64,000 bases of DNA from NCBI RefSeq assembly GCF_000971295.1, contig NZ_LANJ01000046.1, positions 124,001 through 188,000 on the forward strand. The letters run 5' to 3'. The position numbers and the translations under genes were made by a program. The stretch is from Devosia epidermidihirudinis (GTDB lineage: Bacteria > Pseudomonadota > Alphaproteobacteria > Rhizobiales > Devosiaceae). Of this stretch, positions 1 to 64,000 are shown piece after piece; position 1 is the stretch's first letter, and each line of letters opens with the position of its first letter. The notes beneath the pieces are model-generated. The model was given only the letters and a program-made list of their open reading frames with translations. It searched no databases and was not told the origin of the DNA.

Positions 1-755
1 AAGCCGTGATCGGTAGCGACGGCACCAAAGCGGCGGAAGACTTCGCGGCGGTTGCGATGCGCATTGATCAGGCCCGACCAGATCGTGATGTTCTCGCCGG
101 TCAGGTCGCCAAACTGATGCAACCGGTCGAGAAAGCCTGCGCGCTCGGGATTGGTGACATCATCGGGGCGATAGGTGGTGCGGACGCGGCCAATAAGGCC
201 CTCGGCTTCCATCTTGTGGTGATGGGTGAGCGGGTCGAGCGCATATTCGGTGGTGGCGATAACCTCGACGCGCGCCCGGTCGAGCAGGGCGCGGGGCAGC
301 AGGTCAGGCGTGGCCAAAGCGGTATCGATCGTGTCGTAAATGGCGTCGGCGGTGTCGGAAGACAGCTCGTCGGTGATGCCAAACGCCCAATGCAGCGAAT
401 GGTCGATCCACGACTTGGACGGAGTGCCGACAAAGAGGTGATAATTGGCGGCAAACAGACGCCAGGCCGCTCGGCCATCGGCAATGGGTTTGCCGTCCTT
501 CCGTGGAATGCCCAGATCGTCATAGCTGAGGCCACGGCTGCGCAGCATGCGCAGCACATAGTGGTCGGGCGTGAGGAACAGCGCCGTGGGGCTGGCGAAG
601 CGCTCGTTATTGGCGAACCAGGCCGGATCGGTATGCCCATGCGGGCAGATCAGCGGCAGCTCGGCCACCTCCGGATAAAGCTCGCGCGCAATGGAGCGGG
701 CGGGCTCGGCGGCGGGCAACAAACGATCGGGATGGAGATGAGCGGGCTGGGTCAT
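1..755 (-). CDS. uxaC: Glucuronate isomerase (uronate isomerase), 3' end cut by window edge
   Basis: N-terminal 251 residues only; the frame runs off the left edge. UxaC interconverts D-glucuronate/D-fructuronate and D-galacturonate/D-tagaturonate at the entry of hexuronate catabolism in the cytoplasm; the full protein is about 470 residues. The translation begins MTQPAHLHPDRLLPAAEP and carries the metal-binding motif CPHGHTDP typical of the amidohydrolase-fold uronate isomerases, then PSKSWIDHSLHWAFG and TTEYALDPLTHH, all characteristic of the alphaproteobacterial family. The start is the ATG whose complement is 753-755. No uronate transporter or uxuB is visible, so any operon partners would lie to the left. 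Family call is firm; the exact start is likely. Confidence 0.9.
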   Translation of the reverse strand, partial: MTQPAHLHPDRLLPAAEPARSIARELYPEVAELPLICPHGHTDPAWFANNERFASPTALFLTPDHYVLRMLRSRGLSYDDLGIPRKDGKPIADGRAAWRLFAANYHLFVGTPSKSWIDHSLHWAFGITDELSSDTADAIYDTIDTALATPDLLPRALLDRARVEVIATTEYALDPLTHHHKMEAEGLIGRVRTTYRPDDVTNPERAGFLDRLHQFGDLTGENITIWSGLINAHRNRREVFRRFGAVATDHG

Positions 756-782
756 GCGCGGAACTTGCCACGAAGCAGAAGC

Positions 783-797
783 CAGATCAACGATCTG
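783..797. promoter_or_regulatory. Inverted repeat upstream of uxaC, possible operator
   Basis: CAGATC-AAC-GATCTG is a perfect 6+3+6 inverted repeat lying 28 bases upstream of the uxaC start codon. Its position suits a repressor site for the uronate gene, but it does not clearly match a regulator consensus I know, and a repeat of this length can arise by chance. The rest of 756-969 shows nothing I can support beyond possible promoter sequence. Confidence 0.3.
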
Positions 798-969
798 CCA
801 TACAAGATGAAGATTGTGGCATTTTATGTAAATTAACCGCGATAGCAGGAACGAATTCGCGACATTCCCCGTGGAGGTTAGCCTTTCGATGCGGGTGAGA
901 AACGGCTGAGCAAAGCGGCCGCCCAAAACTGAAACCGATCATCTGGCTGGGGCCAGCGAGGGGACGTTT

Positions 970-1137
970 ATGGCGCATCTGGACACACACGACACGCAGG
1001 ACATTCTGGTTGCCGCGCGCCGCGAGGCGCGTCGGTCCGGTCATGTGCAAAATGCACAGATCATGCTCGTCGCAGCCGGTCTTGCCGCCTTCGGCATAGT
1101 GGCGGTTGCAGGCGCCATGCTGGTCGCGGTGTTTTAG
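970..1137 (+). CDS. Small single-span membrane protein, unknown function
   Basis: A 55-residue frame with a purine-rich ribosome-binding site (GAGGGGAC) 5 bases before ATG. The first 30 residues are polar and rich in His, Asp and Arg; residues 31-55 form one hydrophobic helix ending at the C-terminus (IMLVAAGLAAFGIVAVAGAM region). It is probably an N-in inner-membrane peptide. It stands alone between uxaC and the response regulator, 47 bases before the latter. I do not recognise a family. The good ribosome-binding site and typical GC-rich third positions support coding. Confidence 0.6.
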   Translation: MAHLDTHDTQDILVAARREARRSGHVQNAQIMLVAAGLAAFGIVAVAGAMLVAVF

Positions 1138-1184
1138 CGGTAAACCCAAGTGACGGCATGGCGAAAAGACCCTAGTGTCCCGCC

Positions 1185-1856
1185 ATGCGCATCCTGCTTG
1201 TCGAAGACAATGAAGACCTGGGCGAGGCCATCGAAAAGCGGCTGCGCAGTGCTGGCCACTCGGTAGAATGGGTGCGCGACGGCGCCGACGTTGTTTCGGC
1301 GGCTGAAGGCGACAATTTCGATGCGGTGGCGCTCGATCTGATGCTGCCCAATCGCGATGGTATCGGGCTGATCGCCGAGCTGCGCCGCCGCAAGTTTAAT
1401 GCCCCCATCCTCGTCATCACCGCGCGCTCCGAGATCGACGACAAGGTCAGCCTGCTCGATCTGGGGGCCGACGATTATCTCGTCAAACCGTTCGACCTGC
1501 GCGAGCTCGAAGCGCGCCTCCGCGCCCTCATTCGTCGCACCGGTGGCCAGACCACGAGCACCTTGGGCGTGGGCAATCTCGAACTCGATCTGGCCGGGCT
1601 CAACGCTGCGGTCGCTGGTAAATCCCTGGAACTGGGCCGCCGCGAATTCCGCCTGCTCGAAATCCTCGTTACCAGCGCCGGCAAGGTCGTGCCCAAGGAG
1701 CGGCTGATGAACCAGCTGTTCAATTTCGATGAAGCGGTTTCGGTCAATGCGCTCGAACTGCACATCTCGCGGCTGCGCAAAAAGCTCGAAGCAGCGAGCA
1801 TCGAAATCGGAACCGTGCGCGGGGTCGGCTATGTACTGCGCACGCCCAATGGCTAG
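1185..1856 (+). CDS. OmpR/PhoB-family response regulator (TctD/QseB-like)
   Basis: 223 residues, the normal length for this family. An N-terminal receiver domain (about 1-115) has the acidic pocket VEDNED, phospho-acceptor Asp51 in VALDLMLP, the Thr/Ala region VITARS and the conserved Lys in LVKPFD. A C-terminal winged helix (about 125-220) ends in VRGVGYVL, the usual OmpR signature. It should be phosphorylated by the kinase encoded 216 bases downstream on the same strand (start 2073) and bind DNA as a dimer. The gap to the kinase is filled with palindromic repeats rather than the usual overlap. Target genes cannot be read here; relatives of the TctD type control carboxylate or sugar-phosphate uptake. 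Confidence 0.93.
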   Translation: MRILLVEDNEDLGEAIEKRLRSAGHSVEWVRDGADVVSAAEGDNFDAVALDLMLPNRDGIGLIAELRRRKFNAPILVITARSEIDDKVSLLDLGADDYLVKPFDLRELEARLRALIRRTGGQTTSTLGVGNLELDLAGLNAAVAGKSLELGRREFRLLEILVTSAGKVVPKERLMNQLFNFDEAVSVNALELHISRLRKKLEAASIEIGTVRGVGYVLRTPNG

Positions 1857-1868
1857 CCGTGACACCGG

Positions 1869-1909
1869 CCTCTTTCTCACCTCCCCCGAAGGGAGAGGTG
1901 AGAAAGAGG
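1869..1909. repeat. Long inverted repeat after the response regulator gene
   Basis: The arms CCTCTTTCTCACCTC and GAGGTGAGAAAGAGG are perfectly complementary over 15 bp, with a further CCC/GGG pair inside. It starts 12 bases after the response regulator stop codon. There is no following T tract, so it is more likely a REP-like element or RNA-processing hairpin than a classical terminator, though it could uncouple regulator and kinase expression. Confidence 0.7.
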
Positions 1910-1934
1910 CGAACGCACGCCCACTCCTTCTTCT

Positions 1935-2041
1935 CCCTCCCCCTTGTGGGGAGGGCCGGGGTGGGGGACTGCGATCCCGCCGCGCTCGCGCATCACTGAG
2001 GCATCGCACCCCGACCCTAGCCCTCCCCGCAAGGGGGAGGG
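1935..2041. repeat. Two palindromic family-A repeats between regulator and kinase
   Basis: Two copies of a GC-rich palindrome with arms CCCTCCCC and GGGGAGGG around a 4-5 base loop, at 1935-1955 (loop near CTTGT) and 2021-2041 (loop GCAA). The same element recurs at 6064-6084, 6140-6160, 10172-10188, 10559-10579, 10640-10660 and 16197-16213. The right arm of the second copy lies just 5' of a GTG that could start the kinase gene. Confidence 0.85.
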
Positions 2042-2072
2042 AACAGTGTGGTGCTCGGGGAGTCCCCGCGCT

Positions 2073-4532
2073 TTGACCAAATCCTTCTCCATCCGCCGCC
2101 GCATTCTCGCGCTTGCCCTCGCGCTGTTGCTTGCCGCCGCTGTCGTACTCATCGTGTTCATTCGCGACTATGCCGAGCGCGCGTCCGACCGCGCCTTCGA
2201 TCGCCTCCTGGCCGCGTCCGCGCTAACCATTGCTGGTGCCGTGCAGGTGGAAAATGACACGGTGATCGTCGAACTGCCCTTTGCCTCCTTCGCCATGTTT
2301 TCGGGGCGCGACCGGGTGTTCTATGCTGTCGAGGACCCCAGTGGCCGTGCGGTGACGGGCTATGATGACCTGTCTGCCACGCTCCCCGAAATGTCGTCGG
2401 CGGGACCGGTGTTTGTCGACACCATGTATCGCGGCGAGCTGGTGCGCGTCGTCAGCGTCGGGCGATTGACATCATCGGGCAGCGACACCGATTGGGTGAC
2501 CATCCACGTTGCCGAAACGCAAACCGAGCGTGAGGCATTGGCCGCCGAAATCCTCGGTAATGCCATTGTGCCGGTTGTGGCGCTGACGCTGCTGGCTATC
2601 GCCCTGGTATGGTTTGGCATCGGCCGCATGTTTGCCCCGCTCTATCAGCTGGAGCAGGAGTTGCGTGGTCGCGCCCCAGACGATCTGTCCCCCATCGAGG
2701 TGCCGGTGCCGGTGGAGGTGAGCCACCTTGTGTCCGGGCTCAACGCCTTTATGGCCCGACTGGGCAGCGCGATGGAGCGGGTGACGGGCTTGGTGGCCGA
2801 AGCCGCCCATGAGGTGCGCACGCCGCTGGCTTCGCTGCGCGCGCAGGCGGAAGTGGCGATGGATGAGCAGGACCCTGAAGCGCTGCGACGCCGGGTCAGC
2901 CGCATTCATCAGGGGGCTATTCAGGCCAGCCAATTGGTCAGCCAGCTCTTGATGGACGCAACGATTTCCCATCGCCTCGAAAATCAGGAAACCGACACCA
3001 CGGCGTTTGGAGCGGTGATTGATGATGTACGGCAAAGGCTTGATCCCGATCTGGCGCAGCGACTTGTGCTGAACGTGCCTGAAGATGTGGCGGCGGCGCA
3101 GATTCGTGGCGACCGGGTGGCGCTGCGCGAGATGGTGCGCAATGTGGTGGACAATGCGCTGGTCTATTCCGAGGGGGCGGTCGAAATCGATGGCAGTGTC
3201 GGCGACGGGGTCTTGAACATGCGGGTGAGCGATGTGGGACCGGGCATTACCGACGCCGAAAAGCCGCTGGTGCTGGAACGCTTCAAGCGCGGCAGCGCCA
3301 GTGGCAACAAGGTTGGCTCGGGCCTGGGCCTGTCCATCGTCAATCGCGTGGTGGTGGCGCATCGCGGCGCGCTGCTGCTCCGGGATCGGACAGGTGGCGG
3401 GTTGATCGTCGATATCACTTTGCCACTGGTTGGGCGTAATGCCCGCGCCGAGCAGATGCGCCGTGCCTTGGGCAGCCTTGCCGCGCTGGTATTGTGCCTG
3501 CTGCTGGCTGATCCGCGTGGGGCACAGGCGGCGAGCTCAACCTATCCCGCGCCCGATGGCAGCACCGAGACCGTGCTCAAAATTGTAGGCACCACCGATA
3601 CCCCGCTGTTCGCCGATTTCGTCGCCGGGTTTCAGGCGATCCGGCCCGATGTGACGGTGGACTATGACGAGCAGGACTCCCTGCCGATGTATCAGCAGTT
3701 TCTGTCGGGTGAGATGGCCCGGCCGGACCTCGTGATCAGCTCAGCGGCGGACCTGCAGATCAAGCTGGCCAACGATGGCTACGCGCTGGCCTATGACAGC
3801 CCCTATCTGGGCGATCTGCCCGATTGGGCCCATTGGCGCAACGAGGTGTTTGGCTTCACCTTCGAGCCCGCCGTCATCATCTACAATCCCGACCGGATCA
3901 GCGCCGCCGAAGTGCCGCGCACCCATCTGACGCTGGCCGAGCTGCTGGAAAACCAGACTGAGCGGTTTCGCGGTGCGATTGCGACCTATGACATTGCGCT
4001 GAGCGGGGTGGGCTATCTGCTGGCGTCGCAGGATCAGGTAATTTCGTCGAACTTCTGGCGGCTGGCAGCGGCCTTTGGCCGGGTCAATGCGCAGTTCTCC
4101 GGCTCCAGTCCTGCCATCCTCAATGGCGTCGCCGATGGCACGCTGGCGCTGGGCTACAACGTGCTGGGCTCATACGCCTTCGCCCGCAAGGCCGCCGGCG
4201 CCAATATCGAGATCATTGTGCCCGACGATTACGTGCTGGTGCTGACCCGCGCCATGCTGATCCCGCGCGATGCTCCCACACCCGAGCTTGGTCGGGCCTT
4301 TGTCGATTTTGCCCTCTCCCCGGTCGGCCAGCAGATCGCGGCAGGGCAGACGGCTTTGGGCTCGGTGGTACCGGGCGGCGAAGGCGAGTGGAGCAGCGAA
4401 GCCATCTCCGCGCGCGGACGTGGTGTCATTCAGCCGATCGGGCTGGGCCCCGCCTTGCTGGTCTCGCTCGATCAGCAGCGGCGGTCCCGCTTTCTGGAAA
4501 GCTGGGGCGAAATCGTTTCGCCCAAGCCCTAG
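2073..4532 (+). CDS. Sensor histidine kinase fused to a periplasmic solute-binding protein domain
   Basis: One uninterrupted frame of 819 residues from TTG 2073 (GTG 2046 is an alternative). Visible order: TM helix about 11-30, a TctE-type periplasmic sensor about 31-165, TM helix about 166-186, linker/HAMP, HisKA with the phospho-acceptor His246 in [13 protein letters not shown], and a HATPase with N box [10 protein letters not shown]1 DVGPGI and G2 GSGLGLSIV. The usual kinase end (IVDITLPL) is followed without a stop by a third hydrophobic segment about 465-482 ending PRGAQA. Then comes a ~320-residue binding-protein domain of the iron/phosphoglycerate type (SBP_bac_6-like, compare PgtC). 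The topology is consistent: kinase in the cytoplasm, binding domain outside. It overlaps glpK convergently by 4 bases. It is probably partner to the 1185-1856 regulator. Ligand unknown. Confidence 0.88.
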
Positions 4533-6016
4533 ACGGTCAGCGTCCGCCGCACGGCCACGTCCCAACCCTTGATCTTGCGCTTGCGCTCAGCGCTGTCCAT
4601 TTTTGGCTTGAATTCAGCATCAAGCGCCCAGCTGGCGGCGAACTTCTTCATGTCCGGCCACACGCCTGCGCGCGATCCGGCCAGCCACGCCGCACCCAGC
4701 GCCGTGGTCTCCAAAATCACCGGACGATCCACCGGCGCGTCCAGAATGTCGGCCAGAAACTGCATGGTCCAGTCGGACGCGACCATGCCGCCATCGACGC
4801 GCAGCACGGTGTCGCCGCCGCCCTTCCAGTCCTTGCGCATGGCTTCCAGCAGGTCGCGGGTTTGGTAGCAAACCGCTTCCAGTGCCGCCTTGGCGATCTC
4901 TGCAGGCCCCGAATTGCGCGTCAGCCCATAGATCGCGCCGCGCGCCTCGGCGTCCCACCATGGCGCGCCCAGCCCCACAAAGGCGGGCACCATGTAGACG
5001 TTCTGGCTCGGGTCGGCTGACTCGGCCAGCGGCCCGGTCTCGCTGGCGTTCTTGACCAGCTTCAGGCCGTCGCGGATCCACTGCACCGCAGCCCCGGCGA
5101 TAAAGATCGAGCCTTCCAGCGCATAGCTGGTCTGGCCGTCCAGCCGATAGGCAATGGTGGTCAGCAGCCGGTTCTTGCTGCGCACCATGTCGGTGCCGGT
5201 ATTGAGCAGCGCAAAGCACCCCGTGCCATAGGTTGATTTCAACATGCCCGGCTCAAAGCAGGCCTGCCCGATGGTGGCCGCATGTTGGTCGCCCGCTACC
5301 CCCAGAATTGGGATCGCCGCACCAAACAGCGCAGGGTCAGTCACGCCGAAATCGTCAGCGCAGTCCTTCACGTCGGGCAGCAGCGCCGCTGGAACGTCAA
5401 ACAGCTCCAACAGCCCCTTGTCCCAAGTGTTCTTGGCGATATCGAACAGTAGCGTGCGGCCCGCATTGGTTGCGTCCGTGACATGGGATTGCCCACCGGT
5501 GAGCCGCCAGATCAGGAAGCTGTCCACGGTGCCAAAAGCCAGCTCGCCAGCTTCGGCGCGCTTGCGGGCGCCCTTTACATTGTCCAGCAGCCACTTGACC
5601 TTGGTGCCGGAAAAGTAGGGGTCCAGCAGCAGCCCGGTCTTTTTGGTGACCACGGCCTCATGCCCGGCCTTTTTCAGCTTGGCGCAATAGGCGGCGGTCC
5701 GCCGGTCCTGCCACACAATGGCATTGTGGATGGGTTTGCCGGTAGCGCGGTCCCAGATCAGCGTGGTTTCGCGCTGGTTGGTAATGCCGATGGCGGCGAT
5801 ATCGCTGGCCTCGACTTCAGCCTCTTTCAGCGCCTTCTGCACGGCCCAGACAACACTCTTCCAGATTTCCTCCGGGTCATGCTCCACCCAGCCATCCCGT
5901 GGAAAGTGCTGGGTAAATTCCTTCTGCCCCACCCCGGCAATCGCCCGATCCTTGTTGAACACAATGGCCCGGCTCGACGTCGTGCCCTGATCGATCGCCA
6001 GAATGTAGTCGCTCAT
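4529..6016 (-). CDS. glpK: Glycerol kinase
   Basis: 495 residues (E. coli GlpK is 502). Converts glycerol plus ATP to sn-glycerol 3-phosphate in the cytoplasm. The FGGY-kinase signatures are present: the N-terminal phosphate motif [18 protein letters not shown], the VWQDRRT segment, and the C-terminal adenosine motif [11 protein letters not shown]. The ATG at 6014-6016 has a strong GAGGAGGAGAA site directly upstream; the longer open frame to 6295 runs through repeat sequence and is rejected. It follows glpD on the same strand with a 157-base gap containing two palindromic repeats, so glpD-glpK is probably one unit. Its stop overlaps the convergent kinase/SBP stop. Confidence 0.97.
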
Positions 6017-6063
6017 GCGATTCTCCTCCTCAGGCAGCATGCTGCCAAGTCCACCAGACTGCA

Positions 6064-6160
6064 CCTCCCCTTTGACGGGGGAGGTTGGGATGGGGTGTGA
6101 GAGCCCCGATATCGCGGCCAATCCTCCCCCACCCTTGATCCCTCCCCGCAAGGGGGAGGG
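6064..6160. repeat. Two family-A palindromes in the glpD-glpK gap
   Basis: Copies at 6064-6084 and 6140-6160 of the palindrome with CCTCCCC/GGGGAGG arms. The second is preceded by CCCACCCTTGATCC, the same flank seen at 10545-10560. Placed in an operon gap, they may form mRNA hairpins affecting glpK expression or mRNA decay (inference). Confidence 0.85.
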
Positions 6161-6173
6161 GTCGACTGACACC

Positions 6174-7673
6174 CTAGTGTCCCTTCGCGGCCAGATACGC
6201 TTCCAGCGCAGCAACCTCTTCCGGGCCGACGCGCAAGCCAACCTTGGTGCGGCGCCACAACACGTCTTGTGCCGTCCGTGCCCATTCATTGGCAATCAGA
6301 TAGTCCACTTCGGCGGCATAAAGGTCCCAGCCAAAATGCTGGCCCAGCGCCGACACATCCTTGGCGTCGCCGAGCAGGATCCGTGCCTTGGTGCCGTAAA
6401 GCCGGGTCAATCGACGTGCCAGGTTCGCGGGCAGCCCCGGATAGTCCTTGTGCAGGCGGCGCACCTCGGCGTCGAAGGCGAGGGGCTCAAAATCACCGCC
6501 GGGCAGGGTGCTCTTCTTGGTCCAGGCCGGACCCTTCTTGCCCAGCACATGCTCGATCTTTTCCAGCACGGACTCGGCCAGTCGCCGCGACGTGGTCAGC
6601 TTGCCGCCAAACACGTTGATCGCCGCGCCGGTTGCTGCATCGCCATCAACCTTCAGCACATAGTCGCGTGTGGCTTCCTGCGCTGCGCTGGCGCCATCGT
6701 CAAACAGCGGCCGCACACCCGAATAGGCCCAGTGCATCTGGTCGCGCGTCACTGGCTTGGCAAAATATTCGCTCGCTGCAGACAGCAGGTAGTCCGTCTC
6801 GGCGTCCGAGATTTTCACGTCCTTGGGGTCGCCCTTATAGTCGAGATCCGTGGTGCCGATCAGGGTGAAATCATCCTCATAGGGAATGGCGAAAATGACG
6901 CGACCGTCGCCGTTCTGGAAGATGTAGCAGCGATCGTGGTCATACAGCTTGCGCACCACGATATGGCTGCCCTGAACCAGCCGCACATTATGCGCGCCGT
7001 TCTTGCCCATCGTGCCGTTGATGACGCTGTCGACCCATGGCCCGGCAGCATTCACCACCAGCTTGGCATGGACGGTCTGGCAGCCACCTTCGCCATCAAG
7101 GTCAATGCGCCAGCCACCATTTTCGCGGCGCGCGCTTGTCACCTTGGTGCGCACATAAACCGTCGCGCCCTTGTCTGCCGCATCGCGGGCGTTCAGCACC
7201 ACAAAGCGCGCGTCGTCCACCCAGCAGTCCGAATACTCAAAGCCCAGCCGATAGCCGGGTTTCAGCGGCTTGCCGGTCACGTCCTTGGTCAGGTCCAGCG
7301 TCTTGGTCGGCGGCAGCAGGCGGCGCCCACCCATATAGTCATACATGGCCAGGCCGGCGCGCAGCACGATGGCGGGGCGCAGGCCCTTGTGATGCGGCAG
7401 CACAAAGCGCAGCGGCTTGATGATGTGGGGCGCGGCTGCCCACAGCACTTCGCGTTCCGCCAGCGCTTCATGCACCAGTCGGAACTCGTAATGTTCGAGG
7501 TAACGCAACCCGCCATGCACCAGCTTGGTGGCGGCTGAAGAAGTGCCCGACGCCAGGTCGTTCATCTCGGCCAGGGCAACCGTATAGCCGCGTCCTACGG
7601 CGTCGCGCGCCACGCTTGCGCCATTGATTCCGCCCCCGATGACAAAGATGTCGACGCTGTGATCCAGGCTCAT
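6174..7673 (-). CDS. glpD: FAD-dependent glycerol-3-phosphate dehydrogenase
   Basis: 499 residues, normal for aerobic GlpD. Oxidises sn-glycerol 3-phosphate to dihydroxyacetone phosphate at the inner membrane and passes electrons to quinone. The FAD-binding Rossmann motif [14 protein letters not shown] is at residues ~12-25, followed by the family signature [16 protein letters not shown], then [18 protein letters not shown] and SGVRPLFDD, with a C-terminal helical domain from about 385. Starts at ATG 7671-7673. It is the first gene of the glp unit; a TTTCGTTT-rich region immediately upstream may be the regulatory site. No glpF or glpR is in the window. Confidence 0.97.
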
Positions 7674-7691
7674 GACGCGCTCTCCATTTGC

Positions 7692-7720
7692 TTTCGTTTA
7701 TACGCGTTTCATTTTCGTTT
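7692..7720. promoter_or_regulatory. Putative GlpR (DeoR-family) operator upstream of glpD
   Basis: Between 20 and 47 bases upstream of the glpD start the sequence holds repeated TTTCGTTT / TTTCATTTTCGTTT half-sites in tandem. A/T-rich TTTCGTTT-type direct repeats are typical of DeoR-family glycerol repressors in alphaproteobacteria (known of the family). The regulator itself is not in this window, so assignment is inference. Confidence 0.45.
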
Positions 7721-7834
7721 GAGAAGCAACAAGTTTCGGTTTTGCGCTCAAGCCCCTGCCATACAGGGCGCGGTTGACCGCATGACGACAGCAGACTAGG
7801 CCAAGATGTCTTTCGGCCACAGGAAGTTCGGGCC

Positions 7835-8770
7835 ATGCTTGCCATTCTCAATGTGATCGCGCCCATCTTCGCGCTGATGGCGTTTGGCTATGGCGCGGTG
7901 CGGTTTCGCCTTTTTCCTGCCGAAGGCATCAAGAGCCTCATCGCTTTCGTCAATAATTTCGCGACGCCGTGTCTGCTGTTTTATTCGCTGCTCACCAGCG
8001 ATTTCGCCTCGGCCTTCAATCCATCCATCATTGGCGGCTTCTACATTGGCGCGCTGATCTGCTTCGTGCTCGGCATTGTGCTGGCGCTCAAGCTGTTCAA
8101 ATCCAGTCCCGGCGAGGCTGTGTCCATCGGCTTTTCCGGCACCTTCACCAATACGGTTCTGGTCGGCCTGCCGATCATCCAGCGCGCCTACGGGCTCGAA
8201 GCGATGCCGGTCACCCTGTCGATCATCGGGCTGCATGGCGCCATCCTGCTCTCGGTCGGCATGATCACCATGGAGTTGATGCGCCGCGATGGTCAGTCCC
8301 TCGGCAAGACGCTGATCGTCGCCGTGCGCCGCGTCGTATCCAATCCGCTGATCTGGGGCATTGTCGCGGGCATGATCGGCTACTTCTCCGGCCTGCAGCT
8401 GATCGAGCCAGCCGAAGCTTTTTTCGTCATGATGAGCCAGGCTGTGGTCCCCGCCGCCCTGTTCGGCATTGGGGGCGCGCTCTATGAGTTCAAGCTGTCG
8501 GAAAGCTGGAAGCCTGCGCTTCAGGCGTCGCTAATCAAGCTCATCGTTCACCCCGCCATCGCCTATGTGCTGATGATCTGGGTGCTACGTGTGCCCATGG
8601 ACATTGCCCGCTACGGCATTCTGCTCGCCGCCATGCCAGCAGGCGTCAACGTCTATGTTTTTGCCACCTACTACAACCGCGCCACCAGCGTTGCCGCCAA
8701 TACGATTCTCATCGCCACGGTCATGTCGGCCCTGACCATTTCGGGCTGGCTCTATCTGCTCAGCCTGTGA
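7835..8770 (+). CDS. AEC-family (auxin efflux carrier-like) permease
   Basis: 311 residues, strongly hydrophobic with about ten membrane helices in two five-helix halves, the bile-acid/arsenite-transporter-like fold of AEC proteins. Bacterial members carry malate, malonate or other organic acids; substrate here is unknown. Family-like features are the N-terminal PIFALMAFGYGAVRFRL, the FSGTFTNTVLVGLPI motif in the fourth helix region, and the C-terminal AAMPAGVNVYVFATYY. It is divergent from glpD (161 bases) and followed 104 bases later by a hydroxyacid dehydrogenase, which hints at a 2-hydroxy or keto acid substrate (inference). Confidence 0.88.
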   Translation: MLAILNVIAPIFALMAFGYGAVRFRLFPAEGIKSLIAFVNNFATPCLLFYSLLTSDFASAFNPSIIGGFYIGALICFVLGIVLALKLFKSSPGEAVSIGFSGTFTNTVLVGLPIIQRAYGLEAMPVTLSIIGLHGAILLSVGMITMELMRRDGQSLGKTLIVAVRRVVSNPLIWGIVAGMIGYFSGLQLIEPAEAFFVMMSQAVVPAALFGIGGALYEFKLSESWKPALQASLIKLIVHPAIAYVLMIWVLRVPMDIARYGILLAAMPAGVNVYVFATYYNRATSVAANTILIATVMSALTISGWLYLLSL

Positions 8771-8874
8771 GGGTGGCTGGGCAATTTTGATGAAGCCGAT
8801 CAAGCATTAAACGCAAGAAGGGGTTGTCTCCCCCGATCAAGACCGTAATCTACGGTACGCAAGAGGAGCACCCC

Positions 8875-9807
8875 ATGACCATCGAGATTCTGCAGACCGG
8901 CAAGTTGCTTGCCAGTTGCGAACAGGCGCTGTCCGAGCGTTTCACCGTGCACAAGCTGCACGAGCAGGCCGACCCCAAGGCCTGGCTGGCTGCCAATGGT
9001 GCGCGCATCCGCGCCCATGCTGGCGCCAATGTGCAGGCCGACCTGATGGACGCTCTGCCCAATCTCGAAATCATTTCCAGCTTTGGCGTCGGCTATGACA
9101 GCATCGACGTCAAAGAGGCCAAGGCCCGCAATATCCGCGTCACCAACACGCCCAACGTGCTCAACGATGCCGTGGCCGAGCTGACCATTGGCCTGATGAT
9201 CGGGCTGGCCCGTCGTATTCCCCAGGCGGACCAATATGTGCGCCAGGGCAAGTGGCCCACCTTGGGCAACATGCCCCTGTTCAGCGAACTCACCGGCAAG
9301 ACCGTGGGCATTCTGGGCCTTGGCCGCATCGGCAAGGAAATCGCCAATCGCGCCCAGGCCATGAAGATGCGGGTCATCTATAGCGGTCGCAAGCGCCAGC
9401 CCGCTGAGCCGCATGTCTATTACAGCGATCTCACCGCCATGGCCCGCGACAGCGACTGGCTCGTCATCATCGCTCCCGGCGGCAAAGGAACGGACCGCAT
9501 CGTCTCGCGCGAAGTGCTCGAAGCCCTCGGCCCCAAGGGCATGCTGGTCAATGTCTCGCGCGGCACGCTGATCGACGAACCTGCCATGCTCGAACTTCTG
9601 CAGAACGGTGGCCTTGGCGGCGCGGCGCTCGACGTTTTCGAAAAAGAGCCCTCGGTACCCGAAGCCTTTTTCGCGCTCGACAACGTCGTCCTCTCGCCCC
9701 ATCAGGGCAGCGCCACCACCCAGACCCGCGACGCCATGGGCGCGCTTCTGGTCGCCAATCTCGATGCCCATTTCGCCGGCGAACCGCTCATTTCAGCGGT
9801 GGTGTAA
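8875..9807 (+). CDS. D-2-hydroxyacid dehydrogenase (glyoxylate/hydroxypyruvate reductase type)
   Basis: 310 residues. Reduces 2-keto acids such as glyoxylate or hydroxypyruvate with NAD(P)H. The C-terminal-half Rossmann core shows VGILGLGRIGKEIA, and the catalytic triad is visible as Arg in NVSRGTLIDE, Glu in DVFEKEP and His in LSPHQGSAT. The IISSFGVGYDSID segment is shared with GhrB/GyaR-like enzymes. The longer frame from 8824 lacks a ribosome-binding site; the ATG at 8875 follows AAGAGGAG by 7 bases. Only 4 bases separate it from the small monooxygenase-like gene downstream, so the two are surely cotranscribed. Exact substrate is unresolved. Confidence 0.93.
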   Translation: MTIEILQTGKLLASCEQALSERFTVHKLHEQADPKAWLAANGARIRAHAGANVQADLMDALPNLEIISSFGVGYDSIDVKEAKARNIRVTNTPNVLNDAVAELTIGLMIGLARRIPQADQYVRQGKWPTLGNMPLFSELTGKTVGILGLGRIGKEIANRAQAMKMRVIYSGRKRQPAEPHVYYSDLTAMARDSDWLVIIAPGGKGTDRIVSREVLEALGPKGMLVNVSRGTLIDEPAMLELLQNGGLGGAALDVFEKEPSVPEAFFALDNVVLSPHQGSATTQTRDAMGALLVANLDAHFAGEPLISAVV

Positions 9808-9811
9808 GATC

Positions 9812-10132
9812 ATGAGTTCCGCGCCAGATGAGCGAATGGTTCGCATTGCCGAGCTGGAAATTCACAGCGCGGACCTCGACCACTATCGGGCCTATCTCGA
9901 AGAGGAGATTGCGGCCTCGGTTGAACGCGAGCCCGGCGTGCTGATGTTGCACGCCGTGGCAGACCGCGCCGACCCCACCAAAATCCGCATCCTCGAAGTC
10001 TACGCCAACCGCGAGGCCTACGAGACCCACATCACCACGCCGCATTTCCTCAAATACAAACTCGGCACCGCCGACATGGTCAAATCCCTGCGCCTGGTCG
10101 ACGTCGATCCGATCATTCTGGCGGCGAAATAG
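9812..10132 (+). CDS. Antibiotic biosynthesis monooxygenase (ABM) family protein
   Basis: 106 residues of the dimeric ferredoxin-like ABM/YgiN fold. Diagnostic segments are RIAELEIHSADLDHYRAYL, the EREPGVLMLHAV strand-turn, and YANREAYETHITTPHFLKY, where the conserved His lies in ETHITTPHF. Such proteins act as quinol monooxygenases or autoinducer/oxidised-metabolite-handling proteins; the substrate cannot be read. It begins 4 bases after the dehydrogenase stop, so a joint role in handling a keto or hydroxy acid by-product is plausible. ATG 9836 is an alternative in-frame start. Confidence 0.88.
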   Translation: MSSAPDERMVRIAELEIHSADLDHYRAYLEEEIAASVEREPGVLMLHAVADRADPTKIRILEVYANREAYETHITTPHFLKYKLGTADMVKSLRLVDVDPIILAAK

Positions 10133-10144
10133 GGGGCGTCGACC

Positions 10145-10534
10145 TCAAGCCGGGGATTTCCAGTCAATCCGCTCCCCCTTGCGGGGAGTAGCGGGGGTGC
10201 GATGCTTCAACACGTCACTGAGCGTCGTGAACACTCCATCCGGATTGCCAAGAACATCGCTATTGGTGAATCGCACAACCTCATAGCCCCTTGATTTGAG
10301 ATAGTACGTCCGCCGCGTATCATGTCTGGCAGCCGCGATGGTCCCGTGCGTGTCGCCGTCAATCTCCACGATTAATGCCGCGTGATGGCACACAAAATCC
10401 GCATAATACGGCCCGATTTGAGCCTGTCGCCGAAAATGAAATCCGGATTTGCGAAGTGTGTAGATGATCTGCCAGAACCGGCGTTCAGCTGGTGTTTGCG
10501 CCGCGCGCAGCTGACGGGCCCGTGTCAGACTCAT
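10145..10534 (-). CDS. DUF559 protein (PD-(D/E)xK / Vsr-like nuclease fold)
   Basis: 129 residues matching the DUF559 family, related to very-short-patch-repair-type restriction-fold nucleases. The N-terminal part MSLTRARQLRAAQTPAERRFW is the typical opening, followed by FHFRRQAQIGPYYADFVC, where the Asp is the first catalytic acid, and ALIVEIDGDTH with the E/D pair. YEVVRFTNSDVLGNPDGV is the classic C-terminal part. The last residues (about TPATPRKGERID) are encoded by a palindromic repeat at 10172-10188, and further copies lie upstream at 10559-10579 and 10640-10660. Biological role of the family is not established. Start chosen at Met 10532-10534; an upstream Met in the repeat region is less likely. 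Confidence 0.9.
   Translation of the reverse strand: MSLTRARQLRAAQTPAERRFWQIIYTLRKSGFHFRRQAQIGPYYADFVCHHAALIVEIDGDTHGTIAAARHDTRRTYYLKSRGYEVVRFTNSDVLGNPDGVFTTLSDVLKHRTPATPRKGERIDWKSPA
10172..10188. repeat. Family-A palindrome inside the DUF559 3' end
   Basis: CTCCCCCTTGCGGGGAG, one copy of the window's GC-rich palindrome, here read through as codons for the C-terminus of the DUF559 protein, which stops at 10145. This suggests the repeat and the gene have moved or grown together (inference). Confidence 0.8.
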
Positions 10535-10544
10535 AGCTCTGTGA

Positions 10545-10676
10545 CCCCCACCCTTGATCCCTCCCCGCAAGGGGGAGGGAGACGACTGGCCCCCCAGCCG
10601 TCACAACATTGACTGACACTCCGCCCCCCTCAGTCAACACCCTCCCCCTTGCGGGGAGGGATCAAGGGTGGGGGTG
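10545..10676. repeat. Inverted pair of family-A palindromes upstream of DUF559
   Basis: Two palindromes, 10559-10579 and 10640-10660, each carry the flank CCCCCACCCTTGAT or its complement ATCAAGGGTGGGGG, so the outer arms (10545-10560 and 10660-10676) are inverted copies of one another about 80 bases apart. This is a BIME-like arrangement. The gap 10535-10711 holds no other gene. Confidence 0.85.
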
Positions 10677-10711
10677 GTCCCTCAGCCCACACCTGAGCCC
10701 TGCACAGCCCC

Positions 10712-11173
10712 TCAGGCCACTGCCATAAAAATCCGGTGCGGTTCCCCACTCATGAGCAGCACATCCGACACGGCCCAGCCTTCGCGTGCAAGGAGCGGAT
10801 CGGCCGACGCCGTCAGCGCATAAACCCGCTTCTGCCCCAGCCGCCGCGCCTCTGTGCGGGCTCGGCCCAGCAGCGCTGTTGCGACCCCGTGCCGCCGCCA
10901 TTTTGGCGCCACCACAAGTCCGCTCAACCATGGGGAGCGCTCGGTCACCATGCCGCCCGAGGTTGCCGTCAGCGCGCAGGTGCCGACAATATTGCCGTCA
11001 CCCAGCGCCACAATGCCCAGCGGCAGGCCATCGCGCCGCATCCGTTCGCTGAGATCGGTGCGCGCAGAAGCGCCGCGTGGATTGTACCAATCGGGCCAGG
11101 TGGCATCGAGCAGCGCGGTCAGGCCCTCAATGGCGTCGGGGTGGTCGATCAGCAATGCAGTGGTAATCGTCAT
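10712..11173 (-). CDS. GNAT-family N-acetyltransferase
   Basis: 153 residues of the GNAT fold. The acetyl-CoA motif A is visible as LSGLVVAPKWRRHGVATALLGRARTEA (V-x-x-x-[RQ]-[RH]-x-G-x-[AG] pattern), followed by the strand KRVYALTASADPLLAREGW, typical of small-molecule acetyltransferases. Upstream is the acceptor-recognition part with NIVGTCALTAT. Substrate unknown. Two adjacent ATGs exist (11171-11176) behind AAAGGCAGG; the downstream one, giving MTITTALLIDHPD, was chosen on spacing. It is divergent from the alpha-glucosidase gene with a 109-base shared upstream region. Confidence 0.88.
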   Translation of the reverse strand: MTITTALLIDHPDAIEGLTALLDATWPDWYNPRGASARTDLSERMRRDGLPLGIVALGDGNIVGTCALTATSGGMVTERSPWLSGLVVAPKWRRHGVATALLGRARTEARRLGQKRVYALTASADPLLAREGWAVSDVLLMSGEPHRIFMAVA

Positions 11174-11282
11174 CATCCTGCCTTTCTCGCACAGCTTACC
11201 TGCTTCACACGGCGATTCCATCCGGCCTCGCAACCGGTTAGCCTCTCCGTCGTTGAACAGCCAGGCAAAGCAGGAGCAAGGC

Positions 11283-12914
<1,632 letters not shown>

Positions 12915-12926
12915 CCCACAAAAAGA

Positions 12927-12951
12927 GACCCCCGCGCCAGGCACGGGGGTC
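12927..12951. terminator. Hairpin between convergent genes
   Basis: GACCCCCG and CGGGGGTC form an 8-bp stem around a 9-base loop, 12 bases after the alpha-glucosidase stop and 26 bases before the stop of the opposing small gene. An A-rich run precedes it (CAAAAAGA), giving a U tract on the minus strand. It probably terminates both directions, better on the minus strand. Confidence 0.7.
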
Positions 12952-12977
12952 ACTCTTGGCAGGCTTATGGCCAGGGA

Positions 12978-13259
12978 TCAGCCAACCTGCTGCAGAGTTG
13001 AGGGGTCAAAGAACTGCATGCCGACCGTGCCGTCTGGTTTGGTCACATAGGCGCGGATGCAGCCGTTCCAGTCTTCAACGCTCGAGACGTTGACGCCCCG
13101 GTTGGCCAGCGCATTAATAATCGCTGTATCATTGTCAGAAATGGATGTGGTCGAGTCACAGGCCACCATGGTCCCTACGCTCGATGCAGCCTGGGCTGGC
13201 ATGGCGACGGCGGCAAGGCTCAGTCCGGCAAAAGCGGCGGCAGCAGCAAATTTGATCAT
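12978..13259 (-). CDS. Small secreted protein, first of a tandem paralogous pair
   Basis: 93 residues. A Sec signal peptide is clear: MIKFAAAAAFAGLSLAAV with cleavage after MPAQA. The mature part has two cysteines (CDSTTS and NGCIRAYV) and ends GCIRAYVTKPDGTVGMQFFDP. That C-terminal motif is repeated almost exactly in the neighbour at 13398-13703, so the two are paralogues; both should be periplasmic. AAGGACG lies 7 bases before ATG. I do not recognise a named family. The cysteine pair suggests a disulphide. Confidence 0.8.
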   Translation of the reverse strand: MIKFAAAAAFAGLSLAAVAMPAQAASSVGTMVACDSTTSISDNDTAIINALANRGVNVSSVEDWNGCIRAYVTKPDGTVGMQFFDPSTLQQVG

Positions 13260-13397
13260 AACAAAACGTCCTTGAAAATATGTTCGGGAGAACGCTCTGA
13301 TCATGCCGTCAATGGCCCGGCAGTGCCAATTAAAGCCCTGTTATGTTTATGAAATTTTGGAAATTGACGGTAATGTGACGGCAAGGTTCGCCAGCGG

Positions 13398-13703
13398 CTA
13401 CTCGACCCGACGATAGCTGTTGGGGTCAAAAAACTGCATTTCGATGCCGCCTTCAGGCTTGCGCACATAGGCGCGAATGCAGCTGCCCCAACGCTCGACG
13501 CTGGTGGCATCCACGCCCTTGGCGCGCAGGCGCTGCAGATCGAATTCGTTGCGGTCGCTCTCGGAAAACTTCTCGCCAACTGACACCCCAAATGACAGCT
13601 GAATGCCGGGCGTGGCGTCATTGCACATGGGGCCGGCAAGGGCGGGACCAGCGGCGAGGGCGAAGGCAAGGGCAGTCAGGCTCAGGGTGATGCGTTTGGA
13701 CAT
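13398..13703 (-). CDS. Small secreted protein, second of the tandem pair
   Basis: 101 residues with a signal peptide (MSKRITLSLTALAFALA, cleavage near GPALA). The mature chain contains Cys in PMCND and in WGSCIRAYV, and closes with CIRAYVRKPEGGIEMQFFDP, matching its neighbour (12978-13259) over about 25 residues. The central part NEFDLQRLRAKGVDATSVERWGSC aligns with NDTAIINALANRGVNVSSVEDWNGC of the neighbour, so homology covers most of the mature protein. GGAGA lies 6 bases before the start. Unknown function; probable periplasmic protein. Confidence 0.8.
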   Translation of the reverse strand: MSKRITLSLTALAFALAAGPALAGPMCNDATPGIQLSFGVSVGEKFSESDRNEFDLQRLRAKGVDATSVERWGSCIRAYVRKPEGGIEMQFFDPNSYRRVE

Positions 13704-13719
13704 CGCGAGTCTCCGTTTC

Positions 13720-14781
13720 CTACTGCCTCTGCCCTTCCATTGTGGCGGCCTCGCGGCGGCGGATCACCACCACAACCGCTGGGATGGCAAAGCTCAGCAT
13801 CAACAGGCGGATTACATGGTGCGCGGCGATAAACGCCGTATCATAGCCCAGCGCGATGCCGAGCGCGCCCATGCCTTCCAGCGCTCCCGGCGATAGCCCC
13901 AGCCACACCTGGCCAAACGGCATTTGCACGATGCTGGCCACGATCCAGGCCATCACCGTCACAATGGCCACCGTCATCGAGGTGGCAATCAGCCCGCCCC
14001 AAGCAGCCTGCAGGAATTCCCGGCGCGAAATCCCGGAAAAGCGCGACCCGATCAGCGCGCCGGTCATAATGAAGGTGATCAGCACCAGCGGGCCGGGCAG
14101 GGCTGCGGTATAGAGCCCGCCCAGCTTTGCCACTGTCGCCACGGCCATTGCCCCCAGCACAAACCCTGCCGGCACCTTGAGCCACACAAAGATCTGCCCG
14201 CCAACAATGCAGGCCGCCGCCAGCGCCAGCAGTTCCCACCATTGCAGCGTCGTCGTCACCACGCTGACGTCGAAATGCTCGATGGGCAGGATCATCGCGC
14301 CGATCGGCACGCAGATGGTCAGCATCATGATGCGGATGACCTGGATGATCACGATCTGTCTGGCGTCGCCTACACCCGAGGCGGCAATGCCCATGACGAA
14401 GGATAGGTGTCCGGGAAACGAGCTGAGATAGGCCGTGCCCGCATCCAGCTTGAACAGCTTCGTCAGCATCCACCCCGTCGCGGCAATAATCAGCACCAGC
14501 TCGATCGCCAGCGCGGCAATGCTCACCGGCCAGCGGGTGATCAGGCTGAGGCTGTCCGGTGCCACGCTTGCGCCCATCGACATGCCGACCAGCAGAAACG
14601 CCACATCGCGCAGCCGGTCGGGCATAGCCACCTTCACCCCCGCCATCGCTGCCGCCGTCACCGCCATGGCCCCGCCCATCAGCCATCCGGCAGGCAAGCC
14701 CACCAGGGTCGCCAACGCGCCCCCGGCAGCGGCAATGACAAGGGTGAGCAGGGTGGGGAGCAGAGACGAAGGGACGGTCAT
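13720..14781 (-). CDS. AbrB-family membrane protein (AbrB duplication, putative transporter)
   Basis: 353 residues, very hydrophobic, about ten to eleven membrane helices arranged as two similar halves. Each half has the AbrB-duplication pattern: GLPAGWLMGGAMAV in the first and KVPAGFVLGAMAVATV in the second; SFPGHLSFVMGIA and LSPGALEGMGALGIALG are the paired PG motifs. Old annotations call these ammonia monooxygenase, without support. Some members affect AidB-like or regulator phenotypes; transport substrate unknown. ATG 14779-14781 was chosen; a GTG at 14791-14793 sits beside a GGA-rich stretch that belongs to a REP element. It overlaps no gene and may be cotranscribed with the M20 gene upstream. 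Confidence 0.85.
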   Translation of the reverse strand: MTVPSSLLPTLLTLVIAAAGGALATLVGLPAGWLMGGAMAVTAAAMAGVKVAMPDRLRDVAFLLVGMSMGASVAPDSLSLITRWPVSIAALAIELVLIIAATGWMLTKLFKLDAGTAYLSSFPGHLSFVMGIAASGVGDARQIVIIQVIRIMMLTICVPIGAMILPIEHFDVSVVTTTLQWWELLALAAACIVGGQIFVWLKVPAGFVLGAMAVATVAKLGGLYTAALPGPLVLITFIMTGALIGSRFSGISRREFLQAAWGGLIATSMTVAIVTVMAWIVASIVQMPFGQVWLGLSPGALEGMGALGIALGYDTAFIAAHHVIRLLMLSFAIPAVVVVIRRREAATMEGQRQ

Positions 14782-14792
14782 AAATCTTGCCA

Positions 14793-14886
14793 CGACCTCG
14801 TCCTTCGACAGGCTCAGGATGAGGTCTACTCTGGTGTAGAGGTCTATCCGCAGACCTCATGGTGAGCCTGTCGAACCACGAGGTCG
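14793..14886. repeat. Family-B REP pair, inverted (BIME-like)
   Basis: Two ~35-base units in opposite orientation: CGACCTCGTCCTTCGACAGG and onward to GATGAGGTCT, then AGACCTCATGGTGAGCCTGT and onward to ACGAGGTCG, separated by about 24 bases. Each unit can fold because of the GACCTC/GAGGTC ends. Same family at 20145-20179, 45922-46014 and 63207-63298. Lies between the M20 hydrolase and the AbrB gene. Confidence 0.88.
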
Positions 14887-14895
14887 GGCTTGGCG

Positions 14896-16065
14896 CTAGC
14901 CAATCGGCAAGGCGCGCTCTGCCAGCTTTGCCCAATAGCTTGCACCAACGGGAATGATCTCGTCGTTGAAATCATAGGTGTCGGTGTGCAGCTCGGAACT
15001 GTCGCCATTGCCGAGGAAGATATAGGCGCCCGGCCGGGCTTCCAGCATGAACGAGAAGTCCTCGCCACCCATCGATGGCGGCGCATTGGTGTCGACGCGG
15101 TCCTCGCCGACCACTTCCTTGGCCACTTCCGCGGCAAAGTCCGTCTGCGCCTGCGTATTGACCGTCACCGGATAACCGCGCGCATAGCGAATGGTGGCTT
15201 CGGCGCCAAAGCTGCGGGCAATCTGGGGCACGAAGTCATTGAGCCGCGCCTCGATCAGATCCTGCACCCCGCCATCCAGCGTGCGCACCGTCCCGGTGAT
15301 CTTGGCCGATTTGGAAATCACATTGTCCGCCTCGCCGGCCTCGACCATGGTCACCGACAGCACAGCGCTTTGCAGTGGGTCGACATTGCGCGACACGATG
15401 GACTGCATGGCCACGATCATATTGGCCGCCACGATGATCGGATCGATCGTGGTCTGCGGCCGTGCGGCATGGCCACCAACGCCATTGATGTCGATATAGA
15501 AGCGGTCGGTCGCGGCCATGATGCCGCCGACGCGAATGCCAAACTGTCCCGCTGGCATGCCCGGCCAATTGTGCAGGCCATAAAATTCGTTAATGGCAAA
15601 CCGCTCGGCCAGCCCGTCCTTGAGCATTTCCTTGCCACCGCCGCCGCCTTCTTCCGCGGGCTGGAAGATCACCGCAATACGGCCATCGAAATTGCGCGTC
15701 TCGGCCAGATACTTCGCAGCGCCCAGCAGCATGGCGGTGTGTCCGTCATGACCGCAGGCATGCATCTTGCCCGCTTCGGTGCTGGCATAGGCCTTGCCGG
15801 TCCGTTCGGTCACAGGCAGCGCATCCATGTCGGCGCGCAGCCCGATGGTGCGGCCACTGGTATTGGCTCGGCCATTGATAATCCCGACCACGCCAGTTTG
15901 GCCCAAGCCGGTCACCACCTCATCGCAGCCAAACGCTTTGAGCTTTTCCGTCACCAGTCCAGCCGTCCGATGCACATCGAACAGGATTTCCGGATGCGCG
16001 TGAAAGTCCTGGCGCCACTGGGCGATTTCGTCGTGGAACTCGGCGATGCGGTTGAGAATGGGCAT
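14896..16065 (-). CDS. M20-family amidohydrolase (hippurate/N-acyl amino acid hydrolase type)
   Basis: 389 residues, cytoplasmic metallopeptidase-like enzyme that cleaves N-acyl amino acids or related amides. Metal and catalytic motifs of the family: GLRADMDALPV, GKMHACGHDGHTAMLLGAA, VIFQPAEEGGGGGKEML, and C-terminal PSMGGEDFSFMLE; the lid domain holds NGVGGHAARPQTTIDPI. This set matches HipO/IAA-amino-acid hydrolase relatives. The start at 16063-16065 (MPILNRIAEFHDEIAQWR) fits the family; the longer open frame upstream is not conserved in type. The natural substrate cannot be deduced. Confidence 0.92.
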   Translation of the reverse strand: MPILNRIAEFHDEIAQWRQDFHAHPEILFDVHRTAGLVTEKLKAFGCDEVVTGLGQTGVVGIINGRANTSGRTIGLRADMDALPVTERTGKAYASTEAGKMHACGHDGHTAMLLGAAKYLAETRNFDGRIAVIFQPAEEGGGGGKEMLKDGLAERFAINEFYGLHNWPGMPAGQFGIRVGGIMAATDRFYIDINGVGGHAARPQTTIDPIIVAANMIVAMQSIVSRNVDPLQSAVLSVTMVEAGEADNVISKSAKITGTVRTLDGGVQDLIEARLNDFVPQIARSFGAEATIRYARGYPVTVNTQAQTDFAAEVAKEVVGEDRVDTNAPPSMGGEDFSFMLEARPGAYIFLGNGDSSELHTDTYDFNDEIIPVGASYWAKLAERALPIG

Positions 16066-16403
16066 GAAAGGTCCGAAACAGTCTACTCTGGGACAGTGTC
16101 GCTGCCCCAATCCATGCCGTCAACACTAGTGCGATCAAGGTTAAGACACCATGTCGCTCATGCAAGCCGCTACCACCGCGCCATCAGTTGTCATCTCTCC
16201 CCCTCGCGGGGAGGGAAGCGAGATAGGACTTAGCTGGCTAAGTCCGTCATCGAGCCGGATGGGGGGCTCACCCACGCACGGAGCCCTCCCACCCCCGGTA
16301 CCCTTTTCCAACAAACCTGACTCAACTAGCCCAAATTTGCGCCTGCGCGGCTTGCCCGTCCGGACCATATTTGTCATGACACGGCCAACTTGCAGGAGCC
16401 CCC
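16066..16403. other. Intergenic region with repeats and probable etfBA promoter
   Basis: Between the divergent M20 and etfB genes. It holds a family-A palindrome (16197-16213), a perfect inverted repeat GGACTTAGC-TG-GCTAAGTCC (16226-16245) and a GC-rich GGGGGG...CCCCCG stretch near 16260-16300. The last 90 bases, which are less GC-rich, probably contain the etfB promoter, but no convincing -35/-10 pair was assigned. No protein-coding frame here looks real. Confidence 0.6.
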
Positions 16404-17162
16404 ATGAAAATCCTGGTCGCCATCAAGCGCGTCGTCGATCACAACGTCCGTATCCGGGTCCGTCCCGATGGGTCTGGCGTTGAAACCACTGGCGTTCGCA
16501 TGTCGATGAACCCGTTCTGCAAACACGCTGTGGAAGCAGCTGTGCAGCTGTCCGAGGCTGGGCATGGCGATGAAATCGTCGTTGTCTCCATCGGCCCCAA
16601 AGTGGCCAATGATGTGATCCTGACCGCGCTCGCCATGGGTGCCCACCGCGGCATTCTCATCGAGACCGATGCCGAGCTCGAAACCCTCGCCATCGCCAAG
16701 CTGTTGGCCAAAGTCGTCGCCGAGGAAAACCCTGATATCGTGCTGCTGGGCAAGCAGGCCGTTGACGACGATAGCAATCACGTTGGCCAGATGCTCGCGG
16801 CCCTCACCAATCGCCCACAGGCGACGTTCGCTTCGGAGATCAAGGTGGTCGGGCAGGGGCTCGAGGTTACCCGCGAGGTCGATTTCGGCCGCGAAACTGT
16901 CGCCATTCCATTGCCCGCCATTGTCACCGCCGATCTGCGTCTCAATACCCCGCGCAATGCCGCGCTGCCCATGGTGATGAAGGCGCGCTCCAAGCCGCTG
17001 TCCGTTCGTCCGGCGGCAGAATTCGGCGTCGATCTGGCCCCGCGCCTCACCGTCGAAAAGATATCCCCGCCCGCCGAGCGCGTGGCAGGAAAGACCGTGG
17101 GTTCGGTTGCCGAGCTGGCTGCCTTCATTGCCAACGATGTTTCTGCGATGGAGGCCCTCTGA
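16404..17162 (+). CDS. etfB: Electron transfer flavoprotein, beta subunit
   Basis: 252 residues, standard length. With EtfA it forms a soluble FAD- and AMP-containing heterodimer that takes electrons from acyl-CoA and other dehydrogenases and delivers them to ETF-ubiquinone oxidoreductase. The N-terminus MKILVAIKRVVDHNVRIRV and MNPFCKHAVEAAVQL are typical, and the ETF beta signature lies in the REVDFGRETVAIPLPAIVTADLRLN segment. CAGGAG lies 5 bases before ATG. Stop and etfA start overlap (17160-17164), so the two are translationally coupled. Confidence 0.97.
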   Translation: MKILVAIKRVVDHNVRIRVRPDGSGVETTGVRMSMNPFCKHAVEAAVQLSEAGHGDEIVVVSIGPKVANDVILTALAMGAHRGILIETDAELETLAIAKLLAKVVAEENPDIVLLGKQAVDDDSNHVGQMLAALTNRPQATFASEIKVVGQGLEVTREVDFGRETVAIPLPAIVTADLRLNTPRNAALPMVMKARSKPLSVRPAAEFGVDLAPRLTVEKISPPAERVAGKTVGSVAELAAFIANDVSAMEAL

Positions 17163-18106
17163 TGTCGGTTCTCGTTCTTGCCGATCACGATCTGGGCACG
17201 CTCTCGCCCGCCACGGCCCGCGTGGTCAATGCGGTCGCCCAGTTGGGCCCCGTTGATGTGCTGGTTATCGGCGAAGGTGTCGACGAGGTGGCAAAAGCCG
17301 CAGCGTCCCTCGTTGGCGTGGCTAAGGTATTGATTTCACAGAGTGATGCATTCGCATCTGCACCAGCAGATTCAGCCGTCGCGCTACTGGAAACGTTAGC
17401 AGTCCGCTATCAGTTTGTAGCCACATCGGCAGGTTCGGTTGGCAGGGACGTTATTCCGCGCCTCGCCGCCAAACTCGACCTCATGCCGATCACCGATGTG
17501 GTCAAAATCCTCGGCCCCAACAGCTTCGAGCGGCCCATCTATGCGGGCAACGCGGTTCAGACCGTCACCAGCAACCAGCCTCGCCAGCTGCTGACCCTGC
17601 GCGCCTCGGCCTTCCGCGCCGCCGCATCAGGCAATGCCGCGCCGATTGAGCCGGTCGTCGCGACGGGCATCACCACCACGGCCAAGATCATCGCGGCGCA
17701 TCGCACCGAAAGCGATACGCCCGACCTCGCCACTGCCCAGATCGTGGTCGGTGGTGGTGTTTCGGTCGGTTCGGCCGAAGGCTTCAAACTCATTGAAACG
17801 CTTGCCAAAAAGCTCGGTGCAGCCGTTGGTGCCACCCGCGCTGCGGTCGATGCGGGCTACGCCCCCAATGATTGGCAGGTGGGCCAGACCGGGAAGATCA
17901 TCGCCCCAGATCTCTACATCGCCATCGGTATTTCCGGCGCGCTCCAGCATCTCGCCGGCATTCAGGGCGCCAAAAAGATCGTCGCCATCAACACCGATGC
18001 CGAAGCCCCGTTGAGCAAACTTGCCGACGTCCTGCTGGTTGGTGATCTCTTTGATGTGGTTCCTCAATTGATCGCCGAACTCGATCGCTTGGGCGTCAAA
18101 AGCTGA
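17162..18106 (+). CDS. etfA: Electron transfer flavoprotein, alpha subunit
   Basis: 314 residues. Binds the FAD of the heterodimer. The C-terminal FAD domain is clear from about 190: VVGGGVSVGSAEGFKLIE, then AVGATRAAVDAGYAPNDWQVGQTGKIIAPDLYIAIGISGALQH, the conserved ETF alpha signature, and KKIVAINTDAEAPL. The N-terminal Rossmann-like part begins MSVLVLADHDLG. ATG overlaps the etfB stop by one base. A hairpin with a T run follows at 18122. Confidence 0.97.
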   Translation: MSVLVLADHDLGTLSPATARVVNAVAQLGPVDVLVIGEGVDEVAKAAASLVGVAKVLISQSDAFASAPADSAVALLETLAVRYQFVATSAGSVGRDVIPRLAAKLDLMPITDVVKILGPNSFERPIYAGNAVQTVTSNQPRQLLTLRASAFRAAASGNAAPIEPVVATGITTTAKIIAAHRTESDTPDLATAQIVVGGGVSVGSAEGFKLIETLAKKLGAAVGATRAAVDAGYAPNDWQVGQTGKIIAPDLYIAIGISGALQHLAGIQGAKKIVAINTDAEAPLSKLADVLLVGDLFDVVPQLIAELDRLGVKS

Positions 18107-18121
18107 ATTGCAAAATCCTGC

Positions 18122-18147
18122 GCGCCGCCTATAAAGACGGCGCTTTT
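18122..18147 (+). terminator. Rho-independent terminator after etfBA
   Basis: GCGCCG and CGGCGC form a 6-bp stem around a 10-base loop, followed at once by TTTT. It lies 16 bases after the etfA stop and 20 bases before the aminotransferase start. Confidence 0.65.
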
Positions 18148-18167
18148 CCCACCGGAATGATCCTGAC

Positions 18168-19352
18168 ATGTTCGAGACACTTACCAAGGCCCCCGGCGAC
18201 AAGATCCTGGCGCTGATGGGCGAATACGCGGCTGATCCGCGCCCCACAAAGATCGACCTTGGCGTCGGTGTCTATAAAGACGAAAAGGGCGTCACCGCCG
18301 TGATGTCTGCCGTTCGCAAGGCCGAACAGCGCATTCTCGAAAACGAAAAGACCAAGACTTACCTTGGGATAGCCGGCAACAAGGGCTATGGCGCCGCCGT
18401 GCTCGATCTGGCTCTGGCCGATAGCGTTGACCGCAGCCGCGTCCGCATCGCGCAGGCTCCCGGCGGCACAGGTTCGCTCTGGGTGCTGATGCAGCTGGTC
18501 AACCGCGCCAAGCCCGGCACCACCGTCTGGGTGTCCGACCCAACCTGGCCAAACCACAACCCGATTGCCGAAAACTCCGGCCTCAAGGTCAAGACCTACC
18601 CCTATTTCGACACCGAAACGCGCGGTGTGAAGTTTGCCGACATGCTGGCCACGCTGGACAAGCTGGGCAAGGATGACGTCGTGCTGCTGCACGGTTGCTG
18701 CCACAACCCAACCGGCGCCAACCTTGCTAACGATCAGTGGGATCAGGTCGCAGCAAGCCTCGCCAAGACTGGCGCGCTGCCCTTCATCGATCTGGCCTAT
18801 CTCGGTTTCGGCGATGGCCTGCTCGAAGACGCCTATGGCACGCGCAAGGTGATTTCCTCGGTTCCAGAAGCGCTTATCGCGTTTTCGGGCTCGAAGAATT
18901 TCGGCCTCTATCGCGAGCGCGTTGGCGCGGCGATCCTGGTTGCGCGCGATGCTGCGCAGGCTGATGTGACCAATTCCCAGCTGCTCAACATCATCCGTGG
19001 CGCCTATAGCCAGCCACCCGATCATGGTGCCGAAATCATCCGCACCATTCTCGAGGATGCCGAGCTGCGTGCCGAGTGGGAAACCGAACTCAACGCGATG
19101 CGCGGCCGTATGATCCGTCTGCGCGAAAAGCTCAGCGAGGCGATCCGCCAGAAGTCCAACTCCGAGGACTTCGACTTTATCGCCGATCACCGCGGCATGT
19201 TTTCGCTCCTCGGTCTGCCAAATGAGACCGTCGAACATTTAAAAGCCGCCAATGGTGTCTATATGATTGGTGATAGTCGCATCAATGTCGCCGGCATCCC
19301 CGAGGATCGCATTGGCGATTTGGCGGATGCGATGCTTGCGGCCATCAAATAG
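18168..19352 (+). CDS. Aromatic/aspartate aminotransferase (class I, TyrB/AspC type)
   Basis: 394 residues, PLP enzyme of the fold-type I subgroup I-alpha that transfers amino groups between aspartate or aromatic amino acids and 2-oxoglutarate. Signatures are IDLGVGVYKDEKG, GGTGSLW, WVSDPTWPNH, LLHGCCHNPTGANL, DLAYLGFGDGLLEDA, and the PLP lysine in FSGSKNFGLYRERVGA. The substrate-carboxylate Arg lies near the C-terminus in DSRINVAGIP. It starts 61 bases after etfA behind a terminator, so it is probably its own transcription unit. TyrB and AspC activities cannot be told apart by sequence alone. Confidence 0.93.
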   Translation: MFETLTKAPGDKILALMGEYAADPRPTKIDLGVGVYKDEKGVTAVMSAVRKAEQRILENEKTKTYLGIAGNKGYGAAVLDLALADSVDRSRVRIAQAPGGTGSLWVLMQLVNRAKPGTTVWVSDPTWPNHNPIAENSGLKVKTYPYFDTETRGVKFADMLATLDKLGKDDVVLLHGCCHNPTGANLANDQWDQVAASLAKTGALPFIDLAYLGFGDGLLEDAYGTRKVISSVPEALIAFSGSKNFGLYRERVGAAILVARDAAQADVTNSQLLNIIRGAYSQPPDHGAEIIRTILEDAELRAEWETELNAMRGRMIRLREKLSEAIRQKSNSEDFDFIADHRGMFSLLGLPNETVEHLKAANGVYMIGDSRINVAGIPEDRIGDLADAMLAAIK

Positions 19353-19434
19353 CGCCTGTCAATTCGCCTTGCGGACGGCATTTGCCGTGCTACACCTTTG
19401 CCAAACGGGCAACATACGACCTTAGGAGGGAACC

Positions 19435-20088
19435 ATGAAGTTCTTCGTCGATACTGCGGAAATCAAGGACATCAAGGAGCTCTACGCGACTGGTCTCCTC
19501 GACGGCGTCACCACCAATCCATCGCTGATTGCCAAGTCCGGCCGTGACTTCAAGGAAGTCATCAAGGAGATCTGCGATCTGGTTCCCGGTCCGGTTTCGG
19601 CTGAAGTGGCTAGCCTTGAATATGAAGGCATGGTTGCTGAAGGCGAACACCTCGCCAAGATCGCCGACAACGTCGTGATCAAGCTGCCGCTGACGCTCAA
19701 TGGCCTCAAGGCCACCAAGTACTTCCATGACAAGGGTATCCACACCAACGTCACGCTGTGCTTCTCGGCCAACCAGGCGCTGCTCGCTGCCAAGGTCGGC
19801 GCGACCTACATCTCGCCTTTCCTGGGCCGTCTCGATGACATCAACCTCGATGGCGTTGAACTGATCGAAAACATCCGTCAGATCTACGACAACTATGGTT
19901 TTGAGACCCAGATCCTGGCTGCCTCGATCCGTTCGCCAAACCACGTGACCCAGGTCGCGCTGGCTGGTTCCGACGTTGCCACCATCCCACCCGATGTGAT
20001 CCGCAAGCTGGCCAACCACCCGCTGACCAATGCGGGCATCGAAGGCTTCCTGAAGGACTGGAAGGCAACCGGCCAGTCGATCCTCTAA
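19435..20088 (+). CDS. Fructose-6-phosphate aldolase / small transaldolase
   Basis: 217 residues, the short TalC/Fsa subfamily of transaldolases. The barrel starts [16 protein letters not shown], with [14 protein letters not shown] carrying the early catalytic Asp, and the Schiff-base lysine in [41 protein letters not shown] and [10 protein letters not shown] complete the family pattern. In organisms with this form it often serves as the pentose-phosphate transaldolase. TAGGAGGGAACC precedes ATG, one of the strongest ribosome-binding sites in the window, consistent with high expression; codon use here also favours the preferred codons. Confidence 0.93.
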
Positions 20089-20115
20089 GGATCGCGCCGC
20101 ACACGATATAGGCTT

Positions 20116-20129
20116 CACGGGTGTCCGTG
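20116..20129. other. Small hairpin after the transaldolase gene
   Basis: CACGG-GTGT-CCGTG, with outer GGCT/AGCC that pair across a one-base bulge. It lies 28 bases after the stop. No T tract follows, so terminator function is uncertain. Confidence 0.4.
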
Positions 20130-20144
20130 AGCCCCAGCCAAATC

Positions 20145-20179
20145 AGACCTCGCCCTTCGACAAGCTCGGGGTGAGGTCT
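20145..20179. repeat. Single family-B REP unit
   Basis: Runs from AGACCTCGCCCTTCGACAAG to GGGGTGAGGTCT, with complementary ends. One unpaired member of the repeat family found as inverted pairs at 14793, 45922 and 63207. It ends 20 bases before the mrp start. Confidence 0.8.
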
Positions 20180-20198
20180 TTGCTTTTTGGAGCCAGCC

Positions 20199-21293
20199 AT
20201 GGCCGATCTAGAACTCGCCGCCCGCATCAAGTCAGCTCTGGCGGCCGTGGAAATTCCTGGCGGGGGTGACCTGGCTGGTTATGGCGGACTGTCCGAAATC
20301 ATCGTCACGCCCAGCGCTGTGGCCTTCGCCATTGCGGTTGCGCCTGGCATGGAGGCCGCCTTCGGCCCGGCCCGCGAACAGGCGCAGCAGGCCGCGCAAA
20401 CCGTTGCCGGTACGCGCAAGGTCATGGTCTCCCTCACTGCTGGCAAGCCGCCCGCCGGCCCCAAATTCTCCCATGGTAGCCCGGTGCCCGCCGGCAAGAC
20501 CGCCGTTCCGGGCATCAAGCGCATCATCGCGGTAGGGTCGGGCAAGGGTGGCGTCGGCAAGTCCACCGTCGCCGTGAACATCGCGCTAGCGCTGGCCGCA
20601 GAAGGCCTCAAGATCGGCATGCTCGACGCCGATCTTTATGGCCCCTCCATCCCCAAGCTGCTTGGCATTGAAGGGCGGCCTGCCATCCGCGAAGATGGCA
20701 TTTTCACGCCACATGAAGCCTTTGGCATCAAGGCCATGTCGATCGGCTCCATGCTCAATCCCGATCAGGCCGTGGTCTGGCGCGGCCCGATGGCTACCTC
20801 CGCGCTGCGCCAGTTGCTGCGCGAAACCGATTGGGGCGATATCGACGTTCTGGTCATCGATCTGCCGCCTGGCACCGGCGACATTCACATCTCGCTCTTC
20901 CAGCAGGCCGAAGTCGATGGCGTCGTCATCGTCTCGACGCCTCAGCAGCTGGCCCTGATCGACGCGAAAAAGGCCATCGACATGCTGCACCGGCTCAATG
21001 TGCCGCTGTTCGGGCTGGTCGAAAACATGAGCTACTTCATCGCGCCCGACACCGGCACGCGATATGACATCTTCGGCAGTGGTGGTGCTGAGGCTGCGGC
21101 CGCCGATCTCGGCCTGCGCTTCCTGGGTGCTGTGCCGCTTGTCATGTCGATCCGTGAAGGCTCTGACGCCGGTCTGCCTCCCATGGTCAGCCAGCCTGAT
21201 GGCCCCGAGGCTCAGGCGTTCCGCGCCATCGCGCGCACCATTCTGGCCAATGATCCGGCGCGGCAGCGTTCGCCCGAATTCAGCAAATCTTAA
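20199..21293 (+). CDS. Mrp/ApbC-family iron-sulfur carrier ATPase
   Basis: 364 residues. Mrp proteins are P-loop ATPases that bind and transfer Fe-S clusters. The N-terminal MIP18-like domain (about 1-75) contains ALAAVEIPGGGDLAGYGGL; the deviant Walker A is VGSGKGGVGKSTVAVNIA, then DADLYGPSIPKLLG, and LVIDLPPGTGDIHISL. In the family, ENMSYF is normally followed by CPxCG; here the same place reads ENMSYFIAPDTGTRYDIFG, so the two cluster-ligating cysteines are absent. The start at ATG 20199 (MADLELAARIK) avoids a TTG 12 bases upstream. The 76-residue gene after it may be in the same unit. Confidence 0.93.
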   Translation: MADLELAARIKSALAAVEIPGGGDLAGYGGLSEIIVTPSAVAFAIAVAPGMEAAFGPAREQAQQAAQTVAGTRKVMVSLTAGKPPAGPKFSHGSPVPAGKTAVPGIKRIIAVGSGKGGVGKSTVAVNIALALAAEGLKIGMLDADLYGPSIPKLLGIEGRPAIREDGIFTPHEAFGIKAMSIGSMLNPDQAVVWRGPMATSALRQLLRETDWGDIDVLVIDLPPGTGDIHISLFQQAEVDGVVIVSTPQQLALIDAKKAIDMLHRLNVPLFGLVENMSYFIAPDTGTRYDIFGSGGAEAAAADLGLRFLGAVPLVMSIREGSDAGLPPMVSQPDGPEAQAFRAIARTILANDPARQRSPEFSKS

Positions 21294-21315
21294 CGCCTTG
21301 CGGTAACCCTGAGGC

Positions 21316-21546
21316 ATGGCCAAAGTCGCAAACTATTCCCGCTACGACGCGCTGCAATTGCAGCGCGCGAAGCGTCGCGAGATTGTCGACCGTGGGCGCG
21401 AACAGTCGGCCAGTGTGAGCCAGGCGATCTCGGCAAACATCAATAGCACGGCCCAACTGCAGGCCAAGATCAGCGAAATGCAGATCCGCACGCGCTCGCA
21501 AGAGGCGGTCAAAGCCAAGATGGAAAAAATCAACAAGCTCGCCTGA
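21316..21546 (+). CDS. Small basic, probably coiled-coil protein, unknown
   Basis: 76 residues starting 23 bases after mrp. The sequence is almost wholly helical in character, rich in Gln, Arg, Lys and Ala (RYDALQLQRAKRREIVDRGR, then AQLQAKISEMQIRTRSQEAV), with heptad-like spacing and no cysteine or membrane segment. I do not recognise a family. Base use is like the neighbours. Support is the clean frame, its spacing to mrp and low-complexity helical composition. Confidence 0.6.
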   Translation: MAKVANYSRYDALQLQRAKRREIVDRGREQSASVSQAISANINSTAQLQAKISEMQIRTRSQEAVKAKMEKINKLA

Positions 21547-21553
21547 CAAGGCA

Positions 21554-21578
21554 TGCAATCGAATTGCAATCGATTGCA
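21554..21578. promoter_or_regulatory. Overlapping LacI-family operators before the beta-glucosidase gene
   Basis: Two overlapping inverted repeats: TGCAAT-CGA-ATTGCA (21554-21568) and the perfect 14-bp palindrome TGCAATCGATTGCA (21565-21578). The second fits the LacI/GalR operator pattern TGNAANCGNTTNCA with a central CG. It ends 60 bases before the GH1 start codon. No lacI-type gene is in the window, so the regulator (for example an AglR-like protein) is encoded elsewhere; this is inference. Confidence 0.65.
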
Positions 21579-21638
21579 TAGGGGTTCTGGCTGCGCTATT
21601 TGCCTATGGGACGGGCAGAAACAGCCAGAGGAGCGTCC

Positions 21639-22952
21639 ATGTTTTCCATCGACCGCAAAGACTTCGGTCCCGGCTTTACCTTCGGCGTTGCCACCGCCGC
21701 CTACCAGATCGAGGGTGGCCAGCAGGATGGTCGCGGTCCCTCCATTTGGGACAGTTTTTCAGCGACCCCGGGCAATGTTCACAATGGCGATACCGGGCGC
21801 AATGCCTGCAATCACTACGAGCTGTGGCCCCAGGATCTCGACCTGATCCGCGATGGTGGCTTCGATGCGTACCGCTTTTCCTTTGCCTGGCCACGCCTCA
21901 TTCCCCAGGGCACCGGCGCGGTCAATCAGGCTGGCGTCGATTTTTATGACCGCCTGATCGACGGCATGCTCGAACGCGGCATCAAGCCCTACGCGACCCT
22001 CTATCACTGGGACCTCCCTTCAGCCTTGCAGGACAAGGGCGGCTGGATGAACCGTGATATCGCCGGTTGGATGGGTGAATATGCCGCCCTCATCGCCAAC
22101 AAATTCGGTGACCGCCTCGAAGCCACAGCCACCATCAACGAGCCGTGGTGCGTCGCTTTTCTCAGCCACTTCCTCGGCGTGCATGCGCCGGGTTATCGCG
22201 ACCTGCGCGCTGCAGCCCGCGCCATGCACCATGTGCTGTTCGCGCACGGCACGGCCATCGACGCCTTGCGCGCCAATGGTGCCAAGAATCTCGGCATCGT
22301 GCTGAATCTCGAAAAGTCCGAAGCCGCTTCCGACTCGGCTGCCGATCAGGCAGCGCGCGACATGGGCGATGCGGTGTTCAATCGTTGGTATCTGGGCGGC
22401 GTGCTCAAGGGGCAGTATCCGAAGGAAGTCACCGATTGGCTCGCGCCTTATCTGCCAGAAGGCTACGAGAGGGATATGGAAGTCGTGTCCCGTCCGCTCG
22501 ACTGGCTGGGCATCAACTACTATACGCGCGGCATCTATAGGGCGTCAGGTGTTCCCGGCATGCCGGCCGAGCAGGTCAAGGGGCCGCTCGAAAAGACCGA
22601 AATGGGCTGGGAAATCTATCCGCAGGGGCTGACCGACATTCTGGTCCGCGTCTCCAAGGAATACACCAAGATCCCGCTCTACGTCACCGAGAACGGCATG
22701 GCTGAGGTTGAGGGGGACGATGATCCCCGCCGCGTCTCGTACTACGACGAGCACCTCAAGGCTGTACTCAACGCGCGCGAGCAGGGCGCCGATGTACGGG
22801 GTTACTTCGCCTGGTCGCTGCTCGACAATTACGAGTGGGCCGAAGGCTACAACAAGCGTTTCGGCATCGTTCACGTCGACTACGAGACCCAGCAGCGCAC
22901 GCCCAAGTCGAGCTATCGCGCCTTCCAGGGCATGTTGCACAACACGCGCTAA
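21639..22952 (+). CDS. GH1 beta-glucosidase
   Basis: 437 residues, cytoplasmic. Retaining glycosidase cleaving beta-linked glucosides such as cellobiose. Signatures: FTFGVATAAYQIEGG near the N-terminus, YRFSFAWPRLIPQG, the acid/base Glu in TINEPWCVAFL, the nucleophile in YVTENGMAE, and the C-terminal WSLLDNYEWAEGYNKRFGIVHVDY. The ATG at 21639 follows CAGAGGAGCG; the extra 13 residues of the longer frame are rejected. The 65-base gap to the downstream GH13 gene suggests a two-gene glucoside-use operon under the LacI-type operators. Confidence 0.95.
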   Translation: MFSIDRKDFGPGFTFGVATAAYQIEGGQQDGRGPSIWDSFSATPGNVHNGDTGRNACNHYELWPQDLDLIRDGGFDAYRFSFAWPRLIPQGTGAVNQAGVDFYDRLIDGMLERGIKPYATLYHWDLPSALQDKGGWMNRDIAGWMGEYAALIANKFGDRLEATATINEPWCVAFLSHFLGVHAPGYRDLRAAARAMHHVLFAHGTAIDALRANGAKNLGIVLNLEKSEAASDSAADQAARDMGDAVFNRWYLGGVLKGQYPKEVTDWLAPYLPEGYERDMEVVSRPLDWLGINYYTRGIYRASGVPGMPAEQVKGPLEKTEMGWEIYPQGLTDILVRVSKEYTKIPLYVTENGMAEVEGDDDPRRVSYYDEHLKAVLNAREQGADVRGYFAWSLLDNYEWAEGYNKRFGIVHVDYETQQRTPKSSYRAFQGMLHNTR

Positions 22953-23017
22953 GCGCAGCGCCTTGTCTCGGTCACGCGGGCAGCGTTAACTGGCACTAAC
23001 CCCAAGGGAGAGTGCCG

Positions 23018-24681
<1,664 letters not shown>

Positions 24682-24685
<4 letters not shown>

Positions 24686-26238
24686 CCTGTAATTTCCGGC
24701 AGACGCGCGGCCACCAGGTCGCGCGTCAGCGTGTGTTGGGGATTGGTGAAAATGGCTTCGGGCGCGCCTTCCTCAACAATGCGCCCGGCTTCCATCACCA
24801 GCACCCGGTCGGCCACGGCGCGCACCATGTCGAGGTCATGGCTGATGATGAGATAAGTCAGCCCAAACTCGGTCTGTAGCCGCGCCAGCAACGCCAGCAC
24901 TTCGCCGCGCACGGAGACGTCCAGCGCAGAAACCGGCTCGTCCAGCACCACCAGTTTTGGTTTGGTCACCAGCGCACGCGCTATCGCCAGTCGCTGCCGC
25001 TGTCCCCCCGAAAACTCGTGCGGATACCGGTCTAGCATCGCCGCGTTCAGCCCCACTGCTTCGATGGCCTCGACCAGGCGCGCGTGCCGATCCAGCGGGC
25101 TCAGGCCCGGGTCCAGCCGCAATGGCTCGCCCAGCGAGGCGGCAATGGTCTGGCGCGGATTGAAGCTGCCAAACGGGTCCTGAAATACCAGCGAGATATC
25201 GCGACGAAGCGCCTTGGGCAGATCGGCACCATGATAGGCCGTGCCGCCCAGCCGGATTTCGCCCGAGGTCGCTGTATCGAGCCCCACCACGATTTTGGCC
25301 AGTGTGGTCTTGCCGCATCCCGATGGGCCCACCAGCGCGAGGCATTCGCCGCTGGCAATGCTCAGGCTCACCTCATTGACGGCGCGCAGGGGCTTTTGCG
25401 CCCAGAGCCACGCGCCACCCTGCCGATAATCACGCCGGACATTGTCGACTTCCAACAGCGTTGCGCCGCGCCGATGCACTTCCGGGCGCACGTCAAAGCG
25501 CGAGGCGGCAATGAGTTTTCTTGTGTAGTCCTGCTGCGGATTGGCAAAGACGCTCGCCGCCGGGCCGCTCTCGACCAGTCGCCCCTTGTGCATCACGGCG
25601 ACATAGGTACACAGCGCGCCCACGGCCTTGAGGTCATGGCTGATGAACAACAGCGCCATTTGCCGCCGCGCGCAGATTTCGGCAATCAGATCGAGCACGC
25701 GCCGCTGTGTAATGAGGTCGAGCGCCGAAGTTGGCTCGTCGGCGATGAGGATATCCGGCTGGCTCGCCAACGCCATGGCGATCATCACGCGCTGGCGCTG
25801 TCCGCCCGATAGCTGGTGGGCAAAGCGTTCGCCGTGGCGTGGCTCCAGCCCCACTTCGGCCAACAGCCCAGCGACGTCGACCGTATTGTACTCGCCATTG
25901 TTGAGCCGAATGGCCTCATCGATCTGGTCGCCCACGCGCATCAGAGGATTGAGCGCCGTCATCGGCTCCTGAAACACCATGCCGATGCGCTTGCCGCGCA
26001 ACCGCGCCATGTCGCGTTCAATGGTTGGCAGCGGTGCGCCATCGAGCAGGATCGTCCCGCCAACCTGCGCGCCGTCCGGCAAAAGCCCGGTCACGGCCAA
26101 AGCCGTCAGGGTCTTGCCCGACCCGCTCTCGCCAATGACGCCAAAGCGCTGGCCGCGTTCCAGCCTGAAGCTGACGTCGGTCACAGCATCGCTGTCGCCA
26201 AAGCGCACCGATAGTCCGGAAACCTCAAGCAACGACAT
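24682..26238 (-). CDS. Peptide-type ABC transporter, double ATP-binding protein (DppD-DppF fusion type)
   Basis: 518 residues with two complete ATPase domains. First: Walker A GESGSGKTLTAL, signature LSGGQRQRVMIAMAL, Walker B ILIADEPTSALD. Second, from about residue 260: Walker A GPSGCGKTTLAK, signature FSGGQRQRLAIARAL, Walker B LVVLDEPVSALD. Each half ends with the oligopeptide-transporter C-terminal pattern (FANPQQDYTRKL; FTNPQHTLTRDL). Such fusions power import by DppBC-type permeases. It overlaps the permease gene upstream by 14 bases. Start MSLLEVSGLSVRFGD at 26236-26238. Confidence 0.95.
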
Positions 26239-27067
26239 TGGAGCTTCCCTGGGCACGCAAACGGGCGTCAATCGCGTCGCGCAATCCGTCGCCGGCGATA
26301 TTGAGCGCGATCACGATCAGCACGATGCATAAGCCCGGCACAAAGGTCAGGAATGGATGCAGCAGAAACAGGCTTTGTGCATCCTTCAGCATCAGTCCCA
26401 AACTGGTTGATGGTGGCTGGGTGCCCAGCCCCACATAGCTCAGCCCCGCCTCCGACAGAATGCCGAGCGAGAGCTGGATCGTGCCCTGCACGATGATCAG
26501 GCTCATGATGTTGGGCAACAGATGCCGGTAGGCGATCTGGGCATTGCCAAATCCAGCCAATCGGCCGGCCGCCACAAAGTCCAGTGTAGCAATGCTGAGC
26601 GCGCCCCCTCGGGCGACACGGGCAAACACCGGAATGTTAAACACGCCAATGGCCACCACCGCATTAATCGAGCCGGGCCCGATCAGCGTCGAGATGAGAA
26701 TGGCGACGATCAGCGCTGGGAAAGCGAAAATGAAATCGGTAAACCGCAGCACCAGCCATTCCACCGGCCCGCCCCATGCCGCCGCCGCAAGTCCGAGCGG
26801 TACCCCGATCCCTGCGCCGATCGCCACGGCCAGCGCAGCGACGACAAAGCTCGTCAACGTGCCCGACATCATCAGCGAAAACATGTCGCGCCCCAGATTG
26901 TCCGTGCCCAGCCAATGCTCGGCGCTCGGCCCGAGGAAACGTCGCCCGATCTCGATCTGGGCAATGGGGTAGGGCGTCCAGAACAGGGAAACCAGACCCA
27001 GAAGGGCAAAGAACAGAGTTGCCGCCAGTCCGATGGCAAGGCTTGGATGCGCCAGAATACGTTTCAT
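26225..27067 (-). CDS. Peptide-type ABC transporter permease (DppC-like)
   Basis: 280 residues, about six membrane helices. The N-terminal OppC region with GTDNLGRDMFSLMMSGTLTSF is diagnostic; the EAA loop reads AGRLAGFGNAQIAYRHLLPNI, which contacts the ATPase. C-terminal LCIVLIVIALNIAGDGLRDAIDARL is typical of DppC/GsiD. It overlaps dppB by 4 bases and the ATPase gene by 14, indicating tight translational coupling. Confidence 0.95.
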   Translation of the reverse strand: MKRILAHPSLAIGLAATLFFALLGLVSLFWTPYPIAQIEIGRRFLGPSAEHWLGTDNLGRDMFSLMMSGTLTSFVVAALAVAIGAGIGVPLGLAAAAWGGPVEWLVLRFTDFIFAFPALIVAILISTLIGPGSINAVVAIGVFNIPVFARVARGGALSIATLDFVAAGRLAGFGNAQIAYRHLLPNIMSLIIVQGTIQLSLGILSEAGLSYVGLGTQPPSTSLGLMLKDAQSLFLLHPFLTFVPGLCIVLIVIALNIAGDGLRDAIDARLRAQGSSNVVA

Positions 27068-28017
27068 GGCTTGCCTCGCTCACGTAGGCGTGGATCGACT
27101 ATCGCATAAGCGATGTCGACGATAAGCATGGTTGCGGTTACGGCAACGACCAGAATCATCGTCGCACCTTGCACCAGGATGAGGTCGCGCTCGGAGATCG
27201 CCGTAAAGATCAGCCGCCCCAGCCCCGGCAGGTAGAATACGTTCTCGACGATGATCGTCCCTGCCACGAGAAAAGCGAACTGCAGGCCGAGTACGGTCAA
27301 CACCGGCAGCAATGCATTGCGCACGCCATGCCGCCACACGGCCTCACCCATGGTCAGCCCCTTGGCGCGTGCGGTGCGGATAAAGTCCTGCCCGGTCACA
27401 TCGACCAGGGCGGTGCGCATCACCCGCGCCAGAATGGACGCCTGCGGCAGCGCCAGCGCCAGACTTGGCAGGATCAGCCCGCGAAAGGCGAGGCCCGGAT
27501 TGTCATTCCATGGGGTAAACCCACCCGGCGGCAGCCAGCGCAGGGTCACTGCAAATAGCAGCGTCAGCATCATGCCAAACCAGAAATTGGGCACCGCCAC
27601 GCCCATCTGGGCCAGCACCATAATGCCGGTATCGGTGGCCTTACCACGCCGTCGCGCTGCGATAATGCCGAGTGGCAGGCCAACGGCGACCGAGATGATC
27701 ATGGCGAAAACAGCGAGCGGCAAAGTCACGCCAATCCGGTCCCAGATCAGCTTGGCGACCGGCGCGCGTTGTGTGTAGGAGGTGCCGAAATCGCCCTGCA
27801 GCATGCCCCAGAGCCAGCTGCCAAAGCGCTGATAGGATGGCAGGTCCAACCCCATTTGTGCCCTCAGCCGCGCCAGCGAGTCCGGTGTCGCATTGATGCC
27901 GAGCACGAATTGCGCGGGGTCTCCCGGCAAGAGATTGAGCAGATAGAAAATCACGGCCGCTGCAACGAGCAGCGTGACCACAAAGCCGATGAAGCGTCGG
28001 AGAGCGAACAGGATCAT
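27064..28017 (-). CDS. Peptide-type ABC transporter permease (DppB-like)
   Basis: 317 residues with an N-terminal helix (FALRRFIGFVVTLLVAAAVIFYLLNLLPGDPA, the classic DppB opening) and five more helices. The EAA loop is FIRTARAKGLTMGEAVWRHGVRNALLPV. The C-terminus ILIVDIAYAIVDPRLRERG is also standard. It follows the binding-protein gene by 96 bases, in which no strong terminator is seen. Confidence 0.95.
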   Translation of the reverse strand: MILFALRRFIGFVVTLLVAAAVIFYLLNLLPGDPAQFVLGINATPDSLARLRAQMGLDLPSYQRFGSWLWGMLQGDFGTSYTQRAPVAKLIWDRIGVTLPLAVFAMIISVAVGLPLGIIAARRRGKATDTGIMVLAQMGVAVPNFWFGMMLTLLFAVTLRWLPPGGFTPWNDNPGLAFRGLILPSLALALPQASILARVMRTALVDVTGQDFIRTARAKGLTMGEAVWRHGVRNALLPVLTVLGLQFAFLVAGTIIVENVFYLPGLGRLIFTAISERDLILVQGATMILVVAVTATMLIVDIAYAIVDPRLRERGKP

Positions 28018-28113
28018 GCAGAGGCCACGCAGAGCTGCCCCCGGATATGATCCGGGAGCAGGATGGTCATGACGCTGAAGGTTTCAACGTCCATACGAAT
28101 GGATAGGACTGAT

Positions 28114-29595
28114 TTACTCTGTCCAGCGGATGTCGCGCAGAACCAGCCCCTCGATGGGCGAGTTCTTCCACATGCCGGTGAGCTTGGAGTTCCACACGCC
28201 AGTCTGGGGAAGCTCGAACAGATAGCCGTTGACTGCGTCCTTCGCGAGAATGGTCTGTGCCTCGATGGCCAGTTCCTTGCGCTGTGCGTCGTCGGTCGTG
28301 CCATTCAGCTTCTCTATGACCGCCTGGAAAACGGGATTGTCATAGCCGAAGTAGTAATCGGGATTGGCGTAATTTCCAATGTCGAATGGTTCGACATGGC
28401 TGATGATGGTCAGGTCGAAATCCTTCTTGGTGTAGACGTCGTCCAGCCACTGCGCCCATTCCACATTGATCAGCTCGAGCTTGATGCCGATCTTGGCGAA
28501 ATCGCTGGCAATGATCTGCCCGCTGAGACGCGCATAAGCCAGGGGTGGCAGCTTCAGCGTTGCCGAGAAACCATCAGGAAAGCCGGCCTCTGCAAGCAGC
28601 TTGCGCGCTGCGTCGAGATCGAACGGATAGGTGTTGGTCAGGTCGACATAATAGGGATTGTGCGGCGCGAAATGGCTGCCGATTGGCACGCCATAGCCAT
28701 AGGTTGCGCCATCGATGATCGCCTTGCGGTCAATGGCATGGGCCATGGCCTGACGCACGCGCAGGTCCGTGAACGGCGCCTTCTTGTTGTTGGTCGACAG
28801 CAGGGTCTCACCTTCCGTCGTGCCAACCAGAATGTTGAACGCTGGATTACCCTCGAACACACCGAGTGCCTCGGCGGCGAAGTTGTTGGTGCCGTCGATG
28901 TCACCAGCCAGCAGCGCATTGGTCATTGTCGCGGTATCGCTGATGAACACATAGGTTGCCTTGGTCAGGTGGATTGGCTCACCCCAATAGGGGCCATAGG
29001 CTTCCAGCACGACGCGGCTGCCCTTGTCCCACTGCACGAAGCTGAATGGACCGGTGCCGATCGGGTCGGTGGCGTTGTTGTCAGCGCTTTCCGGCGCAAC
29101 GATCACCGCGTCGCCACGGCCCAGATCGAACAGGAACATGCCGACAGGCTTGCTGAGCTTGAACTCAACGGTCAGCGGATCGATCACCGTGACGCTGGAA
29201 ATCGGCTCGTAGAATTCCTTGTGCGCATTGGTGCTGTTTGGCGACAGGATACGGTCGAAGGTGAACTTGACGTCTTCGGCATCAAAGCTGGTGCCGTCGT
29301 GGAAGGTCACTCCGTCCTGCAGCTGGAACGTATAGGTCAGATTGTCGTCCGAGATGGTCCAGCTCTTGGCGAGGTCGGGCTGAACAGCGCCGTTCTCGTC
29401 GATGCGGGTCAGACCCTCAAAAATGTTCTGGTAGACGACGATATCGATGGCTTCAGCCGCCCCGGCAGTCGGATCGAGGATCGGTGGCTCAAGCGCCACG
29501 CCGATGCGGACTTCGGTTGGCTGCGCCATCGCTGCCGCGACAAGTGTCGTGCTCAGCGCCAGCGCGAGGCCGATAGCCTTCAATGCATTGCCCAT
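28114..29595 (-). CDS. Peptide-type ABC transporter, periplasmic binding protein (SBP family 5)
   Basis: 493 residues, first gene of the operon. A signal peptide MGNALKAIGLALALSTTLVAAAMA is followed by the family 5 fold: EPPILDPTAGAAEAID, YQNIFEGLTRID, PDLAKSWTISDDNLTYTFQLQDGVTFHDG, and DPIGTGPFSFVQWDKGSRVVLE. C-terminal ELPQTGVWNSKLTGMWKN is typical. Ligand could be a dipeptide, oligopeptide, or another small molecule such as glutathione or nickel-chelate; sequence alone does not decide. TAGGAGCGACCT provides the ribosome-binding site. Confidence 0.94.
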   Translation of the reverse strand: MGNALKAIGLALALSTTLVAAAMAQPTEVRIGVALEPPILDPTAGAAEAIDIVVYQNIFEGLTRIDENGAVQPDLAKSWTISDDNLTYTFQLQDGVTFHDGTSFDAEDVKFTFDRILSPNSTNAHKEFYEPISSVTVIDPLTVEFKLSKPVGMFLFDLGRGDAVIVAPESADNNATDPIGTGPFSFVQWDKGSRVVLEAYGPYWGEPIHLTKATYVFISDTATMTNALLAGDIDGTNNFAAEALGVFEGNPAFNILVGTTEGETLLSTNNKKAPFTDLRVRQAMAHAIDRKAIIDGATYGYGVPIGSHFAPHNPYYVDLTNTYPFDLDAARKLLAEAGFPDGFSATLKLPPLAYARLSGQIIASDFAKIGIKLELINVEWAQWLDDVYTKKDFDLTIISHVEPFDIGNYANPDYYFGYDNPVFQAVIEKLNGTTDDAQRKELAIEAQTILAKDAVNGYLFELPQTGVWNSKLTGMWKNSPIEGLVLRDIRWTE

Positions 29596-29768
29596 AGGTC
29601 GCTCCTAACTTCGGCGCCAAACCGCGCCGTTTGATTGATCAGCCCGCGTCGATATTTCGACGGTGCCCCAAAGCGTTACGCTGCTCAATCGTGCCGGTGC
29701 ATGAGGCCCCGGCTCCCATGGACAGAATGTATATTGGATCGCCACTAACATGGCAGTAGCCGGTTTGG

Positions 29769-31427
29769 TTATACTTTCCTACGATCGCCCAGCCGCGTAG
29801 CAAGAATGACCGGAATGAGCCCGGCCAGCACGATGAACAGTGCGGGCAGCGCTGCCTGAGCAAAAAGCCCCACATTGGCGCGCATATAAACCAGCGTCGC
29901 CAGCGTATCGACGCCGAGCGGGCGCAGCAGCAGCGTCGCCGGCAATTCCTTGACGATCTCGACAAACACCAGCGTCGCCGCACTCAAAATTGCGGGCGTG
30001 AGTGTCGGAATATCGATGCGCAACAGCAGCCCCAGCCTGCGCTCGCCCAGAACCTTGCCAGCATCGAGCACCGACGTGCCGCGCTTCTTCATCGCCGCAT
30101 CCAGCGTCGAGTGACTGACGGCGAGGAACCGGATGGCGTAGACATAGAGCAGGGCGGCCATCGATCCCGACAGGATCAGTCCCGGGCGCCAGTCCGCCAG
30201 CGCCATGGTCATCCGGTTAAACCACAGATCGGCCTGCCCCAGCGGCTGCAACAGGCCCAGTGCCAGCACCGTGCCGGGAATGGCATAACCTAGGGTCGCC
30301 AGCCGGATTGCCCCGCGCGACACGCTGCCGGACGATTGCGAAAGCTTGGCCGCGATAAAGCCCAATACCACCGTAATGACTGCGCCCAGGCTCGCCAGAA
30401 TGACTGTCGGCACCAGCGCCGCTACGGTCGAGGCGATAGTCTCTGGCAGCACCACGCGGAAGGCCGAGAACGTCAGCTGGCCAACGGGAATGCCGAACCC
30501 CAGCGCCAGGAGCACGAGGCAAAAGCCGAACGCGCTCCACTTGCGTGGCCCCGCCAGAATTTCGCGGGCGGGTGGCACCCGGCTGTCGCGCCGACCGAGA
30601 TAAACCCGATTGCGCCGCGCCTGACCTTCGGCGGCGATCAACAGGCCAATAACCAGCACCACCGTCACCGCCAATTGCGCTGCGCCGCCAAAGTCAGCCC
30701 GGTTGATCCAGGTGGAATAGATGATGGCCGTGATAGCGTTGATGCCGAAATACTGCACCGCGCCGAGGTCGTTCACCACCTCCATCATCGCCAGCGTCAC
30801 CCCCACCACAAGGGCAGGGCGCGACAGCGGCAGCGTTACGGTGAAAAACGTCCGCATCCCGCCCGCGCCAAGCGTTCGCGCTGCAATATTGAGCGAGGCC
30901 GACTGCATTAAGAAAAACGCGCGGCATGCCACATAAACGTAAGGATAGAGCACGGCTGACAGCACCAACACCGCACCCCAGCTGCTGCGAATATTGGGAA
31001 ACCAGTACTCCTTGAGCGAGGTTGCGCCATTGAAGGTGCGCAGCAGGGTTTGCAGCGGCCCGGTGAAGTCGAGAAACTCCACATAGGTGTAGGCCGCCAG
31101 ATAGGTCGGCACGGCCAGCGGCACCACCAGCGCCCAGTCAAACAGCCGCCGCAGTGGAAATTCGTAATGCGTCACCAGCCACGCTGCAACGAGGCCAACC
31201 GTTCCGGTCACCAGCCCGACCGACACCATCAGTTGCGCCGTGTCGCGCAGTGACGTTGGCAGCATCGCCGCCGCCAGTCCATTGCTGCCCGTCGCAACAG
31301 CCGCAGCAGCCGACCATGCCAGCCAGCCAATCGGCAACCCGGCAAGCGCCACCAGAACCAGCGGCACGATGGGCAGTGCAAACGAGCGCTCGCTCTTTTG
31401 CCAGTGCTGGCGAAGTGTCCCCAGCAT
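29769..31427 (-). CDS. Iron(III) ABC transporter permease (FbpB-like, duplicated)
   Basis: 552 residues with two fused permease units of about six helices each. The two EAA-like loops are ARTLGAGGMRTFFTVTLPLSRPALVVG and GKVLGERRLGLLLRIDIPTLTPAILSA. PLAVPTYLAAYTYVEFLD and the KELPATLLLRPLGVDTLATLVY ending are characteristic of the FbpB/SfuB iron permeases. It begins 3 bases after the stop of the binding-protein gene, so they are cotranscribed. No FbpC-type ATPase follows; the next gene downstream belongs to the peptide transporter. Such permeases may share an ATPase encoded elsewhere. Confidence 0.93.
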   Translation of the reverse strand: MLGTLRQHWQKSERSFALPIVPLVLVALAGLPIGWLAWSAAAAVATGSNGLAAAMLPTSLRDTAQLMVSVGLVTGTVGLVAAWLVTHYEFPLRRLFDWALVVPLAVPTYLAAYTYVEFLDFTGPLQTLLRTFNGATSLKEYWFPNIRSSWGAVLVLSAVLYPYVYVACRAFFLMQSASLNIAARTLGAGGMRTFFTVTLPLSRPALVVGVTLAMMEVVNDLGAVQYFGINAITAIIYSTWINRADFGGAAQLAVTVVLVIGLLIAAEGQARRNRVYLGRRDSRVPPAREILAGPRKWSAFGFCLVLLALGFGIPVGQLTFSAFRVVLPETIASTVAALVPTVILASLGAVITVVLGFIAAKLSQSSGSVSRGAIRLATLGYAIPGTVLALGLLQPLGQADLWFNRMTMALADWRPGLILSGSMAALLYVYAIRFLAVSHSTLDAAMKKRGTSVLDAGKVLGERRLGLLLRIDIPTLTPAILSAATLVFVEIVKELPATLLLRPLGVDTLATLVYMRANVGLFAQAALPALFIVLAGLIPVILATRLGDRRKV

Positions 31428-31430
31428 GCC

Positions 31431-32468
31431 TTAGTTCTGCGGGCCTTCGTCGAACTTGATCTCGTCGACCAGCGCCGCCGCTTCCTTGCGGTGCGAGGCA
31501 ATCTCGACCATTGGCGTCTTGTCGGCGTTCAGCGCGCCCCAGCTGGCCACCAGCTCGGATGGCGCGACGCCAGCCACCACGGGGAACTCATAATTGCCGC
31601 TGGCGTAGATGTGCTGGGCTTCGTCCGACAGCAGGAATTCGACCAGCTTGTTGGCATTGTCCTTGTTGGGCGCATACTTCGCCACAACCGCACCAGACAG
31701 GTTCACCTGCGTGCCGTCGCCCGTTGCATCGGGATAGATGATACGTGCCGAAGCGGCCCAGTCCTTCTGTTCAGGCTCTGCGTCATTGGTCAGCATCAGG
31801 CCCATATAATAGGTATTGCCGATGGCGAGGTCACAGGTGCCTTCAAAGATCGCCTTCATCTGGTCGCGGTCAGCGCCGGTTGGCGGGCGGCTGAGGTTAT
31901 CGCGCACATGGATCAGCCAGTCGCGCGTCTTGTCGACACCCCAATGGGAAATGCGGGTCGCGATCAGCCCGATATTGTAGGCATGCTGGCCCGAACGGGT
32001 GCAGAGGCGCCCCTTCCACTCGGGGCCTGCAATGTCCTCATAGGTCAGCGCGGTTTCGCTCACACGATCGATCGAGGCATAGAACACGCGGGCGCGTAGC
32101 GACAGCGCCACCCATTGCCCGTCTGGGTCCTGATACTGTGCCGGCACCCGCGCCAGAGCCTCCGGCGCAATGGTCTGGCTCACGCCCAGGTCCTTGGCAT
32201 TGGCGAGGTTGCCAATATCGACGGTGACGATGACGTCAGCAGGCGACAGCTCGCCCTCGGCCTGCACGCGCTCGATCAGCCCATCTGCCGCAAACAGCAC
32301 ATTGGTCTTGATGCCGGTTTCCGAGGTGAAGAGATCGAGCAAGGGCTGGATCAGGCCGGGCTCGCGATAGGTGTAAACGTTCACCACATCGCTCTGCGCC
32401 ATTGCCGGACCACTCTGGCTCAATGCCAATGCAGCCACCACAAAACCAACGCGTTGCCAAACAGCCAT
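31431..32468 (-). CDS. Iron(III) ABC transporter, periplasmic binding protein (FbpA/FutA-like)
   Basis: 345 residues. Signal peptide: MAVWQRVGFVVAALAL, cleaved after GPAMA. The mature protein starts QSDVVNVYTYREPGLIQPLLDLF, the usual opening of the transferrin-like FbpA group, and holds the paired tyrosines of the iron site in IGNTYYMGLM, with another Tyr in YTYREP. WKGRLCTRSGQHAYNIGL is a family segment. ATG 32466-32468 is preceded by GGAGA; the longer frame upstream is not a secretion signal. A palindrome resembling an Irr box lies 80-98 bases upstream. Confidence 0.94.
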   Translation of the reverse strand: MAVWQRVGFVVAALALSQSGPAMAQSDVVNVYTYREPGLIQPLLDLFTSETGIKTNVLFAADGLIERVQAEGELSPADVIVTVDIGNLANAKDLGVSQTIAPEALARVPAQYQDPDGQWVALSLRARVFYASIDRVSETALTYEDIAGPEWKGRLCTRSGQHAYNIGLIATRISHWGVDKTRDWLIHVRDNLSRPPTGADRDQMKAIFEGTCDLAIGNTYYMGLMLTNDAEPEQKDWAASARIIYPDATGDGTQVNLSGAVVAKYAPNKDNANKLVEFLLSDEAQHIYASGNYEFPVVAGVAPSELVASWGALNADKTPMVEIASHRKEAAALVDEIKFDEGPQN

Positions 32469-32547
32469 AATGCCGATCTCCAGTTGCTGCCTTGTGGAAC
32501 TGGTTCGGTCGCGTGTCAATTAAATCTAGCGAAAACAATGCGTTACC

Positions 32548-32566
32548 GTTTGGAGTGATTCCAAAC
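32548..32566. promoter_or_regulatory. Putative Irr box (iron control element) upstream of fbpA
   Basis: GTTTGGA-GTGAT-TCCAAAC, a 7+5+7 inverted repeat; read on the gene strand its core is TTTGGAATCACTCCAAA. This matches the published Irr/ICE pattern (TTTAGAATTATTCTAAA type) at 13 of 17 positions counted by eye. Irr is the haem-responsive iron regulator of rhizobial-type alphaproteobacteria, and an iron importer is an expected target. No experimental support. Confidence 0.55.
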
Positions 32567-32614
32567 TGCAGCGCGATAGTGGAGTAGATTCAGCACCTTG
32601 CCTGACGAGGCAAG

Positions 32615-35143
32615 TCAGCTTTCTTTGCTGACTTCGTTGGTCTGCTCGACGAGGTCGGGTGGGATGCGCAGAGTGAACAGCATGCCCTTCTCACCGGCCG
32701 GGTCGACAGCGAGCGAAAACGCATTCACGGCCAGCAGCGAGCGCGTCAGCGCCAGCCCGACGCTGGAGCGCACCGGGGTCATCATCTTGCCGTCGCGGCC
32801 GGGGCCATCGCGGAACACCACGAAGCGTTCAGCCATATCCACGGCATTGGTGGAACTGTCGCGGACGTGGATGGCGATACCACCATCGTCTTCGCGCTGC
32901 GCCGAGATCACGGCTGCGGCACCTGTCGGGGTCTGGTCGATGGCGCTGGCAAGCAGGTTCAAAACAGCCTGAGCCAGCGATGCACGGTCAGCCGTGATGC
33001 GGGGCAGGGTTTCGGAGATGGCATTGCGCACGATCACCCGGGCGCTGCTGGCCTGCTGGCGCACCCGAATGACGCAGCTTTCCAGCAGGGCCGTCAGCTC
33101 AATACTAGCGCGCTGCGGCAGGTAGCGACCATCCCGCAGGCGCGCATAATCATCGAGCTCATCGACGAGCGCCGCAATCTCATGGCCAGCCGTTGTGATG
33201 TCTTGGGCATAGCTTTCATAGCGCTCGTTCTCCAGCGCCCCGAAAGCCTCCGTGCGGATCAGGTCCGAGAAGCCGATAATGGTGTTGAGTGGTCGGCGTA
33301 CGCCCCGGCTGATACGTGCCAGCAGTGCTGGATCGGCGTCACTGGGCGCGGCGAGGCGCTGAGGCGCCGTATCGCGATTACGCACGAAGCCGAAATAGCC
33401 CGTGACGATTCCAGCCTGGCCCTGCGCGAACAAAATGATTTCAGCTCTGCCGCTGCCAGACCGGGCGGTGAGGCATGGCCGCGCCGTTTCAGCAAAGCGC
33501 GCCGGGCGTTCGAGGAACTCTCGCAGCCCCGGCAATTCGGTGTCGGCAACCATGGCAGACAGCGACATGCCCAGCGCAGCGTCGGGCTTTTGTTCAAGCA
33601 ACATGGCGCCGCGCGCCGTCATGGCGCTGATCACACCCGCGCGGGTCGCTTCAAAGAAACCATCACCACGCACATCGGCGAACGACTGCGCAAAGGCGCG
33701 CACTGCCCCTTCATGGCCAGTGCGCACTTCGGTCGCGCTGGCGGACAGCATCAGGGCAGGGCGTCCCTGCCAGGAAATTGACTGCAGGCGCGCCGTCACC
33801 GGCACAAGCGTGCCGTCGCGCTGCACCAGATGGTTGACCGGTCCGGCTTCCTGTCCGTCAGGGCCAGCCGCCGGAAACACCGAGGCGAGCCCCGCAGCGC
33901 GCAGGCTTTCGACCGAGCTGTACCCCACCATTTCGGTGATCGCCCGGTTGGCAAACAGCACCTGCTGATCCCGGAACACCAGAATGCCCAGCGGCAAACG
34001 GTTCAGCACCAGCGTTTCGCCGCCCAGATTGATCAGGGAGCCGGACGGCGCTGCCGCTGCGACCGGCGCAACGGGCTGGCGTGCAGCGCTATTGTCGCCG
34101 ACGCGATCATTGAGGATGCGCGACAACTCATCAAAATTATACCGCGACACGCGCTCGACGGTTTCAGTGTCCGGAGCGGCCGCATCCTCAGGCTGTGGTC
34201 CGGGCTCGGTGATCGCCTCGACGATTGTTTCTTCAGAAACCTGATCCAGCCGGGTGAGGTCATCAAGATCCGCTTCAGCGTCGGTCTCTTCAGCTGGTGT
34301 GTCTTCGATCTCGCCCGGGTCCATGATGGCAACGCGGGCGTCGGTCGAATCGTTTTCGTCCATTGTCGCAGCTGTTTCGGGCACTTCGGCGTGCGGCGCT
34401 TCTGGTGGCGTGTCGTCGTCCGCGGTCAGCGGGGTATAGAGCGCCTCGTCGGCGGCGAGCTTGTCGACCAGCCGACTCAGGCGGCTGCTCGTCAAAGGCG
34501 TATCGGACGCAGCGGTGTCCTCGGTCCGCTCCGCCGAATCATCCGCCGTCACCAAAGCCAGCGGCGGCGCAGCGTCCTGTTCGGCTTCTGTCCAGTTCGC
34601 CAGGTCATCCTGGTATGCCGGCGTGGACACTTCGGGAGTGTCGGCGGCAGGGGGCACGATGTCCCCATGATCCACATCGTCATGCCACTCTTCAGGGATC
34701 GTCGGTGATTCGTCCGCAACAGTCACATCGGGCGTTACGGCCTCGTCCACGGTTGCGGGCGCTTTGGCCGCAGCCAGCACCTCGGCAGCGATAGGATCGA
34801 CGCCCACCACCAGCAGAACCTTTTGTCCATCCTGCCAGGTCAGCGGTGTCGTCGCACAGGTGCTCGAAGCGGGTTTGTCGCCGGCCAGGAACTGGATTCG
34901 CGCCAGGCTTGTGCGGCCAAGCGAGCCCAGCCGGATATTGCGCGCGATCTGTCCCTTGATCGGAACAGCCAGCGGCGCTGGTTTCAGCCCGTGCTTTTTG
35001 AGTTTCGCCAGAAACAATCCAGCCGCTGCGTTTTGCCACAGCAGCAGCGAGCCATCCTGCGACCAGAGCCAGGCCGGGCGCGAGTCATCGGCGTGCTGTA
35101 ACACGCGACGAGCGCTGGGCGATGTGATCCAGTCGGCATCCAT
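32615..35143 (-). CDS. PdhS-like sensor protein with a degenerate histidine kinase domain
   Basis: 842 residues from ATG 35141-35143; frame upstream to 35299 is rejected for its rare TTA codon and lack of a ribosome-binding site. The N-terminus SRPAWLWSQDGSLLLWQNAAA matches Hyphomicrobiales PdhS-like kinases. An acidic, low-complexity stretch (about 155-390) precedes a PAS domain (GILVFRDQQVLFANRAITEMVGY). The HisKA region reads ARISRGVRRPLNTIIGFSDLI: the phospho-acceptor His is Arg613. The N box NLLASAIDQTP lacks the Mg-binding Asn, and the G1 box is DSSTNAV. Autokinase activity is therefore unlikely; a scaffold or phosphatase role is possible (inference). No response regulator is adjacent. 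Confidence 0.88.
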   Translation of the reverse strand: MDADWITSPSARRVLQHADDSRPAWLWSQDGSLLLWQNAAAGLFLAKLKKHGLKPAPLAVPIKGQIARNIRLGSLGRTSLARIQFLAGDKPASSTCATTPLTWQDGQKVLLVVGVDPIAAEVLAAAKAPATVDEAVTPDVTVADESPTIPEEWHDDVDHGDIVPPAADTPEVSTPAYQDDLANWTEAEQDAAPPLALVTADDSAERTEDTAASDTPLTSSRLSRLVDKLAADEALYTPLTADDDTPPEAPHAEVPETAATMDENDSTDARVAIMDPGEIEDTPAEETDAEADLDDLTRLDQVSEETIVEAITEPGPQPEDAAAPDTETVERVSRYNFDELSRILNDRVGDNSAARQPVAPVAAAAPSGSLINLGGETLVLNRLPLGILVFRDQQVLFANRAITEMVGYSSVESLRAAGLASVFPAAGPDGQEAGPVNHLVQRDGTLVPVTARLQSISWQGRPALMLSASATEVRTGHEGAVRAFAQSFADVRGDGFFEATRAGVISAMTARGAMLLEQKPDAALGMSLSAMVADTELPGLREFLERPARFAETARPCLTARSGSGRAEIILFAQGQAGIVTGYFGFVRNRDTAPQRLAAPSDADPALLARISRGVRRPLNTIIGFSDLIRTEAFGALENERYESYAQDITTAGHEIAALVDELDDYARLRDGRYLPQRASIELTALLESCVIRVRQQASSARVIVRNAISETLPRITADRASLAQAVLNLLASAIDQTPTGAAAVISAQREDDGGIAIHVRDSSTNAVDMAERFVVFRDGPGRDGKMMTPVRSSVGLALTRSLLAVNAFSLAVDPAGEKGMLFTLRIPPDLVEQTNEVSKES

Positions 35144-35451
35144 ATACGACAGTGTTCCTGCGATTCCGGCGGCAATGTGTGCCAAGACGGCACAAATGCG
35201 TGGGATCCTTAAGCTTTCTTCAATATAGGGCGTGGCGAGGACGGTCCATAGCGCAGCGCCTTTCTGCCAAGGCATTCCGTCCTGATGGTTAAGTCCCAAA
35301 GCGTTAAGAAAGGCCGTGATTGGACCCGTTATCCGCTGGAAAGGAATTTCCGGGGAAGGTGGGCAAATGGGTGCTTGTCATCCAGAAATTCTCGACCTAT
35401 GTTCCGCCCGCTTTCGGGACGTAGCGCACCGCCGTCCCAGCAATGGTATTT

Positions 35452-35528
35452 GCCGCCTTAGCTCAGTTGGTTAGAGCGCTAGATTGTGGATCTAGAGGTC
35501 CTCGGTTCGATCCCGAGAGGTGGTACCA
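35452..35528 (+). tRNA. tRNA-His (anticodon GTG)
   Basis: 77 bases including encoded CCA. Acceptor stem GCCGCCT/AGGTGGT, D arm GCTCAGTTGGTTAGAGC, anticodon stem CTAGA/TCTAG with loop TTGTGGA (anticodon GTG at 35486-35488), and T arm CTCGG-TTCGATC-CCGAG. The discriminator is A73 and the base before position 1 is T, so the G-1:C73 identity pair of most bacterial tRNA-His is absent, as reported for alphaproteobacteria. A matching HisRS gene lies at 40462. Confidence 0.97.
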
Positions 35529-35645
35529 TTCCTTCCCTTGCAAGTTTTGAGTTTTTGCTGCGCTGTGTCGCCAGGCGCGACTGTGCTTGCCGAACCCATG
35601 CGCAATCGTCGACACTTCGATCAAACGCCATTTGACTGAGTTGCC

Positions 35646-35837
35646 ATGCCAATCGATTTTCGCAAACACGACGCCACAGCAAAGCACCTCCCTGACGCTG
35701 ATCGACAGAAATACACGCTGAAAAAAGCTGAGCTCATCAAAGCCAAGGTGGCGCAGGACGCTGCCGATGAGCAGCTCAGCGCCTTCTTCTGGCAGTGCTT
35801 CGAGGATGACGACGAGGACGAAGGCGACGAGCCGTAA
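35646..35837 (+). CDS. Small acidic-tailed protein, unknown
   Basis: 63 residues, hydrophilic throughout, with a mixed charged helix (KKAELIKAKVAQDAADEQLSAF) and a C-terminal acidic run EDDDEDEGDEP. It has no recognised domain. It lies 117 bases after tRNA-His and 11 bases before a membrane-protein gene on the same strand, so the two probably share a transcript. The ribosome-binding site before ATG is weak, which lowers confidence. Confidence 0.5.
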   Translation: MPIDFRKHDATAKHLPDADRQKYTLKKAELIKAKVAQDAADEQLSAFFWQCFEDDDEDEGDEP

Positions 35838-35848
35838 AGGGGGCGCCG

Positions 35849-36202
35849 ATGACAGTGCCAAGCCTTCGCAGAAAGGTCCTGTTCTCAGCGCCCACCGCCG
35901 CCGTCGTGGTGCCCCTGTTTATGTGCACAGCCCTGAACGCTCTGCTGCGCCCCTGGCTCGCAGAAAGACTCGGCGGCACACTGGTGCTCTTCGGTAACGC
36001 CGTGCGAGGACCTGATCGCTGGTGGTCGTTCGATGCGGCCACACGGGCCGATCACCCGGTGCTCACCGGCTTCCTTAGCACTTCAGATGGTGCGCTCGCC
36101 ATGATGACCTTCGCGCTGATCGCGTTGCTGCTGATCGGTGGATGGGCTTTCGCACGCATCCACCGCCGCTTGGCAAAGCCCAGATCCCGCCCCGACTACT
36201 GA
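35849..36202 (+). CDS. Small membrane protein with two hydrophobic segments, unknown
   Basis: 117 residues. Hydrophobic stretches at about 13-31 (VVPLFMCTALNALL region) and 84-103 (ALAMMTFALIALLLIGGWAFA) with a basic C-terminal tail RIHRRLAKPRSRPDY suggest two membrane spans with both ends inside. AAAGGGGG lies 6 bases before ATG. Its 3' end overlaps the convergent TadG-like gene by 7 bases. No family recognised. Confidence 0.6.
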   Translation: MTVPSLRRKVLFSAPTAAVVVPLFMCTALNALLRPWLAERLGGTLVLFGNAVRGPDRWWSFDAATRADHPVLTGFLSTSDGALAMMTFALIALLLIGGWAFARIHRRLAKPRSRPDY

Positions 36203-38175
36203 GTCACGCGCAGGAAGGACAGCTTGCGACCGATATCGGCAAACACATCCGCGAGGCCGGCGCTGGTCGTCGCCTCGTAGGCGTGCGAAGCGTCCGTCGC
36301 ACAGTTGGCCATGATCTGCTTGGCTGCAGTCAGGTTGGCCACGTCCAGCCCCACGGTATAGACGCGAATACCCACCCGCTTCATTTCCGTACAAAGCTTT
36401 TCGGCCTGGGTGAACGCACTGCCATTGGGCGCATTGCAGGTAATCTTATTGGCAGCGTCGCCACTACCCGTTGTGGAGGATCGGCTGAGTACGCCGCTGC
36501 AAAACGCGGTGTTGAAATCACCATCCGTCATCAGCACGACCGCGCGCAGGACATTGGGCGTGTCCTTGGGTGCAGGCTGGCTTGCGGCGGGCCAAGGCCC
36601 ATTGAAGTTTGGCGAGACCATATACCAGGCCCAGCCGACACCCAGGTGACCAGCCGTCGAGCCCACTGCCGAGAGGTTGTTGGCCAGGTTGTGGAGCGTG
36701 TCCTTGTTGGTCGTCAGTGGAATGACCTTGGTGGTCAGGCACGGATTCGCGCGTGCGTCATACATGCGCCCGAGCCACGTTTCCTGGGGAGGGGCATCGG
36801 TATAGGCATTGGTCGTGCGCTCCGACACGCAGGTGCTTATCGAGTGCCGGCGATCAGTGTTTTTGCCGGTGTTGCCAGACGCCCCCGTATTGGCGTTCTG
36901 AAAGAGAAACTCGGAGCATCCCGAGGTGACACAGGAGACGCTGCCGCCTGAAGTGTAGCTCCCATAGTTGTTCAGGCCGTTGGTTCGGGGCGTGTTGACA
37001 ACGGAAAACGTATTGAGCGTCACATTGGCTATTCGGGACACCAGGAAGGTCGCGCTCGCGGCAGCGGTGCCGCTATCGTCGCCGTTTGGATTGTTGTTAA
37101 ACCACTTCGTGCTGGCAACTTTTGCGTCGTAATTCTGCATCCCGCCGGTGCCGGTGATGTAGACATTTTCGCCATCGGTCAGCCCGTGCCTGTTTGAAGT
37201 CACGACGAGGTCGCACGTCGATACCAGGCACTTTTGCACGGTGCCACCAGATCCTGCCTTCAGTTTCGATCCGTTGAACGCCTTACCGTCAGGCGTCTGC
37301 AACGTGAATTTTCTCGGGGATGTAACGGCCCTGACCACAAGTATCGTGTTGCTAAGTCCCGTCATGGTCGAGACGTTGGAGACGTAGATCGTGTCACCCG
37401 CCTTGAGGCTATGGTCGGTGCTTGTGGTTACCTCCACAGGGTCTGTCGCTGACGTGGTGGTGATGGTTTTCGCACTGTCTGCCGACCATGCGACGCTGGT
37501 AATACCCGTGGGTTGCCTGATGCCGCCGCGGATCGCGCCGGCATAGGTCCCGAGGTTCACACTCGCTGAATAGGGAACGATGGCCATCTTGGAATAGGTT
37601 GGCGTCTGCTCGTCCTGCACCACGATGTCGATGAGAGTGTTCAAGGCGTCTTTCAGCGCATCAAGCTTGGTGCGTTTGCCGGTGCCGCCTGCGCCTGCCG
37701 AGATGAGTTCGGACATGGATCCGGTCACGTCGATTGCCACAGCCACTTCAACGTTCAGCGAACCGCGCGTCGTTTCTGACTTGACGCGGGCGCCAAGCGT
37801 TTGGACACCGACCAACGAAACGAAGATCGTTGGCATCTCGATCTCGGCGTCAATGAACAGCGATCCAAGAACCTTGTCGATCTTGACGTCTGTAATGTCG
37901 GCTGTGACCCGTGTGTCACCGATACGATCGACGATCAAAGCCAGGGCGCGCTTTTGTATGTCGTCCTTGCTCGCCTTCATGATTTCCGGCTGCAGCGCCA
38001 GGGCGGCCGCGTCGAGCGCAATTTGAGCGCGGCTTCGCGTTTGCTCGAGCGACACATAGTCGACCACAGCCCCACCGAGCGCGATGATGACGACAGCCAT
38101 GATGCCAAACATCACGGCAAATGCACCTCTTTCATCCCGACGAAATCGGGAGATCAACTGGAGGATTGAAGTCAT
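36196..38175 (-). CDS. TadG-like pilus-assembly/von Willebrand protein with inserted repeat region
   Basis: 659 residues. The N-terminus FRRDERGAFAVMFGIMAVVIIALGGAVVDY is the TadE/TadG-type signal-anchor seen in Flp pilus pseudopilin-like proteins. A von Willebrand A domain follows with the MIDAS-like AIDVTGSMS (Asp149) and TDG in VVLMTDGDFNTAFCSG. Between about residues 245 and 395 the domain is interrupted by two similar units of the pattern VT..xHxLxxGxxVYIxGxxxM...F, which resemble FCCH-type beta-barrel repeats of E1-like and phage proteins. Mature protein would be periplasmic with several Cys. No other tad/cpa genes are nearby. ATG 38173-38175 was chosen. Confidence 0.85.
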   Translation of the reverse strand: MTSILQLISRFRRDERGAFAVMFGIMAVVIIALGGAVVDYVSLEQTRSRAQIALDAAALALQPEIMKASKDDIQKRALALIVDRIGDTRVTADITDVKIDKVLGSLFIDAEIEMPTIFVSLVGVQTLGARVKSETTRGSLNVEVAVAIDVTGSMSELISAGAGGTGKRTKLDALKDALNTLIDIVVQDEQTPTYSKMAIVPYSASVNLGTYAGAIRGGIRQPTGITSVAWSADSAKTITTTSATDPVEVTTSTDHSLKAGDTIYVSNVSTMTGLSNTILVVRAVTSPRKFTLQTPDGKAFNGSKLKAGSGGTVQKCLVSTCDLVVTSNRHGLTDGENVYITGTGGMQNYDAKVASTKWFNNNPNGDDSGTAAASATFLVSRIANVTLNTFSVVNTPRTNGLNNYGSYTSGGSVSCVTSGCSEFLFQNANTGASGNTGKNTDRRHSISTCVSERTTNAYTDAPPQETWLGRMYDARANPCLTTKVIPLTTNKDTLHNLANNLSAVGSTAGHLGVGWAWYMVSPNFNGPWPAASQPAPKDTPNVLRAVVLMTDGDFNTAFCSGVLSRSSTTGSGDAANKITCNAPNGSAFTQAEKLCTEMKRVGIRVYTVGLDVANLTAAKQIMANCATDASHAYEATTSAGLADVFADIGRKLSFLRVTQ

Positions 38176-38239
38176 CACGCAGCACCCATAAGTCTTTCGC
38201 TCCATTTCGGAGCGCACTAAGTCTTGCTCAAAAACCTTA

Positions 38240-38851
38240 TTAAAGGACGACTACCTTCGTATAAAGTTTGACACGTTCATAAAGGTCGACGACATCCGCA
38301 TTGGTCATGCGAATGCAGCCGGACGACACGTTCTGTCCGATACTCCAGGGCTCGGTCGTGCCGTGAATGCGGTATAGCGTCGAGCCGATATAGAGGGCGC
38401 GGGCCCCCAGTGGATTGTTCGGGCCGCCTTCCATAAAGCGGGGCAGTTCGGGACGACGCCGAAGCATTTCGGGCGGAGGCGTCCAGCCTGGCCATTCCGC
38501 CTTGCGGGTCACCTGATGGGTGCCGCTCCACTCGAAGCCCGATTTTGCGACGCCGATGCCGTAGCGCAGGGCGCGACCATCCCCCAGTACGAAAAACAGA
38601 AAATGCGCGCGCGTATCGATAACGATCGTGCCGCTGCGCTCGTTGGTGGGATATTGCACCACTTGTCGCAGGAACATTGGATGCACCTGGCTATTGCCCT
38701 GCAGCATCAGTGCGTGTTTGGGCTTGCCGGTGGTCATGGTTATGCCGGGTGGAGGCGCAAAGCGCCAAGCCTGCGCCAGCGCCGGCGTCATCATTGGCAG
38801 CGATACCAGCAAGGCCAGCCCGGCCCGCACCATCATCCTGATGATCTTCAT
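38240..38851 (-). CDS. L,D-transpeptidase (ErfK/YbiS/YcfS/YnhG family)
   Basis: 203 residues with a signal peptide (MKIIRMMVRAGLALLVSLPMM, cleavage near PALAQA). The catalytic motif HGTTEPWSIGQNVSSGCIRMTNADV holds His and Cys of the L,D-transpeptidase site. IDTRAHFLFFVLGDGRALRYGIGVAK is the N-terminal half of the YkuD domain. It cross-links peptidoglycan peptides by 3-3 bonds or attaches proteins to peptidoglycan in the periplasm. Start at ATG 38849-38851; the longer frame has no signal peptide at its N-terminus. Confidence 0.93.
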   Translation of the reverse strand: MKIIRMMVRAGLALLVSLPMMTPALAQAWRFAPPPGITMTTGKPKHALMLQGNSQVHPMFLRQVVQYPTNERSGTIVIDTRAHFLFFVLGDGRALRYGIGVAKSGFEWSGTHQVTRKAEWPGWTPPPEMLRRRPELPRFMEGGPNNPLGARALYIGSTLYRIHGTTEPWSIGQNVSSGCIRMTNADVVDLYERVKLYTKVVVL

Positions 38852-39077
38852 CGTCTCATCCGCACTTGCTCCGGCCCTGTGCCGGTTCAGCGCGGCAATC
38901 TCGCGCAAATTGTCCAATTTGCGGTGAAGCGGCATGGTTAAGTCATTGGCGATGCGGTTGGTTAGCCAAGCAATAACGAATGCCGTCGGTGCCGCCGGTC
39001 AAAATCGGGTCGCGGGCAATTCCAATCTGCGCCAAGTCGGCCTAATCAGGCCCTGTCGGAAACGGGAACGAGTCAGC

Positions 39078-39701
39078 ATGTCGAACGAGCCAAATGTAGA
39101 TGGTCTGCCACGCTGCCCTTGGCCCGGCGAGGATGCGCTCTACCGCCATTATCACGACTACGAATGGGGCCGTCCCGTCACCGACGATGTCCGTCTGTTC
39201 GAAAAGATTTGTCTGGAAGGGTTCCAGTCCGGCCTGTCCTGGATCACCATCCTGCGCAAGCGCGAGCGCTTTCGCGAGGTTTTCCATGGCTTCGATATCG
39301 CCAAAGTCGCGGCCATGACCGAGGCCGATGTGGAGGTGCTGCTGCAAGACGCGGGCATCATCCGCCATCGCGGCAAGATCAACGCGACCATCAACAATGC
39401 TAAGCGCGCCCTGCTGCTGCAGAAGGAGTTCGGCTCGCTCGCCGCTTATTTCTGGCGCTTCGAGCCGAAGCCCGGACATCGTGAAGAGGACTATTCCTGG
39501 GCTGCCCTCAGCGCTGTCGGACAGACCGATGCCTCGCGCGCTCTCAGCAAGGATCTGCGCAAGCGTGGGTTCAACTTTGTCGGTCCCACCACGTGCTACG
39601 CCTTCATGCAGGCCATGGGCATGGTCAATGACCACACGGAAGACTGCTTCTGCCGCGTTGAGGTGGAAGCGCAGCGCGCCGCACTCGTTCGCCCTAAATA
39701 G
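39078..39701 (+). CDS. tag: 3-methyladenine DNA glycosylase I
   Basis: 207 residues. Removes 3-methyladenine from alkylated DNA. Family features are RCPWPGEDALYRHYHDYEWGRP with the N-terminal zinc ligand Cys and the tyrosine-rich loop, LEGFQSGLSWITILRKRE, the catalytic-pocket segment, and the zinc-binding C-terminus NDHTEDCFCR. Start ATG 39078 gives the typical MSNEPNVDGLPRCPWPG; upstream frame lies in non-coding sequence. It stands alone. Confidence 0.95.
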   Translation: MSNEPNVDGLPRCPWPGEDALYRHYHDYEWGRPVTDDVRLFEKICLEGFQSGLSWITILRKRERFREVFHGFDIAKVAAMTEADVEVLLQDAGIIRHRGKINATINNAKRALLLQKEFGSLAAYFWRFEPKPGHREEDYSWAALSAVGQTDASRALSKDLRKRGFNFVGPTTCYAFMQAMGMVNDHTEDCFCRVEVEAQRAALVRPK

Positions 39702-40061
39702 CCTACCTGGCCAACCTGTTGCCCATTCGCAACGATTTCGCGGCGCTGCGGCATGCCGCCACATATGCGCTTGCGCATCACGCGGCCGTGAGTTAGCGGA
39801 TATGCGTCCATAAACGCCGTACCCGAGGGAGGCTTATACATGACTGCCATGTTCACACTCCATCAGGGTCCCAAAGCAGCGCATTTCAGCCGAGGTTGAT
39901 CCCTCGTTCTCAATCGCTCCGGTCCCTAGGACCGCGGACATTTCCATAATCACCAGACACTGATGCGCCGAATTCGGGTCGCTTAGCGCCCCTGACTCCG
40001 GTCCATCCGTCTTCACATCTCACCAGAGGCCGGATCGCGTTTTTGCGCGCCCGGAAACATC
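39702..40061. other. Long intergenic region with a strong translation start
   Basis: About 360 bases between tag and a small DUF1127-like gene. It contains the tiny frame at 39840 described separately. GCGGCATGCCGC and TGCGCTTGCGCA near 39750-39780 can form short hairpins. No long frame is convincing; the 60-residue minus-strand frame at 39834-40016 has no ribosome-binding site and odd composition. Confidence 0.5.
39840..39899 (+). CDS. Putative 19-residue peptide with strong ribosome-binding site
   Basis: MTAMFTLHQGPKAAHFSRG, preceded by GAGGGAGGCTTATAC with ideal spacing to ATG. The only support is the ribosome-binding site; it could be a leader peptide for downstream sequence or a stand-alone peptide. 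Nothing similar is known to me. Confidence 0.35.
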   Translation: MTAMFTLHQGPKAAHFSRG

Positions 40062-40322
40062 ATGACTCACAATGCACTCTCCGAGCGCAGTATTGTGCTG
40101 CGCCTTGAATTCTCCATCGCCGATGCCGTTCATCAGCGCGGTCTGCTCGCCGTCCTCGGCGCAGCGATTTCGGCTTGGTGGAACCGCCCACGGCTGCCGC
40201 CCGAATTGCCGGCCCATCTGCGGACTGACGTTGGCCTATTGCCAGATTCAGACTCCCCGCAATGGTTCGACCTTCCGGCGCATCCAATTCTCCCACCGCC
40301 CTTGCGGAGACCGGGAATGTAA
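40062..40322 (+). CDS. Small DUF1127-like protein
   Basis: 86 residues. The central part [32 protein letters not shown] resembles the Arg-rich DUF1127 (YjiS) motif, in which a WW/W..R..L segment is followed by L...DIGL. The tail [19 protein letters not shown] is rich in proline. The ribosome-binding site is weak. A large UUCG-loop hairpin follows immediately (40329). DUF1127 proteins in alphaproteobacteria are linked to phosphate and RNA-related responses, but this is only family context. Confidence 0.55.
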
Positions 40323-40328
40323 GAGCAG

Positions 40329-40356
40329 GGGAGATCGGGTTCGCCCGGTCTCCCCA
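40329..40356 (+). terminator. Perfect 12-bp hairpin with TTCG loop
   Basis: GGGGAGATCGGG-TTCG-CCCGGTCTCCCC, with one T-G wobble among twelve pairs and a stable UUCG tetraloop. It lies 6 bases after the DUF1127-like stop and about 105 before hisS. No T tract follows; it may terminate, protect the upstream mRNA end, or act in the hisS leader. Confidence 0.65.
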
Positions 40357-40461
40357 CCCAGCCGACTTAACTTAGGGTTGCACATGGCGTTTCGCCCTGT
40401 GCCCCTGTTGTCTCAATCTCCCCGATCCGCTAGGAACGGCGCGACTTCTAAGGACTGCCAG

Positions 40462-41961
40462 ATGACCGAAAAGACCAAGCTGATCGCTCCGCGCCTGCCC
40501 CGTGGTTTTGAAGACCGCACGCCGGGCGAGATCGCCGCCGTGGGCGCCATGATCGACAAGATCAAGGCAGTCTATGAGCGCTATGGTTTTGACCCCGTCG
40601 AAACCCCGCTTTTCGAGTTCACCGAAACCCTCGGCAAGTTCCTGCCCGATACCGATCGGCCCAATGCCGGCGTGTTCTCGCTGCAGGACGATGACGAACA
40701 GTGGATGAGCCTGCGCTACGATCTGACTGCGCCGCTTGCTCGCTACTTCGCCGAGAATTTCGAAACCCTGCCCAAGCCCTACCGCTCCTATCGGCAGGGC
40801 TACGTGTTCCGCAACGAAAAGCCCGGTCCGGGCCGCTTCCGTCAGTTCATGCAGTTCGACGCTGACACCGTTGGTGCCGGTGGCCCCGAGGCCGACGCCG
40901 AAATGTGCATGATGATGGCTGACGTCATGGATGCGCTGGGCCTTGCCGGCCAGTACGTTGTCCGCGTCAACAATCGCAAAGTCCTCGATGGCGTTCTGGC
41001 CACCGCAGGCGTCACCACCGATGAGCAGAAGCTCACCGTGCTGCGCGCTATCGACAAGCTCGACAAGTTCGGCACCGAAGGCGTCAAGCTATTGCTGGGC
41101 GCTGGTCGCAAGGATGAAAGCGGCGACTTCACCAAAGGCGCCGGCCTCACCGCTGAGCAGATCGAGCCCCTGCTCACCTATATCGGCAGCGGCACGCCCG
41201 CCGAAGGCGTCGAAAAGGGCAGCAATGCTCATGTCATCGCCACCATCAACACACTGGCCGGTCTTATCGGCGGCTCCGAAACGGGCCTTCAGGGCGTGCA
41301 GGAACTGGCCTCCATTTTTGGCCTAGTCAGCGCTGCCGGTTTTGGCGGTCGCGTCATCCTCGATCCGTCTGTCGTGCGTGGCCTTGAATATTACACCGGC
41401 CCGGTCTTTGAGATCGAGCTGACCTTCCAGGTGCAGAACGAAAAGGGCCAGCCGGTCGTCTTCGGTTCCGTCGGTGGCGGTGGCCGCTACGACGGCCTCG
41501 TGTCGCGCTTCCGTCGCGAACCAGTCCCAGCAACGGGCTTCTCCATCGGCGTCTCGCGTCTGGCCAATGCGCTCAAGCTCACCGGCAATCTCGGTTCCAC
41601 CGAGCCCGCAGGCCCGGTCGTGGTGCTCGTCATGGATAAGGACCAGATGGCTGGCTATCAGGCCATGGTGGCCGAGCTACGCAATGCCGGCATCCGCGCC
41701 GAAATGTTCCTGGGTAACACCAAGAACTTCGGCAAGCAGGTTGCCTATGCCGATAAGCGCAACGCGCCTGCCGTCATCATCGAAGGCAGCCAGGAGCGCG
41801 AGCAGGGCATTCTGCAGATCAAGGACTTGATCGCCGGCAAACAGGCCGCTGCCGCCATCACCGACAATGCCGAATGGAAAGCCGCGCGTCCCGGCCAGTT
41901 CGAGGTCAAGCGCGAAGACCTCGTCACCGCGATCAAAGACCTGCTGGCGGCGCAACAATGA
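40462..41961 (+). CDS. hisS: Histidyl-tRNA synthetase (alphaproteobacterial type)
   Basis: 499 residues, class II synthetase charging tRNA-His. Motif 2 includes [29 protein letters not shown]; the HisA motif is [15 protein letters not shown] and HisB/motif 3 lies in [15 protein letters not shown] to [11 protein letters not shown]; an anticodon-binding domain follows from about 395. The protein is longer than the ~424-residue E. coli form and resembles the group recognised for tRNA-His with A73 and no G-1, matching the tRNA at 35452. AAGGAC lies ahead of ATG 40462; the much longer frame upstream is rejected. Stop overlaps the hisZ start. Confidence 0.96.
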
Positions 41962-43022
41962 GTGGTGCTGCAGTCCGCCGCGCCCAGCTAGAATCCCTCG
42001 TCGAGGCGCAGGGCGCCTGCCGCGCCTCGCCGCCACTGCTGTTATCGGCGGATGCCTATTTCGATCTGGCGGGCGAGGAATTCGGCCGCCGCCTGCTGCT
42101 GACCACGGACACCACCGGCGCCGAACACTGCCTGCGCCCGGACTTCACCCTGCCCATCGTGCAGTCCTATATTGCCGATGGCGTGGGCGAGCCCGCAGCC
42201 TTCTCCTATCTCGGTCCCATCTTCCGCCAGCGCGAGACCGGCCCCGCCGAATTCGATCAGGCCGGTATCGAGCTGCTGGCGCAGACCGATGGCGATGTTG
42301 CGCTCGATCAGGTGCTGACCTTCGCCCGCGCTGCACTCTCCATTTTCGGCGTCGCTCCCACCATCCGCCTCGGCGGCGTTGGGCTGTTCGAGGCGCTGCT
42401 GGTGCAGGCCGACATGCCCGACCCGTGGCGCAGCCGCATCCGCCAGCGCTTTGGGCACACCGAGGCGCTCAATCGCCTGCTGGCCCGTCTGGCCGTAACG
42501 CACGACACCGATCATGTCTCCCAGCCGTCCCGTGATGCGCTGGTCGAAGACATCACCGAGCAGATGGTCGCCGCCGGTCTCAGCCTGTCTGAAGGCCGCA
42601 CCCCGGGCGAGATTGCTGATCGCTACCTCGAAAAGGCCATGCTCAATGACTCGCATGTGCCCGCCGCAACGCTGAAGCTCCTCAATGATTATCTCGCGAT
42701 CTCCGGCCCTGTGCTGCAGTCGCTGACCCGCATTGAGGCTTTGGCGGCCGAACACAAGCTGATGCTGGGTGCGCCTATCCGCGCCATTCGCCGTCATCTC
42801 GACGGGCTGGGCGAAGCTCGCGTCACCTTCGACGCCAGCTTTTCGCCGCGCCTCGATTATTACACCGGCATCGTCTTTGAAATGACTGGCGCCAACGACG
42901 AAATCCTGGCCTCAGGCGGTCAGTACGATCGTCTGCTGGAGCGTCTCGGCGCCACCGCGCCCATCGCCGCCTCCGGCTGCGCCGTCTGGGTGGATCGCCT
43001 TGAAAGCGAGGTTCGCGCATGA
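41958..43022 (+). CDS. hisZ: ATP phosphoribosyltransferase regulatory subunit
   Basis: 354 residues, a catalytically inactive HisRS paralogue that binds short-form HisG and allows its histidine-feedback control. It keeps HisRS-like [42 protein letters not shown] and [14 protein letters not shown] but lacks an anticodon domain. ATG 41958 overlaps the hisS stop (ATGA). Coupled to hisG by a second ATGA overlap. Neighbouring synthetase, regulator and HisG is typical of Hyphomicrobiales. Confidence 0.96.
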
Positions 43023-43726
43023 CCGGCATTACGCTCGCCGTCCCCTCCAAGGGGCGCCTCGAAGAACTCACCCGCGACTGGTTCGCTCAGAACGGTCTGA
43101 CCATTACCCGCCCCGGTGGTGCGCGCTCTTATCTCGGCGCGATTGATGGCCTTCCCGACGTCACCGTGCGCTTCTATCCGGCCTCCGAGATTGCCCGCGA
43201 GCTGATCCGTGGCAATATCGACTTCGGCATCACGGGCCGCGATCTGATCCACGAAACCAGCGAGACCGGTCCAGCCTCGGTCTCCATTGCCAAGCCGCTG
43301 GGCTTCGGCAAGGCCGATTGCGTCGTGGCCGTGCCCGACAGTTGGATCGACGTCACCCACATGCACGATCTGGCCGACGTCGCCTCGGACTTCCGCAGCC
43401 GTCATGGCCGCTGGATGCGCATCGCCACCAAGTACATCAACATCACCCGCCAGTATTTCGCTCAAGCCGGTATTGCCGAGTATCGCACGGTCGAAAGCCT
43501 CGGCGCGACCGAAGCCGCCCCGGCATCTGGCGTGGCCGATATCGTTGTCGATATCACCACCACCGGCTCGACGCTGGCTGCCAATGGCCTCCGCGTTCTC
43601 GAAGATGGCGTGATGCTGCAAAGCGAAGCCTGCCTGATCGTCTCGCGCACTGCCGATTGGTCGGACGAGCGCCGCGCGATCATGTCGGCCCTGCTGCAAA
43701 AGCTGGGCGCTTCGTCGGAGTTTTGA
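43019..43726 (+). CDS. hisG: ATP phosphoribosyltransferase, short form
   Basis: 235 residues. First step of histidine synthesis: ATP plus PRPP to phosphoribosyl-ATP. The start [21 protein letters not shown], the phosphate-binding GSTLAANGLRVLEDGVML, and VDITTTGSTL are family signatures. It lacks the C-terminal regulatory domain of the long form, as expected when HisZ is present. Overlaps hisZ by 4 bases. Confidence 0.97.
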   Translation: MTGITLAVPSKGRLEELTRDWFAQNGLTITRPGGARSYLGAIDGLPDVTVRFYPASEIARELIRGNIDFGITGRDLIHETSETGPASVSIAKPLGFGKADCVVAVPDSWIDVTHMHDLADVASDFRSRHGRWMRIATKYINITRQYFAQAGIAEYRTVESLGATEAAPASGVADIVVDITTTGSTLAANGLRVLEDGVMLQSEACLIVSRTADWSDERRAIMSALLQKLGASSEF

Positions 43727-43738
43727 AGGGCAGGGCGC

Positions 43739-44131
43739 TTAGCCCTGCTTGTGCGCCCGAAACACCAGCGTATGTGCCGCCGTCAGGTTGGTCAGCATGC
43801 CGGCGAGGCTTCCGATGCCAACCGCAAGCGCCGGTTTCCACCCGCCCGATGGCAGAAGCGCCATGGCGAGGCCATAGGTCATCCAGTTGATCGCCCCACC
43901 CGGGATCATCGCCAGCAGATAGCGCAGGAACTCGTAGTGCTTGCCCTCAGCGGCGGCTCGGTCGGCAAAGGCAAAGTTGCGGTTGATCAGCCAGGTCATC
44001 AGCACGGCGCAGGCAAATGACAGCGCCCGCCCGCCAATTGGCCCCAGCCACCCAATGCAGAACGACAGCACGCTCGCATCGACTGCATAGCCGAAGGCAC
44101 CGGCTATCGCAAAAGGCAGCAGCCGCTTCAC
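43739..44131 (-). CDS. GtrA-like membrane protein (putative lipid-linked sugar flippase)
   Basis: 130 residues, four membrane helices. FAIAGAFGYAVDASVLSF and TWLINRNFAFADRA are GtrA-family signatures. GtrA-like proteins are thought to flip or present undecaprenyl-linked sugars. The gene overlaps the upstream GT2 glycosyltransferase by 4 bases, the usual pairing, so both probably add or move sugars onto a polyprenyl carrier. Confidence 0.92.
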   Translation of the reverse strand: MKRLLPFAIAGAFGYAVDASVLSFCIGWLGPIGGRALSFACAVLMTWLINRNFAFADRAAAEGKHYEFLRYLLAMIPGGAINWMTYGLAMALLPSGGWKPALAVGIGSLAGMLTNLTAAHTLVFRAHKQG

Positions 44132-45093
44132 GACGTCGCCCGTTTCGGCCGCTCGCTGACCGCTGGGATATCGAGGTAGCGCAGGCGCTTGGCTTCGGCG
44201 CGCCCGGTCACCACACTGTCCATGATCACGGCGGTTGCGCCGGTGACAATGGCGGCAATCATGATCAGCCCACCCAGCACCGCCGTTGGCAGGCGTGGCA
44301 CCAGACCTGTCTCGAAGAACTCAAAGAATATCGGCAGCGTCAGCAGCACGGAAACGACGATGCCCGCTGCCGCAATGGTAGAATAGAGTTGGCGTGGCCG
44401 CTCGCGCACATAAAGCCGCAGGATGGATTTGAGAATGGCGAAGCCGTCCCGGATCGTTCCCAGCTTGCTGACAGACCCTTCGACGCGCGATCCATAAGCG
44501 GTCTGCATTTCGCCATAGGGCGCGCGCAGCTCCAGCGCGTGAATGGTCAGCTCGGTTTCAATCTCGAACCCCTTGGACAGCGCCGGGAAGGATTTGACGA
44601 AACGGCGCGACAGCACCCGATAGCCTGACAGCATGTCGGTAAAGCCGCCACCGAACACCTGAGCCACGGTTCCGGTCAGCAGCCGATTGCCCCACGCGTG
44701 CCCCGGCCGATATTCCAGGCCATCGCCCACGGGCTGGCGGGTACCCACCACCATATCGAGACCATCGTCTAGCAGCCGGTCTACCAGCGCGCGCGATTTG
44801 GGAGCGTCATAGGTGCCGTCGCCATCTGCCATGACGTAGATATCGGCCTCAACATCGGCAAACATGCGGCGAACCACATTGCCTTTGCCCCGCTGGCCGA
44901 CATGGCGCACATGGGCCCCTGCGGCTCGCGCAGCTTCGGCCGTGCCGTCAGTTGACGCGTTGTCAAACACATGGATTTCCGCTTCCGGCAGCGCCTCGGA
45001 AAAGGCTGCAATGACGCTCGCGACCACAAGTACTTCATTGTAGCAGGGCAGTATCACCGCTACACGGTTGCCCCGATAGAGATTCGTCGACAT
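44128..45093 (-). CDS. GT2-family polyprenyl-phosphate glycosyltransferase
   Basis: 321 residues. The GT-A domain starts VAVILPCYNEVLVVASVI and has the nucleotide-sugar DxD-like MADGDGTYD, then GTRQPVGDGLEYRPGHAWGNRLL and FTDMLSGYRVLSRRFVKSFPALSKGFEIETEL, characteristic of DPM1/YkcC-like enzymes. Two membrane helices follow (about 240-265 and 275-300). It likely transfers a sugar from a nucleotide donor to undecaprenyl phosphate. Start MSTNLYRGNRVAV at 45091-45093. Paired with GtrA. Confidence 0.92.
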   Translation of the reverse strand: MSTNLYRGNRVAVILPCYNEVLVVASVIAAFSEALPEAEIHVFDNASTDGTAEAARAAGAHVRHVGQRGKGNVVRRMFADVEADIYVMADGDGTYDAPKSRALVDRLLDDGLDMVVGTRQPVGDGLEYRPGHAWGNRLLTGTVAQVFGGGFTDMLSGYRVLSRRFVKSFPALSKGFEIETELTIHALELRAPYGEMQTAYGSRVEGSVSKLGTIRDGFAILKSILRLYVRERPRQLYSTIAAAGIVVSVLLTLPIFFEFFETGLVPRLPTAVLGGLIMIAAIVTGATAVIMDSVVTGRAEAKRLRYLDIPAVSERPKRATS

Positions 45094-45161
45094 CCCAGCC
45101 CCATCCCAAGTTGGCGTGATGATAGCGCGGGAAAGTTCGAGAATGGTAACGGTGCCAAAAC

Positions 45162-45911
45162 ATGCTTGATCCCTTGACCCTTCTTGCCTTGGGCGCGGTG
45201 GGCACGTTGGCCGGATTTGTCGATGCCATTGCGGGTGGGGGCGGGATGATCGCGCTGCCGGCCCTCCTGTCGGCAGGGCTGCCACCGGTGTCGGCGCTGG
45301 CGACCAACAAATTGCAGTCGGTGTTCGGCACAGGCATGGCGGCGCTTACCTATTGGCGCCGAGGCTTTGTCTCGCTGAAGGCGCTCATTCCCGCCATCGC
45401 CTTCACTTTCGTCGGCAGTTTTCTTGGCGCCATGGTGGTCAAGCAGGCTGACACCAGTCTGCTCGACATTGCCGTGCCCGTGGCGCTGATCGGTATCGCG
45501 CTCTACTTCCTGTTCGCCCCAAACCTTTCGGACGCCGACAAGGCCGCGCGGCTGCCATTTGGCATGTTCGTTCCGCTGATGGGTTTTGCCATTGGCTTTT
45601 ACGACGGCATATTTGGCCCCGGCACGGGCTCATTCCTCACCATCGGCTTCGTCATGCTGTTCGGGTTCGGGCTCACCCGCGCCTCGGGCAACACCAAGAT
45701 CCTTAACCTCACCTCCAACCTGGCCGCGCTGGCGATCTTCATTCCGGCTGGAGATGTCGTCTGGCCGGCAGCGCTGGCCATGGGCATCGGACAGCTGGTC
45801 GGTGGCTATATTGGTGCTCGCACGGGCATTCGCTACGGCGCCAAGCTGATCCGGCCGCTGGTGGTCGTGGTCTCGATCGCACTGGCGGTTCGCCTGCTGG
45901 TCTTCCGCTAA
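45162..45911 (+). CDS. TauE/SafE-family permease (sulfite exporter type)
   Basis: 249 residues, about eight membrane helices in two repeats. The N-terminal GFVDAIAGGGGMIALPALLSAGLPPVSALATNKLQSVFG and the second half GFYDGIFGPGTGSFLTIGFVMLFG carry the family's Gly-rich motifs. Substrate could be sulfite, sulfonates or another small anion. Divergent from the GT2 gene by 68 bases. Confidence 0.92.
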   Translation: MLDPLTLLALGAVGTLAGFVDAIAGGGGMIALPALLSAGLPPVSALATNKLQSVFGTGMAALTYWRRGFVSLKALIPAIAFTFVGSFLGAMVVKQADTSLLDIAVPVALIGIALYFLFAPNLSDADKAARLPFGMFVPLMGFAIGFYDGIFGPGTGSFLTIGFVMLFGFGLTRASGNTKILNLTSNLAALAIFIPAGDVVWPAALAMGIGQLVGGYIGARTGIRYGAKLIRPLVVVVSIALAVRLLVFR

Positions 45912-45921
45912 GGGGGCCACG

Positions 45922-46014
45922 CCCTCGTGGTTCGACAGGCTCACCATGAGGTCTACGGCTAGGGCCGCGCATTTACAGTAGACCTCATCCTGAGCTTGTC
46001 GAAGGACGAGGTCG
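45922..46014. repeat. Family-B REP pair, inverted
   Basis: Inverted units: CCCTCGTGGTTCGACAGG onward to CATGAGGTCTAC, then GTAGACCTCATCCTGAGC onward to GAAGGACGAGGTC, separated by about 24 bases. Lies between the convergent TauE gene and the BrnA-like gene. Confidence 0.88.
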
Positions 46015-46034
46015 TGGCGGGAACTACCCGAGAC

Positions 46035-46265
46035 CTATTCCAGCCCAGCCGCCAAACGCAGCGCCGCGTTGATACGATCCTGCCAGCCGGGGCCGTCTTC
46101 CTGGAAATGCTCAAGCACGGCGCGGTCGAGGCGTAGCGACACCATTTCCTTGCCTTCAGGCGGAGCCGTCACTTTGGGTGCGGCCGCCACTGGCTTGCTC
46201 GTCACAGCCTTGAAAGCAGCTTCGGCGTTATCGAGCGCGCTGCCAGTCCGTCGGGTGGGCTTCAT
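46035..46265 (-). CDS. BrnA-like antitoxin, without a BrnT partner
   Basis: 76 residues. The C-terminal half VSLRLDRAVLEHFQEDGPGWQDRINAALRLAAG matches the BrnA antitoxin ribbon-helix-helix-like pattern (VxLRLDxxVLEFFxxxGxGWQxRIN). BrnA binds DNA and neutralises the BrnT ribonuclease. No BrnT-like frame lies on either side: upstream is groEL's terminator region, downstream a REP pair. AGGAAG precedes ATG. Confidence 0.8.
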   Translation of the reverse strand: MKPTRRTGSALDNAEAAFKAVTSKPVAAAPKVTAPPEGKEMVSLRLDRAVLEHFQEDGPGWQDRINAALRLAAGLE

Positions 46266-46327
46266 CGAATCTTCCTCGTATCCTTTCCCAGTTTACCGCC
46301 AGCCACAGGGTAGGGGCCAACGAAAAA

Positions 46328-46349
46328 GGCGCGGTGTTTCCACCGCGCC
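46328..46349 (-). terminator. Rho-independent terminator of groESL
   Basis: GGCGCGGTG-TTTC-CACCGCGCC, a 9-bp stem with a four-base loop; on the minus strand the stem is followed by TTTTT (plus-strand AAAAA at 46323-46327). About 170 bases downstream of the groEL stop. Confidence 0.85.
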
Positions 46350-46405
46350 TCCTGCAAAGTCCGTGACTGGGAAGTAACGAGACTTCGTAGCTCTATATTC
46401 TTTTC

Positions 46406-48171
<1,766 letters not shown>

Positions 48172-48208
48172 TTAGAAAGGGGTGGGGACGAATGGGATCG
48201 AAAGGCGA

Positions 48209-48499
48209 TTAGCCTTCGATGATGCCCATGATGTCGGATTCTTTCATGATCAGCAGGTCTTCACCGTCGACCTTGACTTCGGTGCCGCTCCACTTGCCGA
48301 ACAGCACGCGGTCGCCGGCCTTCACGTCTGGAGCGACGCGGGCACCAGCTTCGTCACGGGCGCCAGGGCCGACCGAAACGATAACGCCTTCGCTTGGCTT
48401 TTCCTTGGCGGTGTCAGGGATGATGATCCCGCCTTTGGTCTTTTCTTCGCTGTCGAGACGACGAACGACCACGCGGTCGTGCAGAGGACGGAAGCTCAT
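48209..48499 (-). CDS. groES: Co-chaperonin GroES
   Basis: 96 residues, forms the heptameric lid of GroEL. Starts [16 protein letters not shown]; the mobile loop lies in [21 protein letters not shown], and [34 protein letters not shown] completes the fold. Start at 48497-48499; the longer frame extends into the CIRCE element. The CIRCE element is 43 bases upstream of the start. Confidence 0.99.
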
Positions 48500-48542
48500 G
48501 TTTGCTCCTATTGGCATCAATCTGAAATGCAATTTCGGACCA

Positions 48543-48569
48543 TTAGCACTCACAATCGTAGAGTGCTAA
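48543..48569. promoter_or_regulatory. CIRCE element (HrcA operator) of groESL
   Basis: TTAGCACTC, nine bases, then GAGTGCTAA: a perfect match to the CIRCE consensus, between the promoter and groES. HrcA should repress groESL through it until heat shock. Confidence 0.97.
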
Positions 48570-48581
48570 CAGGGTCCCGGG

Positions 48582-48610
48582 ATATATGTGGTTGGGTCTT
48601 GAAGAGTCAA
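48582..48610 (-). promoter_or_regulatory. Putative groESL promoter
   Basis: On the minus strand TTGACT (48605-48610) and ATATAT (48582-48587) are separated by exactly 17 bases, just upstream of CIRCE. The TTGAC/CATATAT form is also compatible with an RpoH-type promoter. Position relative to CIRCE supports the call. Confidence 0.6.
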
Positions 48611-48680
48611 GGTCGAGTGAACCCGATTTGGCTTCGCGCGTTATGTTGTGAACGTTCCAACAGCTTGGTGGCACAGCATC

Positions 48681-49043
48681 ATGACGGGTCAATGTCTCGA
48701 CAAAGATATCAAGATTTCTCCAGCCAAAGGCCGCGTTCACGTCATCTTTGACGACGCCGAGATCGCCAGCTCCATCAATGCGCTTGAGCTCGACGAGCCC
48801 GGTCATCCCCTGCGCATCTATATTCCGCGCGACGATGTGCAGCCGGGTATTCTGGAGGCGACCGAGACGCACACCACCTGCCCCTATAAGGGAGAGGCGT
48901 CGTATTATACCATCAAGACGCTGACCGCGACCGGCGTCGATCAGGTCTGGTACTATCCCGATCCTTGTCCACTGGTCGAACCCATCCGCGATTATCTCGC
49001 CTTCTGGGGCGAGCGCATCGAATATCGCCGCTCCGAGGTCTGA
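48681..49043 (+). CDS. DUF427 domain protein
   Basis: 120 residues of the DUF427 family. Typical features: GRVHVIFDDAEIASSINALELDEPGHPLRIYIPRDDV, then THTTCPYKGEASYYTI, in which the TxCPYKG motif is diagnostic, and WYYPDPCPLVEPIRDYLAFWGERIEY. A compact cytoplasmic beta fold of unknown function. Divergent from groES. Starts at ATG 48681, rather than further upstream. The next small gene starts 62 bases later. Confidence 0.93.
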   Translation: MTGQCLDKDIKISPAKGRVHVIFDDAEIASSINALELDEPGHPLRIYIPRDDVQPGILEATETHTTCPYKGEASYYTIKTLTATGVDQVWYYPDPCPLVEPIRDYLAFWGERIEYRRSEV

Positions 49044-49105
49044 GGTTCCCGATCTTTTTCGCCAACCCCCTTCCACCCCGACGCGTCCTGCGCCATAAGG
49101 CAGAT

Positions 49106-49300
49106 ATGACCCAAGATAACACTCTTCAGATCAAGCTGCGCCTTAAGAGCGGCAATGGTCCCACCGCCAACTGGCACTGGGAAGTCCTCGATTCCACCGG
49201 CAAGGTCCTCAAGACCGGTTCTGCCGTTGGGCCTGAGCATAAGGCATTCGCCACCGCGCGTATCGCCAAGGAAAAGCTGGAGCAATCCGCTAGCCGCTAA
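49106..49300 (+). CDS. Small conserved-looking protein, unknown
   Basis: 64 residues: a beta-strand pattern NTLQIKLRLKSGNGPTANWHWEVLDSTGKVLKTGSA followed by a helix EHKAFATARIAKEKLEQSASR. The W-W-V-L-D/GxVLxTG arrangement recalls small DUF1508-like folds but is not a firm match. AAGGCAG precedes ATG 49106. Likely expressed with the DUF427 gene. Confidence 0.65.
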   Translation: MTQDNTLQIKLRLKSGNGPTANWHWEVLDSTGKVLKTGSAVGPEHKAFATARIAKEKLEQSASR

Positions 49301-49324
49301 CGCGGCGCTATCGACGAGACTGCA

Positions 49325-50290
49325 GTGACCACTTCCGCGAATGCCGTCGCATCAAGCCCCAGCCAACATGTGGGTGGGCCTCTGCGCGGCATCGTGCTCA
49401 AAGTGGTCTCGGTCTGCTTCTTCGTCGTCATGGCGACCCTGCTCAAGGCAACCGAAACCATCCCGGCGGGAGAACTTGTGTTCTTCCGCTGTTTTTTTGC
49501 CATTCTGCCGGTGGTTGCCTACCTGTTGTGGAAGCGGCAATTGCGCTCTGCGCTTTACACCAAAAACCCGCTCGGCCATGTCGTGCGCGCCTTTGTCGGC
49601 GTTGGCTCGATGAGCCTTGGTTTTTTCGCGCTCACCCGGCTGCCGCTGCCTGAATCAACCGCGATCGGCTATGCCGCGCCGCTGCTGATCGTCGTGTTCA
49701 GCGCGCTCCTGCTCAAGGAGCGGGTACATATCTTCCGCTGGACCGCCGTTCTGGTCGGCCTGTTCGGGGTCATCATCATCCTCTGGCCACGGCTTACTCT
49801 GTTCTCGGGCGGTGGCGTCGTGGGTGATGGGGAGGCCATTGGGGCAGCTGCCGCGTTCGGCGCGGCCATTCTCAGCGCCTTCGCCATGATGCAGGTCCGC
49901 CGCCTGGTGCAGACCGAGCGCACCGAAGCCATCGTGGTTTACTTCTTTATCTGCGCCAGCCTGCTCTCGCTCCTGACCATTCCGTTTGGCTGGGTCATGC
50001 CCACCCCGCAGCAGGCTGCCTTGCTGATCGGGGCAGGCTTTGCTGGCGGCATCGGCCAGCTGCTGCTGACGTCCTGCTATCGCTACGCCGACATGTCGGT
50101 CATCGCGCCATTCGAATATGTCTCGCTGATCCTCACCATTGCCATTGGCTTTCTGGTGTTCTCCGACGTGCCGACGCTGACCATGATCGCCGGCGCTGTT
50201 ATCATCGTCGGCTCCGGCATCGCGGTCATTCTGCGCGAGCACTATCTTGGCCTCGATCGCCTCAAAGCGCGCGAAGCCAATACGCCTTAA
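49325..50290 (+). CDS. EamA/DMT-family permease
   Basis: 321 residues, ten membrane helices in two EamA repeats (about 20-150 and 165-300). VVMATLLKATETIPAGELVFFRCFFAILPV and IGYAAPLLIVVFSALLLKERVHIFRWTAVLVGLFGVIIIL in the first, and PFEYVSLILTIAIGFLVFSDVPTLTMIAGAVIIVGSGI in the second, are typical. Members export amino acids, S-adenosylmethionine or other metabolites; substrate unknown. GTG start at 49325, 24 bases after the previous stop. Confidence 0.92.
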   Translation: MTTSANAVASSPSQHVGGPLRGIVLKVVSVCFFVVMATLLKATETIPAGELVFFRCFFAILPVVAYLLWKRQLRSALYTKNPLGHVVRAFVGVGSMSLGFFALTRLPLPESTAIGYAAPLLIVVFSALLLKERVHIFRWTAVLVGLFGVIIILWPRLTLFSGGGVVGDGEAIGAAAAFGAAILSAFAMMQVRRLVQTERTEAIVVYFFICASLLSLLTIPFGWVMPTPQQAALLIGAGFAGGIGQLLLTSCYRYADMSVIAPFEYVSLILTIAIGFLVFSDVPTLTMIAGAVIIVGSGIAVILREHYLGLDRLKAREANTP

Positions 50291-50314
50291 GGGCAACCTG
50301 AAGCGGGGGATCAG

Positions 50315-50698
50315 ATGGGGGCCATGGCCGCAACAGCGTTCGTTACAATCCTGGTGGGTCTGGCTGTCTTTCAGGCCGCGCTCGCCTCAGGTGCGCCTTT
50401 GGGCGAGTTCGCATGGGGTGGGCAATCGCGTGTTCTACCCCCACGCCTCAGGGGCGGTAGCGTCGTCGCCATTCTGCTCTACGGCGTGTTCGCTGCGATC
50501 ATCATGCAGCGCGCCGATATCGTGTCCCTGCTGCCGGGTGGGGACTGGCTTGGCGTCGCGTGCTGGTTCGTGGTCGGCTACTGCGCTCTCGGAATTCCGC
50601 TTAACGCCATCTCGCGGAGCCGCAAGGAGCGTCTGGTAATGACACCCCTTGTGGCCGTGCTGTTCGTGCTGTCGCTGGTGGTGGCTTGGTCTGCCTAG
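50315..50698 (+). CDS. Small multi-span membrane protein, unknown
   Basis: 127 residues with about four hydrophobic segments (ATAFVTILVGLAVFQAAL; VVAILLYGVFAAIIM; CWFVVGYCALGIPLNAI; PLVAVLFVLSLVVAW). GQSRVLPPRLRGGSVV between the first two is a loop with conserved-looking Arg and Pro. RSRKERLVMTP is the cytoplasmic loop. No named family. It starts 24 bases after the DMT permease gene and its stop overlaps the convergent NtrC-like gene by 4 bases. Confidence 0.75.
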   Translation: MGAMAATAFVTILVGLAVFQAALASGAPLGEFAWGGQSRVLPPRLRGGSVVAILLYGVFAAIIMQRADIVSLLPGGDWLGVACWFVVGYCALGIPLNAISRSRKERLVMTPLVAVLFVLSLVVAWSA

Positions 50699-52119
50699 CT
50701 CGCCGCCGCCATGTCGGCCCAGCCCTGCCGTTTGCGATAGATCGTTGACGGGCTGATTTCCAACGCCGCCGCTGCGAGGGACACATTGCCACCAAAGCTG
50801 GCAATCGCATCCTCGATAATGCGCTGCTCCTGCTGCCACATTGGCAGAATGGCCGGACGACGATCCGCGCGGGCCACAGGCTCCGCTGCCACAACGCCGC
50901 GCGACTCGATATCGGCAGCTGCCAGCATTTGCGGGGTGATATCGCCGCCATCAAACATCACCACCAGGCGCCGCACCAGGTTCTGCAACTGGCGCACATT
51001 GCCCGGCCAATCGGCCGAGCTCAGCAGGTTTGCCACTTCCGGGGTAAAGCCGCTGAAGCGCTTGTGTTCCTCTGCCGCATAGCGATCAAGGAAATGGCGC
51101 GCCAACACCATGATATCGGTCGGCCGCTGCCGCAGCGGGGGCAGGTGAATGGGCAGCACATGCAGCCGATAGAACAGATCCTCGCGGAACTTCTTTTCGG
51201 TGATCAACTGCATCGGATTGCGATTGGTCGCGCAGATCACCCGCACATCAACATGCCGCACGCCAGACTCGCCGACGCGGCTTAGCGTGCCGGTCTGCAG
51301 GAACCGCAACAGTTTGCTCTGCAGCGACAAGTCCATTTCGCCGATTTCGTCGAGGAACAGCGTGCCGCCATCAGCCAGTTCTGCCGCGCCCTTGCGATCT
51401 TCATGCGCGCCGGTGAAGGCGCCGCGCGCCACCCCAAACAATTCGCTTTCCATCAGGTCGCGCGGGATCGCCGCGCAGTTGATGGCAACGATGCGCTTGC
51501 CGCTGCGGGGGCCTTTGGCATGCAGTGCTTCGGCGCACACATCCTTGCCCGTGCCGCTTTCGCCGGTGATGAACACGGGCGCTGACGAGGTCGAAATGCG
51601 CCCGATCTGCTCATACACAAACTGCATGGCGCTGGACGAGCCGATAAAGCCGGCGAAATCCGACAGACCACCGGGACGTGTCTCGATGCTGAGCGTGCGG
51701 CCCTTGCCGTGTCGCTGCGCCAGCTCGCCAATACGCGCAGCCATGGCCGGACCATTGATGGGCTTGGCAACATAATCATGTGCGCCCGCGCGCATCGCGC
51801 CAACCGCAGCAGAAACCGACGCGCCGTCTGCCAGCGCGATCACCAGTGAGCCTTCGGCCAGCCGCACCAGGCGGATCACAGCGTCATCGCTGCGCTCACA
51901 CAGGTCGGACAGGCTCGAAAGGTCGGCGAGGACAATGTCAAACGAGGTGTCGCGCAGCAGGTCGGCCGCCTGCCGTCCGCTGGCCACAACAGTAATGCGC
52001 GGTGCCGATGCGAGGCTCTGCGTCAGTGTTTCCGCAACGAGCTGCGCGCAGGCATCGTCCCGGTCGATCAGCAAAAGCCGCCCATTTGGCTGGCCATCGC
52101 TTCGATTGTGCATAGCCAT
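50695..52119 (-). CDS. Sigma-54-dependent response regulator (NtrC family)
   Basis: 474 residues. Receiver domain about 12-130 with phospho-acceptor Asp66 in DIVLADLSS and Lys in VAKPINGP. The AAA+ domain about 155-390 has Walker A GESGTGKDVCAEAL, the sigma-54 contact motif GAFTGA, Walker B GGTLFLDEIGEMDLSLQSKLLRFLQ and the arginine-finger region. The Fis-type helix-turn-helix NVSLAAAALEISPSTIYRKRQGW is at the C-terminus. It activates RpoN promoters elsewhere. No cognate kinase is adjacent. GGGGGA precedes the chosen ATG 52117-52119; the Met 36 bases upstream is possible. Divergent from the EAL protein. Confidence 0.93.
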   Translation of the reverse strand: MAMHNRSDGQPNGRLLLIDRDDACAQLVAETLTQSLASAPRITVVASGRQAADLLRDTSFDIVLADLSSLSDLCERSDDAVIRLVRLAEGSLVIALADGASVSAAVGAMRAGAHDYVAKPINGPAMAARIGELAQRHGKGRTLSIETRPGGLSDFAGFIGSSSAMQFVYEQIGRISTSSAPVFITGESGTGKDVCAEALHAKGPRSGKRIVAINCAAIPRDLMESELFGVARGAFTGAHEDRKGAAELADGGTLFLDEIGEMDLSLQSKLLRFLQTGTLSRVGESGVRHVDVRVICATNRNPMQLITEKKFREDLFYRLHVLPIHLPPLRQRPTDIMVLARHFLDRYAAEEHKRFSGFTPEVANLLSSADWPGNVRQLQNLVRRLVVMFDGGDITPQMLAAADIESRGVVAAEPVARADRRPAILPMWQQEQRIIEDAIASFGGNVSLAAAALEISPSTIYRKRQGWADMAAAS

Positions 52120-52403
52120 ACGGCCTAGTCCCCCACAAAAGTCGTCGTCTGCCATGTCTGGCTCGCGCCGCACATTTCAGGTCTTGGCCCGATTGTTCGC
52201 CAACAGGGTAAATATTCCGTTCCGACCGTCGCAATTTGCACGACTTATGTCGGTATCGAATTTTCCGGCAAAACTGCATTTTGCTGTCGTTAATCTGCAA
52301 TTAACCATTGGAAGACGCCCGGTACGCCGCTTTTGCCGCTTTGAACGCAATGCTATGAGTTTGGAGCCGAATCCCGGCGCATCAGAAGGGTTCCAGGTCC
52401 ACA

Positions 52404-53642
52404 GTGCAGGCACTGGTCTATACTTTCATTGCCCTTGCAGCCGCTGGCGTCGCCGGAACGGCTTATTTTGCGCTGACATTTACACCCGCCGAAGCGCTTC
52501 TCGCCGCCATCGTCTTTGGGTGCGTCTGCATCGTCTTGCTCGAGCGTACCTTGCGACAACGTGCTGAAGATCGGCTGGAGCGGGCCATTCAGGACCTGTC
52601 CCGCCTGCTCGCCACCGATGCACAGGCCGGTGCCGTACTTGGGCAGCGCATCAATGCGCTTGCCGACATTGACGCTGATGGGCGGCTTGAAGGCGTCGAA
52701 GCCGACATTTCCGTGCTCGGAACGGTGATCCGTCAGGTTGCCGAAGCCGTTGCTGATATCGAAGAGCGCGTCGCAAAGCCCCAACCTGCCGGTCGTGACC
52801 GCATGATCGAAGCCCCTGCGTCGCCGCCGCCTTATGTTGTGCGCGAGCCAGAGCCGGTTATCTCGGTCAATGCCGTTCGTCAGGCTCTCGCCGAAAATCG
52901 GCTGATCTATCACATCCAGCCCATCGTCACGCTACCCCAGCGCCGTTCGCACGGCTTTGATCTCGTGCCCCGCCTGATGCTCGACAATGGCGATCTGGCC
53001 GACCGCGCCGATTTCATGCCGCGCAAGGGCGGCGAAGATGTGCAGCGCCACATCGAGGGCATCGCTCTGGTCGAAGCGGTTACCCTTGGTCGCCGCGCTC
53101 GCACAGCTGGTCAGCCGGTCAATCTCTACATGCCGCTGTCGCGCGCTACGCTGGGCGATTCGGTGTCGTCCGAGCAGTTGATTGCCTCTATCGAGGCCAA
53201 CCGCGCTATTGCCTCGGGGCTGACCTTCGTCATTAGTGAAGCCGATTGGCAGGGTCTAACGACCGGCGAACGCGCGATCGCCGACGCATTGGCTAAAAAG
53301 GGCGCGGGCTACTCGATTTCCAATGTCAAATCGCTGCGCATCGACATTGCCGAAATAGCCGCTCAGGGCGTGCGTTCACTGCGCATTGATGCAGCCCGTT
53401 TCATCGATGAGCCCGAAGTCTTCACCGACTTCCATGTTTCCGACATCGCCAACTACATCGCTCGCTTTGGTGTCACGCTGCTCGGTACGGGCATTGCCAA
53501 TGAGCGCCAGATTGTCGAGCTCATCGAGAACGGGATTACGCTGGTGCAGGGCCCACACATTGCTGCTCCTGGCCCGATCCGCCCCGATCTGATGGTTGAA
53601 CAACCCCGCCAGGTCGCCCAGCTCCGCCGCGCCGAGTTCTAG
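52404..53642 (+). CDS. TipF-like membrane EAL-domain protein, probably non-catalytic
   Basis: 412 residues from GTG 52404. Two N-terminal membrane helices (about 3-25 and 29-45), a coiled region with RQRAEDRLERAIQDLSRLL, then an EAL-fold domain from about 155. The catalytic EALVR motif is replaced by GFDLVPRL, so the key Glu is missing and c-di-GMP hydrolysis is unlikely. This layout resembles TipF of Caulobacter, a c-di-GMP effector in flagellum placement; function here is inferred only. The divergent neighbour is a sigma-54 activator, but no flagellar genes are in the window. Confidence 0.8.
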   Translation: MQALVYTFIALAAAGVAGTAYFALTFTPAEALLAAIVFGCVCIVLLERTLRQRAEDRLERAIQDLSRLLATDAQAGAVLGQRINALADIDADGRLEGVEADISVLGTVIRQVAEAVADIEERVAKPQPAGRDRMIEAPASPPPYVVREPEPVISVNAVRQALAENRLIYHIQPIVTLPQRRSHGFDLVPRLMLDNGDLADRADFMPRKGGEDVQRHIEGIALVEAVTLGRRARTAGQPVNLYMPLSRATLGDSVSSEQLIASIEANRAIASGLTFVISEADWQGLTTGERAIADALAKKGAGYSISNVKSLRIDIAEIAAQGVRSLRIDAARFIDEPEVFTDFHVSDIANYIARFGVTLLGTGIANERQIVELIENGITLVQGPHIAAPGPIRPDLMVEQPRQVAQLRRAEF

Positions 53643-53646
53643 CGCA

Positions 53647-54135
53647 GTGCTGGTTATCGTCCTCAACGGGCCGATCAACTCCGGAAAATCCACCACGGGA
53701 AGGGCGCTCGCCTCCATTCTGGCCAATGCGCAATTCGTCGAAGGCGATGATCATGATGCGCCAGAGGACGCCTCGCTCGATGTCATTATCGCCACGTCGC
53801 TCAGGCGTCTCACCACCATAATTGGCTCAACCACTGCCGATGTCCTGGTCATCGCCAATCCTCTGCGCCAAGAGGATTATCAGGTGCTGTTGCAGGCCGT
53901 CGAAGCGCGATCTGCTGATTTGCGCGTGGTGACGCTCTCGCCGCCCGTTGAAATTGCTCTTACCAATCGGGGCAATCGCGTGCTTGAGACATGGGAAATC
54001 GAGCGGTCGCGCGAAATGTATGCCGAGGGCTACAATGCCCGTGCTTTCAGTGATCTCACCATCACCGAAATGACGTCGCCGTCTCAAACGGCGCGTGAGA
54101 TTGTGGATCGCCTCCACCTCAGCGCAAGGCAGTGA
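53647..54135 (+). CDS. P-loop kinase-like protein
   Basis: 162 residues from GTG 53647 (MLVIVLNGPINSGKSTT after initiation), which places the Walker A loop GPINSGKST at the usual distance from the N-terminus. A frame starting inside the EAL gene is less likely. VEGDDHDAPEDASLDV and ADVLVIANPLRQEDYQVLL recall shikimate kinase/cytidylate-kinase-like small-molecule kinases. Substrate unknown. It follows the EAL gene by 4 bases. Confidence 0.75.
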   Translation: MLVIVLNGPINSGKSTTGRALASILANAQFVEGDDHDAPEDASLDVIIATSLRRLTTIIGSTTADVLVIANPLRQEDYQVLLQAVEARSADLRVVTLSPPVEIALTNRGNRVLETWEIERSREMYAEGYNARAFSDLTITEMTSPSQTAREIVDRLHLSARQ

Positions 54136-54156
54136 TGCCGAGCCGAATGTCCGTTT

Positions 54157-54174
54157 CCCCTTGATCCCAAGGGG
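54157..54174. other. Hairpin after the P-loop gene
   Basis: CCCCTTG-ATCC-CAAGGGG, 7-bp stem, 21 bases after the stop and 48 bases before the HAD gene. No T tract; possible attenuator or weak terminator. Confidence 0.5.
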
Positions 54175-54221
54175 CAAGGTGCCACATACAACGCCCAATC
54201 TATTTCGCATCGGATATCGTG

Positions 54222-55088
54222 ATGAACGCGTCCCTGCCTTCCATTTCCGGCCTGTCCGACCTTGCCAGCCGCTATGATGCCGTTCTCAGCGATGTCTGGG
54301 GTGTGGTGCACAATGGTGTCGCGGCATTTCCCAGCGCCGTCGACGCACTCTCCGAGTTCCGCAAGGCTGGTGGCAAAGTGGTGTTCATCACCAATGCGCC
54401 ACGCCCATCTGCGCCGCTCATCGACATGCTCGATGACCTTGGCGTGGTGCGCGAAGCTTATGATTCCATCGTGTCATCAGGCGACGCGACCCGCGCGATG
54501 ATCGCCAAATATAGCGGCCGTCCGATCCATCACGTTGGCCCCGCCACCTACGATGACGCACTCTATGAGGGGCTCAACGTCCATCGCACCACTGCCGACG
54601 AAGCTGAAGTCGTCGTGGTGACCGATCTCGAAACCGACGACGCTACCCCCGAAATGTATCGCGAGCGCGCCAAGTACTGGCTCTCGCGCAAGCTGCCCAT
54701 GATCTGCGCCAATCCCGACCGGGTGGTCGAGCATGGCGACAAGATCATCTATTGCGGTGGCGCACTGGGTGATCTCTACGCCGCCATGGGCGGTATCGTG
54801 CTGATGGCCGGCAAACCCTATCAGCCGATCTACGAGGAGGCCTTTCGCCTCGCCGAGGTCGCTGCCGGTCGCCCGCTGGACAAGTCGCGCGTCCTGGCCA
54901 TTGGCGATAGCGTGCGCACCGACGCCACCGGCGCTGCGCAGTTTGGGATCGATCTGTTGTTCATCACCGGCTCGATCCACGCCGCCGAGCTCGATGCTTT
55001 CGGCAAGCCCGATCCCCAGACCATTGTTGATCTGGTTGCCCCCAGCCGCGCCCGTCTGGCCGGTTTCCTGCCCCGTCTTTCCTGGTGA
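54222..55088 (+). CDS. HAD-superfamily subfamily IIA hydrolase
   Basis: 288 residues. The HAD motifs are DAVLSDVWGVVHNG (nucleophile Asp; note DVWG, not DxDG), VVFITNAPRPS, the lysine region and the C-terminal VLAIGDSVRTDATGAAQFGIDLLFITG. The IIA cap domain lies between. Matches the TIGR01459-type group common in alphaproteobacteria; substrate not known. ATG 54222 rather than the GTG before it. The stop overlaps the ribF start as GTGA. Confidence 0.92.
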   Translation: MNASLPSISGLSDLASRYDAVLSDVWGVVHNGVAAFPSAVDALSEFRKAGGKVVFITNAPRPSAPLIDMLDDLGVVREAYDSIVSSGDATRAMIAKYSGRPIHHVGPATYDDALYEGLNVHRTTADEAEVVVVTDLETDDATPEMYRERAKYWLSRKLPMICANPDRVVEHGDKIIYCGGALGDLYAAMGGIVLMAGKPYQPIYEEAFRLAEVAAGRPLDKSRVLAIGDSVRTDATGAAQFGIDLLFITGSIHAAELDAFGKPDPQTIVDLVAPSRARLAGFLPRLSW

Positions 55089-56068
55089 GCCCTTTGAGCC
55101 AGTTCGTCCGCCTTTCAAGCCTTGATGCCGTGCCCGAAAGCCTGCGGGGCGCCTATGTCGCCATCGGAAATTTCGATGGTGTCCACCGTGGTCACCAATC
55201 GGTGCTGTCGACGCTCAAGGCGCGTGCTGCCGAAGCGGGTGTGCCCGCCGTGGTGCTGACCTTCGAGCCGCATCCGCGCGACGTCTTCGCGCCCGCGCCC
55301 TTCCTGTTCCGGCTCACCGATGGCAACGCCAAGGCGCGGCTGGTCGAGGCCTTTGGGCTCGATGCGATCACCATCCTCAATTTCGACCGCGACTTTTCCC
55401 AGATCGAGGCCGAAGACTTCGTCTCCCGCTTCCTCGTCGATGCCTTGGGCGTCACCGGGGTGATTGTCGGTGCCGATTTCCACTTCGGTCGCCAGCGTCG
55501 CGGTACACCGACCTTTCTCAAGGCCGCTGGCGATGCGCAGGGCTTCGCCGTCGAAGTGCTCGGCCTCATGGATGAAGGTCAGGAGGTCATTTCCTCCTCG
55601 CGCATTCGTGCTGCGCTGTCGGAAGGCGCCGTCGTCGCCGCCAACCGCCTGCTCGGCTACCACTGGTTCTTCGATGGCTGCGTAGTAAAAGGCGACCAGC
55701 GGGGCAGGGAGCTTGGCTATCCAACCGCCAACACCATGACCCATGCCAATTTCCAGCTGGCCCAAGGCGTCTACGCCGTCCGCGCCCGCCTTGGCGATCG
55801 CCTCTTTGATGGCGTCGCGGCTTTCGGCAAGCCCATGTTCAACAATCAGCGTCCGCCGTTTGAAACGCACCTTTTCGATTTCGACGAGGACATTTACGGC
55901 CAGACCATTACGGTCGCGCTGGTGGCTCATATTCGGGGTCAGGAAGTGTTCTCCGGGCTCGACGAGCTGATCGCTGCCATGGATCGCGACAGTAACAAGG
56001 CCCGCGCTCAACTCGCCGCCGCCAAGCCGATTAGCGAACTTGATCATCGTTTGGGCTTCTTCGGCTAA
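55085..56068 (+). CDS. ribF: Bifunctional riboflavin kinase / FMN adenylyltransferase
   Basis: 327 residues. Makes FMN and then FAD from riboflavin. The N-terminal adenylyltransferase has YVAIGNFDGVHRGHQSVLSTL, FEPHPRDVFAP and VGADFHFGRQRRGTPTFL. The C-terminal riboflavin kinase starts GCVVKGDQRGRELGYPTANT and includes FETHLFDFDEDIYGQTITV. GTG start at 55085 overlapping the HAD stop. FAD from this gene would supply GlpD and EtfAB. Confidence 0.97.
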   Translation: MSPLSQFVRLSSLDAVPESLRGAYVAIGNFDGVHRGHQSVLSTLKARAAEAGVPAVVLTFEPHPRDVFAPAPFLFRLTDGNAKARLVEAFGLDAITILNFDRDFSQIEAEDFVSRFLVDALGVTGVIVGADFHFGRQRRGTPTFLKAAGDAQGFAVEVLGLMDEGQEVISSSRIRAALSEGAVVAANRLLGYHWFFDGCVVKGDQRGRELGYPTANTMTHANFQLAQGVYAVRARLGDRLFDGVAAFGKPMFNNQRPPFETHLFDFDEDIYGQTITVALVAHIRGQEVFSGLDELIAAMDRDSNKARAQLAAAKPISELDHRLGFFG

Positions 56069-56198
56069 CCAGCCTTTGCTCAAATGTTAGCAGTGTGTTG
56101 ACGTTCCGTGACGCGTTGCGGGGCTAAAACACTTTGCCCCATCGCCGCTGCCTTGCTAAAAGGCGGCCAAATCCTTCCTTTTTCCGATTGCCGTTCCC

Positions 56199-59138
56199 AT
56201 GACCGATACCGCCACGGGCGCCGCCGAAACCGACTATTCGGCCACGCTCTTTCTGCCGGAAACCAATTTCCCAATGCGCGCGGGCTTGCCCGATCGCGAG
56301 CCAGGCTGGCTCAAGCGTTGGGAAGACATGGACATTTACAAGCTGCAGCGGGAGCAGGCCGCCGATCGGCCGCTGTTCACCATCCATGATGGCCCTCCCT
56401 ATGCCAACGGCAACATCCATATCGGCCATGCGCTGAACAAGACGCTCAAGGATATGGTCTCGCGCTCCATGCAGATGCTGGGCTTCAACTCGGCCTACGT
56501 GCCGGGCTGGGACTGCCACGGCCTGCCCATCGAGTGGAAGATCGAAGAGCAGTATCGCGCCAAGGGCAAGGACAAGAACGAAGTCCCAATCGTCGAATTC
56601 CGCCAGGAATGCCGCACCTTTGCCGAGCAATGGGTTGATGTGCAGCGCGATGAATTCAAGCGCCTCGGCATCCTGGGTGAGTGGGACAATCCCTACCTCA
56701 CCATGAGCTTTGACGCCGAAGCCCAGATCGCGCGCGAGCTGATGAAGGTGTCGACCACCGGGCAGCTCTATCGCGGCTCCAAGCCCGTCATGTGGTCGGT
56801 CGTCGAGCGCACCGCTCTGGCCGAGGCCGAAATCGAATATGCCGATTACGAGAGCGACACCATCTGGGTGAAGTTCCCCGTCCGTTCGGGCGGCGGTGAA
56901 ATCACTTCGGCTGCGTTCCACGATCTCAACGCATCTGTCGTGATCTGGACCACCACGCCCTGGACCATCCCGGCCAACCGCGCCATCAGCTTCTCCTCCA
57001 AGATTAGCTATGGCCTCTACGAAGTCACCAAGGCTCCGGAAGGCAATTGGGCGTCGACAGGCGAGAAGTACATTCTCGCCGACAAGCTGGCCGCCGAAGT
57101 TTTTGCCAAGGCCAAGGTTGAAGACTTTGCGCGCATTGGCGACGTCAATCCCGCCCACATCACCTCGTGCTTCCACCCGTTGCGCGGGCTCGACGGCGGC
57201 TACAATTTCGAAGTGCCGCTGCTCGATGGCGATCACGTCACCGACGATGCGGGTACCGGCTTTGTGCACACCGCACCCGGCCACGGCCTCGACGACTTTG
57301 AGATCTGGATGAACTCGGGCCGTCTTCTCGCCGAAAAGGGCATCTCCAGTGAGATCCCTTACATTGTGGGTGATGATGGTTTCTACACCAAGGAAGCACC
57401 GGGCTTTGAAGGCGCGCGCGTCATCGACGACAACGGCAAGAAAGGCGACGCCAATAACCGCGTCATCGCCGCTCTCGCCGAGCGCAACGCCATGGTTGCC
57501 CGTGGCCGTGTCAAGCATCAGTATCCGCATTCCTGGCGCTCCAAGAAGCCGGTGATTTACCGCAATACGCCGCAATGGTTCGTCTATATGGACCGCGACA
57601 TCGTCGGCAAACCCGGCGATACCCTGCGTCATCGCGCGCTTAATGCTATCGACGCGACCCGCTTCTTCCCAGCCGCCGGGCAAAACCGCCTGCGCTCGAT
57701 GATCGCCGATCGCCCCGATTGGGTGCTGTCGCGCCAGCGCGCCTGGGGCGTTCCGATCACGGTGTTCGTCAACAAGGCCACCAACGAAATCCTCAAGGAC
57801 GAAACGGTCAATCACCGTATCGCCCAGAGCTTTGAGGAAGAGGGTGCGGACGCCTGGTACAAGCCAGGGGCCGCTGCGCGTTACCTCGGCGCCGCCTATG
57901 CTGTCGAAGACTACGAGATGGTCACCGACGTGCTCGACGTGTGGTTCGATTCTGGTTCGACCCACTCCTTCGTGCTGCGCAACAAGCAGAAATGGCCGCA
58001 CCTGAAGTTCCCGGCCTCGATGTATCTGGAAGGCTCGGATCAGCACCGCGGCTGGTTCCATTCGTCCTTGCTCGAAAGCTGCGCCACTAATGGTCATGCG
58101 CCCTACGAGAGCGTTCTGACCCACGGCTTCACCATGGATGGTGAAGGCAAGAAGATGAGCAAGTCGCTGGGCAATACCGTTGCCCCGCAGGACATCATCA
58201 AGCAGTACGGCGCCGATATTCTGCGTCTGTGGGTGGCGTCGTCCGACTACACCGAAGACCTGCGCCTTGGTAAGGAGATCATCCAGACCACGGTCGACAG
58301 TTATCGCAAGCTGCGCAATACGCTGCGTTGGCTCTTGGGCAACCTCGCGCACTACAAGGCGTCCGACGCCGTGTCGTTCCAGGCAATGCCGGAGCTGGAG
58401 CAGCTGATCCTGCACCGTCTCGCCCAGCTCGATGAGCAGGTGCGTGGCGCGTACAAGGAATATGACTATCGCAAGGTCGTCAGCCTGCTGACCAACTTCA
58501 TGAATATCGAACTGAGCGCGTTCTACTTCGATATCCGCAAGGACACGCTCTATTGCGATCCGATCTCGTCGGTGCAGCGCAAGGCCTCGCTCACGGTCCT
58601 CAATCATCTGTTTGAATGCCTGACGGCTTGGCTCGCGCCCATCTTGGTGTTCACCATGGAAGAAGTCTGGCTGGAGCGGTATCCGGAGGACGGCTCGTCC
58701 GTTCACCTGCGCCAGTTCCCTGACGTGCCCGGCGAATGGCTCAATGATGATCTGGCCAACAAGTGGCAGCTCATCCGAGCGGTTCGTCGCGTCGTTACCG
58801 GCGCGCTCGAAGTCGAGCGTCGCGAAAAGCGCATCGGCTCCTCGCTTGAAGCGGCACCCAAGGTGTTCATCGCCGATGAGCGCTATCTGACCGCGCTCGA
58901 GGGCCAGGATCTTGCTGAGATCGCCATCACCTCGGCGATTGAGATTGTGTCCGGCACGGGCGAGGGCTTCACCCTCGACGACGTCCCCGGCGTGGCCGTG
59001 GTTCCCGAACTCGCCGTGGGCAATCGTTGCGCCCGCTCGTGGAAGATCCTCCCCGAAGTCGGTTCCGATGCCGAATATCCGGACGTCTCCCCACGCGATG
59101 CTCAGGCCCTGCGTGAACGTGCAGCACTCGGGCTCTAG
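56199..59138 (+). CDS. ileS: Isoleucyl-tRNA synthetase
   Basis: 979 residues. Class I signatures are HIGH in [18 protein letters not shown] and KMSKS in [14 protein letters not shown]; the CP1 editing domain lies at about 195-440 ([29 protein letters not shown]). [10 protein letters not shown] and [15 protein letters not shown] are characteristic. The C-terminal zinc region normally with two CxxC pairs is reduced to [13 protein letters not shown], as in many alphaproteobacteria. It stands 130 bases after ribF. The ribF-ileS-lspA order is conserved in many proteobacteria. Confidence 0.98.
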
Positions 59139-59161
59139 GCTCGGTCCCAAGACAAACTGTT

Positions 59162-59182
59162 CCTTCCCCGCTTTGGGGAAGG
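59162..59182. other. Hairpin between ileS and lspA
   Basis: CCTTCCCC-GCTTT-GGGGAAGG, 8-bp stem, 24 bases after ileS and 25 before lspA. No T tract. Confidence 0.5.
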
Positions 59183-59206
59183 CTGTGAGAGGAAGCGGCA
59201 GACACA

Positions 59207-59779
59207 ATGACACGTAGGTTCCTTTCCAACCCATCCGTCTACCTGTCGCTTCTGGCGGCCGTTCTCGCCTTTGGCGTGGATCGCATCCACAAGGCCATTC
59301 AGGTGTCGGCCGATTGCATCGCACCCGGCATTTCGCCCTGCGTGCTGATCTTCACCAGCTACATTCCGTCGCTGATGACCGATTGGCGCGGCGGCGAAGT
59401 GGTTCGGGTCACCGACTTCTTCGACTACGTTCTCGTCTGGAACACCGGCATTTCTTATGGACTGCTGGACGGCCTGCCGGCCTGGGCGCTCGGTGTGGTC
59501 ATGATCATCGCCATTATCGCGCTGGCCATCTGGTGGGTCCGCGCCGATTCGGCCCTGATCCGGCTTGGCCTTGCATTCTGTATTGGCGGAGCATTGTCCA
59601 ATGCGCTTGATCGCCTGCTTTATGGTGCGGTTGCGGACTTCTTCCACTTCCACTGGGGCGCTTGGTCGTTCTACATTTTCAATCTGGCCGATATTGCGAT
59701 AACGGTGGGTGTCATCCTGCTGATTGCCGACTTGCTGGGTCTGGGCCGATCCAACAAAATGGCGTCCCAAGGCCAGTAA
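59207..59779 (+). CDS. lspA: Signal peptidase II (lipoprotein signal peptidase)
   Basis: 190 residues, slightly longer than the usual 160-175, with four membrane helices. Cleaves signal peptides of lipoproteins in the inner membrane. The two catalytic aspartates are in GGALSNALDRLLYGAVADFF and FYIFNLADIAITVG; VLVWNTGISYGLL is the typical NxGxxFG-like segment, here NTGISYG. The lipoprotein gene after it is a likely substrate. Confidence 0.95.
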   Translation: MTRRFLSNPSVYLSLLAAVLAFGVDRIHKAIQVSADCIAPGISPCVLIFTSYIPSLMTDWRGGEVVRVTDFFDYVLVWNTGISYGLLDGLPAWALGVVMIIAIIALAIWWVRADSALIRLGLAFCIGGALSNALDRLLYGAVADFFHFHWGAWSFYIFNLADIAITVGVILLIADLLGLGRSNKMASQGQ

Positions 59780-59854
59780 ACACGATGCTGCCAGAATCTG
59801 GCCTTAGGCGCCTAAATGCGCTATAAGCGCCGCCGACAAGTTGAAGGACGTTTC

Positions 59855-60562
59855 ATGCGTATTGGTTTGACCGGGCAGTTTGCACTTGGCGGCGTCACCC
59901 GCATTGGCTTGGCTTCGCTGGGTCTGGTATTCGCAATCGCGCTCAGCGCCTGCACCACGGTTGAAGGCGGCAATGCCCTGACCGATGTGGGCACTTTCGA
60001 GCGCGAAGTGATGAGCAGCACGGCTCGCGGCTTTGGTCTTATCCCCGGTGAAGCGCCCAAGGCGGGTATCACGACAGCTCGCGCACCGCTTGTGCTGCCA
60101 AAGGGCAATGCTTTGCCAGCTCCCGCGCCAGAAACGGCTCTCGCGCAGCTTCCAGCCAATAGCGACACCGTCCGCATCGACACATCAAATCTCTCCGAGG
60201 CTGACATTACGCGTCTGCGCAATGCCAAGGTCGTCGATATGCGCTCGCTCGCTGGTCGCCCGCTGACAGAAGCCGAAGCGCGTGCGCTGACCGCACGTAT
60301 GCAGGCCGCCAACGTCGCGATCACCGTCAACGGTAAGCGTCCACTTTATCTGCCACCCGAAGAATACTTCACCCGCGTCGGCAATGCCGATCTGGTCTGT
60401 TCCATCGGAAACGGCCAGGTGGTTTCGCTCAACGATCCGAAGTGCCCGGAAAGCGTCCGCAAGGCATTGCAGCAGACCATTCGCGGTCAGAGCAACAGTG
60501 CCGGCCCAGCGACGATGATCGGCGACGATATCAACAATACGATGGGCCGCCCCAAGCGATAG
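59855..60562 (+). CDS. Putative lipoprotein, unknown (DUF3035-like context)
   Basis: 235 residues with a lipoprotein signal: hydrophobic run and lipobox LSAC with acylated Cys33. The mature protein has a Pro/Ala-rich segment ARAPLVLPKGNALPAPAPE, which recalls DUF3035 lipoproteins that follow lspA in many alphaproteobacteria; the match is suggestive only. RLRNAKVVDMRSLAGRPLTEAEARALTARM and NADLVCSIGNGQVVSLNDPKCPESV (two Cys, likely disulphide) follow. GAAGGAC lies 5 bases before ATG 59855. Confidence 0.8.
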   Translation: MRIGLTGQFALGGVTRIGLASLGLVFAIALSACTTVEGGNALTDVGTFEREVMSSTARGFGLIPGEAPKAGITTARAPLVLPKGNALPAPAPETALAQLPANSDTVRIDTSNLSEADITRLRNAKVVDMRSLAGRPLTEAEARALTARMQAANVAITVNGKRPLYLPPEEYFTRVGNADLVCSIGNGQVVSLNDPKCPESVRKALQQTIRGQSNSAGPATMIGDDINNTMGRPKR

Positions 60563-60595
60563 TCGCATAAGGTCCGCTCAACGACGACGAATAGC

Positions 60596-60627
60596 GCCCC
60601 GCTGAATGAGCGGGGCGTTCTCCTTTT
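60596..60627 (+). terminator. Rho-independent terminator after the lipoprotein gene
   Basis: GCCCCGCT-GAATG-AGCGGGGC, an 8-bp stem followed by GTTCTCCTTTT. It lies 33 bases after the stop and ends the lspA-lipoprotein unit. Confidence 0.85.
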
Positions 60628-60672
60628 CCGCGCCGCCCATTTGGGTCCCGCATGACATGAAAGATACCGCCT

Positions 60673-62583
60673 ATGAGCGACACTCCCCCAAACACGCCCG
60701 ACACCGGCGATCGCCTCGCCAAAGTCATCGCCCGCTCGGGCCTGTGCTCGCGTCGCGACGCCGAAGTTTGGATCACCGAGGGCCGCGTTGTGGTCAACGG
60801 CAAGAAGGTGCTCACGCCCGCCTTCAACGTCACCTCGCGTGACAAGATCATCGTTGATGGCGCCCCGCTTGCTGCCCGTCAGGGCACCCGGGTCTGGCTC
60901 TACCACAAGCCCGCTGGCCTGGTTGTCACCGAGAAGGACCCCGAAGGCCGCGAGACCATTTTCGAACACCTCGAAACCCACGGCCTGCCGCGCGTCGTCA
61001 CCGTTGGTCGTCTCGACATCAACACCGAAGGTCTGCTGCTGCTGACCAATGATGGCGGCCTCAAGCGTGTGCTCGAGCTGCCTGCCACTGGCTGGCTGCG
61101 GCGCTACCGCGTGCGCGCCCATGGCACCGTGACCCAGGCCGCGCTCGACCGTCTCAAGGACGGCATCGAGATTGATGGCATCAAGTACGGCTCCATCGAA
61201 GCCACGCTTGAGCGCGAGCAGGGCGCCAATGTCTGGCTGGTCCTGGCCCTGCGCGAAGGCAAAAACCGCGAGGTCAAGAACGTCCTCGGCGCGCTCGGCC
61301 TCGAAGTGAACCGCCTGATCCGCGTCAGCTATGGCCCGTTCCAGCTCGGCGAACTGCCCGTCGGCGCCGTCGAAACCATCAAGGCGAAGATGCTGCGCGA
61401 TCAGCTCGGCAAGAAGCTGGCCGATGCCGCCGACGTCGATTTCGACAGCGAGATGCCCGAAGCCAATGCGCTTGAAGGCAAGCCCACGCGCGACCGTCTG
61501 ACCGGTCGTGGCACCAACACGGTCGAGATCGCGCGTCAGCGCTTCCGCTTCACCGATGGTGCTGAAAAGACCGAAGCGCAGATCCGCGAAGAGCGTCCGC
61601 GCCAGGATCGCCCCGGCCGCAATGACAGCCGCCGCCCCGCGCCGCAGCGCTTTGAGCCGACTGAAGAAGAAATGGCGCCACCCCGTCACATCCATTTTGA
61701 TGATGAAGACGGCCGCGCACCGGAGGAATTCGTGGCTAAGCGCAATACCCGTATCGTTAAGCGCCCTGACCGCGATGACCAGTCCGCTCTCTCCTACGGC
61801 AAGGGCGCTCCGCGTCCTGCTGGCGGCAAGAAGTTCGGCGACAAGAAGCCTTTCGAAAAGAAGGCCTTTGGCGACAAGCCAGCCTTTGACAAGCCAGGCG
61901 GCCCGCGTCGCGAAGACGGTGATCGTCCAAAGCGCCCCTACGGTGATCGTCCTGCCGACGCCGGCAAGCGTCCGTTTGCCGACCGCAATGCTGGCGCTGG
62001 CAAGCCCTTCGGCGATCGCAGCCGTCCGGCTCGTCCAGAAGGCGGCAGCCGTCCACCACGCGATCGCGAATTCACCGGCACGCCGCGCGGTCCCCGTCGT
62101 GGCGATGCGGCAGCGGAGGCGCCACGCGTGTTCGCGCCGCGCCTGCGTCCAGATAGCGAGCGCGGCGAAGGCGCAGCCTTCAAGGGCGAAGCCAAGCGTC
62201 CCGGCCGTAACTTCAGCGACAAGCCAAAGAGCTTCCGTCCTGACAGCGGCCGCTCGCCGCGCCCTGAAGGTGGCGCGCGTCCACCACGCGCCGATCGTCC
62301 GACCCGTCCGGGCCGCGATGAGTTCGGCTCCGAGGCCAAGACCTATGGCAAGCCGCGCATGCGTGCCGATGGCAAGCCAATGCCCAAACGTGATGGTGCT
62401 GCGCCCGCCCGTGGCCCACGTCCCGGCGGCTTCGGAAAGCCCGGTGGTTTTGGTGGCAAGCCCGGCGGTCGCCCAGCTGGTGGCGCCGGTCGTCCGTCAG
62501 GCGGCGCAGGCCGTCCTTCGGGCGGTGGTCGCCCAAGCGGTGGCGCAGGCCGTCCAAGTGGCCCACGTCGCCCAAAGGCCTGA
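60673..62583 (+). CDS. RluB/RsuA-type 23S rRNA pseudouridine synthase with a long basic tail
   Basis: 636 residues. The N-terminal S4 RNA-binding domain (about 13-60: RLAKVIARSGLCSRRDAEVWITEGRVVVNG) and RsuA/RluB catalytic domain (about 70-240) have the catalytic Asp in VGRLDINTEGLLLLTNDGG and the GKNREVKNVLGALGLEVNRLIRVSYGPF signature. E. coli RluB is 291 residues; here about 370 more residues follow, highly basic and rich in Arg, Pro, Gly and Lys, with near-repeats such as KKFGDKKPFEKKAFGDKPAF and GGAGRPSGGAGRPSGGGRPS. The tail is probably unfolded and may bind RNA. Modifies the ribosomal decoding or peptidyl-transferase region. Confidence 0.93.
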   Translation: MSDTPPNTPDTGDRLAKVIARSGLCSRRDAEVWITEGRVVVNGKKVLTPAFNVTSRDKIIVDGAPLAARQGTRVWLYHKPAGLVVTEKDPEGRETIFEHLETHGLPRVVTVGRLDINTEGLLLLTNDGGLKRVLELPATGWLRRYRVRAHGTVTQAALDRLKDGIEIDGIKYGSIEATLEREQGANVWLVLALREGKNREVKNVLGALGLEVNRLIRVSYGPFQLGELPVGAVETIKAKMLRDQLGKKLADAADVDFDSEMPEANALEGKPTRDRLTGRGTNTVEIARQRFRFTDGAEKTEAQIREERPRQDRPGRNDSRRPAPQRFEPTEEEMAPPRHIHFDDEDGRAPEEFVAKRNTRIVKRPDRDDQSALSYGKGAPRPAGGKKFGDKKPFEKKAFGDKPAFDKPGGPRREDGDRPKRPYGDRPADAGKRPFADRNAGAGKPFGDRSRPARPEGGSRPPRDREFTGTPRGPRRGDAAAEAPRVFAPRLRPDSERGEGAAFKGEAKRPGRNFSDKPKSFRPDSGRSPRPEGGARPPRADRPTRPGRDEFGSEAKTYGKPRMRADGKPMPKRDGAAPARGPRPGGFGKPGGFGGKPGGRPAGGAGRPSGGAGRPSGGGRPSGGAGRPSGPRRPKA

Positions 62584-62639
62584 TCCCTTTGACAAACACA
62601 CCCCCGGGCACTTTTTCTCAGACTGAAGTGAGCTGAACC

Positions 62640-63197
62640 ATGCGTATCGTCGCCGGCAAATTCCGTGGCAAGCAGTTGCAGTCGCCTTCCGACGATTCCA
62701 TCCGCCCCACTGCCGACCGCGTCCGCGAGAGCATGTTCAACATTCTCGCCTCGCGCCTTGGTCCGGTCTTTGACGGTGTCCGCGTGCTCGATCTCTTCGC
62801 TGGTACCGGCGCGCTCGGTTTTGAGGCCCTATCGCGTGGGGCTGCGCATGTGACGTTTGTTGATACGGGCGCCGAAGCGCGCGGCATTATCCGCGATCAC
62901 ATCGAGGAATTCGGGGCCGGTGGCATCACCAAGCTGCTGCGCCGCGACGCAACCGACCTCGGCACGCCCGGCACCTTCGGCCAGTTCAATCTGGTGTTCC
63001 TTGACCCGCCCTATGGCAAGGGTCTGGGCGAACTTGCGCTAGCCCATATCGCCGCCAATGGCTGGCTGGCCCCCGAGGCAACAATCGTGTTCGAAGAAAG
63101 CGTTGATGCGGCGGTAGATCTCCCGTCCGCGTTCATGCTGGAGGATCGCCGCGAATATGGTTCGGCAGCGGTGCATTTCCTGAGTTTTGCCGGGTAA
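62640..63197 (+). CDS. rsmD: 16S rRNA (guanine966-N2)-methyltransferase
   Basis: 185 residues. MRIVAGKFRGKQLQSP and RPTADRVRESMFNIL are the RsmD opening; the SAM site is LDLFAGTGALGFEALSRGA; the catalytic motif IV is FLDPPYGKGL. It follows rluB by 56 bases, commonly seen in alphaproteobacteria, so the two rRNA modification genes are probably cotranscribed. Confidence 0.97.
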   Translation: MRIVAGKFRGKQLQSPSDDSIRPTADRVRESMFNILASRLGPVFDGVRVLDLFAGTGALGFEALSRGAAHVTFVDTGAEARGIIRDHIEEFGAGGITKLLRRDATDLGTPGTFGQFNLVFLDPPYGKGLGELALAHIAANGWLAPEATIVFEESVDAAVDLPSAFMLEDRREYGSAAVHFLSFAG

Positions 63198-63206
63198 CGC
63201 GTGCCA

Positions 63207-63298
63207 AGACCTCGTGGTTCGACAAGCTCACCATGAGGTCTACTTCAATAGCACCAAACAGCAGTAGCCCTCATCCTGAGCCTGTCGAAGGACGAAGG
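63207..63298. repeat. Family-B REP pair, inverted
   Basis: Inverted units: AGACCTCGTGGTTCGACAAG onward to CATGAGGTCTAC, then CCCTCATCCTGAGCCTGT onward to GAAGGACGAAGG, about 24 bases apart. Between the convergent rsmD and zur genes. Confidence 0.88.
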
Positions 63299-63304
63299 CG
63301 TCCC

Positions 63305-63718
63305 CTAAGCCGCCAGCGCGCAGGTCTCGCATTTCCCGCGAATTTCCATCGTCGTGCGCTCGACCTTGAAGCCCTTAGCCTTGGCCCAGTCGCCCAGGCG
63401 CTCTTCGATCACCGCATCGGCGAACTCATCCACCTTGCCGCATCCCTCGCAAATCGCGAAAGCGATCAGACCCTTACGGTGACAGTGCTCGTCTGCGCAG
63501 GCGACGAATGCGTTGAGCGATTCCAGGCGATGCGCCAGTCCGCGCTCCACCAGCTTGTCCAGCGCCCGATAGACCTGCAGCGGCGCGCGCAGGCCGTCGC
63601 CGCGCAGTTTGTCGAGAATATCATAGGCGCTGAGCGGGCCTTCTGAGTGGTTGAGGGCGCCCAGAACCAGTCCCTGATTGCGCGTCAGATCGCTGGGAAC
63701 TTCGTGACTATGCGCCAT
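63305..63718 (-). CDS. zur: Fur-family regulator, probably zinc-responsive Zur
   Basis: 137 residues. Winged helix N-terminal part TRNQGLVLGALNHSEGPLSAYDILDKLRGDGLRAPLQVYRALDKLVERGLAHRLE, then the metal-binding C-terminal half with CADEHCHRKG, ICEGCGKVDEF and the CETC pair near the end. Zur rather than Fur is inferred from the neighbouring znuB permease and sequence pattern. ATG 63716-63718 follows AGGAG; it overlaps the znuB stop by 11 bases, so it is expressed with the zinc importer. Confidence 0.9.
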   Translation of the reverse strand: MAHSHEVPSDLTRNQGLVLGALNHSEGPLSAYDILDKLRGDGLRAPLQVYRALDKLVERGLAHRLESLNAFVACADEHCHRKGLIAFAICEGCGKVDEFADAVIEERLGDWAKAKGFKVERTTMEIRGKCETCALAA

Positions 63719-64000
63719 GGACGGGTCTCCTGCCAAACAGTCGGGTGACGGGGACCGCCAGCGACACTAGGAACACTATCAAAGCCATCACCACAATCGA
63801 AGGGCCGGACGCGGTATCCCACGTTCTTGATCCGAACAGCCCGCCCACGACAGCGATGGCGCCGAGCACGGCGGCAACGACGGCCATCATTTCAGGGGTC
63901 GAGCTGAGGCGGCGCGCGGTGGCGGCGGGGATGATCAGCAGCGAGGTGATGAGCAAAACACCCACTAGTTTCATAGCGATAGCGATCACGCTTGCCATCA
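63708..64000 (-). CDS. znuB: Zinc ABC transporter permease, 5' part beyond window edge
   Basis: C-terminal 97 residues only; the frame continues past the right edge. MASVIAIAMKLVGVLLITSLLIIPAATARRLS is the conserved seventh-helix region of ZnuB/ABC-3 permeases, where the Met is internal, not the start. Two or three more helices follow to VTRLFGRRPVHG. Imports Zn(II) through the inner membrane with ZnuA and ZnuC. Transcribed into zur, which should repress this operon when zinc is plentiful. Confidence 0.9.
   Translation of the reverse strand, partial: MASVIAIAMKLVGVLLITSLLIIPAATARRLSSTPEMMAVVAAVLGAIAVVGGLFGSRTWDTASGPSIVVMALIVFLVSLAVPVTRLFGRRPVHGA

Follow-up and report, generated by a model that had tools for sequence, protein, structure and literature searches.

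The window, a stretch of 64,000 nucleotides from the 3.86-Mb genome of Devosia epidermidihirudinis, carries on its minus strand an open frame of 842 codons that begins at an ATG at 35143. An earlier note on this DNA, which gave no strand, had described an intact 2.5-kb frame with a retained dimerization segment, and both are found here, the latter as a HisKA match of 32.7 bits (cutoff, 26.9). An alternative TTG start would lengthen the protein to 894 amino acids; the methionine of the ATG is invariant in an alignment of 75 sequences. The features of the locus, in window coordinates, are as follows.

32615..35143, minus strand: pseudokinase gene of 842 amino acids, very probably the PdhS orthologue (open frame from the ATG; homology, synteny, and tree)
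34754..35143, minus strand: N-terminal PAS-like domain, residues 1 to 130, also found in PdhS of other families (profile and structural matches)
34034..34753, minus strand: acidic linker, residues 131 to 370, mostly of low confidence and predicted to be disordered (composition and predicted fold)
34097..34147, minus strand: conserved pre-PAS helix SRYNFDELSRILNDRVG, residues 333 to 349 (pattern in 117 of 128 family open reading frames [ORFs])
33734..34021, minus strand: PAS domain, residues 375 to 470 (Pfam below the cutoff, profile, and predicted fold)
33374..33715, minus strand: second, degenerate PAS-like domain and connecting helix, residues 477 to 590 (predicted fold)
33128..33331, minus strand: DHp dimerization domain, residues 605 to 672 (HisKA and predicted fold)
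33284..33313, minus strand: H box with R613, G614, R616, and R617 (alignment, conservation, and codons)
32648..33112, minus strand: CA-like domain, residues 678 to 832 (Pfam, predicted fold, and fold comparison)
32921..32965, minus strand: N box without the catalytic Asn, S733 (Ser in 123 of 127 sequences and Asn in 4)
32840..32860, minus strand: G1 region without glycines, with D762 kept (family alignment)
32750..32770, minus strand: G2 region with S793 and S794, with G796 kept (S793 in 127 of 127)
35452..35528, plus strand: tRNA-His(gtg), divergent and upstream, the synteny anchor of PdhS (tRNA scan of loci)

Two further Pfam families scored below their cutoffs in the protein: PAS_8 (19.4 bits; cutoff, 21.8) and HATPase_c (24.6 bits; cutoff, 26.4), the latter reaching 28.7 bits in the genome search. 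The PAS domain that the note had listed as retained is backed by the profile and the predicted fold but not by the Pfam cutoff. At loci L045, L053, and L074, Pfam places PAS next to the DHp domain. The protein has no strong membrane segment: over 19 residues, hydropathy peaks at 1.74, inside a predicted PAS-like domain, and two stretches barely exceed 1.6. The pre-PAS helix is matched by its regular expression in 117 of 128 Devosiaceae ORFs and in none of 14 Hyphomicrobiales sequences. A similar amphipathic stretch is visible by eye in several of the latter, and we therefore do not call the helix new.

The structure of the DHp-CA module was predicted confidently and superimposes on YycG (Z, 19.9; root mean square deviation [RMSD], 2.7 over 211 residues), on DivL (Z, 18.3; RMSD, 4.7 over 216), and on RetS (Z, 16.0 to 16.5, within the range of generic kinases). 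Comparison of the whole model is dominated by this module and does not separate generic kinases, DivL, and RetS. By sequence, the best matches of the module in the PDB are RetS (67.4 bits), then HK853 variants (52.7 bits); DivL scores 47.2 bits. The N-terminal domain has a pLDDT of 91.9, and its top structural matches are PAS domains (Z up to 7.5; RMSD, 3.0 over 89 residues), with the best Z lying below 8, under which the tool cautions that a shared arrangement may simply be a common one. The best Foldseek rows are also PAS domains (E = 8e-4).

The phosphoacceptor and ATP-binding boxes have been replaced in Devosiaceae, for the most part by other residues that are fixed. In an alignment with the best solved relative, the H box ISRGVRRPLN lies opposite ISHEIRTPMN, with R613 in the place of the phosphoaccepting histidine, G614 in that of the acidic residue at H+1, and R617 in that of the threonine at H+4, a residue on which, according to one report, many kinases depend for efficient phosphatase activity (PMC7003649). 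In the N box, NLLASAIDQTP, S733 replaces the catalytic asparagine and N729 is kept. The G1 motif DSSTNAV has lost its glycines and retains Asp762, while the G2 region VRSSVGLAL has lost its two earlier glycines and retains G796. The alignment bears out the reading of Arg613, the N box, and G1 in the earlier note; its statement that all three boxes are decayed applies to the catalytic residues but not to Asp762, G796, or N729. As aligned, the loss extends to the phosphatase residues. Nucleotide binding appears unlikely but possible because Asp762 and G796 remain.

The substitutions are shared by nearly all relatives. Matches to the protein (E up to 1e-40) were found in 127 of 136 Devosiaceae genomes and gave 128 ORFs, with two from assembly G158 and only a fragment from G118. 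The DHp-CA core is present in 127 of these (the fragment, L280, ends before it), and position 613 is readable in 126 (L252 starts after it). Arginine occupies this position in 122 of the 126, histidine in 3 (L074, L106, and L109), and glutamine in 1 (L097); two of the three His-bearing loci also have the N-box Asn. Conservation in the family cores is similarly high at R616 (126/126), R617 (121/126), A732 (127/127), S733 (123/127, the remaining 4 having Asn), S793 (127/127), D762 (125/127), and G796 (127/127), and three lid-region residues, F774, V776, and F777, are invariant in the 75-sequence alignment. Nine of the 136 genomes lacked a match at 1e-40. When the threshold was set to 1e-10, four of them (G064, G065, G130, and G139) yielded N-terminal fragments that are open to the end of the stretch taken, and five (G066, G069, G098, G131, and G159; completeness, 55 to 98%) yielded only other kinases. 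Parsimony on a family tree of 42 tips needs 3 changes and has Arg as the root state, or requires 7 losses if His cannot be regained; a long branch leads to the g40 lineage, which bears His. Judged from these alignments, the kinase-dead state is common to the genus and to nearly the whole family. A single-sequence search of genome contigs found no relative. An alignment-based search found 90, of which 80 were kept and used only for names and structure alignments; it was left out of the loss counts because its patterns favor Arg-type sequences.

The dead module is under purifying selection. Within the genus, all 73 readable sequences have Arg at position 613, written with four different codons (CGC in 44, CGT in 13, CGG in 13, and CGA in 3), and S733 is encoded by both AGC/AGT and TCG. 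We calculated dN/dS by the NG86 method with seven relatives per gene (an eighth, G022, was left out); as dS often exceeded 1, the values are good to an order of magnitude only. They were 0.019 to 0.055 for DHp, 0.044 to 0.132 for CA, 0.040 to 0.101 for both together, 0.045 to 0.099 for the N-terminal domain, and 0.22 to 0.42 for the linker (one pair saturated). As controls, the core of the DivL of this genome gave 0.114 to 0.150 and that of an intact 513-amino-acid (aa) kinase gave 0.046 to 0.059. The loss of all boxes and a long stem branch to the Devosiaceae (1.12 substitutions per site) might also be expected of a dying gene, an explanation that we reject and that the codon usage at Arg613 and the dN/dS of DHp-CA leave with a negligible chance. 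The comparison of orthologues and dN/dS proposed in the note did not bear out the combination of intact copies in sister strains and relaxed selection on the gene of this genome, and its view that the protein is probably maintained agrees with a loss common to genus and nearly whole family in a module under purifying selection.

The divergence from intact relatives is concentrated in certain columns. In 14 of the 233 core columns, one residue prevails in the family (≥93%) and another in the PdhS sequences of the order (≥84%); these columns include 613, 617, 732, 733, and 793. The stem length compares with a mean root-to-tip depth of 1.05 within the clade. These sequence patterns look like a burst of change that then gave way to constraint, the course one would expect if the function had shifted, and the stem may include a general acceleration of the lineage.

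The nearest intact counterparts appear to be the PdhS genes of other Hyphomicrobiales families. A tRNA-His gene lies divergently upstream of 10 of the 13 PdhS loci of the order that were scanned, 0.3 to 2.3 kb from the frame, with intervening genes possible. A homologue of the solute-binding protein gene downstream in the window follows PdhS at three loci (L046, L049, and L053), and beyond it lies a permease homologue. A family profile of residues 1 to 130 detects 11 of 14 order sequences at E < 1e-3 (best, 3e-15) and the family PAS profile detects 10 of 14 (best, 2e-24), while the linker profile detects none of the 14. In a tree built from one alignment under one model, the Devosiaceae sequences (100/100) and 13 PdhS sequences of the order split from the six other kinases of the genome and L052 with support of 90.4/96.

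The NCBIfam PdhS model NF041593 (cutoff, 2,000 bits) scores four orthologues of the order at 440 to 722 bits and the window's protein at 149.7 bits. In the genome-wide search with this model, the gene (111.8 bits) is outscored by five other kinases (174.8, 160.2, 151.9, 139.8, and 121.1 bits) because the model rewards intact boxes. The model score alone would speak against orthology to PdhS, which we base on synteny, the N-terminal domain, and the tree. Taken together, these lines of sequence evidence make it very probable that the gene is the positional orthologue of Hyphomicrobiales PdhS, a conserved pseudokinase that is PdhS by descent. By the state of its His, N, and G boxes, the product is a PdhS orthologue and not a PdhS kinase. 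With PdhS (NF041593; Brucella PdhS), it shares the position of tRNA-His, the N-terminal PAS-like domain, the acidic linker, the PAS-DHp-CA order, and the grouping in the tree; it differs in lacking the kinase and phosphatase residues, in its shorter linker, in its degenerate second PAS domain, and in its much lower score on the model.

Outside the family, the boxes of the PdhS loci read are almost all intact. Of 38 distinct loci of the order, 37 keep His (L050 has Leu), and all 38 keep the Asn of the N box, the Asp and Gly of G1, and the three glycines of the G2 region. These loci comprise 13 order PdhS genes and the best 30 of 122 matching genomes (43 rows minus five genomes that occurred twice), and the 30 lean toward intact genes because the query that ranked them was itself intact. 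The 535-aa kinase L052, which falls in another part of the tree and was left out of the 38, has both His and Asn. The intact PdhS query matched 122 of 150 order genomes at 1e-60 and none of the five Devosiaceae genomes listed (G000, G009, G133, G137, and G154), and thus no intact replacement copy was recognized in them. Nor did we recognize a second, intact PdhS in the genome of the window, which does hold other PdhS-related kinases. Compared with intact PdhS, DHp helix 2 keeps 7 of 13 strongly conserved columns and helix 1 keeps 5 of 6 after the H box.

The long acidic linker had been taken for an addition, which the comparison contradicts. The linkers of ten PdhS sequences from other families are 334 to 1,120 aa long with 13 to 24% D/E; defined in the same way (residues 119 to 375), that of the window's protein is 257 aa long with 25% D/E and 5% K/R, and residues 120 to 330 have 28% D/E and 3% K/R. 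As the linkers of the order are also long and acidic, the linker is inherited rather than added.

The genome holds members of the DivK-CckA network. CckA (1,272.5 bits; cutoff, 1,000) and PleD (657.1 bits; cutoff, 474) are present, and PleD is adjoined by a 123-aa DivK-like receiver, which we name DivK for its sequence and place. DivL is encoded separately, at L153, with Tyr at the phosphoacceptor position; its best solved relative is DivL 4q20 (123.7 bits), and it keeps NLLSNA, DEGPGL, and GAGLGL. All eight relatives tested likewise have a Tyr-type DivL. The set is completed by several PdhS-related kinases whose His boxes are intact, for example, proteins of 513, 559, and 623 aa. The earlier note had asked for this inventory and had envisaged a maintained sensor without kinase activity as a partner for CckA and DivK; such a sensor does occur here beside CckA, DivL, PleD, and a DivK-like receiver. 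Its suggestion of a DivL-type member is not supported, given the separate DivL and the descent from PdhS. We also rejected the gene as a DivL orthologue, as L153 fills that place and RetS, not DivL 4q20, is the top solved match of the module. A Tyr-type DivL and an Arg-type pseudokinase in one genome mean that two kinase-dead proteins coexist.

The textbook case of a histidine kinase that has become a response-regulator sensor is DivL. One report describes Caulobacter DivL as having no kinase or phosphatase activity and as binding DivK~P, and growth as slowed by the R553A substitution, three residues after the phosphoacceptor (PMC4211667). R553 corresponds to R616 of the window's protein. Both proteins thus have a kinase-dead fold kept by selection, a genome with DivK and CckA, and Arg at phosphoacceptor +3, and they differ in ancestry and in the phosphoacceptor position itself (Tyr in DivL, Arg here), with N, G1, and G2 also changed here. 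In an older survey, DivL orthologues without a kinase domain always occur where DivK is absent (PMC2877005), which fits the keeping of a dead module for DivK. The C-terminal part of Brucella PdhS is described as binding DivK, and the amino-terminal part as binding FumC (PMC2957392).

Absent on alignment are the phosphoacceptor and the ATP-binding residues, and this absence is conserved in orthologues; by sequence, the protein is a pseudo-histidine kinase. This suggests that it works by binding rather than by phosphate transfer. We propose, with a probability of roughly 0.45, that it is a reader or a sink of DivK~P, a reading that draws on sequence and on the analogy with DivL. The protein would form a dimer without catalysis whose DHp domain still docks DivK, a link suggested by the descent from PdhS and the retained DHp. 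R613, together with the adjacent R616 and R617, would point at the phospho-aspartate pocket of DivK, and R613 and R617 may contact it. All 14 order sequences also have Arg at position 616, and conservation there is thus not specific to a reader. The dead module would read or sequester DivK~P, or hold DivK, under the control of the PAS domains, and would thereby alter the supply of DivK to DivL and to active DivJ/PleC-type enzymes. Such action would be DivL-like with a separate origin. The DHp domain is only moderately like that of intact PdhS, and L074, L106, and L109 keep His, two observations that run against a reader. A more far-reaching version, which we regard as doubtful, is that the family has a nearly fixed second DivK-acting pseudokinase, derived from PdhS independently of DivL, in which the exchange of the phospho-His for Arg makes the interface between kinase and response regulator one that reads the phosphorylated receiver.

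The strong constraint on DHp, the most conserved part of the protein, could instead reflect contact with another kinase. In Pseudomonas, RetS controls another kinase by contact, and its heterodimerization with GacS is an established precedent (PMC12189002). RetS is also the closest solved sequence to the module, and intact-box kinases that could serve as partners, such as the 513-, 559-, and 623-aa proteins, are encoded in the genome. A dead DHp that heterodimerizes with one of them and blocks or redirects it, leaving DivK untouched, would account for these points. However, fold comparison does not set RetS apart from generic kinases such as YycG, and a pure dimerization partner should have no need of fixed Arg at the receiver-facing positions 613 and 617. 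RetS differs from the window's protein in keeping its DHp His and in being a hybrid kinase. We consider a RetS-like role unlikely. The N-terminal domain, about as constrained as the module, and the conserved pre-PAS helix raise another option, in which the N-terminal domain, linker, and PAS recruit a metabolic or polar partner, as the FumC binding of Brucella PdhS might suggest, and DHp-CA only dimerizes. A mere dimerizer would presumably need neither the strongly kept CA-like domain nor the invariant F774, V776, and F777, and we think such a scaffold improbable.

Direct binding of CckA, as an allosteric partner in the manner of DivL, was the role put forward in the earlier note. The predicted PAS domains and the presence of CckA are in its favor, the PAS domains of DivL being described as required for CckA binding (PMC11500502), but the Tyr-type DivL in this genome and in the eight relatives and the descent from PdhS make it quite improbable. 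The high conservation of D762 and G796 in a fold predicted to be intact would be explained if the module still bound nucleotide, as an ATP/ADP sensor or a weak enzyme. This protein has lost the catalytic Asn, the glycine of G1, and the two leading glycines of the G2 region, and its phosphoacceptor, H+1, and H+4 are replaced; we give residual activity very little credence. Returning to the DivK~P reader, a caution comes from Agrobacterium PdhS2, for which one paper reports different effects of mutating His and Thr separately and a minimal effect of the double mutant (PMC7003649): a PdhS that is dead as kinase and phosphatase need not do much.

If the DivK~P reading is correct, Devosia carries two kinase-dead readers on one switch, a Tyr-type DivL and an Arg-type PdhS. 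An independent second instance beside DivL, common to nearly an entire family whose neighbors have intact orthologues and set in a genome that holds this network, would offer a natural before-and-after comparison in which the residues that convert a kinase interface into a reader could be tested directly. It would also bear on the rewiring of the DivK-CckA-CtrA circuit in a lineage that has lost a DivK enzyme. A full-text literature search returned nothing that joins PdhS and Devosia and, for PdhS with pseudokinase, only an unrelated review with a title on reactive oxygen species in cancer. In the wider literature, a kinase-dead PdhS family is undescribed among the matches listed, the coverage leaving out most subscription papers. 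A pseudokinase version of ChrS from Corynebacterium glutamicum is described as a histidine kinase without catalysis too, in another organism and another pathway (PMC9491836).

Three Devosiaceae orthologues of the pseudokinase (L074, L106 and L109) carry His at position 613, the phospho-His column of the H box, although their other kinase boxes are partly lost. Parsimony on the 42-tip family tree suggests that this His was regained within Devosiaceae; if regain is disallowed, seven losses of His are required. L109 (His type) and a second orthologue, L108 (Arg type), lie on two contigs of the small, metagenome-like assembly G158, which is perhaps a mixed bin.

In L050, a PdhS from another family (assembly G047, contig C6), Leu replaces His (H box SLEVRTPLN), and the N, G1 and G2 boxes are intact. 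L050 possibly represents a minimal His loss, separate from that in Devosiaceae.

The pseudokinase linker contains a conserved helix, the pattern of which was found in 117 of the 128 Devosiaceae ORFs and which is a candidate interaction motif:

34097-34147, minus strand: conserved pre-PAS helix SRYNFDELSRILNDRVG

The window also holds a neighbouring gene:

36196-38217, minus strand: TadG-like gene (Tad, PF13400, 34.6 bits)

Residues 261-310 of its product match the ubiquitin-activating enzyme E1 FCCH domain (34.5 bits, above the cut-off of 29.5).
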